Assembly: GCF_030814435.1 (NCBI RefSeq)
Contig: NZ_JAUSUW010000004.1
Location: 186,001 to 250,000 of the forward strand
DNA length: 64,000 nt
Source: Peteryoungia aggregata LMG 23059
GTDB taxonomy: Bacteria > Pseudomonadota > Alphaproteobacteria > Rhizobiales > Rhizobiaceae
Reading direction: 5' to 3'
Each line of letters starts with the position of its first letter. The stretch's first letter is position 1. The position numbers and the translations under genes are program-made. Shown here in pieces: positions 1 to 64,000 of the stretch. Below the pieces are notes generated by a model. It was given only the letters and a program-made list of their open reading frames with translations. It was not told the origin of the DNA and did not search any database.

Positions 1-1359
1 GACTTCCCGATCCTTTACGGTTCTGGCCGCGATGGCTGGATGAACGTCAACCCAGAAGGCCCGAAGGACGCCGGCCTCGCGCCGCTTCTCGATCTCGTGC
101 TTGAACACGTTCCGGAGCCCAAGGTTGAAGAAGGCCCGTTCCGCATGATCGGCACGCTTCTGGAAGCCAACCCCTTCCTCGGCCGTATCATCACCGGTCG
201 TATCGCTTCCGGCTCGATCAAGCCGAACCAGGCCGTCAAGGTTCTCTCCCAGGACGGCAAGACCGTTGAAACCGGCCGCATCTCGAAGATCCTCGCGTTC
301 CGCGGCATCGAGCGCCAGCCGATCGAAGAAGCCCATGCAGGTGACATCGTCGCCATCGCTGGCCTCTCCAAGGGCACCGTTGCCGACACCTTCTGCGATC
401 CGTCGATCACCGAAGCCATGACGGCACAGCCGATCGACCCGCCGACGGTCACCATGTCCTTCCTCGTCAACGACAGCCCGCTCGCCGGCACCGAAGGTGA
501 CAAGGTCACGAGCCGCGTTATCCGCGATCGTCTGTTCAAGGAAGCCGAAGGCAATGTCGCGCTGAGAATTGAAGAATCTGACGGCAAGGACTCCTTCTTC
601 GTGTCCGGCCGTGGCGAATTGCAGCTGGCCGTTCTGATCGAGACCATGCGTCGCGAAGGCTTCGAGCTTGCCGTTTCGCGTCCGCGCGTCGTCATGCACA
701 AGGACGAGAACGGCACCACCATGGAGCCAATCGAAGAAGTCGTGATCGACGTCGACGAAGAGCATTCCGGCGTCGTCGTTCAGAAGATGTCCGAGCGCAA
801 GGGCGAGATGGTCGAGCTTCGTCCGTCGGGCGGCAGCCGCGTCCGCCTGCGCTTCTACGCGCCGACCCGTGGCCTCATCGGCTACCAGTCGGAACTGCTG
901 ACAGATACGCGCGGCACGGCGATCATGAACCGCCTTTTCCACGACTATCAGCCCTTCAAGGGCGCGATCACCGGTCGCGTCAACGGCGTCCTTCTTTCCA
1001 ACCAGTCCGGTGAAGCCGTCGCCTATGCGATGTTCAACCTGGAAGATCGTGGCCCGATGATCATCGAGCCAGGCGAGAAGGTCTATGCCGGCATGATCAT
1101 CGGCATTCATACCCGTGACAACGACCTCGAGGTCAACGTCCTCAAGGGCAAGCAGCTGACCAACATCCGTTCGGCCGGCAAGGACGAAGCCGTCAAGCTC
1201 ACCCCGCCGATCCGCATGACGCTCGACCGCGCGCTCTCCTGGATTCAGGACGACGAGCTGATGGAAGTCACGCCGAAGTCGATCCGCCTACGCAAGATGT
1301 TCCTCGATGCGAACGACCGCAAGCGCATGGACAAGGCCAAGGCTTCCATCGCCGGTTAA
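1..1359 (+). CDS. typA: Ribosome-associated GTPase TypA/BipA (5' truncated by window edge)
   Basis: Reading frame is open from the first base (GAC TTC CCG...) to TAA at 1357-1359, giving 452 residues of a family that is about 606 residues long. The N-terminal GTPase motifs therefore lie outside the window. What is visible is the end of the G domain, the translation-factor beta barrel (IGTLLEANPFLGRIITGRI), the EF-G-like domain III with GRGELQLAVLIETMRREGFE, the domain V-like part, and the BipA-specific C-terminal domain (APTRGLIGYQSELLTDTRG, DRALSWIQDDELMEVTPKS). TypA is a ribosome-binding translational GTPase used in stress and cold adaptation and in large-subunit maturation. A strong terminator follows 30 bases downstream, so the gene ends its transcription unit. 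Confidence 0.97.
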   Translation, partial: DFPILYGSGRDGWMNVNPEGPKDAGLAPLLDLVLEHVPEPKVEEGPFRMIGTLLEANPFLGRIITGRIASGSIKPNQAVKVLSQDGKTVETGRISKILAFRGIERQPIEEAHAGDIVAIAGLSKGTVADTFCDPSITEAMTAQPIDPPTVTMSFLVNDSPLAGTEGDKVTSRVIRDRLFKEAEGNVALRIEESDGKDSFFVSGRGELQLAVLIETMRREGFELAVSRPRVVMHKDENGTTMEPIEEVVIDVDEEHSGVVVQKMSERKGEMVELRPSGGSRVRLRFYAPTRGLIGYQSELLTDTRGTAIMNRLFHDYQPFKGAITGRVNGVLLSNQSGEAVAYAMFNLEDRGPMIIEPGEKVYAGMIIGIHTRDNDLEVNVLKGKQLTNIRSAGKDEAVKLTPPIRMTLDRALSWIQDDELMEVTPKSIRLRKMFLDANDRKRMDKAKASIAG

Positions 1360-1390
1360 CTTCGCCCTCCTCGCAGGACAATAAAATGAA

Positions 1391-1425
1391 GAGCCCCCGT
1401 GAGCATCCACTCCGGGGGCTTTTCC
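1391..1425 (+). terminator. Rho-independent terminator of typA
   Basis: Stem AGCCCCCG (1392-1399) pairs with CGGGGGCT (1413-1420) across a 13-nt loop and is followed by a short T run (1420-1423). It lies about 30 bases after the typA stop codon. Confidence 0.8.
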
Positions 1426-1430
1426 ATGCT

Positions 1431-1539
1431 TGGGCATAGGGTGGCGACTAGACGCCAGGCGCGCGCCAAGCCCAGTGAGAGCCGGCGGGTCTGCACACGC
1501 CCCGCGCAGAAGGCGCCTGACGCCAGCCTGTGACGCCCA
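1431..1539. repeat. Long imperfect inverted repeat between typA and carD
   Basis: The left arm (1431-1462, TGGGCATAGGGTGGCG... CAGGCGC) and right arm (1511-1539, GGCGCCTGACGCCAGCC... GCCCA) are imperfectly complementary, with a smaller GGCGGGT/ACGCCCCGC hairpin inside. No reading frame here has coding support. The structure could be a rhizobial intergenic mosaic-type element or a structured RNA, because a terminator hairpin with T runs on both sides follows at 1546-1579. Nothing in the sequence proves transcription. Confidence 0.45.
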
Positions 1540-1545
1540 GACAAA

Positions 1546-1579
1546 CGAAAAAACCTCCGGCTCGCACCGGAGGTTTTTC
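1546..1579 (-). terminator. Rho-independent terminator of carD (bidirectional in shape)
   Basis: ACCTCCGG (1553-1560) and CCGGAGGT (1567-1574) form an 8-bp stem with a 6-nt loop. The A run before it gives a U run on the minus strand just past the carD stop, and a T run follows on the plus strand. Confidence 0.8.
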
Positions 1580-1600
1580 AAGGAGAAGAAGAAGGATGCC

Positions 1601-2173
1601 TCAGGCAGCTTCTTCCTGTGCATCGTCTTCTTCGATCGTCTTGCCGCGCTTGGGACCCTTGGCGAGATTGACCTCGACAAGGCGAACGGCTTCCGTCTCG
1701 GACATCTTGTTCACGGCAGCGATTTCGCGAGCCATGCGGTCGAGAGCAGCCTCATAGAGCTGGCGCTCGGAGTAGGACTGCTCTGGCTGGTTCTCGGCGC
1801 GATAGAGGTCGCGAACGACCTCGGCGATCGAGATCAGGTCACCGGAATTGATCTTGGCATCGTATTCCTGCGCACGACGCGACCACATGGTGCGCTTGAC
1901 GCGGGCCTTGCCCTGAACCACCTTCAGCGCGCGGTCGACGAAATCGGTCTCGGACAGCTTGCGCATCCCGATGCTCACGGCCTTGGCGACCGGAACCTTC
2001 AGACGCATCTTGTCCTTTTCGAAGTCGATGACGAAAAGCTCAAGCTTCATGCCGGCGACTTCTTGCTCATCGATGGCGGTGATGGTACCCACGCCATGGG
2101 CCGGGTATACGATCGACTCGCCGGTCTTGAAGCCGTGGCGCGCCGAGGAACTCTTCTTCTGCTGGGTCGTCAT
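1601..2173 (-). CDS. carD: CarD family RNA polymerase-binding transcriptional regulator
   Basis: A 190-residue CarD/CdnL-type protein. It has an N-terminal CarD-TRCF RNA polymerase-interaction domain (GESIVYPAHGVGTITAID... ELFVIDFEKDKMRLKVP) and an alpha-helical C-terminal DNA-contacting domain (TMWSRRAQEYDAKINSGDL, ERQLYEAALDRMAREIA), ending in an acidic tail. CarD proteins bind the beta subunit and stabilise open promoter complexes, notably at rRNA promoters. The ATG at 2173 is chosen because MTTQQ is the usual rhizobial start and GGGAG lies 12 bases upstream. The frame stays open for 48 more codons upstream, but that part is not family-like. The gene is last in a minus-strand run helicase, S4, fdxA, carD and has its own terminator. 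Confidence 0.95.
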   Translation of the reverse strand: MTTQQKKSSSARHGFKTGESIVYPAHGVGTITAIDEQEVAGMKLELFVIDFEKDKMRLKVPVAKAVSIGMRKLSETDFVDRALKVVQGKARVKRTMWSRRAQEYDAKINSGDLISIAEVVRDLYRAENQPEQSYSERQLYEAALDRMAREIAAVNKMSETEAVRLVEVNLAKGPKRGKTIEEDDAQEEAA

Positions 2174-2553
2174 TCTATTCAAATACTCCCTGTTTTGCTC
2201 CCGGCGAGATGCCGGCGCCGGGTCGGTCAGGCCCGGATGAGATGACAAGGTTGCGAAACTTGTCATCCTGATCCAGTCCGCCACACAGTCAAAACCACCT
2301 CGTCGCGACGGAGACACGACACAAGCGGTGTCGCCGATGTCACGGAAATCGCGCGTTGGTGAAGTTGCTTTCGTGATGGTTCAGGGCATAGCTATGCCGC
2401 AAAGTGGAACAGTTCCAAGAGGCTATCACAAAAAGACGAGGAAATCAATATTTTAGTGCAGCGCGCCACAATCGTGACGCAGCTGCGGGCAGATGCGGAG
2501 TCAAGTGATGGAATTTTAGGCGCGATTCCGATGAAACACGGCCTAGACTATCG
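2174..2553. other. Intergenic gap (380 bp) upstream of carD with two palindromes
   Basis: No credible gene. It should hold the carD promoter. Two dyads stand out: GGCATAGCTATGCC, a perfect 14-bp palindrome at 2385-2398, and TGGAAC-A-GTTCCA at 2405-2417. Neither is followed by a T run, so they look more like protein sites than terminators. Confidence 0.5.
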
Positions 2554-2892
2554 TCAGTCACCCGACCCGGGCTTTTCCGAGAAGAACTGTTCGAACTTGC
2601 CATCGACACCGTCCATCTCCTTGGCTTCCGGCATCGGCTCTTTCTTCACAGTGATATTCGGCCAGATCTTCGCATAATCCGCATTGATCTTGAGCCACTT
2701 GTCGAGGCCTGGCTCGGTGTCGGGCTTGATCGCCTCAGCAGGACATTCCGGCTCGCAGACACCACAGTCGATGCATTCGTCCGGATGGATGACGAGGAAG
2801 TTTTCGCCCTCATAGAAGCAATCGACGGGGCAGACCTCGACACAATCAGTGTATTTGCAACGAATGCAGTTATCGGTGACGATATAGGTCAT
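2554..2892 (-). CDS. fdxA: 7Fe-type ferredoxin FdxA
   Basis: A 112-residue ferredoxin. The N-terminal half carries both cluster motifs: C-x2-C-x4-C-x3-CP ([14 protein letters not shown]), modified in the way that gives one [3Fe-4S] site, and C-x2-C-x2-C-x3-CP ([12 protein letters not shown]) for a [4Fe-4S] site. The C-terminal 50 residues are the acidic alpha-helical extension typical of the FdxA/Azotobacter FdI family. It is a small cytoplasmic electron carrier; the partner cannot be read from context. Start ATG at 2892 has GGAG six bases upstream. It is 190 bases downstream of the S4 gene in the same direction. Confidence 0.96.
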
Positions 2893-3081
2893 GCGGCACT
2901 CCAGGATGACGTTCTCGAACGGCAGGAGAGAGACGAATGCGGGTATTCCGATCGGGTGACACCCTGTTCGGAAGGCTCGCGCCCCACCGGGAATTAATGT
3001 CGGACGGCATGTGAGCTAAAGCGGAATCCCTGACAAGGCAAGGATAAACACCCTCAATTCTGGCGCCTTTGTAGAAATTTT

Positions 3082-3492
3082 CTAATCCGCCAACCAATCC
3101 GGCTCGCCACGCAGTTCATCGAGCGCGCGGCGTTCCTTCTTCGTGGGCCTCCCGGCTCCAGGAGCGCGAACACCAGGCTCGGACGGACTGAAGGGCTTCT
3201 TCTCGGGCGGAGGCGTGAGATCTTCGTAGAGAAGCTTTGCTTCCTCGTAAGGGCCGCGCCGCTCGCCGGGGAGTTTTACGACCAGCACCAGGTGGCGCTC
3301 GGGCATCGCGATCTCCAGCTTGTCGCCAGGCTTGACCTGATGGCTGACCTGGCGGATTTTCTGGCCATTGACGCTGATATGGCCAGAAGCCACGCGCTCT
3401 TGCGCGAGGCTGCGTGATTTTGCCACACGGGCGAAGAACAGCCACTTGTCGATGCGCTGGCGCGAACCGCTTTGTGACTGCTTGTCGTCCAT
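3082..3492 (-). CDS. S4-domain RNA-binding protein, Hsp15-like
   Basis: A 136-residue protein with an S4 RNA-binding domain at residues 12-70 (RIDKWLFFARVAKSRSLAQE... VASGHISVNGQKIRQVSHQVKPGD), as in Hsp15/HslR, which binds free 50S subunits carrying nascent chains. The basic, proline-rich C-terminal tail (PTKKERRALDELRG) is also Hsp15-like. Its ATG overlaps the stop codon of the upstream helicase gene (TAATG at 3492), so the two are translationally coupled. This suggests a shared role in RNA or ribosome maintenance, which is inference. Confidence 0.9.
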   Translation of the reverse strand: MDDKQSQSGSRQRIDKWLFFARVAKSRSLAQERVASGHISVNGQKIRQVSHQVKPGDKLEIAMPERHLVLVVKLPGERRGPYEEAKLLYEDLTPPPEKKPFSPSEPGVRAPGAGRPTKKERRALDELRGEPDWLAD

Positions 3493-6400
3493 TACTTCTT
3501 CAGCTGCTCCTTGAGAGCCGCGAGCTTGGCGAAAGGCGAATCCGGATCAACAGGCTTCTCCTTGCGCGGCGGCTTTGCCTCGAAGCGTGCCGGCTGCGAC
3601 TTGTTGTTGTCGCGCTCCGGTCGCGGACCACGGTCCTTGCGGTCGCCACGATCCTGGCGGTCACCCTTGCCGGCGAACTTGCCACGATTGTCGTCTCGAC
3701 GCTCACCGCGATTGTCGGAACGGCGATCGTCGCGACGGCCTTCGCCACGCTTCTCGCCAGCGGCCTCGCCGCCTTCGCGCGGAGCCGGGTTGCGCTGGCC
3801 CTGCGGACGGCGATCGCCACCCGGACGGCCTGTGCCACGCTGGTTGTCGTTGCGACCACCCGGACGCCAGAGAAGAACCGGCTTCGGCTCGGTCGGCTCG
3901 GCCGACTGCTCTTCGGCAGCGGCAGGCTCAGCCGCTTCAGCGGCAACCGCTGCAGCAGGCTCTTCGGTCACAGCAGCCGGTGCCTCGCCTTCGGCAGATG
4001 CCTCCACGGATTGATCGGCATCATCGACGGTGTCGTCGCCCTTTTCGGCAACCGCCGGAGCCTCAGCCGCAGCAGAACCGGTCTGCGCGCCGAGGAAGGC
4101 AGCAGCCTCTTCGGCCGAAACGCTGTCGGCACGATAGCCGAGACCCTTCAGGATCTCTTCCATGTCGTCAGGCGTAGCACCCAGAATGGAAAGCATGGCC
4201 GTCGTCGTCGTGAAGCGGCGGCCGTCATAGGCGCCATCAGGACGTGCCGGCGAACCGGGCTTCCACTGCAGGAGCGGACGGATCAGGTCAGCGAGACGCT
4301 CGAGAATGTCGATGCGCACCGCGCGCTTGCCGAGGAAACGGAAGCCGGCGAGCTTGTAGAACATGCGCTCGAAGCTCGGATCGGTGACGACAGAGGTACG
4401 ACCGGCAGCGAGCACCGGGATCAGATCGCCATAACCCGGCTTGTCGAGGCCGTCGTTCTTCAGCGCCCAGAGCAGCGTAATCAGTTCGGCAGGGGCCGGC
4501 TTCAACAGCGCCGGCATGAAGATGTGATAGGCGCCGAAGCGCACGCCGTAGCGACGCATGGATGCACGACCATCCTGGTCGAGTGTCTTTACGTCGTCCG
4601 CCACATCACGACGGAAGAGCACACCGAGGTTCTCGACGAGCTGGAAGGCGAGACCCTTGGCCAAGCCCTGCAGGTCTTCGGCGCGCGAAAGGTCATCGAG
4701 CGGCTTCAGGACGGTCGAGATATGATGATTGACGAAACGCTCGACGCGGGCGGCGACATGATCGCGGGCAATGCCGGTCAGCTGTTCGTCTGCAAGCAGG
4801 ATGACGCGTGGATGAAGGATGTGATCGGTACCCGTCAGGCGGGCAACCGGGTCACCCACCCAGCGAACGAGGCCGTCCGAACCGATGGCAAGATCGCTGT
4901 TGCCGGAGGCATGCAGGCGCGCGGCGCGCGCCTCGAACTCAAGCGCCAGCGCCTTGTAGGCGGCCGCCTGGACAGCCTTGGCGTCCGGACCATCCATGCC
5001 GGAAATCGGCGTGAACCGGAAACCGGAGAGTTGTCCCATGGCATGGCCTTCCACGAAGACATCGCCGTTCACACTGATTTCAGCTTCCAACATTGCATTC
5101 TCTCTTAAGCGCTTCATGAGCACAGATGTCCTGCGATCAACAAAGCGTTTCGTCAACCGTTCATGTAACGCATCGGACAATCGGTCTTCGATTTCCCGCG
5201 TCTTTTCTTGCCAGTGTGTCGGATCGGCAAGCCAGCCGGGCCGGTTCGACACGTAAGTCCATGTTCTGATCTGGGCGATCCGCGCCGAAAGCGTGTCGAT
5301 CTCGCCATCAGTCCGGTCAGCCCGGCGCACCTGTTCACCGAGGAAATCCTCGTTCACGGTACCCCGCCTGACCAAATCAAAATAGAGACTCTGAATCAGA
5401 TCTGCATGCTGTGCAGGCGTAATACGCCGATAGTCGGGCAGCGCACAGGCTTCCCAGAGTTTTTCCACCCGTTCGGGTCGGTCCGTGATGTCGGAAATCT
5501 CAGGATAGCGCGACAGGTACTCGAGCGCCTGCTGATCGGTCGCCGGCAGCGCGCGCGTCAGTCCTTCAACGCGCGGCACCGCATCGAGGCTTCGCTGCAG
5601 ACCGGCAATCGACGAGAAGTCGAACTTCTCCGTCCGCCATTGCAGAACTTTGACGGGATCGAATTGATGGGTTTCAAGCCGCTCCACCAGTTCGTCATCG
5701 AAAGGATCGACGCGACCCGTAACGCCGAACGTGCCATCCTTGATGTGCCGCCCAGCACGGCCCGCGATCTGGCCCAGTTCGCCCGGATTGAGATTGCGGA
5801 ACTGGTAGCCGTCGAATTTGCGGTCCTGGGCAAAGGCGACGTGGTCGACATCGAGATTGAGCCCCATGCCGATGGCATCGGTGGCGACGAGATAATCAAC
5901 ATCGCCCTCCTGGTAGAGGCCAACCTGGGCGTTGCGCGTCCGTGGGCTAAGCGCACCCAGCACCACGGCCGCTCCGCCGCGCTGGCGCCGAATGAGCTCG
6001 GCGATCGCATAGACCTCGTCAGCGGAGAAGGCGACGATGGCGGTGCGCTGCGGCAGGCGGGTAATCTTTTTCTGGCCTGCATAGAAGATCTGCGAAAGCC
6101 GGGGGCGCTCGACGATGGTGATGCCGGGCAGAAGCTGGATGAGGATCGACTTCATCGTCGCAGAGCCAAGCAGAAGCGTCTCTTCACGCCCTCTCAGATG
6201 CAGCAGGCGATCCGTGAAGATATGCCCGCGCTCAAGATCGCCGGCGAGCTGGATCTCGTCGATCGCGACGAAGGCAACTTTCGTTTCCCGTGGCATGGCC
6301 TCGACGGTGCAGACGGAAAAGCGGGCGTTCGGAGGGCTGATCTTCTCTTCGCCGGTGACGAGAGCGACGTTCTTGACGCCGACCCGCTCGACAACACGGG

Positions 6401-6542
6401 TATAGACCTCACGGGCCAGAAGTCTGAGCGGCAACCCGATCATGCCAGACCCATGCGCGACCATGCGTTCGATGGCGAAATGGGTCTTGCCCGTATTCGT
6501 TGGCCCCAGCACAGCGTTGACGCCGCGGCCACTCAGGATCAT
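3492..6542 (-). CDS. Suv3-like superfamily 2 RNA/DNA helicase with a long disordered basic tail
   Basis: About 1016 residues. Visible helicase motifs: Walker A GPTNTGKT (13-20), DEIQ (95-98), SAT (about 127), and motif VI QIAGRAGR (258-265). The arrangement, followed by a Suv3-type C-terminal region, matches the alphaproteobacterial relatives of mitochondrial Suv3, a degradosome helicase. From about residue 850 the protein is Ala/Glu-rich, then strongly Arg/Gly/Asp-rich, ending in a lysine-rich helix. Start choice: ATG at 6542 begins MILSGRG, but an in-frame TTG at 6557 has GGAG six bases upstream and may be the true start. The gene is coupled to the S4 protein downstream. Confidence 0.88.
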   Translation of the reverse strand: MILSGRGVNAVLGPTNTGKTHFAIERMVAHGSGMIGLPLRLLAREVYTRVVERVGVKNVALVTGEEKISPPNARFSVCTVEAMPRETKVAFVAIDEIQLAGDLERGHIFTDRLLHLRGREETLLLGSATMKSILIQLLPGITIVERPRLSQIFYAGQKKITRLPQRTAIVAFSADEVYAIAELIRRQRGGAAVVLGALSPRTRNAQVGLYQEGDVDYLVATDAIGMGLNLDVDHVAFAQDRKFDGYQFRNLNPGELGQIAGRAGRHIKDGTFGVTGRVDPFDDELVERLETHQFDPVKVLQWRTEKFDFSSIAGLQRSLDAVPRVEGLTRALPATDQQALEYLSRYPEISDITDRPERVEKLWEACALPDYRRITPAQHADLIQSLYFDLVRRGTVNEDFLGEQVRRADRTDGEIDTLSARIAQIRTWTYVSNRPGWLADPTHWQEKTREIEDRLSDALHERLTKRFVDRRTSVLMKRLRENAMLEAEISVNGDVFVEGHAMGQLSGFRFTPISGMDGPDAKAVQAAAYKALALEFEARAARLHASGNSDLAIGSDGLVRWVGDPVARLTGTDHILHPRVILLADEQLTGIARDHVAARVERFVNHHISTVLKPLDDLSRAEDLQGLAKGLAFQLVENLGVLFRRDVADDVKTLDQDGRASMRRYGVRFGAYHIFMPALLKPAPAELITLLWALKNDGLDKPGYGDLIPVLAAGRTSVVTDPSFERMFYKLAGFRFLGKRAVRIDILERLADLIRPLLQWKPGSPARPDGAYDGRRFTTTTAMLSILGATPDDMEEILKGLGYRADSVSAEEAAAFLGAQTGSAAAEAPAVAEKGDDTVDDADQSVEASAEGEAPAAVTEEPAAAVAAEAAEPAAAEEQSAEPTEPKPVLLWRPGGRNDNQRGTGRPGGDRRPQGQRNPAPREGGEAAGEKRGEGRRDDRRSDNRGERRDDNRGKFAGKGDRQDRGDRKDRGPRPERDNNKSQPARFEAKPPRKEKPVDPDSPFAKLAALKEQLKK

Positions 6543-6716
6543 GGGTTGCGTATTCAATGACCGCTCCGCTTGTCGGGGCCGCGTTTCCTGGAAACCGACG
6601 CCCTTGGCCAACACATGGCGACGAACAGGGGCAAAGGCAAGGCGCTTGTCGCGATCACCCCAGAATTCCTTGCAAACCCTTGATCGGAATCAGCTTTCCG
6701 AATCGAGAACAGTCTG

Positions 6717-6776
6717 GGAACGAATCAGAGACGAATCGACGACTCCCGTGAATTCTGCATTTGTTCACGGCTAGAT
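6717..6776 (+). repeat. 60-bp intergenic element, copy A
   Basis: Aligns without gaps to 8445-8504 at 42 of 60 positions. Both copies begin GGAAC, continue with two 11-bp direct repeats of the form GAATCgacgAC (each with a GANTC site), and end TTTGTTCAC-nn-CTAGAT followed by a TGGAA. Confidence 0.6.
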
Positions 6777-6859
6777 GTGGAAGCCGGGTGCGGCATTCAC
6801 ACCAGATGCTGAATCCCCCTCCACCATCAATCGACGGCCACCTTCCTGGAAAGCTCAGT

Positions 6860-6885
6860 GGAACAATGGAGAACAGTTCCACGTT
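6860..6885 (+). promoter_or_regulatory. EcfG/RpoE2-type general-stress promoter of the hydrolase gene
   Basis: GGAAC (6860-6864), 17-nt spacer, CGTT (6882-6885). This fits the alphaproteobacterial general-stress sigma factor consensus (GGAAC-N18/19-TT). The predicted transcript would start about 14 bases before the ATG at 6906, just ahead of the GAGGTGAAG ribosome site. GTGGAAC and GTTCCAC around it also form a dyad, and a weaker GGAAC-N17-TGTT reads on the opposite strand. Confidence 0.65.
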
Positions 6886-6905
6886 CCGCCGCCGAGGTGA
6901 AGCTG

Positions 6906-7982
6906 ATGACATTGTCCCTACCACCCGCTGAGTGGATCGGAAAAAGAAAGCTGGATCAGGATTATGTCCTGATCCACGGCATGGTTATGGCCCCATCCTT
7001 CTGGCGCACCTATGCGCCGCAGGCTGTCCGCAGGGCCAACAGTGCTGCTTATGCATTGCCGGGACACCATCCCTGGAAACTCTCCGATCCTGGCCAGCCC
7101 TTGACGCCCCAGGCAGTTGCGGCAGCCTATGCCGACGCTATCCGGCGGGACTTCGGGGGGCGACCCGTCACCCTGATCGGACACTCGACCGGGGGCTTCG
7201 TATCGATGCTGATCGCGATCCATTTCCCCCAACTGGTGAAGGCGATCGTCCTGGTTGGCGCCTTTGCCTGCGGTCGCTTTGAGGGACAGGAGCGTCTGCC
7301 GGCTCGCCTGCTGAGAATGCCGCATATCGGCCCTTTCCTGTTTCGCCGGCTCTTTCTGCGCTGGATCTCCTCCAGCGAGCAGTTCCGCTGGGGGTCGATC
7401 GCATGCGTCTTCGACAAGCGTTGCCCCTGGCAGAACGAGCGCGCCGTCTTGGCGATGGAGGACGTCCGGCTCCAGTTGCAACAGGCAAGACCCGAGGATA
7501 TTGCCGCCTGCATCCAGTTCATGTCGGAAACGACATTGCTCGCCGATTTGCCCGCGATCAGACTGCCAGTCCTGAATATCGTCGGGGCCGAAGACGCCAT
7601 CGTACCACCCGCTCATCAGCTGCGCGTCTCCAAGCTGTTGCCGCAGGCGCAAACTGTAGTGCTCCGCAACTGCGGCCATCTGCCAATGGTCGAACATCAG
7701 GCTCTGACGTCCGACACGATCAGCGCCTTTGTTGACGGCATGTCAGCTGCGGAGGGCAGACGTCAGCGTCGAGAGACCACAATCATGGATCTGGCGACCG
7801 CAGGCCTTTTCAGGCTGCTGGATGCAACCGTGCACCCGACGGAACAAACGCCCTCCAGTCGCGTTCAACCAGCACAAGAGATCATAGTTCATCCAGGCTC
7901 AGGAGAGGGTCCACATGAGTACCATCCTCATCGTTATATTAATTCTGCTGCTGATCGGCGCACTGCCGAATTGGGGACATAG
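6906..7982 (+). CDS. Alpha/beta hydrolase, probable general-stress protein
   Basis: A 358-residue alpha/beta-hydrolase. The triad is visible: Ser94 in GHSTGG (92-97), Asp230 in GAEDAIVPP, His258 in CGHLP. An oxyanion-type motif HGMVM is at about residue 24. The substrate cannot be named. The ATG at 6906 is preferred over one at 6858 because it follows GAGGTGAAG and because the EcfG-type promoter at 6860-6885 would leave the earlier start untranscribed. The C-terminal 60 residues beyond the hydrolase fold have low predicted order, and the last 68 bases overlap the start of the next gene in another frame. It probably forms a stress operon with the DUF3309 and lipoprotein genes. Confidence 0.82.
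   Translation: MTLSLPPAEWIGKRKLDQDYVLIHGMVMAPSFWRTYAPQAVRRANSAAYALPGHHPWKLSDPGQPLTPQAVAAAYADAIRRDFGGRPVTLIGHSTGGFVSMLIAIHFPQLVKAIVLVGAFACGRFEGQERLPARLLRMPHIGPFLFRRLFLRWISSSEQFRWGSIACVFDKRCPWQNERAVLAMEDVRLQLQQARPEDIAACIQFMSETTLLADLPAIRLPVLNIVGAEDAIVPPAHQLRVSKLLPQAQTVVLRNCGHLPMVEHQALTSDTISAFVDGMSAAEGRRQRRETTIMDLATAGLFRLLDATVHPTEQTPSSRVQPAQEIIVHPGSGEGPHEYHPHRYINSAADRRTAELGT
7841..7865 (+). promoter_or_regulatory. EcfG/RpoE2-type general-stress promoter of the DUF3309 gene
   Basis: GGAAC (7841-7845), 16-nt spacer, CGTT (7862-7865), lying inside the 3' end of the hydrolase gene and about 50 bases before the DUF3309 start. It is the second such promoter within 1 kb. Confidence 0.65.
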
Positions 7983-8067
7983 CCGCAGCTGGGGCTACGG
8001 TCCGTCGGGAGGCTTGGGCCTCGTGCTGCTCATCCTCATCATCCTGATGCTGATGGGTCGAATTTGA
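7915..8067 (+). CDS. DUF3309 small membrane peptide
   Basis: A 50-residue ORF, short enough to be missed by ORF callers. It starts ATG at 7915 with AGGAGAGGG nine to fourteen bases upstream and ends TGA at 8065-8067. It has two hydrophobic helices (TILIVILILLLIGALP and GLVLLILIILMLMG) around a glycine/tryptophan-rich turn (WGHSRSWGYGPSGG), which is the DUF3309 pattern. Function of the family is unknown. The general-stress type promoter just upstream suggests stress induction, which is inference. It overlaps the hydrolase 3' end by 68 bases. Confidence 0.85.
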   Translation: MSTILIVILILLLIGALPNWGHSRSWGYGPSGGLGLVLLILIILMLMGRI

Positions 8068-8107
8068 CCTGAAGTGAAACCAACTCGACGAGAAAAGGTA
8101 TAGGACG

Positions 8108-8362
8108 ATGAAAAAGACCCTTCTGGCACTGGCATTGATCGCACCTCTCGCCGGCTGCACAGCAACCGAACGGGGCGCCGGCATCGGTGCGGCTTCCGGC
8201 GCCGTCATCGGGGGCGTAGCAACGGGCAATGTCCGCGGCGCAGCAGTCGGTGCGGCTGTCGGCGGCGTCGCCGGCGCTCTGATTGGCAATTCGCAGGAAC
8301 GTTCCGGCTATTGCGTCTACCGCGATCGCTACGGTCGTACCTATGAAGCTCGGTGCCGCTAA
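8108..8362 (+). CDS. Glycine-zipper lipoprotein
   Basis: An 84-residue precursor with a signal peptide ending in the lipobox LAGC (cysteine at residue 17). The mature part is a glycine-zipper run (GAGIGAASGAVIGGVATG, GAAVGAAVGGVAGALIG), followed by a short Cys/Tyr-rich tail. It resembles the small outer-membrane 17-kDa antigen/osmotic lipoprotein group. It lies 40 bases after the DUF3309 gene and before a strong terminator, so it is probably the last gene of the stress operon. Exact function unknown. Confidence 0.85.
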   Translation: MKKTLLALALIAPLAGCTATERGAGIGAASGAVIGGVATGNVRGAAVGAAVGGVAGALIGNSQERSGYCVYRDRYGRTYEARCR

Positions 8363-8379
8363 CAGGCAAAGCCATCGAA

Positions 8380-8416
8380 AAAGCCGTCGACCCCACCGGT
8401 TCGGCGGCCTTTTTCT
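8380..8416 (+). terminator. Rho-independent terminator of the stress operon
   Basis: GCCGTCG (8383-8389) pairs with CGGCGGC (8402-8408), one G-U pair, followed by a T run at 8410-8414. Confidence 0.8.
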
Positions 8417-8444
8417 TGTCTGCGTTAACCTGTCGACCAAAGAC

Positions 8445-8504
8445 GGAACGAATCGACGACGAATCGCGGACTGATCAGTTTTCCCGGTTTGTTCACCACT
8501 AGAT
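8445..8504 (+). repeat. 60-bp intergenic element, copy B
   Basis: Second copy of the element at 6717-6776, aligned without gaps, 70 percent identical. Here the two 11-bp units are GAATCGACGAC and GAATCGCGGAC. It lies between convergent genes. A perfect palindrome TATGGTTAACCATA follows at 8519-8532. Confidence 0.6.
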
Positions 8505-8574
8505 ATTGTGGAATAACATATGGTTAACCATAAGACACGGTGGATATTAAGAGTTTTGACGCCGTATGCTGGGT

Positions 8575-8928
8575 TTAATCCTTAACAGGAAGACCCAAAC
8601 CGCTGCGCAAGGCGCGATACTGTGCTGGACTGGTATCGGACATCGCCTCTTCGCGGCTGGAAGGCGTGTCCTGATAGTCTAAGGCGTGAGTGAACTGGCA
8701 CGCTGTGAGGTCGAAACGATGTCCAGCGATGAAGTTGTAAAAGTGCAGCCCTTCAGGGAGAGACGTCTTCAAGATGTGACCGCCGAACAGATCCTGGACG
8801 ACGAGACTGGTAACGCCGCACTGTCCGCGTGCCGCATTATCAATCGACCACAGGCTGGACGTCTCGATTGACCACGCCGCGTCCAGGCGTTTGGCAAACT
8901 GGCTTACATCAGCGATCAATTCCGACAT
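8575..8928 (-). CDS. YunG-like protein of unknown function
   Basis: 117 residues. The core (AWSIETSSLWSIDNAARGQCG, VVQDLFGGHILKT, HFYNFIAGHRFDLTACQF) matches the pattern of the YunG family known from Bacillus, whose role is not established. The conserved GQCGV cysteine, the buried Trp pair and the HFYN histidine suggest a small enzyme-like fold, but no catalysis is known. ATG at 8928 is the first start in frame. It stands alone: the lipoprotein gene converges on it and phbB lies 62 bases upstream in the same direction with a hairpin between. Confidence 0.7.
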   Translation of the reverse strand: MSELIADVSQFAKRLDAAWSIETSSLWSIDNAARGQCGVTSLVVQDLFGGHILKTSLPEGLHFYNFIAGHRFDLTACQFTHALDYQDTPSSREEAMSDTSPAQYRALRSGLGLPVKD

Positions 8929-8945
8929 GACCGACCCAGAACGTG

Positions 8946-8969
8946 AAAGGCCGGCACAAGGCCGGCCAG
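8946..8969 (-). terminator. Hairpin downstream of phbB
   Basis: GGCCGG and CCGGCC arms around a 7-nt loop, followed on the minus strand by CTTTC only, so it is a weak intrinsic terminator or a transcript-end stabiliser. Confidence 0.45.
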
Positions 8970-8990
8970 AGACGGATGCGCGAGTGATGT

Positions 8991-9716
8991 TCAGACGAAG
9001 AACTGCCCACCATTGGCAGAAATCGTTGAACCGGTAATGAAACCAGCATCATCGGAGGCGAGGAAGACAACGCAGCGCGCAATCTCTTCCGGCTCGCCGA
9101 GGCGCCCCACAGGGATCTGCGGAATGATGCGCTCGTTCAGCACCTTTTCCGGGATGGCGCGCACCATTTCCGTGCCGATATAGCCGGGGCAAATGGCATT
9201 GACGGTGATGCCCTTGGCGGCACCTTCCTGGGCCAGAGCCTTGGTGAAGCCGAGATCGCCGGCCTTGGCTGCGGAATAGTTCGCCTGCCCCATCTGGCCC
9301 TTCTGGCCGTTGATCGAGGAGATGTTGATGACGCGACCAAAGCTGCGGTCGCGCATGCCGGTCCACACCGGATGCGTCATGTTGAAGAGGCCGGTGAGAT
9401 TGGTGTTGATCACCTCGCCCCACTGCTCCGGCGTCATCTTGTGGAACATGGCGTCACGCGTGATGCCAGCATTGTTGACCAGCACTTCGACTGGGCCAAG
9501 AGCGGCCTCCACGGCGGCGATGCCGTCGACGCAGGCCTGATAGTTCGAAACGTCCCATTTGAAGACGGGAATGCCTGTCTCGTCCTCGAAGGCTTTCGCC
9601 TTTTCCTCGTTGCCGGCGAAGTTTGCGGCCACCTTGTAGCCGGCATTCTTCAAGGCGATCGAAATCGCAGCACCGATGCCGCGCGTACCGCCGGTTACCA
9701 AAGCCACTCTGCTCAT
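8991..9716 (-). CDS. phbB: Acetoacetyl-CoA reductase
   Basis: 241-residue short-chain dehydrogenase that reduces acetoacetyl-CoA to (R)-3-hydroxybutyryl-CoA with NADPH, the second step of polyhydroxybutyrate synthesis. Cofactor motif TGGTRGIG (8-15), NNAG (81-84), catalytic Ser134, Tyr147 and Lys151 (NYSAAK). The motif INGQKGQMGQANYSAAK and the C-terminal FITGSTISANGGQ are typical of PhbB. Start ATG at 9716 follows GGAGGA. It is downstream of phbA by 151 bases on the same strand, and the two probably form one operon. Confidence 0.96.
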   Translation of the reverse strand: MSRVALVTGGTRGIGAAISIALKNAGYKVAANFAGNEEKAKAFEDETGIPVFKWDVSNYQACVDGIAAVEAALGPVEVLVNNAGITRDAMFHKMTPEQWGEVINTNLTGLFNMTHPVWTGMRDRSFGRVINISSINGQKGQMGQANYSAAKAGDLGFTKALAQEGAAKGITVNAICPGYIGTEMVRAIPEKVLNERIIPQIPVGRLGEPEEIARCVVFLASDDAGFITGSTISANGGQFFV

Positions 9717-9867
9717 ACTGTCCTCCCCGTTTTTTCTGTATGGGTGCCCGTCTGGATCAACCGCTGCGGCTCCCGTCGCATCGGCATGACTTCGCCATCC
9801 CGGCTTCACACCGGGACAGAGCTTTGTGATGTCAAGAGTGAGCCGGTGCCATCCCTGGCTGTCCGGA

Positions 9868-11049
9868 TCAGAAGGCCTCTAGGCACATGGCAACGCCCAT
9901 GCCACCGCCGATGCAGAGTGTGGCGAGCCCCTTCTTGGCGCCGCGACGCTTCATCTCGAACAGCAGCGTGTTCAGTATGCGCGCGCCGGATGCACCGACC
10001 GGGTGGCCGATCGCGATCGCACCACCGTTGACATTGACGATCGAGGTATCCCAGCCAAGATCCTTGTTGACGGCGCAGGCCTGGGCCGCAAACGCTTCGT
10101 TGGCTTCAACGAGATCGAGATCGGAGATCTTCCAGCCGGCCTTTTCGAGCGCCTTGCGCGAGGCCGGGATCGGGCCCGTGCCCATGATCTTCGGATCGAC
10201 GCCGGCGGTGGCCCAGGAAACGATGCGGGCCAGCGGCGCAATACCGCGACGCACGGCTTCCGCCTCTGTCATCAACAGGGCAGCGGCGGCACCATCGTTG
10301 AGACCGGAAGCATTGCCGGCCGTGACGGTGCCTTCCTTGTCGAAGGCGGGTTTAAGCTTCTGCATGCTGTCGAGTGTTGCGCCGTGGCGGATGTATTCGT
10401 CCTGATCAACGGTAACGTCACCCTTGCGGCCCGGCACGATGACCGGAACGATCTCGTCCTTGAAACGACCCGCCAGCTGGGCGGCTTCGGCCTTGTTCTG
10501 CGAGGCGACCGCAAAGGCGTCCTGCTCGTCGCGGGTCAGTTGCCACTGACGGGCGACATTTTCGGCGGTCGTGCCCATGTGGTAGCCGTAGAAGGCATCA
10601 GTCAGGCCATCCTTGATCATGGTGTCGACCATCTTCAGGTCACCCATCTTGGTACCGTTGCGCAGATGTGCGCAATGCGGGGCCATCGACATCGATTCCT
10701 GGCCGCCGGCGATGATGATCTTCGCATCGCCCGTAACGATCTGCTGCATACCGATGGCCACGGCACGAAGACCTGAACCGCAGAGCTGATTAAGCCCCCA
10801 GGCGGTCGCCTCCTGCGGGATACCGGCCTTCATTGCAGCCTGCCGCGCCGGGTTCTGGCCCTGCCCGGCAGTCAGGATCTGACCCAGGATGACCTCGTCG
10901 ACCTCTGCCGCCTCGACGCCGGCACGCTCCAGCACGCCCTTGATGGCGATTGCGCCGAGATCATGGGCCGTGACGGACGCAAGAGCGCCGTTGAAGGAAC
11001 CGACCGGGGTTCGGGCGGCGCTCGCAATAACGATGGACGGGGTGCTCAT
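9868..11049 (-). CDS. phbA: Acetyl-CoA acetyltransferase (beta-ketothiolase)
   Basis: 393-residue biosynthetic thiolase that condenses two acetyl-CoA to acetoacetyl-CoA, the first step of PHB synthesis. Nucleophile Cys90 ([10 protein letters not shown]), His349 ([10 protein letters not shown]) and the second catalytic Cys379 (LCIGGGMG) are all present, and the length is standard. ATG at 11049 follows GGAGGATACG. It is first gene of phbA-phbB and divergent from phaR, the usual rhizobial arrangement. Confidence 0.97.
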
Positions 11050-11165
11050 GGACGTATCCTCCGGGTTTTGTCGTTGGGAAGAAACTGACAAAGACTGTCG
11101 CTGGTGTCAAACAGGATAAACCCGGTCTTCTCGTTCTTTGGTTGCGCTTCCCTGTCTTTCGTCAA

Positions 11166-11180
11166 ATGCAAATCCTGCAT
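11166..11180. promoter_or_regulatory. Candidate PhaR operator between phbA and phaR
   Basis: ATGCA-AATCC-TGCAT is a perfect 5-bp inverted repeat in the 225-bp divergent region. PhaR proteins are known to bind TGC/GCA dyads, so this is the best candidate site in the interval. Confidence 0.4.
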
Positions 11181-11274
11181 CGCACAAAGAGATTGTCACC
11201 GGACTTCATTTGCGCTTACACTTGGGCTTGGGAAGAGCAAAAACAATCGAAAAACGACGGGTTAGGAGACAGAA

Positions 11275-11853
11275 ATGGCCAAAGCCGATGGCGAAATCGT
11301 TATCAAGAAATACGCCAATCGACGCCTCTACAACACCGGGACGAGCACATACGTCACCCTCGAGGACTTGGCCAAGATGGTCAAGAAGGGCGAGGATTTC
11401 GTGGTGCAGGACGCCAAGTCCGGTGAAGATATCACGCATTCCGTCCTGACCCAGATCATCTTCGAGCAGGAATCCAAGACCGGCAATACGCTGCTGCCGA
11501 TCTCCTTCCTTCGCCAGCTCATCAGCTATTACGGCGACCAGATGCAGATGGTCGTGCCGAGCTTTCTTGAGCACTCGATGAAGGCCTTCACCGAGCAACA
11601 GACGCAGATGCGCGAGCAGATGACCAAGGCTTTCGGCGACCATCCGCTGTCGAAGAACCTGCAGATGCCCATACAACTCATGGAAGAGCAGGTGAAGCGC
11701 AACACAGAGATGTTCCAGCAGGCCATGCAGATGTTCTCGCCCTTCCTGGGCGGCCAGCAGCCGGTGAAGGAAACGAAGAAGGCGGAAGCCAAGGACATTG
11801 ATGAACTGAAGGAGCAATTGCGCTCCCTGCAGAACAAGCTCGACAATCTCTGA
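11275..11853 (+). CDS. phaR: Polyhydroxyalkanoate synthesis repressor PhaR
   Basis: 192 residues. The N-terminal PHB/PHA accumulation regulator DNA-binding domain (IKKYANRRLYNTGTSTYVTLEDLA, about residues 9-75) is followed by the PHB-granule binding part and a Gln/Met-rich amphipathic helix (residues 95-160). The last 20 residues form a short coiled coil (DIDELKEQLRSLQNKLDNL). PhaR senses PHB granules and represses phasin and its own gene; in Ensifer the ortholog is AniA. ATG at 11275 follows TTAGGAGACAGAA. The gene is divergent from phbAB and is followed by a strong terminator. Confidence 0.94.
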   Translation: MAKADGEIVIKKYANRRLYNTGTSTYVTLEDLAKMVKKGEDFVVQDAKSGEDITHSVLTQIIFEQESKTGNTLLPISFLRQLISYYGDQMQMVVPSFLEHSMKAFTEQQTQMREQMTKAFGDHPLSKNLQMPIQLMEEQVKRNTEMFQQAMQMFSPFLGGQQPVKETKKAEAKDIDELKEQLRSLQNKLDNL

Positions 11854-11860
11854 AGCGACA

Positions 11861-11886
11861 AGAGGCCCCGGAAGGGGCCTTTTTCG
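11861..11886 (+). terminator. Rho-independent terminator of phaR
   Basis: AGGCCCC (11863-11869) and GGGGCCT (11874-11880) with a 4-nt loop, followed by five T residues. Confidence 0.85.
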
Positions 11887-11895
11887 TGGCTTGGA

Positions 11896-12291
11896 TCAGA
11901 GCCCGATCGAGACGTCGCGACCCGCGGCACGATTGGAAATCGTGAAGCCCGCAACGACATCGATAAAGGCGATCACCATCAGGCTGAAGAAGAGTTGCGT
12001 AGCCGCATCGCGAACGAGCAGGAACTCGACGAGGAAGGCGATGAAAACCAGCATCGACAGCATGTGGTTCATGAGAGACCCGCGATTACTGAGCGTTGCC
12101 TTCAGCACCTCGAAGAACAGAGCGACGAGTGCGCACAGGATGACGATGTCACCGAGCGTCATCGTCCAGACCGCCCCAGACAGCATCGGCACGGTCATGA
12201 TCACACCGGAAAAGGCCGAAACACCGCTCCCCAGCATGACGGCATTGTAGAAGATGAAGGGGACGATCATCAGCGGCACGGCGATCAGCAT
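11896..12291 (-). CDS. Conserved four-helix membrane protein of unknown function
   Basis: 131 residues with four hydrophobic segments: residues about 1-25 (MLIAVPLMIVPFIFYNAVML), 27-50, 53-75 (DIVILCALVALFFEVLKA) and 90-125 (MLSMLVFIAFLVEFLLV, FFSLMVIAFIDVVAGFTI). No catalytic motif is recognisable. Start ATG at 12291 has AAGGA upstream; a further in-frame ATG at 12336 would add a hydrophilic leader and is less likely. It converges on phaR and lies alone; it may be a structural inner-membrane protein. Confidence 0.72.
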   Translation of the reverse strand: MLIAVPLMIVPFIFYNAVMLGSGVSAFSGVIMTVPMLSGAVWTMTLGDIVILCALVALFFEVLKATLSNRGSLMNHMLSMLVFIAFLVEFLLVRDAATQLFFSLMVIAFIDVVAGFTISNRAAGRDVSIGL

Positions 12292-12372
12292 GCGGGATCC
12301 TTCCTGGCATTGCGATCCCGCACGGTCCGGCGGCAATCAGCCGCGCTGATTTAACTATGCCTAAACCAAAAT

Positions 12373-12400
12373 GAAAAGGCCGGCGCAAGCGCCGGCCCTT
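12373..12400 (-). terminator. Rho-independent terminator of rpmF
   Basis: GGCCGGCGC (12378-12386), AA loop, GCGCCGGCC (12389-12397). The preceding AAAA gives a U run on the minus strand. Confidence 0.8.
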
Positions 12401-12425
12401 CGAAACAGTTTGTAAAACGCAGAAA

Positions 12426-12611
12426 TTATGCGCTTTCCTTCGGCGTCAGAACCTGGCGACCGCGATACATACCGGTCTTCAGATCGATATGGTGCGGACG
12501 GCGCAGTTCGCCGGAGTTCTTGTCTTCAACATAGGTCGAAGCCTTCAGCGCGTCAGCAGAGCGGCGCATACCGCGCTTGGACGGGCTTGTTTTTCTTTTC
12601 GGTACAGCCAT
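12426..12611 (-). CDS. rpmF: 50S ribosomal protein L32
   Basis: 61-residue bL32. The start [18 protein letters not shown] and the body [19 protein letters not shown] are diagnostic. There is no zinc-binding CxxC pair; the cysteine-free form is typical of alphaproteobacteria. Monocistronic: its own leader with a hairpin at 12649-12665 precedes it and a terminator follows. Confidence 0.97.
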
Positions 12612-12648
12612 TTTCGTTACTCCACGTGACGGACAAGACGGGTTTATG

Positions 12649-12665
12649 CGGCCTCGATGAGGCCG
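12649..12665 (-). promoter_or_regulatory. Hairpin in the rpmF leader
   Basis: CGGCCTC-GAT-GAGGCCG, a 7-bp stem with a 3-nt loop, ends 37 bases before the rpmF start. It has no T run, so it would be a leader structure rather than a terminator. Its role is unknown. Confidence 0.35.
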
Positions 12666-12767
12666 GACAGAACCTGTCTCGATCTCGGAATTTGGCGGGC
12701 TTATACATGCCCGAAGTGGGTTTGACCAGTCCCCAGGACACTTTTTTCGAATCTAAGAGAGGCCCGT

Positions 12768-13415
12768 TCAGGCCTCGTCCTCAGGCACGATCCAGGGTTC
12801 AGCAAGTGCTGCCGTCTCCCACGCACGCCAGGCCGGATGCGCGCGCATCGCGTCCGTATAGGCGATGGTATCGGCATCTCGTACCAAATCATACGCTGCA
12901 AAGCGATTGACGACCGGGGCGAACATCGCATCAGCTGCGGAAAAGGCACCGAACAGGAAGGGCCCGCCCGAACGTTTCAGCATCTCGCGCCAGATCGTCT
13001 CGATACGTGCGACATCGCCGCTCACGCCTTCGGGCAGCGGGATTGCCTTCACGGGCCGGCGCAGGTTCATCGGGCAGGCGCTGCGCAACGCCCGGAAGCC
13101 GGACAGCATTTCCATCGAGATGGAGCGCGCGAGCGACCGGTTCTCCCGGTCGGCAGGCCAGAGCCTCGCGTCCGGATAGAGTTCGGCGACATATTCGATG
13201 ATCGCGAGCGATTCCCAAACGCGGACCTGGCCGTGATGCAGCACCGGCACCTTGCCGGTCGGTGAGAGCTCTCGAAATCTCGGATGCGTGGCGCCCGGCC
13301 CGAACGGGATCAGTTCCTCGCGAAACGGGATGCCTGCGGCGGTCAGGGCAATCCAGGGCCGGAACGACCACGAGGAATAATTCTTGTTGGCGATGTAGAG
13401 GATGAGGTCGGTCAT
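12768..13415 (-). CDS. Glutathione S-transferase family protein
   Basis: 215 residues with an N-terminal thioredoxin-fold GST domain (YIANKNYSSWSFRPWIALTAAG; the Ser of SSWS is the likely glutathione-activating residue; VPVLHHG and ESLAIIEY form the G-site) and an all-helical C-terminal domain. This SSWSFRPW type is common in Proteobacteria and groups with the YfcF/zeta-like branch; substrate unknown. Start ATG at 13415 (MTDLILY) is supported by homology-like spacing to the fold start. Convergent to nothing; mtgA lies upstream on the same strand by 72 bases. Confidence 0.85.
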   Translation of the reverse strand: MTDLILYIANKNYSSWSFRPWIALTAAGIPFREELIPFGPGATHPRFRELSPTGKVPVLHHGQVRVWESLAIIEYVAELYPDARLWPADRENRSLARSISMEMLSGFRALRSACPMNLRRPVKAIPLPEGVSGDVARIETIWREMLKRSGGPFLFGAFSAADAMFAPVVNRFAAYDLVRDADTIAYTDAMRAHPAWRAWETAALAEPWIVPEDEA

Positions 13416-13487
13416 GGGGTCTTCCGATCGGTTGAGAGCTGATCCTAAACGGACCGACCGCTTCACCGCCAACGAAAGCTTCTGATC

Positions 13488-14312
13488 CTAATCATAAAGA
13501 CAGGTGATGTAATCGCCCGAGGCGCGGGCGCGTCGATCGACAACGCCGGCCAGCCGCTTCAAGCCCGGACCGGGCTTGCTCGCAACACGATCGATCGGAT
13601 TGGGCAGGGATACCGCGAGCAGGGCAGCCTGCTGGCGGCTGAGCTTGGCGGCCGAGGTTTTGAAATGATAGCGTGCGGCGGCTTCGATCCCGTATATTCC
13701 GGGTCCCCATTCGGCGATGTTGAGGTAGACCTCCATCGTACGTTCCTTGGGCCAGACCGCATCCAGCACAAGCGCCAGCGGCAGTTCGAGGCCCTTGCGG
13801 ACGAAGGAGCGACCGTTCCACAGAAAGAGGTTCTTCGCCGTCTGCATCGGGATCGTGCTGGCGCCGCGCGTCGCCTCGCCCGCCAGCGCATCGTCGATCA
13901 CGGACTGCAGCTGGGTCCAGTCGACCCCGCCATGATTGCAGTACTGGCCATCCTCCGACATCATCACGGCTCGGACGACATTGGGCGAGATATCCTCGAA
14001 ATCCACCCAGCGGCGGTCATAGCCCTGGAAGGTGGCGAGATCTGCCAGCATCAAGGTAGAGACCGGACGAACGAAATCGATACGATAGAGCAGGATCAGG
14101 AAATACGGTCCGACGAGGAAGACGAGCAGAGCGATCAGCACGGCCCGGATGATCCGGGGCCTCAGCCTCCGCTCGTCCGCCGGCGCGACCTGCTCGTCTT
14201 GCTCCAATGCCTCGACTTCCAGTGTCAATGAAATGGGGTCCGTGATCGATGATGGACCCTCATAGCCGTCCTCTTGGCAAATGACCAGTCTGGGTGCGCG
14301 GATCCGCGCCAT
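13488..14312 (-). CDS. mtgA: Monofunctional biosynthetic peptidoglycan transglycosylase
   Basis: GT51 enzyme that polymerises lipid II at the inner membrane without a transpeptidase domain. One membrane helix ([22 protein letters not shown], about residues 55-76) precedes the GT51 domain. Catalytic region [17 protein letters not shown] holds the conserved Glu, and [13 protein letters not shown] and [22 protein letters not shown] are later GT51 motifs. From ATG at 14312 the protein is 274 residues, about 30 more than usual. A GTG at 14318 has GGGA eight bases upstream, and a TTG in the N-terminal part would give the usual length, so the start is uncertain. It is divergent from ispA, 54 bases away. 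Confidence 0.9.
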
Positions 14313-14366
14313 TCCCACGCTGAATTTCCCGTTGCCTGATAGGGGGCAGCGTGCCAAATAGCCGGC

Positions 14367-15281
14367 ATGACCCAGAGCGCCGATGCCTTTGAAAAAAGCC
14401 TGTCCGTCCATGCCGAGATCGTCGAGGCAAGGCTCGCTGTCCTTCTCGACGGAACCCCGCGCCCGGCGGAAGTCGCGCGCCCTCGGCAGTTGATTGAAGC
14501 CATGGACTACGGCGCCCTGAACGGCGGCAAGCGGCTGCGCCCCTATCTCGTGATGCAGTCGACACGCCTGTTCGGCGGCAGCGACGAGGCGGCTCTCCAG
14601 GTCGGCTGTGCGCTGGAATGCCTGCACAGCTATTCTCTCGTGCATGACGACCTGCCGGCTATGGATGACGACGACCTGCGCCGAGGCAAGCCGACGGTCC
14701 ACAAGCAATATGACGAGGCGACCGCAATCCTCGCCGGCGACGGCCTGCTGACATACGCCTTCGACATCATCGCATCACCGGAAACACCTCTGACGGATAG
14801 CGCCAAGGTGACCCTCGTTCTTGAGCTTTCGCGTGCAGCCGGCATCGGCGGCATGGCCGGTGGCCAAATGCTCGATCTCGTAGCCGACAAGGAACAGCCG
14901 GACGAGGCCGGGATCGTCATGCTCCAGGCCATGAAGACCGGTGCGCTGCTGCGTTTCGCCTGCGAGGCCGGCGCGATCATCGCCGCTCGCCCCCCGGAAG
15001 ACCGCGATCGCCTGCGCCGCTTCGGCGAGATCATCGGGCGCGCTTTTCAGGTCGCGGACGATCTCCTCGACATTACGTCGGATGCTGCAACCCTTGGCAA
15101 GGCAACCGGCAAGGACGCTGCCAAGGGCAAGGCGACCCTGGTGGGCCTCAAGGGCACGGATTGGGCCCGCGCCGAGCTCGACCGTCTGGTCACTGAAGCC
15201 AATGCGCTGCTCGATCCCTATGGCACCAAGGCCGAGCCGCTGAAGGAAGCCGCCCACTTCATTGCCTACAGGAAGAAATAG
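14367..15281 (+). CDS. ispA: Farnesyl diphosphate synthase / polyprenyl synthetase
   Basis: 304-residue trans-prenyltransferase of the IspA type. The first Asp-rich motif DDLPAMD (94-100) and the second DDLLD (231-235) bind the magnesium-diphosphate. The residues GGKRLRPYL bind isopentenyl diphosphate. It makes C15 farnesyl diphosphate, used for undecaprenyl carriers and quinones. The next gene begins two bases after its stop, so ispA and the aminotransferase are co-transcribed. ispG, another isoprenoid gene, lies 3 kb away. Confidence 0.92.
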
Positions 15282-15282
15282 T

Positions 15283-16338
15283 ATGAGCCGTTTCTGGTCG
15301 TCTGCCGTCCATGCGCTGGAGCCCTATGTCGCCGGTGAACAGCCCAAGATTCCGGGCTTGGTGAAACTCAACACCAATGAGAGCCCCTACGGCCCGTCGC
15401 AGCGTGTGCTGGACGCGATCGCTGCGGCATCCGGTGAACGACTGCGCCTTTACCCCGATCCGGCCTCCACGGGCCTGCGCGAGGCGATTGCAAAGCGGTT
15501 CGGCCTGACGATGGACGAGGTTTTCGTCGGCAACGGTTCGGACGAAGTCCTGGCCTTCACCTTCGCTGCCTTGCTCAAGCACGACGCCCCCCTGCTCTAC
15601 CCTGACATCACCTACAGCTTCTACAAGACCTATGCCCGGCTCTTCGAGGTTAAGGTCGAGGAGATCGCGCTGGCTGACGGCCTGCGGGTTCGCATCAAGG
15701 ACTACGACCGCCCCTGCGGCGCCATCATCCTCGCCAATCCGAACGCCCCGACCGGCATTGCGCTGTCGCTGGCAGACATCGAGAAACTCGTCGCCTCCCA
15801 CCCGGATCAGGTCGTGGTCATCGACGAGGCCTATGTCGATTTCGGCGCCGAGACTGCAGCCTCGCTCATCCCGCGCTACGAAAACCTGCTCGTCGTCCAA
15901 ACCTTCTCGAAGTCCCGTTCGCTTGCCGGCCTGCGCGTCGGCTTCGCGCTTGGTCAGCGGCCGCTGATCGAGGCGCTGGAGCGGATGAAGGACAGCTTCA
16001 ATTCCTATCCCGTCGACATGCTCGCCCAGGCCGCTGCCACGGCCGCGATCGAGGACGAGGCGTGGTTCGACGAGGCCTGCGGGAAAATAATCGCCAACCG
16101 CGACATGGTCACGGAAGCGTTGAAGGCCCGCGGCTTCGAGGTCCTGCCCTCATCGACCAACTTCGTCTTTGCGCGCCATCCAGCGCATCAGGGTGCAGAT
16201 CTTCAGAAGGGCCTACGCGAGCGTGCCGTCCTCGTTCGCCACTTCAACAAGCCACGGATTTCCGATTTCCTTCGCGTGACCATCGGCACGACAGAGGAAT
16301 GCCATCAGTTTCTGAAGGCGATCGATCAAATCATCTGA
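15283..16338 (+). CDS. Histidinol-phosphate aminotransferase family enzyme (HisC-like)
   Basis: 351-residue fold-type I PLP aminotransferase. KLNTNESPYGPS (28-39), NPNAPTG (152-158), DEAYVDF (181-187) and the PLP lysine Lys210 in FSKSRSLAGLRVGFA are all present, the pattern of HisC. It transfers an amino group from glutamate to imidazole-acetol phosphate, and such proteins often also act on aromatic amino acids. There are no other his genes nearby, so it may be one of two HisC paralogs, as is common in rhizobia. ATG at 15283 follows AGGAAGAAATAGT, and the gene is coupled to ispA. Confidence 0.9.
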   Translation: MSRFWSSAVHALEPYVAGEQPKIPGLVKLNTNESPYGPSQRVLDAIAAASGERLRLYPDPASTGLREAIAKRFGLTMDEVFVGNGSDEVLAFTFAALLKHDAPLLYPDITYSFYKTYARLFEVKVEEIALADGLRVRIKDYDRPCGAIILANPNAPTGIALSLADIEKLVASHPDQVVVIDEAYVDFGAETAASLIPRYENLLVVQTFSKSRSLAGLRVGFALGQRPLIEALERMKDSFNSYPVDMLAQAAATAAIEDEAWFDEACGKIIANRDMVTEALKARGFEVLPSSTNFVFARHPAHQGADLQKGLRERAVLVRHFNKPRISDFLRVTIGTTEECHQFLKAIDQII

Positions 16339-16394
16339 CGTGTGGAATTGACCGATAGCGGCTAGTCTCCGGCTCCTGTTGCAAGCGCCGGAGC

Positions 16395-17033
16395 ATGTCC
16401 TTGACTGAAATCCTTCAATACTGGCCGCAGGTCGCGGCTGCCTACCTCGTATACCTGGTTGCGGTCTTGAGCCCCGGTCCGGCGACCATGGCGATTGCCT
16501 CCGCCTCGCTTGGCCAGGGGCGTCGCCATGGATTGACGATTGCAGCCGGCATCTTCTGCGGGTCCATGACCTGGGCGATTGCCGCCTCCCTCGGCCTTGC
16601 CGCCATCCTTTCCCAATATGCGCAAGCGCTGGTACTGATGCGGATCCTGGGCGGTCTCTACTTGCTCTATCTCGCCTGGCGCGCCTTCCGCTCCGCCGCC
16701 AGTGCCGTCGACCCGATGAGCGTCATCAAAGCGACGGCAAGCCTGAAGCGTACCTTTCTGATGGGCTATGCGATCCACCTCACCAACCCCAAGGCGATCT
16801 TCGCCTGGCTCGCCATCATCTCGCTCGGCCTGCCCGCCGGTGCGACGCCGTCTGCAGTCGCCATCGTCGTCTGCGGTTGCCTGGTGACCGGCTTCATCGT
16901 CTTCATGGGTTATGCGCTGCTTTTCTCGACCCCGGGCGCGCTCCGGATCTATCGCGCCGCGCGTCGCTATATCGACGGCACGCTCGCCGTTCTCTTTGCC
17001 TTTGCCGGCGTGAAGCTGCTCACCTTCCGCTGA
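16395..17033 (+). CDS. LysE/RhtB family amino acid exporter
   Basis: 212 residues with about six membrane helices. The N-terminal signature SPGPATMAIASASLGQGRRHG (residues 26-46) and the FLMGYAIHLTNPKAIFAW motif (near 120-138) are diagnostic for the LysE/RhtB translocators, which export amino acids such as homoserine, threonine or lysine. The substrate cannot be told. It follows the aminotransferase by 56 bases and could be in the same operon. Confidence 0.88.
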   Translation: MSLTEILQYWPQVAAAYLVYLVAVLSPGPATMAIASASLGQGRRHGLTIAAGIFCGSMTWAIAASLGLAAILSQYAQALVLMRILGGLYLLYLAWRAFRSAASAVDPMSVIKATASLKRTFLMGYAIHLTNPKAIFAWLAIISLGLPAGATPSAVAIVVCGCLVTGFIVFMGYALLFSTPGALRIYRAARRYIDGTLAVLFAFAGVKLLTFR

Positions 17034-17037
17034 AACG

Positions 17038-17067
17038 AAAAAGGCGCCGCACGGATGCGGCGCCTCT
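17038..17067 (-). terminator. Rho-independent terminator of the OmpA-type lipoprotein gene
   Basis: AGGCGCCGC-ACGGAT-GCGGCGCCT is a 9-bp stem. Five A residues before it give a U run on the minus strand; the plus-strand side lacks a T run. Confidence 0.7.
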
Positions 17068-17088
17068 GATCCTTGAGGTGGACAGACC

Positions 17089-17754
17089 TCAGCCCTGGGT
17101 GAGCGGCGAGATCTGGATTTCCACGCGGCGGTTCTGCGCGCGGCCATCCGGTGTCGCGTTGGATGCGATCGGCTGGTTCGGACCGAAACCGACGGCGGAG
17201 ACACGACGCGGGTCGACGCCCTGGCTGTTGAGGTAACCGGCGACCGACATCGCACGGCGCTCGGACAGACCCTGGTTGTAACCCTGGCTGCCGGTCGAAT
17301 CGGTGTGACCGTTGATGTCGATCAGCGTGCGGTCGAACTTGCGAAGGACGATCGCGACAGAATTCAGCGTCGGGTAGAATTGCGGCATGACCGCATCCTG
17401 ATCGGTGTTGAAGGTGATGTTGGACGGCATGTTCAGGATAATGCGATCGCCGACGCGGGTGACCGAAATGCCGGTGCCCTGCAGCTGTGCGCGCAGTTCC
17501 GATTCCTGCTGGTCCATGTAGTTGCCGATGGCGCCACCGGCGAGTGCACCGATACCGGCACCAATGAGGGCTGCATTACGCCGGCCGACCGGCGAACCAC
17601 CGACTGCGAGACCACCGAGCGCGCCAACGGCCGCGCCGATGGCTGCACCTCCGGCGGTGTTCGACACCTTCTGCTGCCCCGTATAGGGATCTGTCGTCGT
17701 GCAGGCACTCAGATAGGTCGCGCAAAGCGCGAGAATGGCGATCTTCTTGATCAT
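17089..17754 (-). CDS. OmpA/Pal-type outer-membrane lipoprotein with glycine zipper
   Basis: 221 residues. Signal peptide MIKKIAILALCATYL ends at lipobox LSAC (Cys near 18). A glycine-zipper segment (GGAAIGAAVGALGGLAVGG, GAGIGALAGGAIG) follows, then an OmpA peptidoglycan-binding domain (about 110-220) with DINGHTDSTGSQGYNQGLSERRA and the terminal NRRVEI motif, where Asp and Arg contact diaminopimelate. It anchors the outer membrane to peptidoglycan; YiaD-like proteins have the same order of domains. Start ATG at 17754; an upstream in-frame extension is hydrophilic and not signal-like. Confidence 0.92.
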   Translation of the reverse strand: MIKKIAILALCATYLSACTTTDPYTGQQKVSNTAGGAAIGAAVGALGGLAVGGSPVGRRNAALIGAGIGALAGGAIGNYMDQQESELRAQLQGTGISVTRVGDRIILNMPSNITFNTDQDAVMPQFYPTLNSVAIVLRKFDRTLIDINGHTDSTGSQGYNQGLSERRAMSVAGYLNSQGVDPRRVSAVGFGPNQPIASNATPDGRAQNRRVEIQISPLTQG

Positions 17755-17830
17755 GCTCGGGGTCCCTCCAGGATTCGGCAGATATTCCGTCAACCGTGAA
17801 ATTGCGGCAACAAAAAGTTGGCCAACAAGC

Positions 17831-19096
17831 TCACTCCGCCGCTGACTTCCGACCATAGCGTTTCTCGATATAGTCCGCCACAAGAGCCTCGAAGTCGGCG
17901 GCGATGTTGGGACCACGCAAGGTCATCGCCTTCTCACCGTCGATGAAGACGGGCGCTGCCGGATTTTCACCGGTCCCGGGGAGCGAGATACCGATGTCGG
18001 CATGCTTGCTTTCACCAGGTCCATTGACGATGCAGCCCATGACCGCGACGTTCAGACCTTCGACGCCCGGATACTTCTCCCGCCAGGCCGGCATGTTCTT
18101 GCGCAGGTCGTCCTGAATCTTCTGGGCGAGCTCCTGGAAAACAGTTGAGGTGGTTCGGCCACAGCCGGGACATGCGGCGACCACGGGCACGAACTGCCGG
18201 AACCCCATGACCTGCAGCAGCTCCTGCGCCACCTGCACTTCACGGGTGCGATCGCCATTCGGCTCGGGCGTAAGCGAAACACGGATGGTGTCGCCGATGC
18301 CGTGCTGCAACACATAGCCCATGGCCGCCGAGGAGGCGACGATCCCCTTCGACCCCATGCCGGCCTCGGTGAGGCCCAGATGCAGCGCATGGTTCGAGCG
18401 GTCGGACAGCATCGAATACACCGCGATCAGATCCTGCACCTGGCTGACCTTGGCGGAAAGAATGATGCGGTTGCGCGGCAGGCCGATCTCCTCAGCCAGT
18501 TCGGCCGAGAGCAGCGCCGACTGCACGATTGCCTCGCGGGTCACCTGACGCGCCGACAGCGGCGAGCCCTGAGCCGCATTCTGATCCATCAAACGGGTCA
18601 GCAGCTCCTGGTCGAGCGAGCCCCAGTTGACCCCGATGCGGACGGGCTTGTCGTAGCGGATCGCCATCTCGACGATCTCGGCGAACTGCTTGTCCTTCTT
18701 GTCCTTGAAGCCGACATTGCCCGGATTGATGCGGTATTTGGCAAGCGCCTCGGCGCAGGCCGGATGATCGGCGAGCAGCTTGTGGCCGATATAGTGGAAG
18801 TCACCGATCAGGGGCACATCCATGCCGAGGCGCAGCAGGCGCTCCCGGATCTTCGGCACGGCGGCCGCACTTTCGTCGCGGTCGACGGTGATGCGCACCA
18901 CCTCGGAGCCCGCCTTGTAGAGGGCGGCCACCTGAGCGACCGTCGCATCGATATCGGCAGTGTCGGTATTGGTCATCGACTGGACGACGACGGGGGCGCC
19001 GCCACCGATGATGACGCCACCCACTTCGACCGCCACCGACGAACGGCGCGGCTTGGGGTCAAAGGCATCGGCGGGATGGATCAGGGGTGCGGTCAT
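17831..19096 (-). CDS. ispG: 4-hydroxy-3-methylbut-2-enyl diphosphate synthase (flavodoxin)
   Basis: 421-residue iron-sulfur enzyme of the MEP isoprenoid pathway; it reduces methylerythritol cyclodiphosphate to HMBPP. The N-terminal TIM barrel ([25 protein letters not shown]) and C-terminal cluster domain are complete. Cluster ligands are Cys309 and Cys312 (CPGCGR) and Cys355 (GCIVNGPGE), with Glu as the fourth ligand. ATG at 19096 (MTAPLIHP) is preferred over a start ten codons upstream. Gap to the OmpA-type gene downstream is 76 bases. Confidence 0.97.
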
Positions 19097-19360
19097 GGCT
19101 GGTTCTCTGCAAGCCTCAATCGCCATGGAGGTGGATCAAAGCCGCCCGCTTGTCAACTGGAGCCCTGTCGCCGCCATAGCCGACAACCCGACTCAACACC
19201 GGTTCGAAAGCCTGCAGATCGCTGGCGATTGTCGCACCTCTCAGCCTCCGAAGCCACCTTGGAACCGTCAACCAGGCATCTGGCATGGGTGGTTGCCTGA
19301 CGCGAATTTGATGTGCGACGCCAGAACTCAATACGCTTGCGACCGGCCGCAGCCTGCCCC

Positions 19361-20557
19361 CTAGTGTCCGGTCACGCGATCGGCATGCCGGGCAAGCTTC
19401 GAAAGCGCGAGCACCACAATCAGGAGCGACGGGATGGCGGTGTAGACCGTCGAAAGCGATGTGTACTCGGCCACGAGGCCGACCAGCGAAGGCGCAAAGA
19501 GAATGCCCGAATAGCCCATGGTGGTAACGACCGAGAGCCCGACACCGGGCGCCAGGCCCGGGATGTTGCCGCCCGCGGAAAATGCGATGGGCACCATGTT
19601 CGAGATTCCGATACCGGTGATCGCAAAGCCAACCAGCGCCACGGTCACGCTATCGGCCTGACCGGCGATGACCAGACCCAGGATCGCAGCGACACCGCAG
19701 AAGCGAAGCGTATTGACTGCCCCGAACCGGTCTCGAACAAAATCACCGGCAAAGCGGCAGACGGCCATGGTGAAGGAGAAGGCCGCAAAGGCGAAGCCCG
19801 ACATTTCCGTCGACGCATTCAGCTCATTGCGCAGGTAGAGTGCACTCCAGTCTAGAACGGTGCCTTCCGGGATCATGCAGAAAAGCGCGATCAATCCGAT
19901 GAGCCAGGGCAATGGCGTCATCGGCAGATTCGCCTTCACCGGCTCGTCACTCGGATGTGGGGCATCCGGCAGGATCATGGGTCGGGCGATAAGGAACAGG
20001 ACGAGACAAACGGCGGCAAGCAGGAAAACGTGGCCGATCACACCAAGCGCGGCGATCACGAAGCCACCGGTCGCCGCCCCGCACAAACCGCCAAGGCTCC
20101 AGAAGGCATGGCAGGAAGACATGATCGAGCGGCGCATTTTGCGCTCGACCTCGACCGCATTGGCATTCATCGCCACGTCCATGGCACCGGTCAAACCGCC
20201 AAACAGGAATATCGCGACAGCACCCGTCCAGACATTGTCGACCAGGGTCACCAGCACGACGGTCGGGATAAAGAGCAGGGTCGTCACTTCGACGACACGA
20301 CGCGAGCCATGCCGAGCAATCTGCATGCCAGCAATTGGCATAAGGACCAGCGAGCCAACGCCGAAGGCGAAAATCATCACGCCGAGCATCAACTCACTCA
20401 GCCCGAGTGCCTCCGAGAAGAACGGGATCTTCGGAGCCCAGGCGCCGATCACCAGTCCGTTCAGAAAAAACAGCATTGCAACGGCAGCGCGTTCCTTGGT
20501 CACGAGCGGCGTCGGTGCGGCTGCCGCGCTATCGATACTCTGCGAAATGTCATTCAT
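19361..20557 (-). CDS. MFS transporter, FucP/YbjJ-like
   Basis: 398 residues with about twelve membrane helices. The N-terminal pattern (LFFLNGLVIGAWAPKIPFFSEALGLSE, MPIAGMQIARHGSRRV, GGLTGAMDVAMNANAVEVE) is that of the group of MFS permeases near YbjJ and the fucose permease. Substrate unknown. A perfect CG-centred palindrome, TTAAATCGATTTAA, sits 32 bases upstream of its start at 20589-20602, suggesting control by a LacI-type repressor, but no regulator gene is adjacent. Confidence 0.85.
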   Translation of the reverse strand: MNDISQSIDSAAAAPTPLVTKERAAVAMLFFLNGLVIGAWAPKIPFFSEALGLSELMLGVMIFAFGVGSLVLMPIAGMQIARHGSRRVVEVTTLLFIPTVVLVTLVDNVWTGAVAIFLFGGLTGAMDVAMNANAVEVERKMRRSIMSSCHAFWSLGGLCGAATGGFVIAALGVIGHVFLLAAVCLVLFLIARPMILPDAPHPSDEPVKANLPMTPLPWLIGLIALFCMIPEGTVLDWSALYLRNELNASTEMSGFAFAAFSFTMAVCRFAGDFVRDRFGAVNTLRFCGVAAILGLVIAGQADSVTVALVGFAITGIGISNMVPIAFSAGGNIPGLAPGVGLSVVTTMGYSGILFAPSLVGLVAEYTSLSTVYTAIPSLLIVVLALSKLARHADRVTGH

Positions 20558-20588
20558 GACCTGCTCCCGTATTGGGGCCGCACTTTAA

Positions 20589-20602
20589 TTAAATCGATTT
20601 AA
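20589..20602. promoter_or_regulatory. CG-centred palindromic operator between MFS and DMT genes
   Basis: TTAAATCGATTTAA is a perfect 14-bp palindrome 32 bases before the MFS start and 160 bases before the DMT start. A central CG flanked by AT-rich arms is typical of LacI-family operators. Confidence 0.5.
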
Positions 20603-20761
20603 CTCTCAATCCTCGTCGCAGAGCACCATGCATAAACTTTTATTGCGACAGACAACATTTGTGGCGATCGGCCTGCAGGATTGACAGCCGGGTTGCAAGC
20701 CGCGACACATGCACGATGCTGACGCCAGTGCGGCGCCGCCCTGCCTTGAAAGAACTCTCCC

Positions 20762-21625
20762 GTGAAAACCGCTGTCGGTGCTGGGATCGCCCTCTCCAGC
20801 CTCGCCTATCTCTTCTTCGCCACGCACGACGCGATGATCAAGCTTCTCGTGGAATCCACGACAGTCTGGCAGATCCTTTTCTGCCGCAGCATCGTCATCC
20901 TGATCGGCTGTTTTGTTCTCGGCGGCAGGTCGCTTGCCAGGGAGACGATGAGTTCGCCAACTCTGCGACCGATGATGCTGCGCAGCCTGTTCCTGCTTGC
21001 CGCATGGCTATGCTATTTCAATGCCGCAAAACACCTGCCTCTGGCAGACCTCACAACCCTCTACTTTGCGGCACCGATCGCAGCGATCCTCCTGGCAATC
21101 CCGATCCTGGGCGAGAAGGTGCCCCTGACCAGCTGGATCGCCGTCATCACCGGCTTCGTCGGCGTTGTCATTGCCAGCAACCCGACCGGCATATCCACCG
21201 GCTGGCCAGTCTATCTGGCTCTGGTTGCCGCCGTTTGCTGGGCAATTGCCACCACCTTGCTCAGAACCACGAGTCAGAACGCCAGCAGCATGGTGCAGAT
21301 GGCCATGACCAATGTCTTTTTTCTCGCGCTGACGGCACCAATGGCACTAGCCTCCTGGACAATGCCTGGCGGAGCAAGCCAGATCCTGTTGCTCGCTGTC
21401 GGCGTGATCGGCGGCCTCGGCCAGTTGAGCTACTTCGAGGCACTTCGCCGCGCACCGATCTCGGTCATCGCACCGCTCGAATACACAGCGCTGATCTGGG
21501 CCTTTGCGCTCGGCTATGCAATCTGGAAGGACGTGCCTGGCCCGAATGTCTGGGCCGGGGCAGTTCTGATCGCTGCCGCCGGCCTCATTGTCCTTGTCGC
21601 GCAGGGACGTCGCCGGGCCGCTTAG
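20762..21625 (+). CDS. DMT (EamA) family transporter
   Basis: 287 residues with ten hydrophobic segments in two EamA repeats: the first ends near LPLADLTTLYFAAPIAAILLAIPILGEKV, the second near APISVIAPLEYTALIWAFALGYAIWKD. These are the paired motifs of RhaT/EamA metabolite exporters; substrate unknown. The start is GTG at 20762, and no good Shine-Dalgarno sequence is seen. Its stop overlaps the stop end of the convergent amidohydrolase gene by four bases. Confidence 0.87.
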   Translation: MKTAVGAGIALSSLAYLFFATHDAMIKLLVESTTVWQILFCRSIVILIGCFVLGGRSLARETMSSPTLRPMMLRSLFLLAAWLCYFNAAKHLPLADLTTLYFAAPIAAILLAIPILGEKVPLTSWIAVITGFVGVVIASNPTGISTGWPVYLALVAAVCWAIATTLLRTTSQNASSMVQMAMTNVFFLALTAPMALASWTMPGGASQILLLAVGVIGGLGQLSYFEALRRAPISVIAPLEYTALIWAFALGYAIWKDVPGPNVWAGAVLIAAAGLIVLVAQGRRRAA

Positions 21626-22785
21626 GACTGCGCCAGATAACGCTCGGCGAGCTCCACCCAGAAGGTTGTTCCGACAGGCAGGATATCGTCGTTGAAATCA
21701 TAGCGCGGATGATGCAACGGCGGATCGTTCGGTGTCCGCTGGGTGCCGAGGAAGAAATAGCTGCCCGGTCGCTGCGCCAGCATGTAGGCAAAGTCCTCGC
21801 TGCCCATCATCGGCCGCGGCAGATCATAGACCTTGTTCGCTCCGGCGAAGCTGACAGCGAGGTCGCGGACGAAGTCGGTTTCCGCCTTGTGGTTGATCGT
21901 CGGGTCATAGCCGCGCTCATAGTCGACGGTCACGCCCATGCCATAGCTCGCGGCCTGCCCTTCCGCCACAGCGCGGATACGCTGCTCCAACTGATCGCGC
22001 ACCTTCGGATCGAATGAGCGGATGGACAGCACCATTTCGGCCCGCTCCGGGATCACGTTGCTCGCGGCACCGGCATGAAAGCCGCCAACTGTGATGACCG
22101 TCGGATCGAGCGGATGAATGTTGCGCGACACGATGGTCTGCAGCGCCATGACGATTGAGGCGCCGCAGACGATGGGATCGGCAGTCGACTGCGGCTCGGC
22201 CCCATGCCCGCCCCGGCCATTGACGGTGATCTTGCACTCGTCGACGGCAGCCATGACCGGCCCCTCCCGTACCGCAAAGTGCCCGAACGGGATTTCCGGG
22301 TCATTGTGGAGCGCGAACACCGCATCACAGGGAAACCGCTCGAAGAGGCCATCCTCGATCATCAGCCGTGCGCCCCCGAAGTTCTCCTCCGCGGGCTGGA
22401 AGATCAGATGGATCACCCCATCGAAATTCCGCCTCTCCGCGAGAATTTTCGCAGCCCCGAGAAGCATGGCGGTATGTCCGTCATGACCGCATGCATGCAT
22501 CACGCCCGGCACCTGGCTGGCATAGGGCAACCCGGTTTCCTCAAGGATAGGCAACGCGTCGAAGTCGGCCCGGATGCCGATGCTGCGGTTGCTGGCACCG
22601 TTTCTAAGCGTCGCAACGATGCCGGTCTTGGCCAGCCCCCGCGCCACCTGATAACCAAGCGCCGCGAGCTGTTCGGCGACATAGTCGGAGGTCTTGAATT
22701 CCGAAAGACCGATCTCCGGGAACTGGTGGAGGTGATGGCGCGTTGCGAGCACTTCCGCCATCACGTTGGGAGCATGGATCGTCAT
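21622..22785 (-). CDS. M20 family amidohydrolase (hippurate hydrolase-like)
   Basis: 387-residue metallopeptidase of family M20D. The metal-site motifs are GIRADFDALPILEETG, HACGHDGHTAMLLGAA and QPAEENFGGARLMIEDG (catalytic Glu pair), with the lid-domain motif GRGGHGAEPQ and the final metal His near the C-terminus (MGSEDFAYML then HHPRYDFND). Relatives cleave hippurate, indole-acetyl amino acids or N-acyl amino acids; the exact substrate is not shown. The gene is divergent from a TetR regulator 139 bases away that probably controls it. Confidence 0.9.
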   Translation of the reverse strand: MTIHAPNVMAEVLATRHHLHQFPEIGLSEFKTSDYVAEQLAALGYQVARGLAKTGIVATLRNGASNRSIGIRADFDALPILEETGLPYASQVPGVMHACGHDGHTAMLLGAAKILAERRNFDGVIHLIFQPAEENFGGARLMIEDGLFERFPCDAVFALHNDPEIPFGHFAVREGPVMAAVDECKITVNGRGGHGAEPQSTADPIVCGASIVMALQTIVSRNIHPLDPTVITVGGFHAGAASNVIPERAEMVLSIRSFDPKVRDQLEQRIRAVAEGQAASYGMGVTVDYERGYDPTINHKAETDFVRDLAVSFAGANKVYDLPRPMMGSEDFAYMLAQRPGSYFFLGTQRTPNDPPLHHPRYDFNDDILPVGTTFWVELAERYLAQS

Positions 22786-22924
22786 AGTCTCTACCTTTTG
22801 ACCGTCTGGGTGTCTGTTTTTCGAGGACCGAACTGTTGCACTTGCTGCCTAGTTGTTCAACCGTATAAAAAGCACGGATGGCGTCGCGAGACCGCCACCC
22901 CTCAATCCAGGCTGGAGTTGCCGC

Positions 22925-23569
22925 ATGACACGACGCACGTTCCAGCGTGCCGGGGAGACCGAGCGCCGCAAGGATCTGATAGCGGCAACCCTGGACAGCA
23001 TTTCCGAGCACGGACTCGAGGGCGCAACCGTACGCGATATCGCCGCCCGGGCGGGCGTGACGGGTGGCCTGATCCGCCACTATTTTTCCGGCAAGGACGA
23101 AATGATCCAGGCGGCCTACCGTGAGATGTTGGCCGGCATGACCGGCACCGCGGTAGAAGCCATGGCAGATGCAGGCACGGATCCGCGCCGACGCCTGCAC
23201 GATTTCATCGTTGCCAATGTCAGCCCGCCGATCGCCGACCCGAAGGCGTTGTCGCTCTGGGCAGCATTCATTGGCCGCGTCAGATCCGACGAGGAACTTG
23301 CGCGCATCCACCGGGAAAATTATCTCGTCTTCATCGGCATCCTCGAAGATCTCGTCGCAACACTCCTGACAGCCCATCGACACAAGACGACCTTTTCGGC
23401 CGTGCGCCACCTCGCCGTGGCGATCAACGGCCTGATCGACGGACTGTGGCTGGAGAACTCTCTGGCCAGCGATCTCTTCGACGAAGGGAGGCTTTCAAAC
23501 ATAGCCCTTGATGCGGTCGAGGCAATGCTCGGCGGCCTGTCATTGAGGGATAGGGAGCCCGCTCCATAA
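22925..23569 (+). CDS. TetR family regulator, BetI-like
   Basis: 214 residues with an N-terminal helix-turn-helix (LIAATLDSISEHGLEGATVRDIAARAGVTGGLIRHYFSGKDEM, about residues 16-58) and a BetI-type C-terminal ligand domain (ISPPIADPKALSLWAAFIG). ATG at 22925 follows GGAG by eight bases; an ATG 24 codons upstream has no ribosome site. Divergent from the M20 amidohydrolase, which is its likely target; the inducer is unknown. Confidence 0.87.
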   Translation: MTRRTFQRAGETERRKDLIAATLDSISEHGLEGATVRDIAARAGVTGGLIRHYFSGKDEMIQAAYREMLAGMTGTAVEAMADAGTDPRRRLHDFIVANVSPPIADPKALSLWAAFIGRVRSDEELARIHRENYLVFIGILEDLVATLLTAHRHKTTFSAVRHLAVAINGLIDGLWLENSLASDLFDEGRLSNIALDAVEAMLGGLSLRDREPAP

Positions 23570-23923
23570 CGCGGGACAAGTCGCGCGCACCGATCGATCC
23601 TTCACCTGTTTCGCGATCTGGTAACCTCGCTGGCAAAAGAAATCAGGACCATCTATCGACAAGGCCGGATCAAAGGCCTCGACTTTGCGCAAGCCCCTTG
23701 GCCAGACGCTTGAAATGAGTCATAAAAACGCCAATTCACATGCCAGAAAGCGAAAGTCAGTCACAGAGTCAAACCGCCCGCCGGTAACCGTCCTACTACG
23801 GCCTTTTTCTGCCACGATTGTTCGCCGAAAGCCCAATGATCGAGCAATGGTGCCGCGGAGACGACCAGACCGTCGAAGCCCGATCGCTTTCTATTCAACC
23901 ATCGAACCGAGAACCTATCCTTC
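23570..23923 (+). other. Intergenic region (354 bp) upstream of ndvB
   Basis: No gene supported: the open frame at its end lacks coding features. It should carry the ndvB promoter. No clear repeat or operator was found, and the ribosome site before the ndvB ATG is weak. Confidence 0.5.
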
Positions 23924-26900
23924 ATGACGCTTCATGTGCCATCGCGCGACCTCGAAACCAAGCAGATCGACCATAACGATTCCATACGATCTGCCTATTT
24001 CACGATCGAGGAGTTACGGGAGAGCGCCGCGTCGCTGGCGCTAGACGGCGTCGAAGAACTGCCGGGATTGATGGATTTCGACTTCTTTGCCCGACATAAG
24101 GAGAACGAGCGCGAGATCCTGCGTGTCTATCGGGCGACTGCAGCTGACGTCGAAGCTGGCGCAACCATCACGCCGGCAGCCGAGTGGCTTCTGGACAATC
24201 ACTACATCATCGAGGAAGCAATCCAGGAAGTCCGCCGCGACTTCCCGAAGCGGTTCTACCGCCAGCTTCCGACGATGAAGGTCGGCCGGCGCGAGATACC
24301 CCGCACCATGGCGCTCGCCTGGCTCTATGTGGCTCACACCCATTCGACCGTCAGCCAGGAAAGCATGACGGCACTCGTGGAAGGTTATCAACAGCACCAG
24401 ACGCTGGAGATCGGCGAACTCTGGGCCCTGCCATCGATCGTCCGCTTCGTGCTGGTTGAGAATCTCCGCCGCATCGCCACCCGCGTCGATCGCTCGCGGC
24501 GGATGCGCCGCCGCGCCAACGAAGTCGCCGATGAGATCATCCGACTGAACGATCCGGTTGCAGCCGCGACCTATCTCAGCCAGATCGAACAACTCGCAGA
24601 CGACAACACCTTTGCTACCCAGTTCCTCTATCGCCTGCGCAATGGCTCTCAGAACACGAGCTTCGCGGTCGAGTGGCTGGAAAGCCGTCTGGAGGCCGCC
24701 GGTCGCACCGCCCAGGAAGCGATGGACGCCGAGCACAACCGTCTCTCGTCAGGCAACGTCACGATGGGCAACATTGTGCGTGGTCTGCGGGAGATCGACG
24801 ACAAGGAATGGTCGGTCTGGGTCGAGGAAGTCAGTCATGTCGACCGCGTTCTCGGCCAGCACACCGACTACCGCGACCTCGACTTCGGCTCGCGCAACGC
24901 CTACCGCAACACCATCGAGAAGCTCGCGCGCCGCTGTGATCAGACCGAGATCGAGATCGCCCAGACGGCGATCGATCTGGCCTCCGCGACCGTTGGTGCA
25001 GATGGCCAGCTTGATGTCGGGAGCTACCTCGTCGGCAGCCGCCGCAGCGATCTCGAAGCAGCGATTGGCTACAGCCAGCCGCTGTCGCGCATCCTGGTCG
25101 ACATCATAAAACGCCTCAACTGGCTTTCGATTGCAGTTCCCGTCATTGCGCTGACCATCGCAGCCCTGGCTGTGATCGGGCACTTTCTCGATCAGGCCGG
25201 GGCTTCCACGCCGCTCATCCTGATCCTGCTCATCATGGTGTCGCTGCCGGTGTCGGAAGGGGCAACGGGCCTCTTCAACACGGTGGTGACCTTCTTCGTG
25301 AAGCCATTCCGGCTGACCGGGTACGAGTTCAAGGACGGAATCCCCGAAGAGGCGCGCACGCTTGTGGTCGTGCCCTGCATGCTCACGAAGCGTGACGATG
25401 TGGACGAACTCGTCCGCAATCTCGAAGTCCACTACCTCACCAATCCGCACGGCGAAATCTACTTCGCGCTCTTGAGCGACTGGAAGGACAGTCAGACCGA
25501 GGAATCGGCTGCCGATCTCGAGGTCCTTGATTACGCCAAGCGCGAAGTGGCTCAGCTCAACGCTCGTTATGATTTTGCTGGCAAGACGCGCTTCTACCTT
25601 CTGCATCGCCGCCGCCTGTATAACGAGGCCGAGGGCTGCTGGATGGGCTGGGAGCGTAAGCGCGGCAAGCTGCACGAACTGAACCTGCTGCTGCGTGGCG
25701 ACCGCGACACGTCCTATCTGCCGGGCGCAAACACGGTGCCGGAAAACGTGCGTTACGTGATGACGCTCGATGCCGACACGCGCCTGATGCGCGACGCCGT
25801 GACCAAACTCGTCGGCAAGATGCACCACCCGATCAACCGGCCGGTCCATGACGAGAAGACCGGCCGCGTCGTGAGCGGCTACGGCGTTCTGCAGCCGCGC
25901 GTCACCCCGTCACTGACGACAGGCAAGGACGCGTCGGTCTTCCAGCGCATCTTCTCGATGAATCGTGGCCTCGACCCTTACGTCTTCACGGTCTCTGACG
26001 TCTACCAGGACATTACCGGCGAAGGCACCTTCACCGGCAAGGGTCTCTACGACGTCGACGCTTTTGAAACGGCAATCAAAGGCCGCATCGACGAAAACAG
26101 CGTGCTCAGCCACGACCTGCTCGAGGGCTCGTTCGCCCGCTGTGCTCTCGTGACCGACGTCGAACTGGTCGAGGATTTCCCGACCCGCTACGAAGTGGAA
26201 ATCTCGCGCCAGCGCCGCTGGGCCCGCGGCGACTGGCAGCTTATTCCCTACATCGGCGACACCAGCCGCGGCATCACCAGCCTTGGTCGCTGGAAGATGG
26301 TCGACAACCTTCGCCGTTCGCTGACGCCGATCGCGTGGCTGGCGGCTTCCGTCCTCGGCTGGGCCTCGATGGAACCGGTCGGGGCCACCATTTGGCAATT
26401 GCTGCTGATCTTCAGCCTCTTTGTCGCCCCGACGCTGTCTTTGCTCTCAGGCATCGTGCCGCGCCAGACCGACATAGTGCCAGCGGCCCATTTCCAGACG
26501 CTCTGGTCGGAAGTCCGTTCCATCAACGCGCAGGTCGCGCTGCGCATCGTCTTCATTGCCGACAATGCCTGTATGATGGCCGATGCCATCGTAAGATCAC
26601 TCTATCGCATGCTGGTGAGCCGCAAACTGCTGCTCGAATGGCGCACGGCTGCGAGCGTGCAATCGGCGGCCCAGGGCTCGATCGCGTCCTATTACGGCAA
26701 CATGCGTCACGCCCCGATCCTGGCGATCCTGTCGGTCGGCATTGCTGCCATGCCAGGCGGTTACGGTTATCTGATTGGCCTGCCCTTTGCAGCGCTCTGG
26801 GTCCTGTCGCCGCTGGTCGCCTGGTATGTCAGCCAGTCGGCCGAGACGGAAGACAGCCTCGAAGTGCCGGAGCACGTCTCCTATGAGCTGCGCAAGATCG

Positions 26901-29900
26901 CGCGCCGGACCTGGCGCTACTACGAGACCTTCACGACGGCTGGCGACAACTACCTGCCGCCGGACAATTTCCAGGAAACGCCCGAGCCGATTATTGCGCA
27001 CCGCACCTCACCGACGAACATCGGCGTCTACCTGCTCTCGGTCGTCTCCGCTCGCCACTTCGGCTGGCTGAGCTTCGAGCAGACGATCGAACGCATGGAG
27101 CAGACGATCGCGACCGTCGAGCGAATGGAGAAGTACCGCGGCCATCTGTACAACTGGTATTACACCGACACGCTGAAGACACTCGGTCCGCGCTATATCT
27201 CCGCCGTCGATAGCGGCAACCTCGCTGGCCACCTGATCGCCATTTCATCCGCCTGCCGGGAATGGGCGGAAGCGCCCTCTGCGCATCTTCAGGGCAATCT
27301 CGACGGCATCGGTGATGTCGGCGGCATCCTGCTCGAGGTCCTCGGGCAGCTGCCGGACGACCGCAAGACGGTGCGTCCGTTGCGTCGTCGCCTGGAAGAG
27401 CGCATCATCGGCTTCAACACGGCGCTTGTTGCCGTCAAGCGCGAGCACGAGTTCGCCTCTATCCGCATCATCAATCTCGCCATTCTGGCCCGCGACGTGC
27501 AGAAGCTCGCGGCCAACCTGCATCACGAGGTGCGCTCCGAGCCGAGCGCCGAGGTGGTACGCTGGACGGAATACCTGGTTTCGGTCTGCGAAGCCCACAT
27601 CTCGGACACCGCGTTCGACCTGTCGAACATCGATCCGCTGCGCCAGCGTCTCAGCCAGTTGTCCGAGCGCGCCCGCAACATCGCCTTCTCGATGGACTTC
27701 ACCTTCCTGTTCCGCCCGGAGCGACGCCTCCTGTCGATCGGCTATCGCGTCGACGCCCGCGAGCTGGACGAGGCCTGTTACGATCTGCTCGCCTCGGAAT
27801 GCCGCCTGACCAGTCTCTTCGCCGTCGCCAAGGGTGACCTGCCGACAGAACACTGGTATCGCCTCGGTCGTCAGGTCGTTCCGATCGGCGCACGTGCCGC
27901 GCTGATCTCATGGTCGGGCTCCATGTTCGAGTACCTGATGCCACCGCTCGTCATGCAGGAGCGTCAGGGCGGCATCCTCAACCAGACCAACAATCTTGTT
28001 GTCATCGAACAGATGAACCATGGTCGCCGACTGAACATCCCCTGGGGCATCTCGGAAGCGGCCTTCAACGCCCGCGACCACGAGATGAACTACCAGTACA
28101 CCAACTTCGGTGTGCCGACGCTGGGTCTGAAGCGTGGTCTCGGCCAGAACGCCGTCATCGCGCCTTATGCCTCGATCCTCGCCAGCCAGTATTATCCGGA
28201 AGCGGCACTCGAGAACCTGAAGCGCTTGCGCAAGCTCGGCGCACTCGGGGCCTATGGTTTCCATGATGCCGTCGATTTCACGCCGACGCGTCTGCCGGAC
28301 GGCAAGAAGTGCGCCGTCGTCTACAACTACTATGCCCACCACCATGGCATGTCGATTGCGGCGATCGCCAACGTCGCCTTCAACGGTCGCCTGCGCGCCC
28401 TCTTCCATGCCGATCCGGTGATCGAGGCTGCGGAACTTCTCCTGCAGGAAAAGACCCCGCGCGAAATCCCGGTCATGAGCGCCAAATACGAGCCGCAGAC
28501 GCCGGGCAAGGGCCAGGCCGACCTGCTGCGCGCCGAAATCCGCACCGTCGAAGACCCGGCCACCAAGGACCGTGAAGTCGTCTTCCTCTCCAATGGCCAC
28601 TACTCGGTGATGATGACCGCCACCGGCTCCGGCTTCTCCCGCTGGAACGGTCAGTCCGTTACCCGCTGGAAGCCTGACACGACGGAAGACCGCTGGGGCA
28701 CCTTCCTCTTCCTGCGCGATACCGCGACCAACGAGTGGTGGTCGGCGACATCGGCGCCGCGCAGCGCCTTGAACGAAAAGTCCAAGGTCATCTTCGGCGA
28801 CGACAAGGCCGAATTCTTCAAGAGCGTCGGGGACATTTCGACGACCCTGGAATGCATCGTCGGCACCGAGCACGACGCCGAAGGCCGACGCCTGACGATC
28901 CTGAACACCGGGACCGAGGACCGCTACATCGAGGTCACCTCCTACACCGAGCCGGTGCTCGCCTATGAAGATGGCGACAACGCTCACCCGCTCTTCTCGC
29001 GCATGTTCGTGAAGACGGAATTCGGCCGCCGCCGCGACGTCATCCGCGCCGAGCGCAACAAGCGCAGCCCGTCCGATCCGGATATCTGCGTCGCCCACCT
29101 CGTGGTCGACAGCGCCGGCCAGGGCCGTCCGACGGAGTTCGAAACCGACCGACGCAAGTTCCTCGGCCGCGGACGTAGCCTCGGTGAAGCCGCAGCTTTC
29201 GATCCGGGCGCCTCGCTTTCTGGAACGGAAGGCTTCACGCTCGACCCGATCCTCAGCCTGCGCCGCGTCGTCCGCGTACCGGCGGGCAAGAAGGTCCAGG
29301 TCATATTCTGGACCATGGCCGCCCCGAACCGCGAGGAAATCGACCAGGCGATCGAACGCTATCGTCACCCGGACGCCTTCAGCCACGAGCTCATCCATGC
29401 CTGGACGCGCGCCCAGGTGGAACTCCGCCACATTGGCATCACCTCTCAGCAGGCCGCCGCCTTCCAGCACCTTGGCCGCTATCTGGTCTATCCCGATAAC
29501 CACCTGCGGGCAGACCCGGAAACGGTTCGCAAGGGCCTGCGCTCTCAGTCGGCCCTCTGGCCGATGGCGATCTCGGGCGACTTCCCGATCTTTGCGCTGC
29601 GCATCAACGACGACATGGACATGGACATCGCCCGCGAAGCGATGAGCGCCCTGGAATATCTACGCCGTCGCGGCGTCGTGGCCGATCTTGCAATCATCAA
29701 CGAGCGCGCGACCTCCTACGCCCAGGACATGCAGCATGCGCTCGACCAGATGGCGGACAACCTGCGCCATCGCCTGCCGGGCGGTCGCCAGCATGTCTTC
29801 ACCGTCCGCGACGATCTGCAGGATGAAGGTGCGACGCTCGCCGTTCTCGCGGCAGCCCGCGTTGTCCTCCACACCCGCAACGGCAAGATCGTCGACCAGG

Positions 29901-32437
29901 TGAACCGTGCCGTCTCGCTCTTTGCGACACCGCGCACCATCGACGGCGAAGCCGAATGGGCAGGCCTGCCCCCGTCGCTGCCCGCACCGGTAAAGCCAGG
30001 CCGGGCGATCGGTGGCTCCGACCTCGACTTCTGGAACGGCTTCGGTGGTTTCTCGAAGGATGGAACGGAATATGTCGTCCGCCTCGACGGGACGGCCAAC
30101 ACGCCGACGCCATGGATCAACGTGATCGCCAACGAGAGCTTCGGCTTCCATGTGTCCGCCGAAGGTGCGGGCTTCACCTGGAGCCAGAATTCGCGCGATT
30201 ACCAGGTGACGCCGTGGACCAATGATCCGGTCGTCAACCGCCCGGGTGAAGCCTTCTATGTGACCGATCTCGTCAGCGGTCGCGCCTATGCGACGGTGAG
30301 CGCGCTCAACCTCGATCCGGCTGCCACCTTCGAAACCCGTCATGGTTTGGGCTACTCGACCTTTGTCGGCCGACACGGCGATCTCGAAATCGAGCTGACA
30401 CAGACGGTCGACCGCGAACGTCCAGTGAAACTCTCGAAGATCCGGCTGAAGAATGTCAGCGGCGAAGCACGCAAGTTCCGCATTTACGGTTATGCGGAAT
30501 GGGTACTGGGCAACAACCCGGCTCGCACCGCGCCCTTCGTTCTCTCGACCTTTGACGAGGAAACGGGCGCCCTGCTCGCCTCCAACCCCTATGAGATCAA
30601 CTATCCAGGCCGCTTCGCCTTCCTCGCGGGCCCGGAACAGCCGGATGGCTACACCGCAAGCCGCCGTGAGTTCATCGGCCGCAACGGCACGATCAAGCTT
30701 CCGCAGGCCGTTGCCCGTGCTTCTGGCCTGAGCGGTTCGATCGAGAGCGAAAGCGACCCATGCGCCGCAATCGCCTTCGATGTCGAGCTTGCTCCCGGCC
30801 AGTCGCGCGACATGACCTTCCTTCTCGGGGAGACCGACACCTCCGAAGGTGCCATGGATCTGGTGAAGTCAGTTCGTGCGGCGGGCTTTGAGACTGTCTT
30901 GAGGTCGAACCGCGATTTCTGGACGGGCTTCACCGGCAAGCTCTCGGTCGAGACCGGAGACAAGGCCTTCGACAACCTCGTCAATCGCTGGCTGCCGTAT
31001 CAGGCCCTCGCCTGCCGCATCTTCGCGCGCGCTGGCTTCTACCAGGCAAGCGGCGCCTATGGCTTCCGCGACCAGTTGCAGGATACGCTAGCCTTCCTGA
31101 CGGTCGAGCCGCAGCTGGCCCGTCGCCAGATCCTGAAGGCAGCAGCTCGCCAGTTCGTCGAAGGCGACGTCCAGCATTGGTGGCTGCCGCAGACCGGAGC
31201 GGGTGTCCGCACCATGATCTCCGATGACGTCGTCTGGCTCGCCTATGCGATCGACCAGTATGTTTCGGCAACGGGTGACGAAACGATCCTTGCCGAACAG
31301 ATTCCGTTCCTCGACGGCCCGGAACTGAAGCATGGGCAGCATGACAGCTTCTTCCTGCCGAACGTGGCAGCCGAAACGGCTGATCTCTACGAGCATGCCG
31401 CCCGCGCGCTGGATCTGGCAATTGCCCGCACCGGCGAACACGGCCTGCCGCTGATCCTCGGCGGCGACTGGAATGACGGCATGAACCGTGTCGGCATCGA
31501 AGGGCGCGGCGAAAGCGTCTGGCTTGGTTGGCTGCTGGCCGCCACGCTTGAGCGTTTCAAGGTCCAGGCCGACAAGCGCGGCGAGCGCGACCGGAGCGCG
31601 CGCTGGAGCGATCATGTCGTAAAGCTCAAGGCGGCCCTGGAAACGGCCGGCTGGGACGGCGACCACTATCGTCGCGGCTATTTCGACGACGGCTCACCGC
31701 TCGGCTCCAGCGAGTCGCTGCAGTGCCAGATCGACTCCATCGCCCAGTCCTGGAGCGTGCTCTCGGGACTTGGGGATCCGGCGCATACCGAGAAGGCTCT
31801 CGATTCGGCCGTCTCGAAGCTGGTGGACACGGAGACGGGCATCGTCCGTCTCTTCACTCCGGCCTTCGAAAAGCCGCAGGTCGATCCCGGCTATATCGGC
31901 GCCTACCCACCCGGCGTACGTGAAAACGGTGGCCAGTATACCCATGCCGCGATCTGGCTGGGGCTGTCTCTGGTCAAGGCCGGCCGTCTGGCCGATGCCT
32001 GGCGTGTCTTTGAAATGCTGAACCCGATCAACCATGCCCGAACGGCTGATGACGCCGAGCGTTACCGCGTCGAGCCCTATGTCGTGGCAGCCGATATCTA
32101 TGGCGGAGACGGTTATGCCGGGCGCGGTGGCTGGACCTGGTATACCGGCTCGGCCGGCTGGCTCTATCGCTTCGCAGTCGAAGGCTTCCTCGGCATCCGT
32201 CGCAAGGGCAGCGATATCGTGGTCAGCCCCGCTCTGCCCGAGCACTGGCAGGGCTTCAAGGCGACGGTGGAGATCGACGGACGCAAGGTCGACGTCGCCG
32301 TCACACGCAATACTGAAGGCTACGACGTGACCCTCGACGGCAAGGCGCAGGTAATCGGCCAGGATCTGCCAGAGCCCCCGGCTCCGCCGCCGGCGAAGAA
32401 GCCGGCACGAAAGCCAAAGGCCAAGGCTGCCGAATGA
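23924..32437 (+). CDS. ndvB: Cyclic beta-1,2-glucan synthase NdvB/ChvB
   Basis: 2837 residues, the normal length for this giant inner-membrane enzyme, which starts, extends, length-controls and cyclises periplasmic beta-1,2-glucan from UDP-glucose. Membrane segments lie near 397-460, 800-850 and 930-975. The GT84 domain carries the nucleotide-sugar motif D616-A-D618 (LDADTR) and Q763-x2-R-W766. The middle glycoamylase-like region follows, and the C-terminal GH94 phosphorylase domain has the catalytic-type DWND motif (2515-2518), used to control chain length. The C-terminus ends in a Pro/Lys/Ala tail. The product is exported by NdvA, encoded 5 kb downstream in this window. Cyclic glucan serves hypo-osmotic adaptation and plant or animal host infection. 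Start ATG at 23924 has only a weak ribosome site. Confidence 0.98.
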   Translation: MTLHVPSRDLETKQIDHNDSIRSAYFTIEELRESAASLALDGVEELPGLMDFDFFARHKENEREILRVYRATAADVEAGATITPAAEWLLDNHYIIEEAIQEVRRDFPKRFYRQLPTMKVGRREIPRTMALAWLYVAHTHSTVSQESMTALVEGYQQHQTLEIGELWALPSIVRFVLVENLRRIATRVDRSRRMRRRANEVADEIIRLNDPVAAATYLSQIEQLADDNTFATQFLYRLRNGSQNTSFAVEWLESRLEAAGRTAQEAMDAEHNRLSSGNVTMGNIVRGLREIDDKEWSVWVEEVSHVDRVLGQHTDYRDLDFGSRNAYRNTIEKLARRCDQTEIEIAQTAIDLASATVGADGQLDVGSYLVGSRRSDLEAAIGYSQPLSRILVDIIKRLNWLSIAVPVIALTIAALAVIGHFLDQAGASTPLILILLIMVSLPVSEGATGLFNTVVTFFVKPFRLTGYEFKDGIPEEARTLVVVPCMLTKRDDVDELVRNLEVHYLTNPHGEIYFALLSDWKDSQTEESAADLEVLDYAKREVAQLNARYDFAGKTRFYLLHRRRLYNEAEGCWMGWERKRGKLHELNLLLRGDRDTSYLPGANTVPENVRYVMTLDADTRLMRDAVTKLVGKMHHPINRPVHDEKTGRVVSGYGVLQPRVTPSLTTGKDASVFQRIFSMNRGLDPYVFTVSDVYQDITGEGTFTGKGLYDVDAFETAIKGRIDENSVLSHDLLEGSFARCALVTDVELVEDFPTRYEVEISRQRRWARGDWQLIPYIGDTSRGITSLGRWKMVDNLRRSLTPIAWLAASVLGWASMEPVGATIWQLLLIFSLFVAPTLSLLSGIVPRQTDIVPAAHFQTLWSEVRSINAQVALRIVFIADNACMMADAIVRSLYRMLVSRKLLLEWRTAASVQSAAQGSIASYYGNMRHAPILAILSVGIAAMPGGYGYLIGLPFAALWVLSPLVAWYVSQSAETEDSLEVPEHVSYELRKIARRTWRYYETFTTAGDNYLPPDNFQETPEPIIAHRTSPTNIGVYLLSVVSARHFGWLSFEQTIERMEQTIATVERMEKYRGHLYNWYYTDTLKTLGPRYISAVDSGNLAGHLIAISSACREWAEAPSAHLQGNLDGIGDVGGILLEVLGQLPDDRKTVRPLRRRLEERIIGFNTALVAVKREHEFASIRIINLAILARDVQKLAANLHHEVRSEPSAEVVRWTEYLVSVCEAHISDTAFDLSNIDPLRQRLSQLSERARNIAFSMDFTFLFRPERRLLSIGYRVDARELDEACYDLLASECRLTSLFAVAKGDLPTEHWYRLGRQVVPIGARAALISWSGSMFEYLMPPLVMQERQGGILNQTNNLVVIEQMNHGRRLNIPWGISEAAFNARDHEMNYQYTNFGVPTLGLKRGLGQNAVIAPYASILASQYYPEAALENLKRLRKLGALGAYGFHDAVDFTPTRLPDGKKCAVVYNYYAHHHGMSIAAIANVAFNGRLRALFHADPVIEAAELLLQEKTPREIPVMSAKYEPQTPGKGQADLLRAEIRTVEDPATKDREVVFLSNGHYSVMMTATGSGFSRWNGQSVTRWKPDTTEDRWGTFLFLRDTATNEWWSATSAPRSALNEKSKVIFGDDKAEFFKSVGDISTTLECIVGTEHDAEGRRLTILNTGTEDRYIEVTSYTEPVLAYEDGDNAHPLFSRMFVKTEFGRRRDVIRAERNKRSPSDPDICVAHLVVDSAGQGRPTEFETDRRKFLGRGRSLGEAAAFDPGASLSGTEGFTLDPILSLRRVVRVPAGKKVQVIFWTMAAPNREEIDQAIERYRHPDAFSHELIHAWTRAQVELRHIGITSQQAAAFQHLGRYLVYPDNHLRADPETVRKGLRSQSALWPMAISGDFPIFALRINDDMDMDIAREAMSALEYLRRRGVVADLAIINERATSYAQDMQHALDQMADNLRHRLPGGRQHVFTVRDDLQDEGATLAVLAAARVVLHTRNGKIVDQVNRAVSLFATPRTIDGEAEWAGLPPSLPAPVKPGRAIGGSDLDFWNGFGGFSKDGTEYVVRLDGTANTPTPWINVIANESFGFHVSAEGAGFTWSQNSRDYQVTPWTNDPVVNRPGEAFYVTDLVSGRAYATVSALNLDPAATFETRHGLGYSTFVGRHGDLEIELTQTVDRERPVKLSKIRLKNVSGEARKFRIYGYAEWVLGNNPARTAPFVLSTFDEETGALLASNPYEINYPGRFAFLAGPEQPDGYTASRREFIGRNGTIKLPQAVARASGLSGSIESESDPCAAIAFDVELAPGQSRDMTFLLGETDTSEGAMDLVKSVRAAGFETVLRSNRDFWTGFTGKLSVETGDKAFDNLVNRWLPYQALACRIFARAGFYQASGAYGFRDQLQDTLAFLTVEPQLARRQILKAAARQFVEGDVQHWWLPQTGAGVRTMISDDVVWLAYAIDQYVSATGDETILAEQIPFLDGPELKHGQHDSFFLPNVAAETADLYEHAARALDLAIARTGEHGLPLILGGDWNDGMNRVGIEGRGESVWLGWLLAATLERFKVQADKRGERDRSARWSDHVVKLKAALETAGWDGDHYRRGYFDDGSPLGSSESLQCQIDSIAQSWSVLSGLGDPAHTEKALDSAVSKLVDTETGIVRLFTPAFEKPQVDPGYIGAYPPGVRENGGQYTHAAIWLGLSLVKAGRLADAWRVFEMLNPINHARTADDAERYRVEPYVVAADIYGGDGYAGRGGWTWYTGSAGWLYRFAVEGFLGIRRKGSDIVVSPALPEHWQGFKATVEIDGRKVDVAVTRNTEGYDVTLDGKAQVIGQDLPEPPAPPPAKKPARKPKAKAAE

Positions 32438-32448
32438 TCGAAACGAAA

Positions 32449-32484
32449 GAGGCCCCGCCAGCGATGGCGGGGCCTCTTTTCTTT
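32449..32484 (+). terminator. Strong terminator between ndvB and pyc
   Basis: A 12-bp perfect stem, GAGGCCCCGCCA (32449-32460), GCGA loop, TGGCGGGGCCTC (32465-32476), followed by TTTTCTTTT. The minus-strand side has a poorer U run, but the hairpin could also end pyc transcripts. Confidence 0.9.
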
Positions 32485-32502
32485 TGAGCAGTTGGGAGAG
32501 TA

Positions 32503-35500
32503 TCAGACCGAATAGACGATCAGCAGATCCTTGGCATCGATCTGGTCACCGATCCGCACGAGGACTTCCGAAATCGTCCCGTCACGGTCGGCATGCAGCG
32601 CCGTTTCCATCTTCATCGCCTCGATCGAGAGCAGCACATCGCCGGACTTGACCGTCTGGCCGGCAGCGACGGAAACCTGCGAAATCACGCCAGGCATCGG
32701 CGCACCGAGCTGCGCGGTATTGCCGGTTTCCGCCTTGCGGCGGACGGCGCTGCCCGAAGCACCATGGGCACGATCCGGCACCTTGATGCGGCGCGGCTGA
32801 CCGTTCAGTTCGAAGAACACGGTGACCATGCCCTTTTCGTCCGTATGGCCAATCGCCTGATTGACGATAACCAGCGTCTTACCCTTCTCCAGATCGAGGA
32901 AGAGTTCCTCGCCGGCTGGCAGGCCATAGAAATACTGCGGCGTCGGGATAACCGAAACCGGGCCGTATGTGTCGGCTGCGAGGGCATAGTCGGTGAAGAC
33001 CTTGGGATACATGAGGTACGAGGCAAACTCGAAATCAGTCACCTCACGGCCAAGCTTTTCCTCGATCGCCTTGCGTTCCGCATCCAGATCGGCCGGCGGC
33101 AGTAGCGAACCCGGTACCGCCGTATAGGGCTGATCGCCCTTGAGCACCTTTTTCTGCAGCGCCTCTGGCCATCCGCCTGGCGGCTGCCCCAGATCCCCCT
33201 TCAGCATCGAGACGACCGAATCCGGGAAGGCGATGTCCTTGGCCGGGTTCTCGACGTCGGCCACCGAAAGGTCCTGGCTGACCATCATCAGCGCCATGTC
33301 GCCGACAACCTTGGAGGAGGGGGTCACCTTGACGATGTCGCCAAACATCTGGTTGGCGTCAGCATAGGCTTGCGCCACCTCGTGCCAGCGGGTCTCCAAC
33401 CCCAGCGAGCGTGCCTGCTCCTTGAGGTTGGTGAACTGCCCACCCGGCATTTCATGCAGATAGACCTCCGACGCCGGCCCCTTGAGATCGGTCTCGAATG
33501 CGGCGTACTGAATGCGCACGGCTTCCCAGTAGAAGGAGAGACGGCGGATCCAGTGAGGATCGAGCCCCGGGTCGCGTTCCGACCCGCGCAGTGCTTCTAC
33601 GATCGAGCCGAGGCACGGCTGGGACGTGTTGCCCGAGAAGGCATCCATGGCTGCATCCACGGCATCGACACCGGCTTCCACAGCCGCCAGCACAGTCGCA
33701 GCTGCAATGCCTGAAGTGTCATGCGTGTGGAAGTGGATCGGCAGGCTTGTGGCTTCACGCAAGGCCTTGAACAGCACCTTGGCGGCAGCCGGCTTCAGAA
33801 GGCCGGCCATGTCCTTGACCGCGATTATGTGCGCACCGGCCTTTTCGAGATCGGCCGCAAGTGCCGTGTAGTACTTCAGGTCATACTTCGGACGCGCCGA
33901 ATTCAGGAGATCGCCCGTGTAGCAGATAACCGCCTCGCAGAGCTTGTTCTCTTCGATCACGGCATCCATCGACACGCGCATGTTGTCGACCCAGTTCAGG
34001 CAGTCGAAGACGCGGAAGAGGTCGATCCCGCCCTTGGCCGCCTGGCGGACAAAGTACTTCACCACATTGTCGGGATAGTTCTTGTAGCCCACGCCGTTCG
34101 CGCCGCGCAGAAGCATCTGCAGCAGCAGGTTAGGCGCACCTTCGCGCACAAGTGCCAGACGCTCCCACGGATCTTCCGTCAGGAAGCGCATGGAAACGTC
34201 GAAGGTCGCGCCGCCCCAGCACTCGAGCGAGAACAGGTTCGGCAGAGCCCGCGCATAGGTGTCGGCGATCTTGGCGATATCATGTGTCCGAACACGGGTC
34301 GCGAGCAGCGACTGGTGACCGTCGCGCATGGTCGTATCGGTCATCAGGATGCGTTTTTCGTTGCGCATCCATTCGCCGAACTTCTTGGGCCCGAGTTCGT
34401 CAAGCAGTTGCTTGGTACCCGGTTTGATGTCGGCGTCGATATAGGGAACGACTGGCTCAGCGGCATCGGCAGGCGGCTTCGGACGGCCCTTGACCTCCGG
34501 ATGGCCATTCACGGTCACATCCGCGAGATAGGTGAGCAGCTTCGTGGCGCGATCCTGGCGCTTCACCTGCTGGAAGAGCTCTGGTGTCGTGTCGATGAAC
34601 CGGGTCGTATAGGAATTGTCGCGAAACTTCGGATGGCCAATGATCGCTTCGAGGAAGGTGAGGTTGGTCGCGACACCGCGGATACGGAACTCGCGCAACG
34701 CGCGGTCCATGCGGCTGATCGCTTCCTGCGGCGTGCTGCCCGACGCCGTTACCTTGACCAGCAGCGGATCGTAGTAGCGGGTGATGATCGCACCCGAATA
34801 GGCGGTACCGCCATCGAGGCGGATGCCGAAGCCGGCAGCCGAACGATAGGCGGTGATGCGGCCGTAATCCGGAATGAAGTTCTGCTCCGGGTCTTCCGTG
34901 GTGATGCGGCACTGCAGGGCATGACCGTTCAGGCGGATATCGGCCTGCTTTGGCACGCCCGATTCCGGGGTTCCGATGGCATGACCATCAAGGATGTGGA
35001 TCTGCGCCTTCACGATGTCGATACCGGTCACGACTTCGGTGACGGTGTGCTCGACCTGGATGCGCGGATTGACCTCGATGAAGTAGAATTTGCCGGTGTC
35101 GGCATCCATCAGGTACTCGACGGTACCGGCACCGATATAGTTGGTCGCCTTGGCGATCCGGAGCGAATAGTCGGCCAGTTCCTGGCGCTGCGCTTCGTTC
35201 AGGTAAGGTGCCGGCGCGCGCTCGACGACCTTCTGGTTGCGGCGCTGGATGGAGCAGTCACGCTCGAAGAGATGCACGACATTGCCATGCGTATCGCCGA
35301 GAACCTGGCTCTCGACGTGGCGGGCGCGCTCGACGAGCTTTTCAAGATAGACCTCGTCTTTGCCGAACGCGGCCATTGCCTCGCGCTTGCCTTCCGTCAC
35401 CTCGCGCAGCAGGTCCTTGGGGTCGCGAATGGCGCGCATGCCACGACCGCCACCACCCCAGGATGCCTTGAGCATGACCGGATAACCGATCTCTGCCGCC

Positions 35501-35964
35501 AAACGGTGGATCTCCGCTTCGTCATCGGGCAGCGGATTGGTGGCCGGCACCACCGGAACGCCGACGCTAATTGCGAGATTGCGGGCAGCGACCTTGTTGC
35601 CGAGCTGCCGCATCGTGTCGCTCTTCGGACCGATGAAGATCAGACCTGCATCGTTGCAGGCGTCCACGAATTCAGGACTCTCCGAGAGGAGGCCGTAGCC
35701 GGGATGGATCGCGTCGGCACCCGACAGCTTGGCAACGCGGATGATTTCCTCGATCGACAGATAGCTCTCGATCGGTCCGAGATCTCTCGCCAGGTGCGGG
35801 CCCCGACCAACCTGGTAGCTTTCATCCGCCTTGAAGCGGTGCAGCGCGAGTTTGTCTTCCTCGGCCCAGATAGCGACCGTTTTCAGACCGAGCTCGTTGG
35901 CGGCGCGAAAGACGCGGATCGCGATTTCCGAACGGTTGGCGACAAGGATCTTGGATATTGGCAA
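32503..35964 (-). CDS. pyc: Pyruvate carboxylase
   Basis: 1153-residue single-chain biotin enzyme; it makes oxaloacetate from pyruvate and bicarbonate with ATP. The biotin carboxylase/ATP-grasp domain (1-450; SWGGGGRGMR), the carboxyltransferase domain (about 530-800; TMRDGHQSLLATRVRT, metal-binding HTHDTSG) and the biotinyl domain with Lys1118 in EAMKMET are all present. The chosen start is TTG at 35964: GGGGAG lies six bases upstream and MPISKILVANRSEIAIRVF is the family N-terminus. An ATG 13 codons upstream gives a non-homologous leader. In Ensifer the gene also lies beside expR and ndvA. Confidence 0.97.
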   Translation of the reverse strand: MPISKILVANRSEIAIRVFRAANELGLKTVAIWAEEDKLALHRFKADESYQVGRGPHLARDLGPIESYLSIEEIIRVAKLSGADAIHPGYGLLSESPEFVDACNDAGLIFIGPKSDTMRQLGNKVAARNLAISVGVPVVPATNPLPDDEAEIHRLAAEIGYPVMLKASWGGGGRGMRAIRDPKDLLREVTEGKREAMAAFGKDEVYLEKLVERARHVESQVLGDTHGNVVHLFERDCSIQRRNQKVVERAPAPYLNEAQRQELADYSLRIAKATNYIGAGTVEYLMDADTGKFYFIEVNPRIQVEHTVTEVVTGIDIVKAQIHILDGHAIGTPESGVPKQADIRLNGHALQCRITTEDPEQNFIPDYGRITAYRSAAGFGIRLDGGTAYSGAIITRYYDPLLVKVTASGSTPQEAISRMDRALREFRIRGVATNLTFLEAIIGHPKFRDNSYTTRFIDTTPELFQQVKRQDRATKLLTYLADVTVNGHPEVKGRPKPPADAAEPVVPYIDADIKPGTKQLLDELGPKKFGEWMRNEKRILMTDTTMRDGHQSLLATRVRTHDIAKIADTYARALPNLFSLECWGGATFDVSMRFLTEDPWERLALVREGAPNLLLQMLLRGANGVGYKNYPDNVVKYFVRQAAKGGIDLFRVFDCLNWVDNMRVSMDAVIEENKLCEAVICYTGDLLNSARPKYDLKYYTALAADLEKAGAHIIAVKDMAGLLKPAAAKVLFKALREATSLPIHFHTHDTSGIAAATVLAAVEAGVDAVDAAMDAFSGNTSQPCLGSIVEALRGSERDPGLDPHWIRRLSFYWEAVRIQYAAFETDLKGPASEVYLHEMPGGQFTNLKEQARSLGLETRWHEVAQAYADANQMFGDIVKVTPSSKVVGDMALMMVSQDLSVADVENPAKDIAFPDSVVSMLKGDLGQPPGGWPEALQKKVLKGDQPYTAVPGSLLPPADLDAERKAIEEKLGREVTDFEFASYLMYPKVFTDYALAADTYGPVSVIPTPQYFYGLPAGEELFLDLEKGKTLVIVNQAIGHTDEKGMVTVFFELNGQPRRIKVPDRAHGASGSAVRRKAETGNTAQLGAPMPGVISQVSVAAGQTVKSGDVLLSIEAMKMETALHADRDGTISEVLVRIGDQIDAKDLLIVYSV

Positions 35965-36081
35965 TTCGATCTCCCCAAAACGATATGCCAGGGCATTGTG
36001 CACCTGCGAAGAAAAGTCATAGCGCGTTGTTTTGGGAAGTTCAATTTGCCTTGCTTCGTGTCGAGAAGATTCAGGTGTGCC

Positions 36082-36819
36082 TCAGGTTACAAGCCCGAGA
36101 CGGAACGACAGAGCCACCACGTGCTGTCGATTTTTCGCATTTAGTTTGTCCTGAATACCATTCATGTACCAATCAACGGTGTGGTTCGAAATCTTCAAGA
36201 TCTTGCTGATCTCATTCGAGGTCAGTCCATCCGCCAGATAGTTCAGAACTTCCATTTCACGCCGCGTCATCCGCGTATCGATCGGCTTGATCGCCTCCGC
36301 CTCATCGGCAAAGCGGAATTCCACGAGACGCCAATAGGCCTTCTTCGCCACGGCATCGAAAAGCGCCACTTCCGTGGGGGACAGATCGATGGGACGTCCG
36401 CCCACCGTCATGTTGCCGAGCAGCCCGGTTCGCCCGTGGACGGGGAAAATGTATCCGTCCTGCAGGCCGAACCGCATGCTGTCCGCCAGCATGCGCTCCA
36501 TCCGCTTGCGATGCGGGTCCGCTCGGAAGGCGTACAGCGCCTCGCGCCAGCGAAAGCCGGATTGAGCGTGGCCGAGATAACGAATGGTCGGATCGATGAG
36601 GACATATTTCTTGGCGATATAGAGCTGCGGCCATCCTTCCGGCCAGTGCCCCGCCAGAACGAGTTCCATCGGATTTTCGTCCGGTTTGGGCTGACGCACG
36701 ACGCCGTAATAGTCGAAACCATAGGACCGAATCAGCTTTTCGAGCGTCGTGACGATCTCGGCTGCGGATCGGCACTCATCCACTACGACCAAAAAATGCA
36801 GCAATTGATTGATGTTCAC
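36082..36819 (-). CDS. LuxR-type regulator with intact acyl-homoserine-lactone site, ExpR-like
   Basis: 245 residues, the length of Ensifer ExpR, and in the same place between pyc and ndvA. The N-terminal autoinducer domain keeps the TraR ligand residues in register: Trp63, Tyr67, Asp76-Pro77 and Trp91 (TraR W57, Y61, D70-P71, W85). The C-terminal LuxR helix-turn-helix is TRREMEVLNYLADGLTSNEI... DWYMNGIQDKLNA (about 184-235). It should bind acyl-homoserine lactones and control exopolysaccharide or motility genes, as ExpR does. No luxI synthase lies in the window, so it is a solo or uses a distant synthase. Identity as ExpR rests on position, length and ligand residues, not on alignment. Confidence 0.85.
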   Translation of the reverse strand: MNINQLLHFLVVVDECRSAAEIVTTLEKLIRSYGFDYYGVVRQPKPDENPMELVLAGHWPEGWPQLYIAKKYVLIDPTIRYLGHAQSGFRWREALYAFRADPHRKRMERMLADSMRFGLQDGYIFPVHGRTGLLGNMTVGGRPIDLSPTEVALFDAVAKKAYWRLVEFRFADEAEAIKPIDTRMTRREMEVLNYLADGLTSNEISKILKISNHTVDWYMNGIQDKLNAKNRQHVVALSFRLGLVT

Positions 36820-37102
36820 AAAACTCTCTCCAAAATGCGCAGCTAAAATACCATTAAAAAGCCACGAGCAGCGGTTTTTTCAACCACCCTGAGCAATATG
36901 AACATTTATCGTCAAATTGCGTTATGGGAAGCTTAAAGCGCGGGGGTCGACTTTGGCCTGTGGCCATGCTCCGCGATCGGACCGAAGAAGGTGAGATCTT
37001 GCAGAGGATCCACTGTAGCATTAGGCATCCTTCGCACTGACGGCAGACTCCGGCCTGATACTGTCTTGGCGCACGCCACGAACGAAACAAAGGTAACACC
37101 AC

Positions 37103-38848
37103 TTGTCCCTGCTCCAGGTCTATTTCAAGGCTCTGAAATATCTTGCACACTACAGGTTGCGGGTTTCGCTCGTGGTTGTCGCAAACATCGTCCTTGCTGT
37201 CATTACGATCCTGGAGCCGATTCTTTTCGGCCGCATCATTGATGCGATCTCAGAAAAGCGAGATGCCTCGACGATCCTGATCGCCTGGGGCTGCTTCGGC
37301 GTCTTCAATACGGTTGCCTATGTCCTGGTTGCGCGACAGGCAGACCGCCTTGCCCATGGCCGACGAGCAGACCTTCTGACCGACTCGTTCGCCAAGATCA
37401 TCTCGATGCCGCTCAGCTGGCATCATCAGCGCGGCACCTCAAACGCGCTCCACACATTGCTGCGCGCAGGCGAGACACTCTTCGGCCTCTGGCTGGAATT
37501 CATGCGCACACATCTTGCCACCGCCGTGGCACTCGCGCTGCTCATCCCCACGGCCTTCTCGATGGATGTGCGCCTGACCTCGGTATTGATCGTTCTAGCA
37601 GTTCTGTATGTCATCGTCGGAAAGACGGTGATGAACCGAACGAAGGAAGGTCAAGCCTCCGTTGAAGGTCACTACCACACGGTGTTCTCGCATGTGAGCG
37701 ACTCGATCAGCAACGTGTCCGTGTTGCACAGCTATAATCGTATTGAAGCCGAAACGCGAGCCTTGAAAGAGTATACGACAAAGCTCCTCTCGGCCCAGTA
37801 TCCAGTCCTCGACTGGTGGGCCCTCGCAGGGGCGCTCAACCGCATCGCCTCAACGCTCTCCATGCTCGTCATCCTGGTTATCGGCACGCTGCTGGTACAA
37901 CGCGGTGAGTTGAAGGTCGGTGAAATCATCGCCTTTACGGGCTTTGCCGGCTTGCTCATCGCCCGCCTCGACCAGATGATCACCTTCGTCAACCAGATCT
38001 TCGAAGCCCGTTCGAAGCTTGAGGACTTCTACAAGCTTGAGGACGCCGTCCAGGAACGCGAGGAACGCGCCGGGGCCGCCGAGCTGAAGCATGTTCGCGG
38101 CGACGTCGAATTCCGTGACGTTTCGTTCGACTTCGCCTCGACCACGCAGGGCGTGCGCGACGTGTCGTTTCATGTCCGCGCCGGTCAGACGGTCGCGATC
38201 GTCGGTCCGACGGGCGCCGGCAAGACCACCCTGATCAACCTTCTGCAGCGGGTCTATGATCCGCAGTCGGGCCAGATCCTGATCGACGACCAGGACATCG
38301 CCAAGGTGACCCGCAAGTCGCTGCGCCACGCAATCGCGACCGTCTTCCAGGACGCTGGCCTGCTGAACCGCTCGATCAGAGACAATATCCGCCTGGGTCG
38401 CGAGGATGCGACCGAGGAAGAGATCATCCAGGCAGCCGAGGCAGCGGCCGCGACCGATTTCATCGAAAGCCGCATGATCGGCTACGACACCCATGTCGGA
38501 GAACGCGGCAACCGCCTGTCGGGCGGCGAGCGCCAGCGCATCGCGATCGCCCGCGCGATCCTCAAGAACGCCCCGATCCTCGTGCTTGACGAAGCAACGA
38601 GCGCGCTCGACGTCGAAACCGAGGCGCGCGTGAAGGAAGCCATCGACAGGCTGCGCAAGAACCGCACGACCTTCATCATCGCCCATCGTCTTTCGACCAT
38701 TCGCGAAGCCGACCTCGTCGTCTTCCTCGACCATGGCCACGTCATCGAAATGGGCAATTACGACCAGTTGAGCGCGCTGGGTGGCCGCTTCAGCTCGCTG
38801 CTGCGGACCAGCGGCCTCCTCAAGGAAGAGCCGAGCCCGGCGATCTGA
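37103..38848 (+). CDS. ndvA: Cyclic beta-1,2-glucan exporter ATP-binding/permease NdvA/ChvA
   Basis: 581-residue half ABC exporter that moves cyclic beta-1,2-glucan to the periplasm. Six membrane helices span residues about 15-300 (SLVVVANIVLAVITILEPILFGRIIDAISEK). The nucleotide-binding domain has Walker A GPTGAGKTT, signature LSGGERQR, Walker B LVLDEATSALD and the switch His in IIAHRLSTI. Start is TTG at 37103 with AAGGT upstream; MSLLQVYFKALKYL matches the known NdvA N-terminus, and there is no ATG nearby. It works with NdvB, whose gene is 5 kb upstream; expR-like is divergent with a 283-bp promoter region between them. Confidence 0.97.
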   Translation: MSLLQVYFKALKYLAHYRLRVSLVVVANIVLAVITILEPILFGRIIDAISEKRDASTILIAWGCFGVFNTVAYVLVARQADRLAHGRRADLLTDSFAKIISMPLSWHHQRGTSNALHTLLRAGETLFGLWLEFMRTHLATAVALALLIPTAFSMDVRLTSVLIVLAVLYVIVGKTVMNRTKEGQASVEGHYHTVFSHVSDSISNVSVLHSYNRIEAETRALKEYTTKLLSAQYPVLDWWALAGALNRIASTLSMLVILVIGTLLVQRGELKVGEIIAFTGFAGLLIARLDQMITFVNQIFEARSKLEDFYKLEDAVQEREERAGAAELKHVRGDVEFRDVSFDFASTTQGVRDVSFHVRAGQTVAIVGPTGAGKTTLINLLQRVYDPQSGQILIDDQDIAKVTRKSLRHAIATVFQDAGLLNRSIRDNIRLGREDATEEEIIQAAEAAAATDFIESRMIGYDTHVGERGNRLSGGERQRIAIARAILKNAPILVLDEATSALDVETEARVKEAIDRLRKNRTTFIIAHRLSTIREADLVVFLDHGHVIEMGNYDQLSALGGRFSSLLRTSGLLKEEPSPAI

Positions 38849-38863
38849 ACCATTTGGGGTCAG

Positions 38864-40402
38864 TCAGAGCGTATCCAGCCTCTCCAGCACCTGGGCGGCG
38901 TGTTTGCGGATGGCGTCCTGCTTGAAAGGATCCATCCGCCGCCAGGTCGCATACATGTTGGAAAGCCTGGGGTTTCGCGCCAGCTTCTCCGTATTGCGAT
39001 CGAGGAAGTCCCAGTAGAGCGCGTTGAACGGACAGGCCTTCGGCCCGGTCGTCAGCTTCGGATCATAGCGGCATCCACCGCAGAAATTGCTCATCCGATC
39101 GATATATTTGCCGCTCGCCGCATAGGGCTTGCTGGCCATAACGCCACCATCGCCATAGAGCGCCATGCCAAGCGTGTTTGGCAATTCGACCCATTCATAG
39201 GCGTCGGAATAGACCGCGAGATACCAGTCGCAGACCTCTACCGGATCGATCCCGGCCAGCATGGCGAAATTGCCGGTCACCATCAGTCGCTGGATATGAT
39301 GCGAATAGGCGTGTTCGATCGTGTCCCCGATCGCCCCCCGCATGCAAGCCATATCGGTCTTTGCCGTCCAGTACATCTGCGGCAGCGGGTGGGAGGCCGA
39401 GAGATGGTTCAAGCCGGCATAATCAGGCATTTCCGTCCAGTAGATGCCACGGACATATTCGCGCCAGCCGAGGATCTGGCGAATGAAGCCTTCGACGGCA
39501 TTCAGCGGCGCCCGCCCCTCGAACCACGCGGCCTCGGCCCGGCGAATGACATCGATCGGCAGTAGCAATCCGGCGTTGATGTAGGACGAGATCAATGAAT
39601 GATAGAGATAGGGTTCGCCCTTCACCATCGCGTCCTGATAGTCGCCGAAATCTGGCAGGATCTCGTCGATGAACTGCTGGAGCTCCATCTCCGCCTGATC
39701 AGCGGTGACCGCAGAATGGAAACTGTCGAGGGAGCCCATATGGCCGACGAAGCGCTCTTCGACCAGCGCCAGCACGGATTTCGTGATTGCATCCTTGGCA
39801 TGGCTGATCCGCTTTGGGCCTTTCAGCCCCTCGGCTGGCGGCTTGCGGTTCTCGGCGTCGAAGTTCCACTTGCCACCGACCGGCTCTTCGCCATCCAGCA
39901 GCACCCGGTGCCGTCGGCGCATGTCGCGATAGAAATACTCCATGCGCAGCTGCTTACGCCCCTTGCGCCAGGTGCGGAAGTCCTCGATCGAAGAGAGAAA
40001 ACGATCGTCTTCGCGGATCTCGACGGGCACGCCAATATCCGTTTCCCAGCTCCGCATCTCCTCGGCCAAACGCCATTCCCCGCATTCCGTGATGCTGACG
40101 GCGGAAGCGCCGCTTTCGGCAAGCGCGCGGGCAAGCTCACCTTTGAGGCTCTGGGTGTTCTCGGGGTCATCAAGCGTCACATAGCGGACCTGGAACCCCT
40201 TCTCCCGCAACTCTTCGGCAAAGTGCCGCATGGCGGAGAAGAGAAAAGCGATCTTCTTCTTGTGATGCTTCACATAGGTCGCCTCGCTCATGACTTCCGC
40301 CATCAGCACCAGCGAGGTCTCCGGAGCGGCATCGGCAAGCGCAGACAGCGAATGCGTAAGCTGATCGCCGAGAACGAGATGGATACGCGATGCCTTCACC
40401 AT
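38864..40402 (-). CDS. phrB: Iron-sulfur bacterial cryptochrome/photolyase (PhrB-type, FeS-BCP)
   Basis: 512 residues. Four cysteines match those that bind the [4Fe-4S] cluster in Agrobacterium PhrB: Cys353 (DMACMRG), Cys441 and Cys444 (FCGGCR), and Cys457 (KACPFN), with the same spacing C-x2-C-x12-C. His369 in HHIQRL matches the PhrB active-site His. The N-terminal antenna domain (HLVLGDQLTHSLSAL) and C-terminal FAD domain are complete. Known members repair (6-4) photoproducts with blue light, using FAD and a 6,7-dimethyl-8-ribityllumazine antenna. Its start overlaps the upstream SDR gene by seven bases, so the two form one operon. Convergent with ndvA, 15 bases away. Confidence 0.93.
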   Translation of the reverse strand: MVKASRIHLVLGDQLTHSLSALADAAPETSLVLMAEVMSEATYVKHHKKKIAFLFSAMRHFAEELREKGFQVRYVTLDDPENTQSLKGELARALAESGASAVSITECGEWRLAEEMRSWETDIGVPVEIREDDRFLSSIEDFRTWRKGRKQLRMEYFYRDMRRRHRVLLDGEEPVGGKWNFDAENRKPPAEGLKGPKRISHAKDAITKSVLALVEERFVGHMGSLDSFHSAVTADQAEMELQQFIDEILPDFGDYQDAMVKGEPYLYHSLISSYINAGLLLPIDVIRRAEAAWFEGRAPLNAVEGFIRQILGWREYVRGIYWTEMPDYAGLNHLSASHPLPQMYWTAKTDMACMRGAIGDTIEHAYSHHIQRLMVTGNFAMLAGIDPVEVCDWYLAVYSDAYEWVELPNTLGMALYGDGGVMASKPYAASGKYIDRMSNFCGGCRYDPKLTTGPKACPFNALYWDFLDRNTEKLARNPRLSNMYATWRRMDPFKQDAIRKHAAQVLERLDTL

Positions 40403-41112
40403 TCGATCGGCTGACCGTCATAGGCGAAGAAGCCACCGGTCTGCACCGGCTCAAGGCCATCAAGCACCGAAAGCATCATGGCGACACTATCAGCCGGCTG
40501 GATCTTGTCATGCGTCTTGGAGAAGCCGCCGGAAAAGCCGGTATCGACGGACCCCGGATGCAGCGCCACCACAACACTTTTCGGTCTGAGACGGGCAATT
40601 TCAATCGCCGAAGTGCGTGTGATCTGGTTGAGAGCCGATTTCGCCGAGCGATAGGAGATCCAGCCGCCAAGCTTGTTGTCGCCAATCGAGCCGACCCGCG
40701 CCGACAGCGTGGCGAACACGCTCTTGCCCTCGTTGGAGAGAAGCGGTGCGAAGTGTTTCAGCGCCAGCGCCGGACCGATCGCATTCAGCGCAAACTGCGC
40801 CGCCATCACGTCACCTTGGATCGCCTTGATCGTCTTTTCCGGGCCATTGCCATTGATGACAAGCGCACCCGTCGCACAGAGAATGAGATCGAATTTCTGG
40901 CCCCCTTCCGAGAAGGGGGCTGCCGCAGCGCCGACAGAGGCATCATCCGTGATATCGAACCCGTCGCGGCTGCGCGACAACTCGGTCACGCCACCACAGG
41001 CAGGATCGGCCTTGATGGCGGCAGCAAAGGCGCCGCCTATGCCTCCGCTCGCCCCGAGCACAAGCGCGCGGTAGCCGGGATTAAGGGACGTCATTCCGGA
41101 AAAGTCGGACAT
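40396..41112 (-). CDS. Short-chain dehydrogenase (CsgA-like) coupled to the photolyase
   Basis: 238 residues. Rossmann motif GASGGIGGAFAAAI near the N-terminus, a NAG-like region shifted to CATGALV, catalytic Ser in LSARVGSIGDN and YRSAKSAL with Tyr and Lys in the normal Y-x3-K. This is the CsgA/C-factor-like branch, with a C-terminal end FAYDGQPIEW. Substrate unknown. The ATG at 41112 follows AGGAG by six bases. Its last codons overlap the photolyase start by seven bases, so both are made together; a link to light or DNA damage is inference. Confidence 0.83.
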   Translation of the reverse strand: MSDFSGMTSLNPGYRALVLGASGGIGGAFAAAIKADPACGGVTELSRSRDGFDITDDASVGAAAAPFSEGGQKFDLILCATGALVINGNGPEKTIKAIQGDVMAAQFALNAIGPALALKHFAPLLSNEGKSVFATLSARVGSIGDNKLGGWISYRSAKSALNQITRTSAIEIARLRPKSVVVALHPGSVDTGFSGGFSKTHDKIQPADSVAMMLSVLDGLEPVQTGGFFAYDGQPIEW

Positions 41113-41180
41113 CTGGATCTCCTGCTGGTCTGTGCTACCCAATACGGCAGGCAGCCAAACCGGATCAGGCACAGATTGTC

Positions 41181-41987
41181 TCAGAGGCGCTCCACGGTCC
41201 CGCCAAAGGCCGGCATGTCGCCGGGATCAAGGTCCATCAGCCGGCAGACGAGGCCGACAATCTGGATCTGCTGCAGCAGGGCCGCTTTCTCGATCCGGAA
41301 GCCCACCGTGTAGAAAGGCACTTCCGTTTCCTCCGGTGTCGGCCCTGCATGATTGCCGTCGTCGCCCATGCCGTGATCGGCCGTGACGATCACGCTATAA
41401 CCGGCCTCGACCCAAGCAGGCACATGCCGCGCAAGCAGATCACCCTGCATGCGCGCCGCATTGCGATAACCGATGCTGTCACCACCATGCTTGTGGCCGG
41501 CATCATCGACATTCATCGGGTGCAGCAGCAAGAAATCAGGTGATTTCGACCGGATAAGCCATTCGGCATCCGCAAAGAGATGGCTGTCGGGATAGGCATC
41601 GTCCCAATAGAAAACGCCATGGGTGATATCGCCTGTACCATCGACGAGAATGCGATCACGGTATCGGTCGAACGGGCAGGACACATAAAGCTCCGACACC
41701 CAATGATAAGCGGCAGCAGCGGTCACGCCACCCTGGGCCCGAACCCGCGCGAAGAGATTGTCCCCCACCGAACGGCGCACCACGCCATTACTGACCACGC
41801 CATGGTCCACGGGCTTTCGCCCGGTCAGCAAGGTCTCATAAAGCGGGCGCGACATGGCGGGCAGTTCGCAGGTGAGCTTGCGCACATCGGCCCTGCCTGC
41901 AGCCACGAGGCCTTCCATGTAACCGAGACAGGTGCGGGCCACGTCGTAGCGCAGTCCATCGAGAACGATCAGGATCACTTTGTTCAT
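41181..41987 (-). CDS. Alkaline phosphatase-fold nucleotide pyrophosphatase/phosphodiesterase family protein
   Basis: 268 residues. The metal-site motifs of this superfamily are visible: VLDGLRYDVA near the start (first Asp), the catalytic Ser/Thr in PAMSRPLYETLLTGRKP, MNVDDAGHKHG, and VTADHGMGDDGNHAG. It hydrolyses phosphodiester or phosphate esters; the substrate is unknown. There is no signal peptide, so it is likely cytoplasmic. A strong minus-strand terminator (42028-42055) separates it from the galactoside operon upstream, so it is probably independently transcribed. ATG at 41987 chosen over one three codons earlier. Confidence 0.83.
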   Translation of the reverse strand: MNKVILIVLDGLRYDVARTCLGYMEGLVAAGRADVRKLTCELPAMSRPLYETLLTGRKPVDHGVVSNGVVRRSVGDNLFARVRAQGGVTAAAAYHWVSELYVSCPFDRYRDRILVDGTGDITHGVFYWDDAYPDSHLFADAEWLIRSKSPDFLLLHPMNVDDAGHKHGGDSIGYRNAARMQGDLLARHVPAWVEAGYSVIVTADHGMGDDGNHAGPTPEETEVPFYTVGFRIEKAALLQQIQIVGLVCRLMDLDPGDMPAFGGTVERL

Positions 41988-42027
41988 GGCGCGCAACTTG
42001 CCACGAACAGCCTGAATGACAAGGCAG

Positions 42028-42055
42028 AAAAAAGGGGAGACCGAAGCCTCCCCTT
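42028..42055 (-). terminator. Terminator ending the galactoside operon
   Basis: AAGGGGAG (42032-42039) and CTCCCCTT (42048-42055) form an 8-bp stem. The run of A before it gives CCTTTTTTC on the minus strand directly after the stem. It lies just after the GH42 stop at 42078. Confidence 0.85.
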
Positions 42056-42077
42056 GATCATGTGGTATAGCCTAGCG

Positions 42078-44005
42078 TCAGCGCCAGGCGGCAACCGCCT
42101 GCGGTTTCAGCACGCGCTCGCCGAGCACCGGATCGGCACCTGCAGGCAGCGGCCAGTCTTCGCTTCCGTAGTTGAAGGCGAAGACCAGGTCGCCGCGGCG
42201 ACGGATGCGGATGAAGTCGGGCACGCGCAGCGTCGCAACACCTGCCTTCTTGGTGGCCAGTTCCAGCAACTCGGCGAGAAGCCCGGCATCGGCCCAGCAG
42301 GCGAGATAGAGCACATTGTCCTTCTCGGTCAGAGCCGGATCGCCGTTCTCGAAGGTCGCGAGCACCGAGGCCGAGGTCTCCAGATATTCGCGCCAACGGA
42401 TCGCATGACCCGAAACCGCACCGGAGACGCCATCCGAGAGACCCGGCCGCATGGAGGAGACCTGAATGACGCGATTGCCCGTGAGTGCGCCGAGCGGACC
42501 CGGCGGCAGGTTTTCCGGTATCCGGAAATTGCGGTCGCGCGAACCCGTGCGCGCACCGATCACTAGGACACCCTTAGCCTTTTCAAGCTCGGCGCGTGCC
42601 GCTTCCGTCACTTCCGTCATGCAGGGCACGACAACCAGCGGATAGCCCTCGAGCGACGCGCCCGGACGGACGAAATCGACATTGAGGCCGAGATGGCGGA
42701 GGGCCTCATACCAGCGGAAGCAGAGTTCCTCGTAACGGAAATCCTTGCCCTGCGGCTGGATCATCGTCGACCAGTAGCTCTGATAGTCGAAGACCAGCGC
42801 GACAGGTGCCTGGCTCGTCTCGGGAAGCGCGCCGAGAGCGGCGAGTTCGTCCGAGACCCGCATGGCTTCCTTGCCGCCCGGCGACCATTCGTCGAGGCCG
42901 GGCAGGTTCAGACCCGCATGCATCTGTTCCTGCGCAAACGGTGCCTGGCGCCAGCGGAAGTAACTCACGACATCAGCACCGTGAGCCAGCGCCTCCCAGG
43001 TCCAAAGACGCACCATGCCCGGCTTCGGCACGGGGTTCCACGGCGCCCAGTTGACCGGACCCGGCTGCTGCTCCATCACCCAGAAGCGACCCTTGCCGAC
43101 GGCGCGGTAGAGATCGTGGTGATAGGGCGCGATATCGGGATGCGAGGTTTCGGCCCAGCGATTGCGCTCTTCTTCTGTGAAGGGGAACTTCTCGACGAAG
43201 CCGATCGGATAGCTGTCCCAGGAGGCCAGATCGAGATTGTCGCCGACCTTGAAGTGGTCGAAATCGGAGACGAAGCCCATGAAGTTATGGGTGACCCAGC
43301 GACCGGGCGAATGCTTGCGGATGATCTCGCACTGCATCTTGTCATAGGCCGCGACCTGGTCCGAATGGAAACGCCAGAAGTCGAGACGCGTCGCCGGGTT
43401 CGGCTCGGTCACCGTCAGGTTCGGCAGGGCGATGTCGTCGAAGCTCGAAAGCTCCATCGACCAGAAGACCGAACCCCAGGCTTCGTTCAGCTGGTCCGTC
43501 GACTGGTAACGCAGCCGCAGCCAGCGCTTGAAGCTCTTCAGATCTTCAGGACCCCAGGAGACCGTCGTATCGTGACAGCCATATTCGTTGTCTGTCTGCC
43601 AGCCGACAATGCCCGGATGCTTGCCATAGCGCTCTGCGACAACCTCGACGATCCGCGCACTTTCCTTCCACCAGGTCTCCGATGAAAAGGTGTAGTGACG
43701 GCGCGAACCGAAGCCGCGCGGGCGGCCCTGCTCGTCATAGGGGATGATATCGGGGCATTCGTCCACCAGCCACTTGGGCGGGGTTGCGGTCGGCGTGCCG
43801 AGCACGACCTTCAGGCCCGCTTCATGCAGCACGTCAATCGCCCGATCGAGCCATTCGAAGGTGAAATTGCCGCGCGAGGGCTCCAGACGAGACCAGGCAA
43901 ATTCACCGATACGCACGAAGGAAATGCCGAGTTCGCGCATCCGGCGCGCGTCGGTTTTCCACCGGCTTTCGTCCCAGTGTTCCGGATAGTAGCAGACGCC
44001 CAGCA

Positions 44006-44006
<1 letters not shown>
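42078..44006 (-). CDS. GH42 beta-galactosidase
   Basis: 642 residues. The acid/base Glu141 lies in TDNEYG and the nucleophile Glu312 in VMEQQPG. N-terminal GVCYYPEHWDESRW is typical of family 42. TIM barrel, trimerisation domain (about 390-580) and a small C-terminal beta domain are all present. It releases terminal beta-galactose from small galactosides or lactose in the cytoplasm; no signal peptide. The ATG overlaps the stop of the upstream ATPase gene (TAATG at 44006), so translation is coupled. It completes a galactoside operon: SBP, two permeases, GH36, ATPase, GH42. Confidence 0.95.
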
Positions 44007-45089
<1,083 letters not shown>

Positions 45090-45097
<8 letters not shown>

Positions 45098-47195
45098 GGG
45101 TCTTGCCTCCCTTGATCGGTTCGAGTTCGAGGAGAAGAGCGCTTTCGGGCGTCAGCATCGGCAGCGGCAGGCCGGAAAGTCCGGCACTGGAAAGCGCGAA
45201 GGTCACGGCACCGGAAAGCAGCGCTTTCTGGCCCTCGGAGATACGGATGAATTTCGGTTCTGCCGGCAGCACGGTCTTGATCCGCCACTGGCCACCGAAC
45301 TGGGTGATCTGCTCGGGCAGGCGCAGAGGTGCTGGCTGTTCGCCCACCATCTGCGGCCCCTGAGCGACGATCACCACGATTTTCTCGGCCGAAGCAGCAC
45401 CCCAGACATAGCGACCGTCGAGTGGCTCCATGCGGAAACTGGCGCCCGGCGCATGGAAGAGATCGCGCAGCCGCTTGTAGGTCTCGATATAGACCTTGAG
45501 TTCGTCGCGCTCCTCATCGGTGAGTTCGAGCGGGTTGAGCTCCACACCGAGATGATAGGCGATGGCCACGAGCGCCCGGAAGGCCAGCGTATGGCGGCGA
45601 CCGGTCTGATGGTTCGGCGAGGCCGAGATATGGCTGCCGAGAATTTCCGGCGGCACGAAGACCGAAGCGCCGCGCTGGATTTCCAGCCGCTCCAGCGCAT
45701 CCGTGCAATCGGACGTCCAGACGCGATGGGTGCGCTTCAAGGCACCGTAGTCGATACGTCCGCCACCGGAGGCGCAGCTCTCGATTTCGACATTGAGATG
45801 AGCGGCACGAATGCGGTCCATCAACGCATAGACGGCACGGGTCTGGGCTGATGTCTTCGCCTTGCCGTCGCGACCGGCTGCATGCGTGAGATCGCGGTTC
45901 ATGTCCCACTTGATGTAGGAAACGGCATGGTTGGACAGCACCGCGTCGATCTTGCCGAAGAGATAATCGGAGACTTCGGGACGCGTCAGATCCAGCACCA
46001 ACTGGGTGCGCGATTCCAGGATTGGACGACCCTCGATCGTCAGTGCCCAGTCGGGATGCGCCTTGTAAAGCTCGGAAACCGGATTCACCATCTCAGGCTC
46101 GAACCAGATGCCGAACTGCATGCCAAGCCCGGTGACGTGATCGACCAGCGGCTTCAAGCCATCGGGATATTTGCGTGCATCGATATCCCAGTCGCCAAGG
46201 CTCGTGGTGTCGTTGTCGCGCTTGCCGAACCAGCCATCGTCGAGCACGAAGCGCTCGATGCCAAGCTCGGCGGCGGCTGTCGCCTGGGCTTTCAGCGAGT
46301 CCATCTGGTGGTCGAAGTAATTGCCTTCCCAGGTGTTCAGCGTCACCGGGCGCGGGCTCATTTTGCCGGCGGGCCATTGGGTCAGCTCGTCACGGACAAA
46401 GGCATGGAAGTCTTGGCTGTCGGCGCCGGCATAGGCGATCGGACTGCGATAGCTTTCACCCGGCTTCAGGACGATTTCACCGGGTTCAAAGAGTTCGCCG
46501 AGATGCACCAGCCGCTGACCGTCATCGGTGCGGTCGATGACCATCTGATGGTTGCCGCTGAAGCCCAGCGTCACGCCGAAGATCTGGGTCTCGCTTTCGA
46601 TGAACAGCATCGGGAAGCGATCATGCGAGGTGCGCCCGCGCCGGCTTTCCTGGATCCAGGTGCCGTTGCCGAGAAGCTCGCGCCGCGTCTGGAACTCGCG
46701 CCCCCAGATGCCGGTGAAGCTCATCACCTGCACATCGCCGGCGGGCGCCAGGAAGGTCGCCGCCATGCAGCGATCAAGCTGATAATCCGTGTCACCCAGA
46801 TTGCTTAACTCCGTCGCCATCGAAATGAGGCCTGACACATGCGCGGTGAGCGTAATGGCAATGCCGAGCCTGGCAACCGAATCGACAGCTTTCAGCACCG
46901 TCTGATTGCCGTCGCGATGGACGGTCCAGCCGCCGAACTGCGCCACGAAATCGCGGCCCCCGCGGTGACCTGTAATCGCCGGCCAGCCAAAGAAGCCCAT
47001 GCCGCCCGTCGGCAGGAGCACATTCGAGGGTACGGCAATGTCCATGCCGTTGACCCGGCTGGAACGCTCGATCTCGAACAGGGAATCGGCTTCGACAGGT
47101 TCCGCGCCGAAGGACAGGATCTCCGGCATGCCAAGCGCTGGCAAGCGCAGGCTCAGCGCCAGCTGGCCCGAATCGATGATGACGATTTCGCTCAT
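45090..47195 (-). CDS. GH36 alpha-galactosidase
   Basis: 701 residues. Nucleophile Asp431 in IKWDMNRD and acid/base Asp496 in TSDCTDALERL, with the GH36 motifs LDDGWFG (about 318-324) and WFEPEMVNP. The N-terminal beta-supersandwich domain precedes the barrel. It removes alpha-1,6-galactose from melibiose or raffinose-type sugars in the cytoplasm, after uptake by the ABC system coded around it. ATG at 47195 overlaps the stop of the upstream permease (ATGA). S. meliloti has a comparable agp/agaL arrangement for alpha-galactosides. Confidence 0.95.
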
Positions 47196-48043
47196 CCCTT
47201 GGTCGCTCCGAGTGTGAGGCCGGCAATGAAGTGGCGCTGCATGAGGAAGAACATGGCGACCGGCGGCAGGGCCGCAACGATCGAACCGGCGGACACGAGA
47301 TGCCAGGCGGCAACCCACTGGCCGTTCAGCGAATAGAGACCCGCCGTCACCGGCATGGCATGCTGGCCCTGCACCAGAACGGTTGCCCAGAAGTAGTCGT
47401 TCCAGACGAAGGTGAAGATCAGCACGGACAAGGCAGCAATCGCCGGACGCATCAGCGGCAACACGATATAGCGGAAGATCCGCCATTCGGAGACACCTTC
47501 CACGCGCGCCGATTCGATCAGCGCGAACGGCAGGCCCTTGATGAAATTGCGCATGAAGAGCGTGCAGAATCCGGTCTGGAAGGCGACATGGAAGAGCACG
47601 AGACCCATGGTCGTGTCGTAGAGACCGGCGCGCAGCGTCATGTCGCGAACCGGAACCATCAGGATCTGGAACGGAATGAAGTTACCCGCGACGAACATGA
47701 AGAACAGGATCAGATTGCCCTTGAACTTGTAGACCGCCAGCGCAAAGCCGGTGAGGCAGGAAAGCGCAACCGCGCCGATCACCGTCGGGATCGTCACCTT
47801 GAACGAGTTCAGGATGTAATAGCCGATCGGCGAGTTGTTGAAGACGGCCGAATAGTTCTCGAAACCGGCAAAGCCGGAAGGGATGCCGAAATAATTGCCG
47901 GCGGCGAGGTCACCGGCCGGGCGAACCGACGTGATGGCGACGCCGATCAGCGGCAAAAGCCAGAGGACGAGCGCTACCGGCAACAGAATCTTGTAGGCCG
48001 TCTGCGCAAAGGGCGAGGCCTTCTGGATCGGAGTGGGGAACAT
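47192..48043 (-). CDS. Galactoside ABC transporter permease (MalG-like)
   Basis: 283 residues, about six membrane helices, and the cytoplasmic EAA-type loop ESARVEGVSEWRIFRYIVLPLMRPAI (about 182-206) that docks to the ATPase. It is the second of two CUT1 permeases. Start ATG at 48043 overlaps the stop of the first permease by one base (TGATG), and its stop overlaps the GH36 start by four bases. Confidence 0.93.
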   Translation of the reverse strand: MFPTPIQKASPFAQTAYKILLPVALVLWLLPLIGVAITSVRPAGDLAAGNYFGIPSGFAGFENYSAVFNNSPIGYYILNSFKVTIPTVIGAVALSCLTGFALAVYKFKGNLILFFMFVAGNFIPFQILMVPVRDMTLRAGLYDTTMGLVLFHVAFQTGFCTLFMRNFIKGLPFALIESARVEGVSEWRIFRYIVLPLMRPAIAALSVLIFTFVWNDYFWATVLVQGQHAMPVTAGLYSLNGQWVAAWHLVSAGSIVAALPPVAMFFLMQRHFIAGLTLGATKG

Positions 48044-48951
48044 CAGGCGTTCCTTTCCTGAGCGAGCATGCGGACGATGAAGAGCGAGATGAAGACCATC
48101 ATGATCAGGAACAGCACGACCGCGATCGATGCGCCATAGCCCATGCGGAAGCCATATTCGGAGAGCGCCTGCTCATACATGAAGTAGGAGAGAACCTGGC
48201 TCGATCCATAGGGGCCGCCTGCGGTCATGATCGACACAAGGTCGAAGGAGCGCAGCGAGCCGATGACCGTCACCACCATGGCAATGAAGGTTGCGGGTGC
48301 CAACTGCGGCAGGATCACATACCAGAGCAGCTTCAGACCCTTGGCGCCATCCATGCGGGCGGCCTCGACCTGCTCCGGATTGATGTTGTTGAGACCGGTC
48401 AGGTAGAGGATCATGCAATAGGCCGTCTGCGGCCAGAGACCGGCCACGATGATCCCGTAGGTGACGAAGCGTTCGTCGGCGAGAACGGCGATCTGCTCGC
48501 CGAACAGCATTTCCGTCAGCTTCGAAAACAGGCCGAAATCCGGGGCGTAGAACCAGGTGAACATCAGGCCGACGACGACCTGACTGATCACGAAGGGAAA
48601 GAAGAACAGCGACTTGTAGAGCCGGATGCCCGTGACTGTCTGGTTGAGGAATAGCGCAACCGCCAGACCTGCCGGAATGGACAGGAGATACAGGACCAAC
48701 CAGATCAGGTTGTTGTAGAGCGAGGTATAGAAGGTGTCGTCGTCGATCAGCTCGACATAGTTGCCGAACCCGATCCAGGTCATCGCCCCCAGCCCATCCC
48801 AGTCGTGGAAACTGATCCAGATGGACTGGAAGATCGGCACGAGCACGTAGATCAGGAACATCAGCATGCCCGGCGCCAGGAACAGGAACGGCGCGAACTT
48901 CTGCTGGTTTCGCTTCCATGCGCTGGACGACGAAGGAACGGTGTTGCTCAT
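48043..48951 (-). CDS. Galactoside ABC transporter permease (MalF-like)
   Basis: 302 residues with six membrane helices and the EAA loop EAARMDGAKGLKLLWYVILPQLAPA. It pairs with the MalG-like subunit. ATG at 48951 (MSNTVPSSS) follows GAGGTG; the frame extends further upstream without support. 88 bases separate it from the binding-protein gene, where a small hairpin may lower permease levels, as is common in ABC operons. Confidence 0.93.
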   Translation of the reverse strand: MSNTVPSSSSAWKRNQQKFAPFLFLAPGMLMFLIYVLVPIFQSIWISFHDWDGLGAMTWIGFGNYVELIDDDTFYTSLYNNLIWLVLYLLSIPAGLAVALFLNQTVTGIRLYKSLFFFPFVISQVVVGLMFTWFYAPDFGLFSKLTEMLFGEQIAVLADERFVTYGIIVAGLWPQTAYCMILYLTGLNNINPEQVEAARMDGAKGLKLLWYVILPQLAPATFIAMVVTVIGSLRSFDLVSIMTAGGPYGSSQVLSYFMYEQALSEYGFRMGYGASIAVVLFLIMMVFISLFIVRMLAQERNA

Positions 48952-49039
48952 GGCGGCACCTCTGAGGGAAAGGAAAACGGCAACCGGATGCCATGGGCCC
49001 AGGGAGACCCACAGCACCCGGCGCAGGGAGCTCTATGGC

Positions 49040-50272
49040 TTACTTGTGGACGCGGGCGCGGACCTTTTCCAGTCGCTCCAGGATCTTGTCCAGGTTGTCG
49101 GGCTTCACCATGAATTCCTGGAAGCCTTCCATGCCGGCCTTTGCCATTTCGGCATTGGCGTCACGATCGTAGAACTGCGCGAGCGCATAAGCGTTCGACA
49201 GCATCTCGAAACCGGCATTGAGGAACGGATCCGACGGCTTCTCGGCCTTGTTGTTGACCGGCAGCTGACCGAGCGTTGCGTTCATCTTCGTCTGGGCTTC
49301 CGGCGAAGCGAGATAGGCGAGGAACTTCTTCGCATCTTCCTTGTTCTTCGCGCCCGACGGGATGTGGAAGGTGTCGGTCGGGGCTTCCTCGGCCATCGGG
49401 ATGCCCGCGGTGATTTCCGGGAACTGCATGAAGCCGATCTGCTCTTCCTTCAGACCGCCATCCTTCATGGTGGCGACAGCGAAGTTGCCCATCAGATACA
49501 TGGCAGCCTTGCCCTGGACCATCTGCGGAATGGCATCCTGCCAGTCGATCGCGGCATGGTTCTCGTTGAAGTAACCGGCCTTGACCAGCTCGCCCCACTT
49601 CTCGAACACGGCCTTCACGCGCGGATCCGTATAGGGAACCTTGCCGGAGGTCAGTTCCATGTGGAACTCGTAGCCATTGACGCGCAGGTTCAGATAGTCG
49701 AACCAGCCGCCGGTCGGCCACAGGGCCTTGGTGCCGATTGTGATCGGGGTGACGCCGGCAGTCTTCAGCTTTTCGCAAGCCGCCAGGAATTCGGCCCAGT
49801 TCTTCGGCGGCTCGATGCCCTGTTCGGCGAAGATGTCCTTACGATAGTAGATGCCCCACTGGTAATAGGTGTAAGGCACGCCCCACTTCTTGCCATCGAT
49901 GGTCATCGAGGCGGAAGCGGACTTCAGCTGGTCGTTCAGGCCGTTGGCTTCCCAGACATCCGAGACGTCTTCGAACAGACCGGCCTTGACGAAGGGCTCC
50001 ATGCGATTGCCGGCATACCATGCGGCGACATCGGGAGCGTCAGCGGTCAGGAAGTTGCGGATGGCGGACTTGTAGCCTTCGTGGTCGAAGTTGTTCCACT
50101 TGACCGTGATATCGGGGTTGGCCTTCTGGAAATCAGCGATCAATTCTTCCATCGCCTTTTTCGGCGCCGGATCGGAATGGTCGGAGTTGAGCACGATTTC
50201 ACCGGCGAATGCGGTGGACGACAGAAGGGCAGCACCCAGAGCAAGGCTGCTCAGGCTTTTGAAAAAGGTCAT
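49040..50272 (-). CDS. Galactoside ABC transporter substrate-binding protein
   Basis: 410 residues. Signal peptide MTFFKSLSSLALGAALLSSTAFA with cleavage before GEIVLNSDH, then a class I (type cluster D/B) sugar-binding fold with two lobes (VPYTYYQWGIYYRKD; AMYLMGNFAVATM). Cluster context with GH36 and GH42 points to galactosides such as melibiose, raffinose or lactose. Start ATG at 50272 follows GGGAGGAAAAC. First gene of the operon; the promoter lies in the 151-bp interval facing the AraC regulator. Confidence 0.93.
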   Translation of the reverse strand: MTFFKSLSSLALGAALLSSTAFAGEIVLNSDHSDPAPKKAMEELIADFQKANPDITVKWNNFDHEGYKSAIRNFLTADAPDVAAWYAGNRMEPFVKAGLFEDVSDVWEANGLNDQLKSASASMTIDGKKWGVPYTYYQWGIYYRKDIFAEQGIEPPKNWAEFLAACEKLKTAGVTPITIGTKALWPTGGWFDYLNLRVNGYEFHMELTSGKVPYTDPRVKAVFEKWGELVKAGYFNENHAAIDWQDAIPQMVQGKAAMYLMGNFAVATMKDGGLKEEQIGFMQFPEITAGIPMAEEAPTDTFHIPSGAKNKEDAKKFLAYLASPEAQTKMNATLGQLPVNNKAEKPSDPFLNAGFEMLSNAYALAQFYDRDANAEMAKAGMEGFQEFMVKPDNLDKILERLEKVRARVHK

Positions 50273-50423
50273 GTTTTCCTCCCTATGACCGTTATGCATT
50301 GCATATGCCGAGCTTGACGCCCCGGATCCCACCGGAGCGGAATTCTCAGCTCATCTTGATCATCCGATTCAAACCCGTAATAATCTACCGAGTTTTTGCC
50401 GATCTTTTCCGGGATCCTAAGAT

Positions 50424-51347
50424 TTGGAACATGTAAAACCCCTGCTGGCAGACGAATCCGTTCCTGTCCATCCCGATCATGACCCGCGACACCCGCTGGT
50501 CATCTTCGGCGATCATCGCTTTTGTGCGGGCGAGAGCCTGACGGTTCACCGCATGGCGGGCCCCCATATGCACAGCCAGATCGAGCTCAATTTCGTGCTG
50601 ACGGGTGAGATGACCTACTGGTTCGACGGTCGCGAGTTGACGGTCGACGAGGGACGGCTCTGTCTGTTCTGGGGCATGATCCCACATCAGGTCATCGACC
50701 GCAGCGAAGGCACCCGCTTCGTCTGCCTTTACGTGCCGATGTCGGTCTTTCTCGGGCTCGCGAACTTGAGCCGCTTCCGCGATGCCGTGTTTCGGGGCGC
50801 CATGATCGAAGCGCTCGAAATCCGTTCCTGGGACCGGGACATCTTTCAGCACTGGCGCGAGGAACTTCTGGCCGGCGACGAAAACCTGACCGAAATCGTG
50901 CGCAACGAACTGACGGCACGGGTTCTGAGGATCGAGCGGGACGGCTGGCGGGATCTGCGTGAGGAAGGTTCAGCGATCGCCGCTTTCAGCGCCAATGACA
51001 GCGAGCGCGTCGAGCACATCGAGCGCATGCTGCGCTTCATCGCAGAACATGCTCTGGAAAACATTTCGGCCGACGACGTCGGAAACGCCGTCGGTCTGCA
51101 CCCGAACTATGCCATGTCGATCTTCAAGCGGGCCGTCGGTCATACGATCAACCAGGCGATCGTGCGCCACCGTCTGGACACCGCCCAGTCCCTGCTGATT
51201 TCAACCGACCTCTCGATCACCGACGTCGCCTTCGAAAGCGGCTTCGGGTCGGTCTCCCGCTTCTACGAGGCTTTCAGCCAGCGTTTTGTCGAAAAGCCGA
51301 CGGCTTTCCGTCGCCGCATGCGCTCGAAGGGCATGCCACAAGCCTGA
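50424..51347 (+). CDS. AraC family regulator with cupin-type sensor domain
   Basis: 307 residues. N-terminal AraC/cupin ligand domain (HMHSQIELNFVLTGEMTYWFDGRELTVDEG) and C-terminal two-part helix-turn-helix (ISADDVGNAVGLHPNYAMSIFKRAVG; LSITDVAFESGFGSVSRFYEAFSQRF). It is divergent from the galactoside operon and probably activates it in response to galactosides, as AgpT is thought to do in Ensifer. The start is probably TTG at 50424, with weak GGGAT-like spacing upstream; the first in-frame ATG would delete part of the sensor domain. Convergent to the mannitol-dehydrogenase-family gene. Confidence 0.85.
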   Translation: MEHVKPLLADESVPVHPDHDPRHPLVIFGDHRFCAGESLTVHRMAGPHMHSQIELNFVLTGEMTYWFDGRELTVDEGRLCLFWGMIPHQVIDRSEGTRFVCLYVPMSVFLGLANLSRFRDAVFRGAMIEALEIRSWDRDIFQHWREELLAGDENLTEIVRNELTARVLRIERDGWRDLREEGSAIAAFSANDSERVEHIERMLRFIAEHALENISADDVGNAVGLHPNYAMSIFKRAVGHTINQAIVRHRLDTAQSLLISTDLSITDVAFESGFGSVSRFYEAFSQRFVEKPTAFRRRMRSKGMPQA

Positions 51348-51357
51348 GCGCCCCGGA

Positions 51358-52446
51358 TCAACGTCGCGCGATCGCTGACAGTCGGGGCATGGCCACGCCC
51401 GGGCACCATTCCTGGAAACCAATGATGCGGCGGACGACCTTTTCCGCATGATTGCCGGCAATATCGGCCAGGCGGTGCTCGAGATAGGGATTGAGGAACC
51501 GCTCCAGCGTGGTCGCCACATAAACCTCCGCCTCGTCACCGAGACCATGCATCCGAAAACCGGGCACGACTTCCTCGCGGTAAATCTCCTTCAGTTCACC
51601 ACGGATCGCGGAATTGGCCAGAATGTCCTTGACGCATTCCGTCTGCGGCCGGCCTTCCCCCCGCCAGCGATCGGCAAGCACGGTATGGCCGAGATTGAGA
51701 ATATGCAGCTTCAGCCGCTCATAGGGCGTCAGGTCTTCGACGAGCTTGATGCACGGGTGCTCGCAGGGAAGTGTCAGTCCCGGCTGGCGCTCGATCGCCC
51801 AGATCGCGTAGGGCTCTGCGATCGCCCCCGCAGGCTCGATCGGCTCGGAGACGATGCGGTCAACAAGCGTGTTCCCCCAGATGACCCGGTCTGTCAGCCA
51901 GGAAACGAACATCGCGTCGGGAATGTGCCGGCTTGCGAGATCAACGATCAGTCGCTGAAGCACCTCGCCGTTTCGCGAGATCAGCTCACAGGGCAAGATG
52001 GTCAGCGGCATGCCACCACCACGGAAACGCGCATGCAGCAATGCCAGGAGCTTCATCGGAAAAGAACGCGGAACGCCATCGACCGTGTCGCCGTCAACCA
52101 GAGCATAGCCCTTGTCTCCGGTATTGCTGAGAATGACGCGCGCTTCGTCGACGAAGATCCGGGTGACTTCCTCCCAATTGGCCTGGGTGGACAGCGACCG
52201 ACTGACCGACCGCACACGCAACTCCCGCTCCACGGCCTTTCCATCCTCCAGCCCCCGGATAATGACCGGAAACCCCTCGGGGGCCGACAAGGCGCCAATC
52301 CGCCCGGCCCGGGAGGCATCACCGCTCGTCTGCACAACGGTGATTGGCCCCAGCGCCTTCCCTGCCTCCATGGCCTCGCTGACGAAAAGATCGGCATGCG
52401 CCTGGAGAAATCGGCTCGTGCCGAATTGCAGGATGGGCGTGGTCAT
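51358..52446 (-). CDS. Mannitol dehydrogenase family oxidoreductase, probable tagaturonate reductase
   Basis: 362 residues, a polyol-specific long-chain dehydrogenase. Rossmann region starts QFGTSRFLQAHADLF, with the family motifs VDRIVSEP and the catalytic Lys segment ERLKLHILNLGHTVLADR. It is shorter than E. coli UxaB (about 480 residues), a form common in alphaproteobacteria. By context with a UxaA-family dehydratase it probably reduces D-tagaturonate to D-altronate. It is three bases downstream of the GntR gene, so it is in one operon with its regulator. Confidence 0.85.
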   Translation of the reverse strand: MTTPILQFGTSRFLQAHADLFVSEAMEAGKALGPITVVQTSGDASRAGRIGALSAPEGFPVIIRGLEDGKAVERELRVRSVSRSLSTQANWEEVTRIFVDEARVILSNTGDKGYALVDGDTVDGVPRSFPMKLLALLHARFRGGGMPLTILPCELISRNGEVLQRLIVDLASRHIPDAMFVSWLTDRVIWGNTLVDRIVSEPIEPAGAIAEPYAIWAIERQPGLTLPCEHPCIKLVEDLTPYERLKLHILNLGHTVLADRWRGEGRPQTECVKDILANSAIRGELKEIYREEVVPGFRMHGLGDEAEVYVATTLERFLNPYLEHRLADIAGNHAEKVVRRIIGFQEWCPGVAMPRLSAIARR

Positions 52447-52449
52447 GGC

Positions 52450-53337
52450 TCAGGCAGGCTCCTGGATGGATTGCAGTAGCGTTTCGCGTGCCGATTTCAG
52501 ATGCTGGCGGCAGGCCTTTTCGATCTTCCCTGCATCGCGGGAAAACAGCGCGCTGATATAGTCGAGATGCTCTTCCAGCGCCCGCTGGTTTCGAGCCCGC
52601 GCATTCGTCTTGTTCCACTGGTAGTGGTAGTGAAAGACGATCGTGATGATGTCGTAGAAGTCGATGATGAAGCGATTACTCGACGCCTTCTGGACGAGCA
52701 GGTGAAAGCGTTCATCGAGCTCTGAGAAATCCATGTAGCGATTGTCGATATCGGCCAGCAGCGCGTGGTGTTGCGCCTCAACCAGCCGGAGCTCGTCCCA
52801 GGCCGAATGGTCCTCGGCCAGATGGACAAAGCTTGCCGCCGAGCGCAGCTCGAACATTTCGCGCACCTCGGTCAGCTCAAGCGCGAATTCGCGGGTAAAG
52901 CCCTTCAACACCCAATGGCTGTTCGGCCGCTTCTCGATCAGCCCGAAACGGCTGAAACGGATGAGGAATTCGCGCACGCTCGTGGTGCCGATGCCAATCT
53001 CGCGAGCAAGCTCCAGCTCGTTGATCTGCATGCCCGGCTGCGCGCCACCGGCCAGGATCCGCCGCATAAAGCTGCGCTCGATGATATCTGAAAGAGAGTT
53101 GGTCTCCTCGTCGGGGAAATAGTCGTTTCGGACCGGCCGCCGCAACACCGTCTTCGACCGCTTGTCCCAGGCAACCAGCCCGACTTCTCCGAGGCGCGTC
53201 AGGACGGCCCTGACGGTCGTGCGGCTGACACTGAGCAACCCGCCGAGCTCCGGCTCCGAGGGAAGCGTGTCCGTTTCCTCGATCAGCTTCAGCGTGCGGT
53301 TGTAAGCATCTTTAAAGACGGTGTTCTGCTTGGCCAT
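52450..53337 (-). CDS. GntR/FadR-type regulator with two consecutive winged helices
   Basis: 295 residues. Unlike ordinary FadR-type proteins it has two GntR winged helix-turn-helix units: residues about 5-68 (LPSEPELGGLLSVSRTTVRA) and about 80-150 (INELELAREIGIGTTSVREFL), then an FCD ligand domain (about 160-285; with ligand-type His and Asp residues). It probably represses the sugar-acid island, reading the TTTATCGATAAA-like sites in the divergent region and before the transporter. It is divergent from uxaA-like (250 bp apart) and co-transcribed with the reductase. Confidence 0.88.
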   Translation of the reverse strand: MAKQNTVFKDAYNRTLKLIEETDTLPSEPELGGLLSVSRTTVRAVLTRLGEVGLVAWDKRSKTVLRRPVRNDYFPDEETNSLSDIIERSFMRRILAGGAQPGMQINELELAREIGIGTTSVREFLIRFSRFGLIEKRPNSHWVLKGFTREFALELTEVREMFELRSAASFVHLAEDHSAWDELRLVEAQHHALLADIDNRYMDFSELDERFHLLVQKASSNRFIIDFYDIITIVFHYHYQWNKTNARARNQRALEEHLDYISALFSRDAGKIEKACRQHLKSARETLLQSIQEPA

Positions 53338-53491
53338 GGATCTGCCTGGTTGCTGTTATCTGGCGCTTCGGTCTTTTGCCTCTTGGCGCAAGACGCGAAC
53401 CCGCGCAATGAAAACCACCGATTGCGGCGGCCTTCCTCTCCTTCGACAAGGGTTTCAGCTCCTCCCGCTCCGGGATGGAGCAAATTGTTCT

Positions 53492-53538
53492 TTATCGATA
53501 TCATACCCATTGACGAGAAACTGTCTATTGCCGATAAA
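53492..53538. promoter_or_regulatory. Two candidate GntR operator sites in the gntR/uxaA divergent region
   Basis: TTTATCGATATC (53492-53503) and ATTGCCGATAAA (53527-53538), 35 bases apart centre to centre. They match the perfect palindrome TTTATCGATAAA at 56708-56719 in 10 and 9 of 12 positions. Confidence 0.5.
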
Positions 53539-53587
53539 AGACAAAACACAGGATCCGGTATCGCCGGACGCATGGGAGAAACATCGG

Positions 53588-55093
53588 GTGTCGAAACCAG
53601 CCTGTATCCTGCTGTCGCAGGACGACAATGTTGCCGTGACCACTGTTGCGATCGAAGCCGGGCATCTACTGGCGGGCGGCGCTGTCGCGGCGGTGAAGAT
53701 CGACCCCGGCCACAAGGTGGCGGTTCGAGCTATCCGCCAGGGCGAGCCTGTGGTCAAATATGCCCAGGCGATCGGCCGAGCCACGACGGACATTGCCGCA
53801 GGCGACCACGTCCATTCCCACAATCTCGCCTTTGATGAAGATCGCCTCTCGGTGAGCGGCCTCGCCCAGCCCGAAACGGCGACGGCAGCCGACAAGGGCC
53901 GCACCTTCATGGGCTATCGCCGCGCCGATGGGCGCGCTGCGACCCGGAACTACATCGGCATCATCGCCAGCGTGAACTGTTCCACCACGGTCTGTCGGGC
54001 GATCGCGGATGCCGCGAACCGCACCATCCTGCCGCATTACGAGGGCATCGACGGCTTCGTGCCGATCGTCCACGACCAAGGCTGCGGCATGAGTTCGACC
54101 GGCGACGGCATGCGCACGCTACACAGAACGATAGCCGGCTACACAAGACACGTGAATTTCGGCGGCGTGCTGATGGTCGGCCTCGGCTGCGAAGTCAACC
54201 AGCTGACGCTTTACGGCCAGAGCGGCGCCGGCGCCTCGAAGCGTCACTTCAACATCCAGGACGCCGGCGGCTCGCGCCGCGCCGTGGAAAACGCCCTTTC
54301 GATCCTGAAGGAGATCGCAGCGGAAGTCGGCACGATGCGCCGCGAACCGATCTCCGTCAGCGAGATCATCGTCGGCCTGCAATGTGGCGGTTCGGATGGC
54401 CTGTCCGGCATTACAGCCAACCCGGCGCTCGGTGTTGCCGTCGATATCCTGGCTGGCGCCGGTGGCACGGCGATCCTCTCCGAAACCTCGGAGATTTACG
54501 GTGCCGAACACCTCCTGCGCAGCCGCGCCGTCAACGAAGATGTCGCCGTCAAGCTCGACGGCCTGATCTCCTGGTGGGAGGCCTATGTCGCCCAGCACGG
54601 CGCCTCGCTCGACAACAACCCCTCGCCCGGCAACAAGAAGGGTGGCCTCACAACCATTCTCGAGAAATCCCTCGGTGCGGTCGCCAAGGGCGGACGCTCG
54701 CCGCTGACCGCCGTCTACAATTACGCAGAACGCGTCACCGAACACGGCCTCGTCTTCATGGACACGCCCGGCTACGACCCGGTTTCGGCGACCGGCCAGG
54801 TGGCAGGCGGCGCAAATGTGATTGCCTTCACCACCGGCCGTGGCTCCTGCTTCGGCTCTCGCCCCGTGCCCTCCATCAAGCTGACGAGCAACACCGCGCT
54901 CTACAGGTCGATGGAAGAGGACATGGATATCGACTGCGGCGTGATTGCCACGGGTGATGCCAGCGTCTCAGGTCTGGGTCGCGACATCTTCGACCTGATC
55001 ATCGAGACCGCCTCGGGCCAGAAGACCAAGAGCGAGCTCTTCGGCTACGGCGACAACGAATTCGTGCCGTGGCACCTCGGCGCCACGCTCTGA
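53588..55093 (+). CDS. uxaA: UxaA family altronate dehydratase
   Basis: 501 residues, the full length of the fused family. The N-terminal SAF domain (1-80) contains GHKVAVRAI and GDHVHSHNL. The catalytic domain has NCSTTVCRAIAD, HDQGCGM, GLGCEVNQ and LQCGGSDGLSGITANPALG with conserved metal-binding Cys and His. It dehydrates D-altronate to 2-keto-3-deoxy-D-gluconate, although related UxaA-type enzymes act on other sugar acids. The start is GTG at 53588 with GGGAG upstream and no earlier in-frame start that matches the family. Divergent from gntR and first of the plus-strand operon. Confidence 0.88.
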   Translation: MSKPACILLSQDDNVAVTTVAIEAGHLLAGGAVAAVKIDPGHKVAVRAIRQGEPVVKYAQAIGRATTDIAAGDHVHSHNLAFDEDRLSVSGLAQPETATAADKGRTFMGYRRADGRAATRNYIGIIASVNCSTTVCRAIADAANRTILPHYEGIDGFVPIVHDQGCGMSSTGDGMRTLHRTIAGYTRHVNFGGVLMVGLGCEVNQLTLYGQSGAGASKRHFNIQDAGGSRRAVENALSILKEIAAEVGTMRREPISVSEIIVGLQCGGSDGLSGITANPALGVAVDILAGAGGTAILSETSEIYGAEHLLRSRAVNEDVAVKLDGLISWWEAYVAQHGASLDNNPSPGNKKGGLTTILEKSLGAVAKGGRSPLTAVYNYAERVTEHGLVFMDTPGYDPVSATGQVAGGANVIAFTTGRGSCFGSRPVPSIKLTSNTALYRSMEEDMDIDCGVIATGDASVSGLGRDIFDLIIETASGQKTKSELFGYGDNEFVPWHLGATL

Positions 55094-55121
55094 CCTCGAC
55101 AACAGGGATCCGGATATCAGC

Positions 55122-56141
55122 ATGAAGACGAGACGCATCGGCAAGACCGCCCTCGAAGTGACCGAATACTCCTTCGGCACGGCTCCGCTCGGCGGCCTCT
55201 ATCGCCGCTGTCCGCGTGATGTCGGCATTGCAACGCTCCAGGCCGCCTGGGATCACGGCATCCGCTATTTCGATACGGCCCCCCATTACGGCTTCGGCCA
55301 GGCCGAGCGCTATGTCGGCGACTTCCTGCGCGACAAGCCGGAAGACAGCTATGTGCTCTCCACCAAGGTCGGTCGCCTACTCGCACCCGTGCCGAAGGAC
55401 CAGATCCCGAATGTCGGCTTCGTCGATCCGCTGCCCTTCAAGCTGGTCTACGACTACAGCTATGACGGCATCATGCGTTCGGTCGATTTCAGCTATGCCC
55501 GCCTCGGCCTGAACCGCATCGACATCCTCTATGTCCATGATATCGGCGTCTACACCCATGGCCGCGAAGTCAACGATCGCTATGTGAAACAGCTGCGCGA
55601 CGGCGGTTACAAGGCGCTCGACCAGCTGAAATCCTCGGGCGCCATCAAGGCCTTCGGTCTCGGCGTCAACGAGGTCCCCGCCTGCCTGGAGATGATGGCT
55701 GACATCGATATCGACGTCATCCTGATGGCCGGCCGCTATTCCCTGCTGGATCGTTCCGCCGTCGAGGAATTGCTGCCGCTCTGCGAAAAGCGCGGCACAT
55801 CGATCACCGCCGGCGGCGTCTTCAATTCAGGCATCCTGGCGACGGGCGCCGTTCCGGGCGCGCATTTCGACTACACACCCGCAACCGACGAAGTCCTCGG
55901 CAAGGTGCGCGCCATGGAAGATCTGGCGAAGCAGGCCGGCAAGCCGCTCGCCCAGTTCGCCATGCAGTTCCCGCTGCACCATCCGGCGGTCGCCTCTGTC
56001 ATCATCGGCACGGCAAAGCCGGAAAGCCTTCATCGCAACATGGCTCTGACATCAGAGGAATTGCCGGCTTCCGCCTTCGCACCCTTCGAGGCGCACACAC
56101 TCGTTGCACCGCCGCTCGGCGATGCAGCTATCCGGGAATAG
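55122..56141 (+). CDS. Aldo/keto reductase, D-threo-aldose/L-fucose/L-galactose 1-dehydrogenase type
   Basis: 339 residues. The AKR tetrad is intact: Asp51, Tyr56 (DTAPHYGFGQAE), Lys82 (STKVGR) and His139 (YVHDIG). The sequence pattern, including LGLNRIDILYVHDIG and SAVEELLPLCEKRG, is that of the D-threo-aldose 1-dehydrogenase/L-fucose dehydrogenase group, which oxidises C1 of L-fucose, L-galactose and D-arabinose to lactones. It follows uxaA by 28 bases and fucU follows by nine. Confidence 0.86.
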   Translation: MKTRRIGKTALEVTEYSFGTAPLGGLYRRCPRDVGIATLQAAWDHGIRYFDTAPHYGFGQAERYVGDFLRDKPEDSYVLSTKVGRLLAPVPKDQIPNVGFVDPLPFKLVYDYSYDGIMRSVDFSYARLGLNRIDILYVHDIGVYTHGREVNDRYVKQLRDGGYKALDQLKSSGAIKAFGLGVNEVPACLEMMADIDIDVILMAGRYSLLDRSAVEELLPLCEKRGTSITAGGVFNSGILATGAVPGAHFDYTPATDEVLGKVRAMEDLAKQAGKPLAQFAMQFPLHHPAVASVIIGTAKPESLHRNMALTSEELPASAFAPFEAHTLVAPPLGDAAIRE

Positions 56142-56150
56142 GAGCACGTC

Positions 56151-56597
56151 ATGCTGAAAGGCATCCATCCTCTGCTGGGACCTGACCTGCTGCACGCCAT
56201 CGCTACGATGGGACACGGCGACGAGATCGTCATTGCCGACGGCAATTTCCCGGCATCAACCATGGGTCCCCCGGTCATCCGGGCAGACGGCGTTGGTGCC
56301 GTCGAGATCCTCGAGGCGATCCTCGCCCACATGCCGCTCGACCAGTTCGTCGAGGATGCGGCCTGGCGCATGCAGGTCGTCGGCGATCCGCATGCGGTCC
56401 CGGAGATCTGTGCGGAGTTCCAGGCGATGATCACCAGGCTTGCGGCTGATTTCCAGCTCGAAAGCCTCGAGCGTTTTGCCTTTTATGAGCGGGCGCAGAC
56501 AGCGGCCTACATCGTCGCGACCACGGAATTGCGGATTTACGGCAACGTGATCCTGAAGAAGGGCGTCGTCTATCCGGAAGAAGTTCACCGGGTCTGA
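56151..56597 (+). CDS. fucU: L-fucose mutarotase FucU family protein
   Basis: 148-residue RbsD/FucU-fold enzyme. MLKGIHPLLGPDLLHAIATMGHGDEI and the C-terminal FYERAQTAAYIVATTELRIYGN are hallmarks of FucU rather than RbsD. It interconverts the anomers of L-fucose or related 6-deoxy/L-galacto sugars, supplying the anomer needed by the dehydrogenase coded next to it. Start ATG at 56151 has GGAG within ten bases. Last of the metabolic gene set before the transporter. Confidence 0.92.
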   Translation: MLKGIHPLLGPDLLHAIATMGHGDEIVIADGNFPASTMGPPVIRADGVGAVEILEAILAHMPLDQFVEDAAWRMQVVGDPHAVPEICAEFQAMITRLAADFQLESLERFAFYERAQTAAYIVATTELRIYGNVILKKGVVYPEEVHRV

Positions 56598-56707
56598 GGA
56601 GACCCGCGAAGCCCTGGATTTCAAGGCAAAAGCGAGTTCGGAGGAGCTGTCTTTCGCCTGCTTGCATTCTCCAGAATGCTGGAGTAGCGTGCCTCGATAA
56701 AGTGTTT

Positions 56708-56719
56708 TTTATCGATAAA
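56708..56719. promoter_or_regulatory. Perfect palindromic operator before the CUT2 transporter operon
   Basis: TTTATCGATAAA is a 12-bp perfect palindrome 70 bases before the substrate-binding-protein start. Related sites lie at 53492-53503 and 53527-53538 beside gntR. Confidence 0.55.
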
Positions 56720-56788
56720 GATCGACCCGGTTGCGTTCTGCAGGTCGATCTCACCGGAGGAACAGGACGCGTTGAGAGGAGAACCACA

Positions 56789-57775
56789 ATGACCATTCTG
56801 AAGAGCATGACTCGCCGCGCCCTGATGGGGATCGCCGGCGCTGCAATGATGACATCGATGATGCCGGCCGCGTCCTTCGCCCAGGACGTAACCATTCCGA
56901 TCATCGTCAAGGACACCACGTCCTTCTACTGGCAGATCGTGCTCGCCGGCGCCCGCCAGGCCGGCAAGGACCTCGGCGTGAGCGTGCCGGAACTCGGCGC
57001 TCAGTCCGAATCCGACATCAACGGCCAGATCAGCATTCTCGAGAACGCTGTTGCCGGTGCCCCCGCCGCCGTCGTCATCTCGCCGACCGAGTTCAAGGCA
57101 CTCGGCAAGCCGATCGACGAAGCCGCCAAGGCGGTTCCGATCATCGGCATCGACTCCGGTGCCGACTCCAAGGCCTTCACCTCGTTCCTGACCACCGACA
57201 ACGTCCAGGGTGGCCGTATCGCAGCTGACGGCCTCGCAGCCGCCATCAAGGCAGCGACCGGCAAGGAAGAAGGCGAAGTCGCCATCATCACCAGCCTGCC
57301 CGGCGTCGGTTCGCTCGACCAGCGCCGCGAAGGCTTCCTCGACCAGATGAAGACGAAGTATCCGGGCATCACCGTGACCGTCGACCGCTTCGCCGATGGC
57401 CAGGCCACGACCGGCCTCAACATGATGACCGACCTGATCACCGCCAACCCGAACATCGTTGGCGTCTTCGCTTCGAACCTGATCATGGCGCAGGGCGTTG
57501 GCCAGGCGATCGCCGAAAACAAGCTCGGCGACAAGATCAAGGTGATCGGCTTCGACTCGGATGAGAAGACCGTCGGCTTCCTCAAGGAAGGCGTACTTGC
57601 CGGCCTCGTCGTCCAGGATCCGTACCGCATGGGCTACGACGGCGTGAAGACCGCACTCGCCGTCTCCAAGGGCGAGAAGGTCGAGACCTTCGTCGATACC
57701 GGTGCAAACCTAGTGACCCAGGCCAACATGGCCGACCCGAAGATCGATGCTCTTCTGAACCCGAAGGTCAACTGA
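56789..57775 (+). CDS. CUT2 sugar ABC transporter substrate-binding protein
   Basis: 328 residues. The N-terminal signal contains TRRALMG, so it may be a Tat-type leader, followed by MMTSMMPAASFA with cleavage before QDVTIP. The mature part is a RbsB/periplasmic-binding-type I fold (VVISPTEFKALGKPIDEA, GIDSGADSKAFTSFLTTDN, AIITSLPGVGSLDQRREGF, GVFASNLIMAQGVGQAI). Monosaccharide binding is expected. Context with FucU and the aldose dehydrogenase suggests L-galactose or L-fucose. Start ATG at 56789 follows GAGAGGAG. Confidence 0.92.
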   Translation: MTILKSMTRRALMGIAGAAMMTSMMPAASFAQDVTIPIIVKDTTSFYWQIVLAGARQAGKDLGVSVPELGAQSESDINGQISILENAVAGAPAAVVISPTEFKALGKPIDEAAKAVPIIGIDSGADSKAFTSFLTTDNVQGGRIAADGLAAAIKAATGKEEGEVAIITSLPGVGSLDQRREGFLDQMKTKYPGITVTVDRFADGQATTGLNMMTDLITANPNIVGVFASNLIMAQGVGQAIAENKLGDKIKVIGFDSDEKTVGFLKEGVLAGLVVQDPYRMGYDGVKTALAVSKGEKVETFVDTGANLVTQANMADPKIDALLNPKVN

Positions 57776-57875
57776 TCGAGACTTCGGCACGCGCGGCATC
57801 CGTCGCGCGTGCCGGACCGGAAACGGCGGACGCGGGAGGCGGACGCCGATTTCCCTGCGATTTGGGAGGAATGAC

Positions 57876-59429
57876 ATGACTTCGCTGCACGATGTGAGCC
57901 ACCGGCACGACGACGCACCGGAACTGCTGGAGACCGATCGCATCCCGCCGGGAACGCCGATCCTCGAGCTCATCGGCCTGCAGAAGAAGTATGGCGCCGT
58001 CGAGGCCCTGAAGCCCGCGACAGTCGCGTTCCTCGCAGGTGAAATCCACGCCATCGTCGGCGAAAACGGCGCCGGCAAATCCACGCTCATCAAGCTTCTG
58101 ACCGGCGTCATTCCGCGCACATCGGGCGAGATCCGCTGGTGCGGCAAGCCGGTTGCACTCGCCACGCCGAACGAGGCGATCCAGCGCGGCATCAATGCCG
58201 TGCATCAGGAAGTCGTCCTCTGCCCGCATCTTTCGGTCGCGGCCAATATGTTTCTCGGCGACGAGATGTCGTCGGGCGGCATCATGCGCCAGCGCGCCAT
58301 GACCACGGCTGCGCAGAACGTCCTCGACGACCTCGGCTTCAATTTGCCCGCCGGCGAAATTCTCGCCAACCTCACGATCGGCCAGCAGCAGCTGATCGCC
58401 ACCGCCAAAGCCGCGATGCGCGGTATCCGTTTTATAATCTTCGACGAACCGACGGCCTATCTGACGCGCCAGGAATCCGCCCAGCTCTTCCGCCTCATCC
58501 GCCGCCTGCAGTCCGAAGGCGTAACCATCGTCTATATCAGCCACCGCATGGAAGAGGTCTTCGAACTGGCGGACCGCGTCTCGGTCCTGCGCGACGGCAC
58601 CCATGTCGGCACCCGCCTGATCGGCGAGACCAATGACGCCGAACTCATCTCGCTGATGATCAACCGTTCGATCGAGCAGATCTACCACAAGGAAAAGCTG
58701 CCGATCGGTGCCACCATCCTTGAGGCTAAGGGCCTTTCCGGCCCAGGTTTCTCGGATGTCTCGCTTTCGGTGCGCTCAGGCGAAATCGTCGGCCTTTACG
58801 GCCTGATCGGTGCCGGTCGCAGCGAATTTGCGCTCGGCCTCTATGGCCGCCACAAATTGACGGCAGGCGAAGTCTTCTGGGACGGCAAGAAGGTCGTCAT
58901 CGACACAGAGCGCAAGGCCATGGACCTCGGCATCGCACTCGCCCCCGAAAGCCGACGCGACCAGGGCCTCTGCCTCAACCTGCCGATCGGCCTCAACATC
59001 AACCTGCCGGTCTTCGCACGCCTCAGCCGTGGCCTCACCATCAGCCCGAAGCTGGAAGCCGGAAACGCCGACAAGCAGATCAACGATCTGAAGATCAAGA
59101 CGCCTACAAGGGCGGTGCTCGCCTCGGCCATGTCCGGCGGCAACCAGCAGAAGATCGTCATCGGCAAGTGGCTGAGCCATGGCGCAAGGCTCTTCATCTT
59201 CGACGAGCCGACCGTCGGCGTCGACGTCGGCACCAAGGCCGAGATCTACAGGCTCTTCGCGGAACTCCTGAAGCAGGGCGCCGGCATCATCCTGATCTCG
59301 TCATACCTGCCGGAGGTCTATGAGCTATCGGACCGCCTGCATGTCTTCCGTCAGGGAAAACTGGTGGCGAGTCATGATTATCGAACCGCATCGCATGAAG
59401 ACGTGCTGACCGAGGCGATCGGCGTCTGA
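57876..59429 (+). CDS. CUT2 sugar ABC transporter ATP-binding protein (two NBDs)
   Basis: 517 residues with two nucleotide-binding domains, as in RbsA/MglA. First NBD: Walker A GENGAGKST, Walker B FIIFDEPTAYL, switch ISHRMEEV. Second NBD has the degenerate GLIGAGRSE P-loop normal for this class, signature MSGGNQQK and Walker B FIFDEPTVGVD. A 30-residue polar N-terminal extension precedes the first NBD. It couples ATP hydrolysis to uptake through the permease that follows by 50 bases. Confidence 0.94.
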   Translation: MTSLHDVSHRHDDAPELLETDRIPPGTPILELIGLQKKYGAVEALKPATVAFLAGEIHAIVGENGAGKSTLIKLLTGVIPRTSGEIRWCGKPVALATPNEAIQRGINAVHQEVVLCPHLSVAANMFLGDEMSSGGIMRQRAMTTAAQNVLDDLGFNLPAGEILANLTIGQQQLIATAKAAMRGIRFIIFDEPTAYLTRQESAQLFRLIRRLQSEGVTIVYISHRMEEVFELADRVSVLRDGTHVGTRLIGETNDAELISLMINRSIEQIYHKEKLPIGATILEAKGLSGPGFSDVSLSVRSGEIVGLYGLIGAGRSEFALGLYGRHKLTAGEVFWDGKKVVIDTERKAMDLGIALAPESRRDQGLCLNLPIGLNINLPVFARLSRGLTISPKLEAGNADKQINDLKIKTPTRAVLASAMSGGNQQKIVIGKWLSHGARLFIFDEPTVGVDVGTKAEIYRLFAELLKQGAGIILISSYLPEVYELSDRLHVFRQGKLVASHDYRTASHEDVLTEAIGV

Positions 59430-59479
59430 GACGTGATCCCCGCAAACAACGACATGAAAAGACGACTGGGAGGACAAAG

Positions 59480-60451
59480 ATGAGCACCGACACCACCGAG
59501 ACCAAGGTCGCACCGAAGAGGGGCATGAGCATCCTCTTCAGCCTCACGCTGCTCGGCCTCCTGCTCTTCCTCTGGCTGCTCCTTGGCTTTGCCACCAACA
59601 GCTTCTGGACGCCCAACAACATCAGCAACCTGCTGCGTCAGGGTGCGATGACGGCGATCCTCGCCGTCGGTCAGACCTTCGTCATCATCACTGCCGGCAT
59701 CGATCTCTCGGTTGGCGCTGTCGTCGGTTTCGCCAGCGTCATCCTCGCTTGGCTGCTGGCAGCAGGCCTGCCCGTCTGGCTGGCGATTGTCCTCACCCTC
59801 CTGATGGGTGTCGCCATCGGCATGTTCCACGCCTTTGGCATCGTGCGCATGGGGCTTCCGGCCTTCATCATCACGCTCGCAACGCTGACTTCGCTGCGCG
59901 GCATCGGCCTTTTGATCACCAATGGTTCGACGATCTCGATCTCCAACGAAGCCTTCACCAACTTCGCCCGTGCAGACTTCCTCGGTGTGCCCAGCCTCTT
60001 CTGGATGGTTATCGTGGTCGCCGCTCCCGCCTATGTCTTCCTGCATTTGAGCCGCTGGGGTCGCTATCTCTTCGCGGTCGGATCCAACAGCGAGGCGGCG
60101 CGTCTCTCCGGCGTCAACGTCAACCGCACGATCTACATGGCCTATATCCTGTCCTCGACCTGTGCGGCCTTTGTCGGCATCCTGCTTGCCTCGCGTATCG
60201 GGATAGGTAATGCCACCCAGGCCGAAGGCTGGGAACTGCAGGCAATCGCCTCCTCGGTCATCGGCGGCACAAGCCTGTTCGGCGCCGTCGGTTCGGTCCA
60301 GGGCCCGCTGCTCGGCGCCTTCATCCTGGCGACGATCAACAACGGCGCCAACCTGATGAACGTCAACTCGTTCTGGCAGCGCATCATCACAGGTGCCCTG
60401 ATCATCCTGATCGTCTATTTCGACCAGCTTCGCCGCCGCGGCAGCCGCTGA
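59480..60451 (+). CDS. CUT2 sugar ABC transporter permease (RbsC-like)
   Basis: 323 residues with about nine to ten membrane helices. TFVIITAGIDLSVGAVVG is the RbsC signature, with GSNSEAARLSGVNVNRTIYMAYI as the cytoplasmic loop that contacts the ATPase. Last gene of the transporter operon, followed by a strong intrinsic terminator at 60465-60496 that separates it from the zinc alcohol dehydrogenase gene. Confidence 0.94.
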   Translation: MSTDTTETKVAPKRGMSILFSLTLLGLLLFLWLLLGFATNSFWTPNNISNLLRQGAMTAILAVGQTFVIITAGIDLSVGAVVGFASVILAWLLAAGLPVWLAIVLTLLMGVAIGMFHAFGIVRMGLPAFIITLATLTSLRGIGLLITNGSTISISNEAFTNFARADFLGVPSLFWMVIVVAAPAYVFLHLSRWGRYLFAVGSNSEAARLSGVNVNRTIYMAYILSSTCAAFVGILLASRIGIGNATQAEGWELQAIASSVIGGTSLFGAVGSVQGPLLGAFILATINNGANLMNVNSFWQRIITGALIILIVYFDQLRRRGSR

Positions 60452-60464
60452 GATTTCCCAAGGT

Positions 60465-60496
60465 GGGGGTGCCGCGAATGGCATCCCCTTTTTTTT
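60465..60496 (+). terminator. Intrinsic terminator between the ABC operon and the zinc dehydrogenase
   Basis: GGGGGTGCC (60465-60473), GCGAAT loop, GGCATCCCC (60480-60488) with one G-U pair, then eight T residues (60489-60496). Confidence 0.85.
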
Positions 60497-60531
60497 CGTC
60501 AAACCTTGCCGGGCAGCCGAAAGGAATAAGC

Positions 60532-61548
60532 ATGAAGGCCGCATTGTGTGTCGAACCGGGCCGTCTCGAGATCGTCGATCGCGATCCGCCGCCGTGTCCA
60601 AAATCAGGCGAAGCCCGCATCGCGATCAGCCATGTCGGCATCTGCGGGACCGACTATCATATCTTCGAAGGCAAGCACCCCTTCTTGGAATACCCGCGCG
60701 TCATGGGCCATGAGATCTCGGCGACCGTCGTCGAGGCGGGTGATGGCGTCGACTTGGGTGCCGGCACGAAGGTGATCGTCAATCCCTATATCGCCTGCGG
60801 CACCTGCATCGCCTGCCGCAAAGACAAGCCAAACTGCTGCACGAATATTCGCGTGCTCGGTGTCCATACCGATGGGGCAATGTGCGAGGAGATCACGGTC
60901 CCTGCCATCAACCTTTATCCCGCTGACGACCTGTCCCCGGAAGCCGCAGCCACCGTCGAATTTCTGGCCATCGGCGCGCACGCCGTCCGTCGCTCCATGG
61001 TGCCCTCGGGATCGAGAGCACTGGTCATCGGCGCAGGCCCGATCGGGCTTGGCACGGCGATCTTCGCGCGCATTGCCGGACATGATGTAAGCCTGCTCGA
61101 CACCAGCAGCGAGCGCCTGTCGATGGCAGCCGATCGCCTGGGCTTCACATCAGGGCTGATCGCCGATGACAGCCTTGAGTCTGCGGTCGCGAACTTGACC
61201 GGGGGAGACGGCTTCGACGTGGTCTTCGACGCCACCGGCTATCGCCCCTCGATGGAACGCGCCTTTCGCTTCGTCGCCCATGGCGGAAGCCTGGTGCTCG
61301 TCAGTGTGGTAAAGGAGGACATCACCTTCTCCGACCCCGAATTCCACAAGCGCGAGATGATGCTGATCGGCAGCCGCAACGCGACCCGCGTCGACTTCGA
61401 TCATGTCCGCAAATCGATCGCCGATGGCCTCGTACCGATCGACCAGCTGATCACCCATCGCACGACCCTGGCAGATCTCGCCACGGATCTGCCGCGCTGG
61501 GCGCGCGAGAAATCCGGCCTGATCAAGGCACTCATCCAGATCGGCTGA
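60532..61548 (+). CDS. Zinc-dependent alcohol dehydrogenase, probable L-galactonate 5-dehydrogenase
   Basis: 338-residue medium-chain dehydrogenase. Catalytic zinc residues Cys38 (GICGTD) and His60-Glu61 (GHE), structural zinc Cys89, Cys92, Cys95 and Cys103, and Rossmann motif GAGPIG. This is the LgoD/SorD-like branch of sugar-acid or polyol dehydrogenases. With UxaB- and UxaA-like genes in the cluster, oxidation of L-galactonate to D-tagaturonate is the best-fitting role (E. coli LgoD reaction), which is inference. ATG at 60532 follows AAAGGA. The 35-base gap after the terminator leaves little room for its own promoter, so it is probably read through. Confidence 0.85.
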   Translation: MKAALCVEPGRLEIVDRDPPPCPKSGEARIAISHVGICGTDYHIFEGKHPFLEYPRVMGHEISATVVEAGDGVDLGAGTKVIVNPYIACGTCIACRKDKPNCCTNIRVLGVHTDGAMCEEITVPAINLYPADDLSPEAAATVEFLAIGAHAVRRSMVPSGSRALVIGAGPIGLGTAIFARIAGHDVSLLDTSSERLSMAADRLGFTSGLIADDSLESAVANLTGGDGFDVVFDATGYRPSMERAFRFVAHGGSLVLVSVVKEDITFSDPEFHKREMMLIGSRNATRVDFDHVRKSIADGLVPIDQLITHRTTLADLATDLPRWAREKSGLIKALIQIG

Positions 61549-61557
61549 TAGCCGAGA

Positions 61558-61594
61558 CGAAAAAGGCCCGCAGCTCTATCTGCGGGCCTTTTGT
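61558..61594. terminator. Bidirectional terminator between dehydrogenase and hydrolase genes
   Basis: AAAAGGCCCGCA and TGCGGGCCTTTT arms (61561-61592) around an 8-nt loop, with U runs on both strands, serve the two convergent genes. Confidence 0.85.
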
Positions 61595-61611
61595 GTTTCG
61601 TGTGCGTGATA

Positions 61612-62220
61612 TCAGGGCTTCTGCAGGAAGGCGCCGATCGCATCGACCTCGCCTTGCGAAACCTCGTGGCCGCCTTGATGCAGGAAGGTCTCGACCTGAG
61701 CGCCTTGCGCCTCGAAATAGGCCGTCAGCCGCTCGGTCAGCGGCAGCGGGCAGATTGGATCCCGCTGGCCGGCAGTCACGAGCACCGCGACATCCGAAAG
61801 CCCCGGCTGTGCCGGCGGATCGAATGGGATCAGCGGATGCATGAGGATCACGCGGTCGAAGAGATCAGGCGCCTCGACCAGGACCGAAGCCAAGATATTG
61901 GCGCCATTCGAATAACCGAGCCCGTAGATAGGTCGACCCGGGTTCTTCTCCCTGTGCGCGCGGATGAAACCCGCCATCTGGACCGTCCTCTGGGCGAGAT
62001 CGGCCATGTCATAGACGCCTTCGCCGGTGCGCTTAAAGAAGCGCGCAGCCCCGTATTCCGAGACGTCCCCGCGCGGCGAGACGATCCCGGCCTCGGGCAG
62101 GATCCGGTTCACGAGCCCGGGAAACTGATGCTCGTCGCCGCCGGTGCCATGAAAGGTGAAGACCAGCGGTGCGGCACCCTGCGGTGCCTGGTAGAGGTGG
62201 ATGTAGCTATCGATTGCCAT
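61612..62220 (-). CDS. Alpha/beta hydrolase, MhqD/YpfH-like carboxylesterase
   Basis: 202 residues. Triad Ser104 (GLGYSNGA), Asp154 (GQRDPICP) and His185 (GGHEVS); oxyanion HGTGGDEHQF near residue 24-33. It is the short carboxylesterase type that in Bacillus (MhqD) is co-regulated with a ring-cleaving dioxygenase (MhqO) in resistance to hydroquinones and catechols. The upstream neighbour here is just such a dioxygenase. Start ATG at 62220 (MAIDSYIH). A 55-base gap links the two genes in one operon. Confidence 0.87.
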   Translation of the reverse strand: MAIDSYIHLYQAPQGAAPLVFTFHGTGGDEHQFPGLVNRILPEAGIVSPRGDVSEYGAARFFKRTGEGVYDMADLAQRTVQMAGFIRAHREKNPGRPIYGLGYSNGANILASVLVEAPDLFDRVILMHPLIPFDPPAQPGLSDVAVLVTAGQRDPICPLPLTERLTAYFEAQGAQVETFLHQGGHEVSQGEVDAIGAFLQKP

Positions 62221-62275
62221 GATGCTTTCCTCCGCACGAGGGACGACGCCGTCAGGCATCGCCCCCTCTCTGCGA

Positions 62276-63208
62276 TTAGTCCTTGATCGGGGTCAGATGG
62301 GCTTCGATCTGCGAGCGATACTGCTGGTAGCGGGTCGGCAGCTTCAGTGCCTCACCGAGATGAGCCGTATCTTCGTCCCGGTTGAAGCCCGGTTCGTTCG
62401 TGGCGATCTCGAACAACACGCCACCCGGCGTGCGGAAATAGATCGCCCAGAAGTAGTCACGGTCGATGACCGGCGTGACCTGGTAACCCGTATCGAGCAG
62501 CGCCTTGCGCACCTCGAGCTGGGCGGCGCGGTCTTCCACGGCAAAGGCGACGTGGTGGACCGAACCGGCACCCTGCTGAGCGTGCGAGGCACCCGGCAGA
62601 ACTTCGAGATCGATATAGTCGGCACCATTGCCGCCGGGGACTGCGTAACGCACGAAGTCGCCCTGTTTGTCGACCGGCTGATAACCCATGAACTTCAGGA
62701 GTTCACCCGTGGCACCTTCGTCGCGCAGCCGCATGGTCACGCCCCGGAAGCCATGAATGCCTTCGGAGACACCGACCGGACCACCAGCAAAGGGCACGCG
62801 GCTGTCGCCATCGACTTCAGCAAGTGCGAAGCCGTCACCATCAGGGCCGGCAAAACGCAGGCGGTCTTCACCGAAGAGCGAATAGGAGCCGAGCTCCTTG
62901 ACGCCTTGCTTAGACAGGCGCTCCTGCCAGAAACCGAGTGTACCCTTCGGCACGGAGAACACGGTCTCGGAGACTTCGCCGGCACCGCGACCACCCTTGC
63001 CCATATTGGCAAACGGGAAGTAGGTCATGACCGATCCGGCATTGCCGACTTCGTCGCCGTAGTAGAGGTGGTAGACATCGGGAGCGTCGAAGTTGACAGT
63101 CTTCTTGACCCGGCGAAGGCCGAGGGTCTTCGTGAAGAAATCGTTGTTTTCCTGGGCATCCGCAGCCATCGAGGTAACGTGATGCAGGCCTTTGATCTGG
63201 GTAAGCAT
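62276..63208 (-). CDS. VOC-family ring-cleaving dioxygenase (MhqO-like)
   Basis: 310 residues in two vicinal-oxygen-chelate modules. Metal-site motifs are KGLHHVTSMA (His9 region) in the first, and SVHHVAFAV with RTPGGVLFEIATNEPGF in the second. The LKLPTRYQQYRSQIEAHLTPI C-terminus is also typical. Relatives open hydroquinone- or catechol-type rings and protect from quinones. Divergent from a LysR regulator with a dyad-rich 123-bp gap, so it is likely LysR-controlled. Confidence 0.88.
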   Translation of the reverse strand: MLTQIKGLHHVTSMAADAQENNDFFTKTLGLRRVKKTVNFDAPDVYHLYYGDEVGNAGSVMTYFPFANMGKGGRGAGEVSETVFSVPKGTLGFWQERLSKQGVKELGSYSLFGEDRLRFAGPDGDGFALAEVDGDSRVPFAGGPVGVSEGIHGFRGVTMRLRDEGATGELLKFMGYQPVDKQGDFVRYAVPGGNGADYIDLEVLPGASHAQQGAGSVHHVAFAVEDRAAQLEVRKALLDTGYQVTPVIDRDYFWAIYFRTPGGVLFEIATNEPGFNRDEDTAHLGEALKLPTRYQQYRSQIEAHLTPIKD

Positions 63209-63281
63209 GGCTCTGATCCTTTCCCGGCACTCGCGCCGGTCTTGTTCTGTTGAACGGAATATGGGCCATAGCTTTCCCCAA

Positions 63282-63315
63282 GTGAACAGTTGTAATATTG
63301 TGGATATTATTTCAC
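63282..63315. promoter_or_regulatory. LysR-type operator between the dioxygenase and LysR genes
   Basis: GTGAA (63282-63286) and TTCAC (63311-63315) flank a tight dyad TAATAT-TGTGG-ATATTA (63293-63309), which contains the T-N11-A core expected of LysR sites. Confidence 0.5.
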
Positions 63316-63331
63316 TGGGAGCAATAATCAG

Positions 63332-64000
63332 ATGGGCGAGCTCGAAGCGATCCGTACTTTTCTGACCGTTGCCGACCAGAGCAGTTTCAGCGCCGCCGCG
63401 CGCCTCCTCGGCATGACACCCGCCTCGGTCACCCGCACGGTTTCAGGCCTCGAAGATGAACTCGGGGTCCAGCTTCTGTTGCGCACGACGCGCAAGGTAT
63501 CGCTAACGTCAGCGGGAGCCGCTTACGCAGCGCGTGTCGCACCGCTCGTCGAAGGCCTGGCCCGGGCAACGGAAGAAACACGGGATCTGCAGAAGGTGAC
63601 CGCCGGTTCGCTGCGGGTCTCGGCTCCGATGTCGCTCGGCATGAAGGTGCTTCCATCAGTGCTGTCGCAGTTCTCCATCATCCACCCGCGCACCAGCGTC
63701 GCAATCGAACTCTCCGATCGCTTCGTCGACATCGTCCAGGAAAACTACGACCTCGCGATCCGCATTTCGGGCCCGCCGACAGACAAATCGACGATCTGGC
63801 GCAAGATACGCCCCGTCCCCCGCCTGCTGGTCGCATCACCGTCATTCCTGGAGCGTTACGGCACTCCCAAGCTGCCGGAGGACCTGACAAACCTCGAATG
63901 CCTGAGCTATCACGACCAATCGAAAACAGAGACCTGGGAGCTGAGCAAGCCCGGACAGACACGCACTGTCGAGGCGAAAGGCCGCTTCTCGATCAATAAC
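63332..64000 (+). CDS. LysR family transcriptional regulator (3' end outside window)
   Basis: First 223 residues of a LysR regulator, about 290-300 when complete. The N-terminal helix-turn-helix is AIRTFLTVADQSSFSAAARLLGMTPASVTRTVSGLEDELG (about residues 6-45), followed by LLLRTTRKVSLTSAG and the start of the effector-binding domain (GSLRVSAPMSLGMKVLPSVLSQF). ATG at 63332 has GGGAG upstream. Divergent from the dioxygenase-hydrolase pair, which it probably activates or represses in response to an aromatic or quinone. Confidence 0.93.
   Translation, partial: MGELEAIRTFLTVADQSSFSAAARLLGMTPASVTRTVSGLEDELGVQLLLRTTRKVSLTSAGAAYAARVAPLVEGLARATEETRDLQKVTAGSLRVSAPMSLGMKVLPSVLSQFSIIHPRTSVAIELSDRFVDIVQENYDLAIRISGPPTDKSTIWRKIRPVPRLLVASPSFLERYGTPKLPEDLTNLECLSYHDQSKTETWELSKPGQTRTVEAKGRFSINN

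Follow-up and report, generated by a model that had tools for sequence, protein, structure and literature searches.

A hydrolase gene, a DUF3309 gene, and a lipoprotein gene of Peteryoungia aggregata LMG 23059 form an envelope-type cluster and very probably constitute a general-stress transcription unit with two EcfG (RpoE2) promoters that would respond to the same signal, the pair setting the dose and promoter 2 belonging to the DUF3309 unit itself. The sites, their positions and conservation, the nesting of one of them in a coding frame, and the presence of the regulator genes can be read directly from the DNA. It is nearly certain that the finding is real at this level and that it extends a known regulon by new members; what is new is an apparent family-wide tie between DUF3309 and the stress response, together with the putative nested promoter. 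In the window, the whole 64,000-nucleotide stretch of DNA that was analyzed, the module is laid out as follows:

6860..6885, plus strand: putative promoter 1, EcfG type (GGAAC 6860-6864, 17-nt spacer, CGTT 6882-6885; exact string)
6906..7982, plus strand: alpha/beta hydrolase, 358 aa (Pfam Abhydrolase_6, PF12697; E 1.9e-21, 78.2 bits against a gathering score of 26.3)
7841..7865, plus strand: putative promoter 2, EcfG type (GGAAC 7841-7845, 16-nt spacer, CGTT 7862-7865; exact string)
7915..8067, plus strand: DUF3309 peptide, 50 aa, with two hydrophobic stretches (PF11752; E 5.6e-24, 84.4 bits against a gathering score of 22.3, matching 1-50 of 50)
8108..8362, plus strand: glycine-zipper lipoprotein, 84 aa, lipobox LAGC (Gly-zipper_Omp, PF13488; E 2.2e-10, 40.7 bits against a gathering score of 25)

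The Pfam matches, all above their gathering scores, bear out the identities that an earlier note on this DNA had given to the three products. Ser94, Asp230, and His258 of the hydrolase fit a predicted catalytic triad and are invariant in 30/30 aligned loci. The DUF3309 gene is the sole copy found in its genome, and a search for a solved-structure relative of the peptide returned none at E 1; a lipobox ORF comes next after DUF3309 in each of 50 loci inspected, which belong to 49 same-genus genomes. The genes around the module, which encode a Suv3-type helicase, a YunG protein, and an acetoacetyl-CoA reductase, all lie on the minus strand. In S. meliloti, the gene for the RNA helicase SMc03877 presumably neighbors phbB. 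SMc03877 is named mgpS in the excerpt of its description that was covered (PMC4941405), and we label the Suv3-type helicase mgpS-type by that name and the presumed neighbor alone. A simple scan of positions 6550-9000 detected no sigma-70 promoter, and a terminator scan of the same interval detected one terminator, on the minus strand at 6952-6976. No known RNA family reached its gathering score in window positions 5000-10000 or in 7 of the 20 other-genus loci L123-L142; matches below threshold in the same scans, all weak, were to RNase MRP, PVT1, and snoRNA models.

EcfG, NepR, and PhyR, the regulators of an EcfG/RpoE2 response, are encoded in the same genome, with EcfG identified by gene position: a 14-kb stretch (L040, C1:278000-292000) contains nepR, an ECF sigma gene, phyR, and an HWE kinase gene, and its place beside nepR and phyR suggests that the ECF sigma factor is EcfG. 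Six GGAAC-N16-CGTT sites occur there, each having 25-57 nt downstream a candidate start codon that leads into at least 40 open codons; as a test of the motif in this strain, the regulator locus is a positive control. If the starts taken as real are correct, NepR, PhyR, and a CsbD protein would begin 59, 69, and 79 nt from their sites, respectively. Neighbors in the stretch include DUF1328, CsbD, and DUF883-like proteins, the last just under the Pfam cut-off. In the excerpts covered of the R. etli EcfG1 study (PMC3892343), the EcfG1 motif is GGAAC-N16-CGTT and precedes 19 of the 56 transcription units with lowered expression in the mutant; the start of ReC64 was mapped by 5' RACE. Our sites resemble those promoters in their -35 and -10 boxes, in the 16-nt spacing at site 2, and in sigma factor class, but differ in the 17-nt spacer at site 1 and in the location of site 2 within a coding frame; hydrolase, DUF3309, and lipoprotein targets are not named in the same excerpts (PMC3892343). 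RpoE2 of S. meliloti, the counterpart in a relative and also a sigma factor under PhyR-type control, has a regulon in which 150 of 202 targets are of unknown function, according to the part of that study covered (PMC3616915). The nepR-ECF sigma-phyR-HWE kinase locus and the R. etli motif (PMC3892343, excerpts), combined with the conservation described below, strongly support the earlier reading of both sites as EcfG/RpoE2 consensus matches.

GGAAC-N17-CGTT at 6860-6885 and GGAAC-N16-CGTT at 7841-7865 had been reported to lie upstream of starts at 6906 and 7915, and these coordinates and spacers proved exact; ATG 6906 lies 46 nt after site 1, and ATG 7915 lies 74 nt after site 2. Both sites have GGAAC and CGTT boxes 16-17 nt apart, as an EcfG/RpoE2 promoter should, and a 17-nt spacing is allowed in this promoter class. 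Could both strings be chance matches devoid of function? Pattern counts leave room for this. GGAAC-N15-18-CGTT occurs four times in the window, where 1.8 would be expected, and four are reached in 13 of 100 shuffled versions; across the 4.83-Mb genome, GGAAC-N16/17-CGTT occurs at 75 sites versus 98 for the reversed control, so the pattern by itself is not enriched and constitutes weak evidence. When the 75 sites are placed at random, same-strand pairs within 981 bp are expected 0.56 times per genome and 0.007 times per given 64-kb window, with four observed in the genome, and at least one such pair arises in 43% of placements. The assertion that two matches within 1 kb are improbable as coincidence is thus valid for the local stretch but carries little weight for the genome as a whole. 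Further close same-strand GGAAC-N16-CGTT pairs are present in this genome at 88079/88268 (C4:86500-90000) and 182965/183060 (C8:181000-185500).

Relatives are more informative than counts of the pattern within one genome. Our same-genus set comprises 60 genomes, the window's own among them, and because these and the other relatives surveyed are related to one another, the counts that follow are not independent. A hydrolase gene is found at E 1e-20 in 35 of the 60, one copy (G040) being a fragment with stops, and site 1 is kept in 33 of the 34 genomes in which the gene is intact (own genome counted). The 30 best hydrolase loci all have both exact sites, with a spacer of 17 nt at site 1 and 16 nt at site 2 in every locus; the four remaining intact loci display N17 (L083), N16 (L075 and L090), or no clear site 1 (L077, the most divergent hydrolase locus at 45% identity, which has just a CATT form at -145 and is excluded from the count). 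Among the 30 loci there are 26 distinct spacers at site 1 and 27 at site 2, and most spacer columns carry <1 bit; at site 2, GGAAC is in addition followed by AA in 30/30. Boxes that are kept around a free spacer in orthologous upstream regions are the conservation pattern of EcfG/RpoE2 promoters, and since both boxes persist in relatives while the surrounding DNA has diverged, the sites are almost certainly real.

Site 1 also has a rival reading. A dyad, TGGAAC-N11-GTTCCA, overlaps it at 6859-6881, and promoter 2 might be the sole stress promoter, with site 1 bound by another regulator through the dyad or used by another ECF sigma factor; the spacer of 17 nt, compared with 16 in all six sites of the regulator locus, is in keeping with this idea. 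However, the dyad is present in one of the 30 loci, the window's own, whereas the boxes with their 17-nt spacing are present in all 30, and the N16 form at two divergent loci and the recurrence of a 17-nt spacer at other DUF3309 sites in the family likewise argue against a different regulator. We consider this alternative improbable and favor two EcfG promoters, of which site 1 would be the first.

Site 2 accompanies the DUF3309 gene. The gene is found in 60/60 same-genus genomes, and GGAAC-N16-C(G/A)TT lies upstream of it in 58 (46 CGTT and 12 CATT, the latter common among relatives and counted here as a candidate variant of CGTT), being absent in G026 and G021; four control patterns were found upstream of DUF3309 in none of the 60. 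The 25 genomes without a hydrolase match have CGTT at site 2 in 13 cases, CATT in 11, and neither in one. For 24 of them, the distance from DUF3309 to the helicase gene on its upstream side is 272-793 nt, leaving no space for a whole hydrolase gene, and site 2 is kept in 23 of the 24 (G030, whose contig ends 512 bases upstream of DUF3309, is left out). Site 2 is also kept in G040, where the hydrolase is interrupted by stops, and in G001 and G034, which retain short hydrolase remnants (81 aa at 44% and 40 aa at 48%, respectively). The decayed gene and the remnants, all accompanied by site 2, fit loss of the hydrolase while the DUF3309 promoter stayed, although the hydrolase may instead have been gained in some lineages. 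We suggest that promoter 2 is better viewed as belonging to DUF3309 and the lipoprotein themselves, and it persists in genomes whose hydrolase gene is absent or degraded.

The association reaches across the family, by which we mean the group taken to be Rhizobiaceae in the wide sense. DUF3309 is present in 104 of 151 family genomes; among the best-scoring matches in those 104, with the window's own left out, all 29 loci, every one from another genus, have GGAAC-N16/17-C(G/A)TT no more than 150 nt before the gene (11 CGTT and 18 CATT), against a permuted-box null that averages 0.05 and never exceeds 3. Functionless matches would hardly recur before 29/29 DUF3309 genes of other genera, nor would both exact sites survive in 30/30 loci whose spacers diverged; on conservation (58/60 in the genus and 29/29 beyond it), we rule out chance, a reading that we find barely credible. 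In the class as a whole, DUF3309 occurs in 47 of 289 genomes, and outside the family the site precedes it in 4 of the 28 loci that could be located among the 29 best (again with the window's own left out). A general DUF3309-EcfG link across Alphaproteobacteria is unsupported by this count; the link holds up within the family and weakens outside it. These patterns suggest that DUF3309 is tied to the general stress response across the family and that, in the window's genus, the adjoining lipoprotein is tied to it as well. We know of no function for DUF3309, and a stress-type promoter before its gene would make the role of this small membrane-type peptide testable. We found no prior description of the tie in the parts of the open-access literature covered; DUF3309 is named in the covered part of a paper listing released proteins of Asaia.

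The placement of promoter 2 is contrary to an intergenic picture: the hydrolase frame reaches 7982, past the DUF3309 start at 7915, making site 2 intragenic. The frame is open from the last conserved block through promoter 2 in 30/30 loci; the other two frames over the same stretch contain stops in 24/30 and 18/30. Measured from the DUF3309 start, the hydrolase stop falls at +68 nt in 16/30 loci and at +4 nt in 4/30, with the remainder lying 71 to 158 nt past the start in 4/30 (one of them, L037, with a doubtful DUF3309 start) or 12 to 30 nt before it in 6/30. Mean protein identity to the window's hydrolase is 72-75% in the body and 26% at residues 271-300, and then climbs through 39% and 48% to 62% in the part that covers promoter 2 and the DUF3309 start, a rise that plausibly reflects DNA constraint of another kind. 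In its tail, the hydrolase frame thus appears to stay open with little conservation of its own protein sequence, and a gene can apparently read across its neighbor's promoter without destroying that promoter. In bacterial operons, a second promoter within an upstream gene boosts expression of the downstream gene. Unlike ordinary internal promoters of this kind, the one proposed here would share its alternative sigma type with the promoter of the whole unit, and the frame over it is open even though the protein sequence is little kept. Downstream of promoter 2, the alignment of the 30 loci shows that conservation in the DUF3309 leader (7866-7914) is not limited to the ribosome site: there are further blocks, one CGGCACAAGA-like and one GGCTTAGGAGAGG, through which post-transcriptional control is possible.

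In the established mechanism, phosphorylated PhyR takes NepR off the EcfG sigma factor under stress. We posit that the polymerase carrying EcfG freed in this way would start at two places in the module. Promoter 1, with a start near 6892, would give a long message that encodes the hydrolase, DUF3309, and the lipoprotein and has its 5' end nearly at the ribosome site; promoter 2, with a start near 7872 within the last part of the hydrolase frame, would give a short message for DUF3309 and the lipoprotein only. Both starts are placed about seven nt after CGTT, and we infer them, as we do sigma dependence, the shared message, and the common signal, from sequence features. With the same signal acting at both promoters, the outcome would be a difference in dose, with more DUF3309 and lipoprotein made than hydrolase. 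The earlier note had instead held that promoter 2 keeps DUF3309 and the lipoprotein separately inducible. A response of the pair to a signal different from that of the hydrolase would draw on the independence of promoter 2 from promoter 1, both in position and in the genomes that bear it, and on the conserved blocks of its leader; yet the boxes are the same at both promoters, so the same sigma factor is expected, and we regard a different signal as highly improbable. Separate inducibility thus lacks support: because the promoters look alike, promoter 2 would act as no separate switch but would add dose to a unit that should respond as one.

The module is flanked by an element that is separate from the stress promoters and is present in two copies in this genome, one on either side:

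6707..6776, plus strand: array element copy A (GAAC-N7-GAAC at 6707-6721, two GAATC, ATTC-N7-GTTC at 6752-6766, CTAGAT)
8435..8504, plus strand: array element copy B (GACC-N7-GAAC at 8435-8449, two GAATC, TTTC-N7-GTTC at 8480-8494, CTAGAT)

Elsewhere in the genome, a search allowing up to one mismatch finds no left half, and the right half is matched once, with two mismatches. Among relatives, the left half is found in 55/60 same-genus genomes and in 98/151 family genomes, which represent 75 of 109 genera; the control matched none of the genomes listed. In 20 other-genus loci (L123-L142), picked because they had matches, the array adjoins the helicase gene in every case; 19 have two to four copies and one (L142) has one clear copy, a phaA or phaB match lies nearby in 18, and the spacing between copies is 213-283 bp in 21 of 23 cases. 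The layout is rigid, with 42 nt from the core to TTTGTTC in 126 of 131 measurements among 133 distinct copies, and across copies the second pair is NTTC-N7-GTTC and the end is CTAtAT-like. The left end, GAAC-N7-GAAC, is exact in 73/133 copies, and no other distance of GAAC between 6 and 20 occurs more than once; at the right end, GTTC has an exact partner in 7/133, and copy B has one altered left half. The alphaproteobacterial LexA motif is GTTC-N7-GTTC, the reverse complement of GAAC-N7-GAAC, in the part of its description covered (PMC3323433), and in this genome both recA and lexA are likewise preceded by GAAC-N7-GAAC. By our reading, the array resembles tandem LexA-like operators and is a candidate for such a function; the rarity of exact right-hand pairs, the altered half in copy B, and the lack of a sigma-70 promoter in the scan of 6550-9000 speak against it. 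Copy A faces the hydrolase, with no terminator detected by a simple scan of the DNA from there to promoter 1, so DNA damage could induce the module by read-through. That the stress module was inserted into an old LexA-like operator array beside the helicase gene, with read-through from copy A joining the SOS and general stress responses, is a tentative idea that we judge rather unlikely. If it were true, the array would represent a previously undescribed SOS-controlled element in this family; we found no description of it in the parts of the open-access literature covered.

GANTC is dense in the array, at 25.5 per kb in the 133 distinct copies versus 1.1 per kb in the window, a density due in part to a search core that itself holds two GAATC; a link to CcrM methylation is possible. 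We also considered a location of the array at the replication origin or terminus, which is unsupported: in one single-contig relative, sampled as 20 segments of 15 kb, G+C skew at the array falls among the positive samples from 226 to 2720 kb, with one low-G+C sample at 453 kb set apart, and in the window the skew has no clear switch at the array. The sample set apart (L174, G052:C1:453000-468000), 15 kb of that relative's chromosome, has a G+C content of 0.41, compared with 0.60-0.63 in the other 19, and is perhaps a recent insertion.
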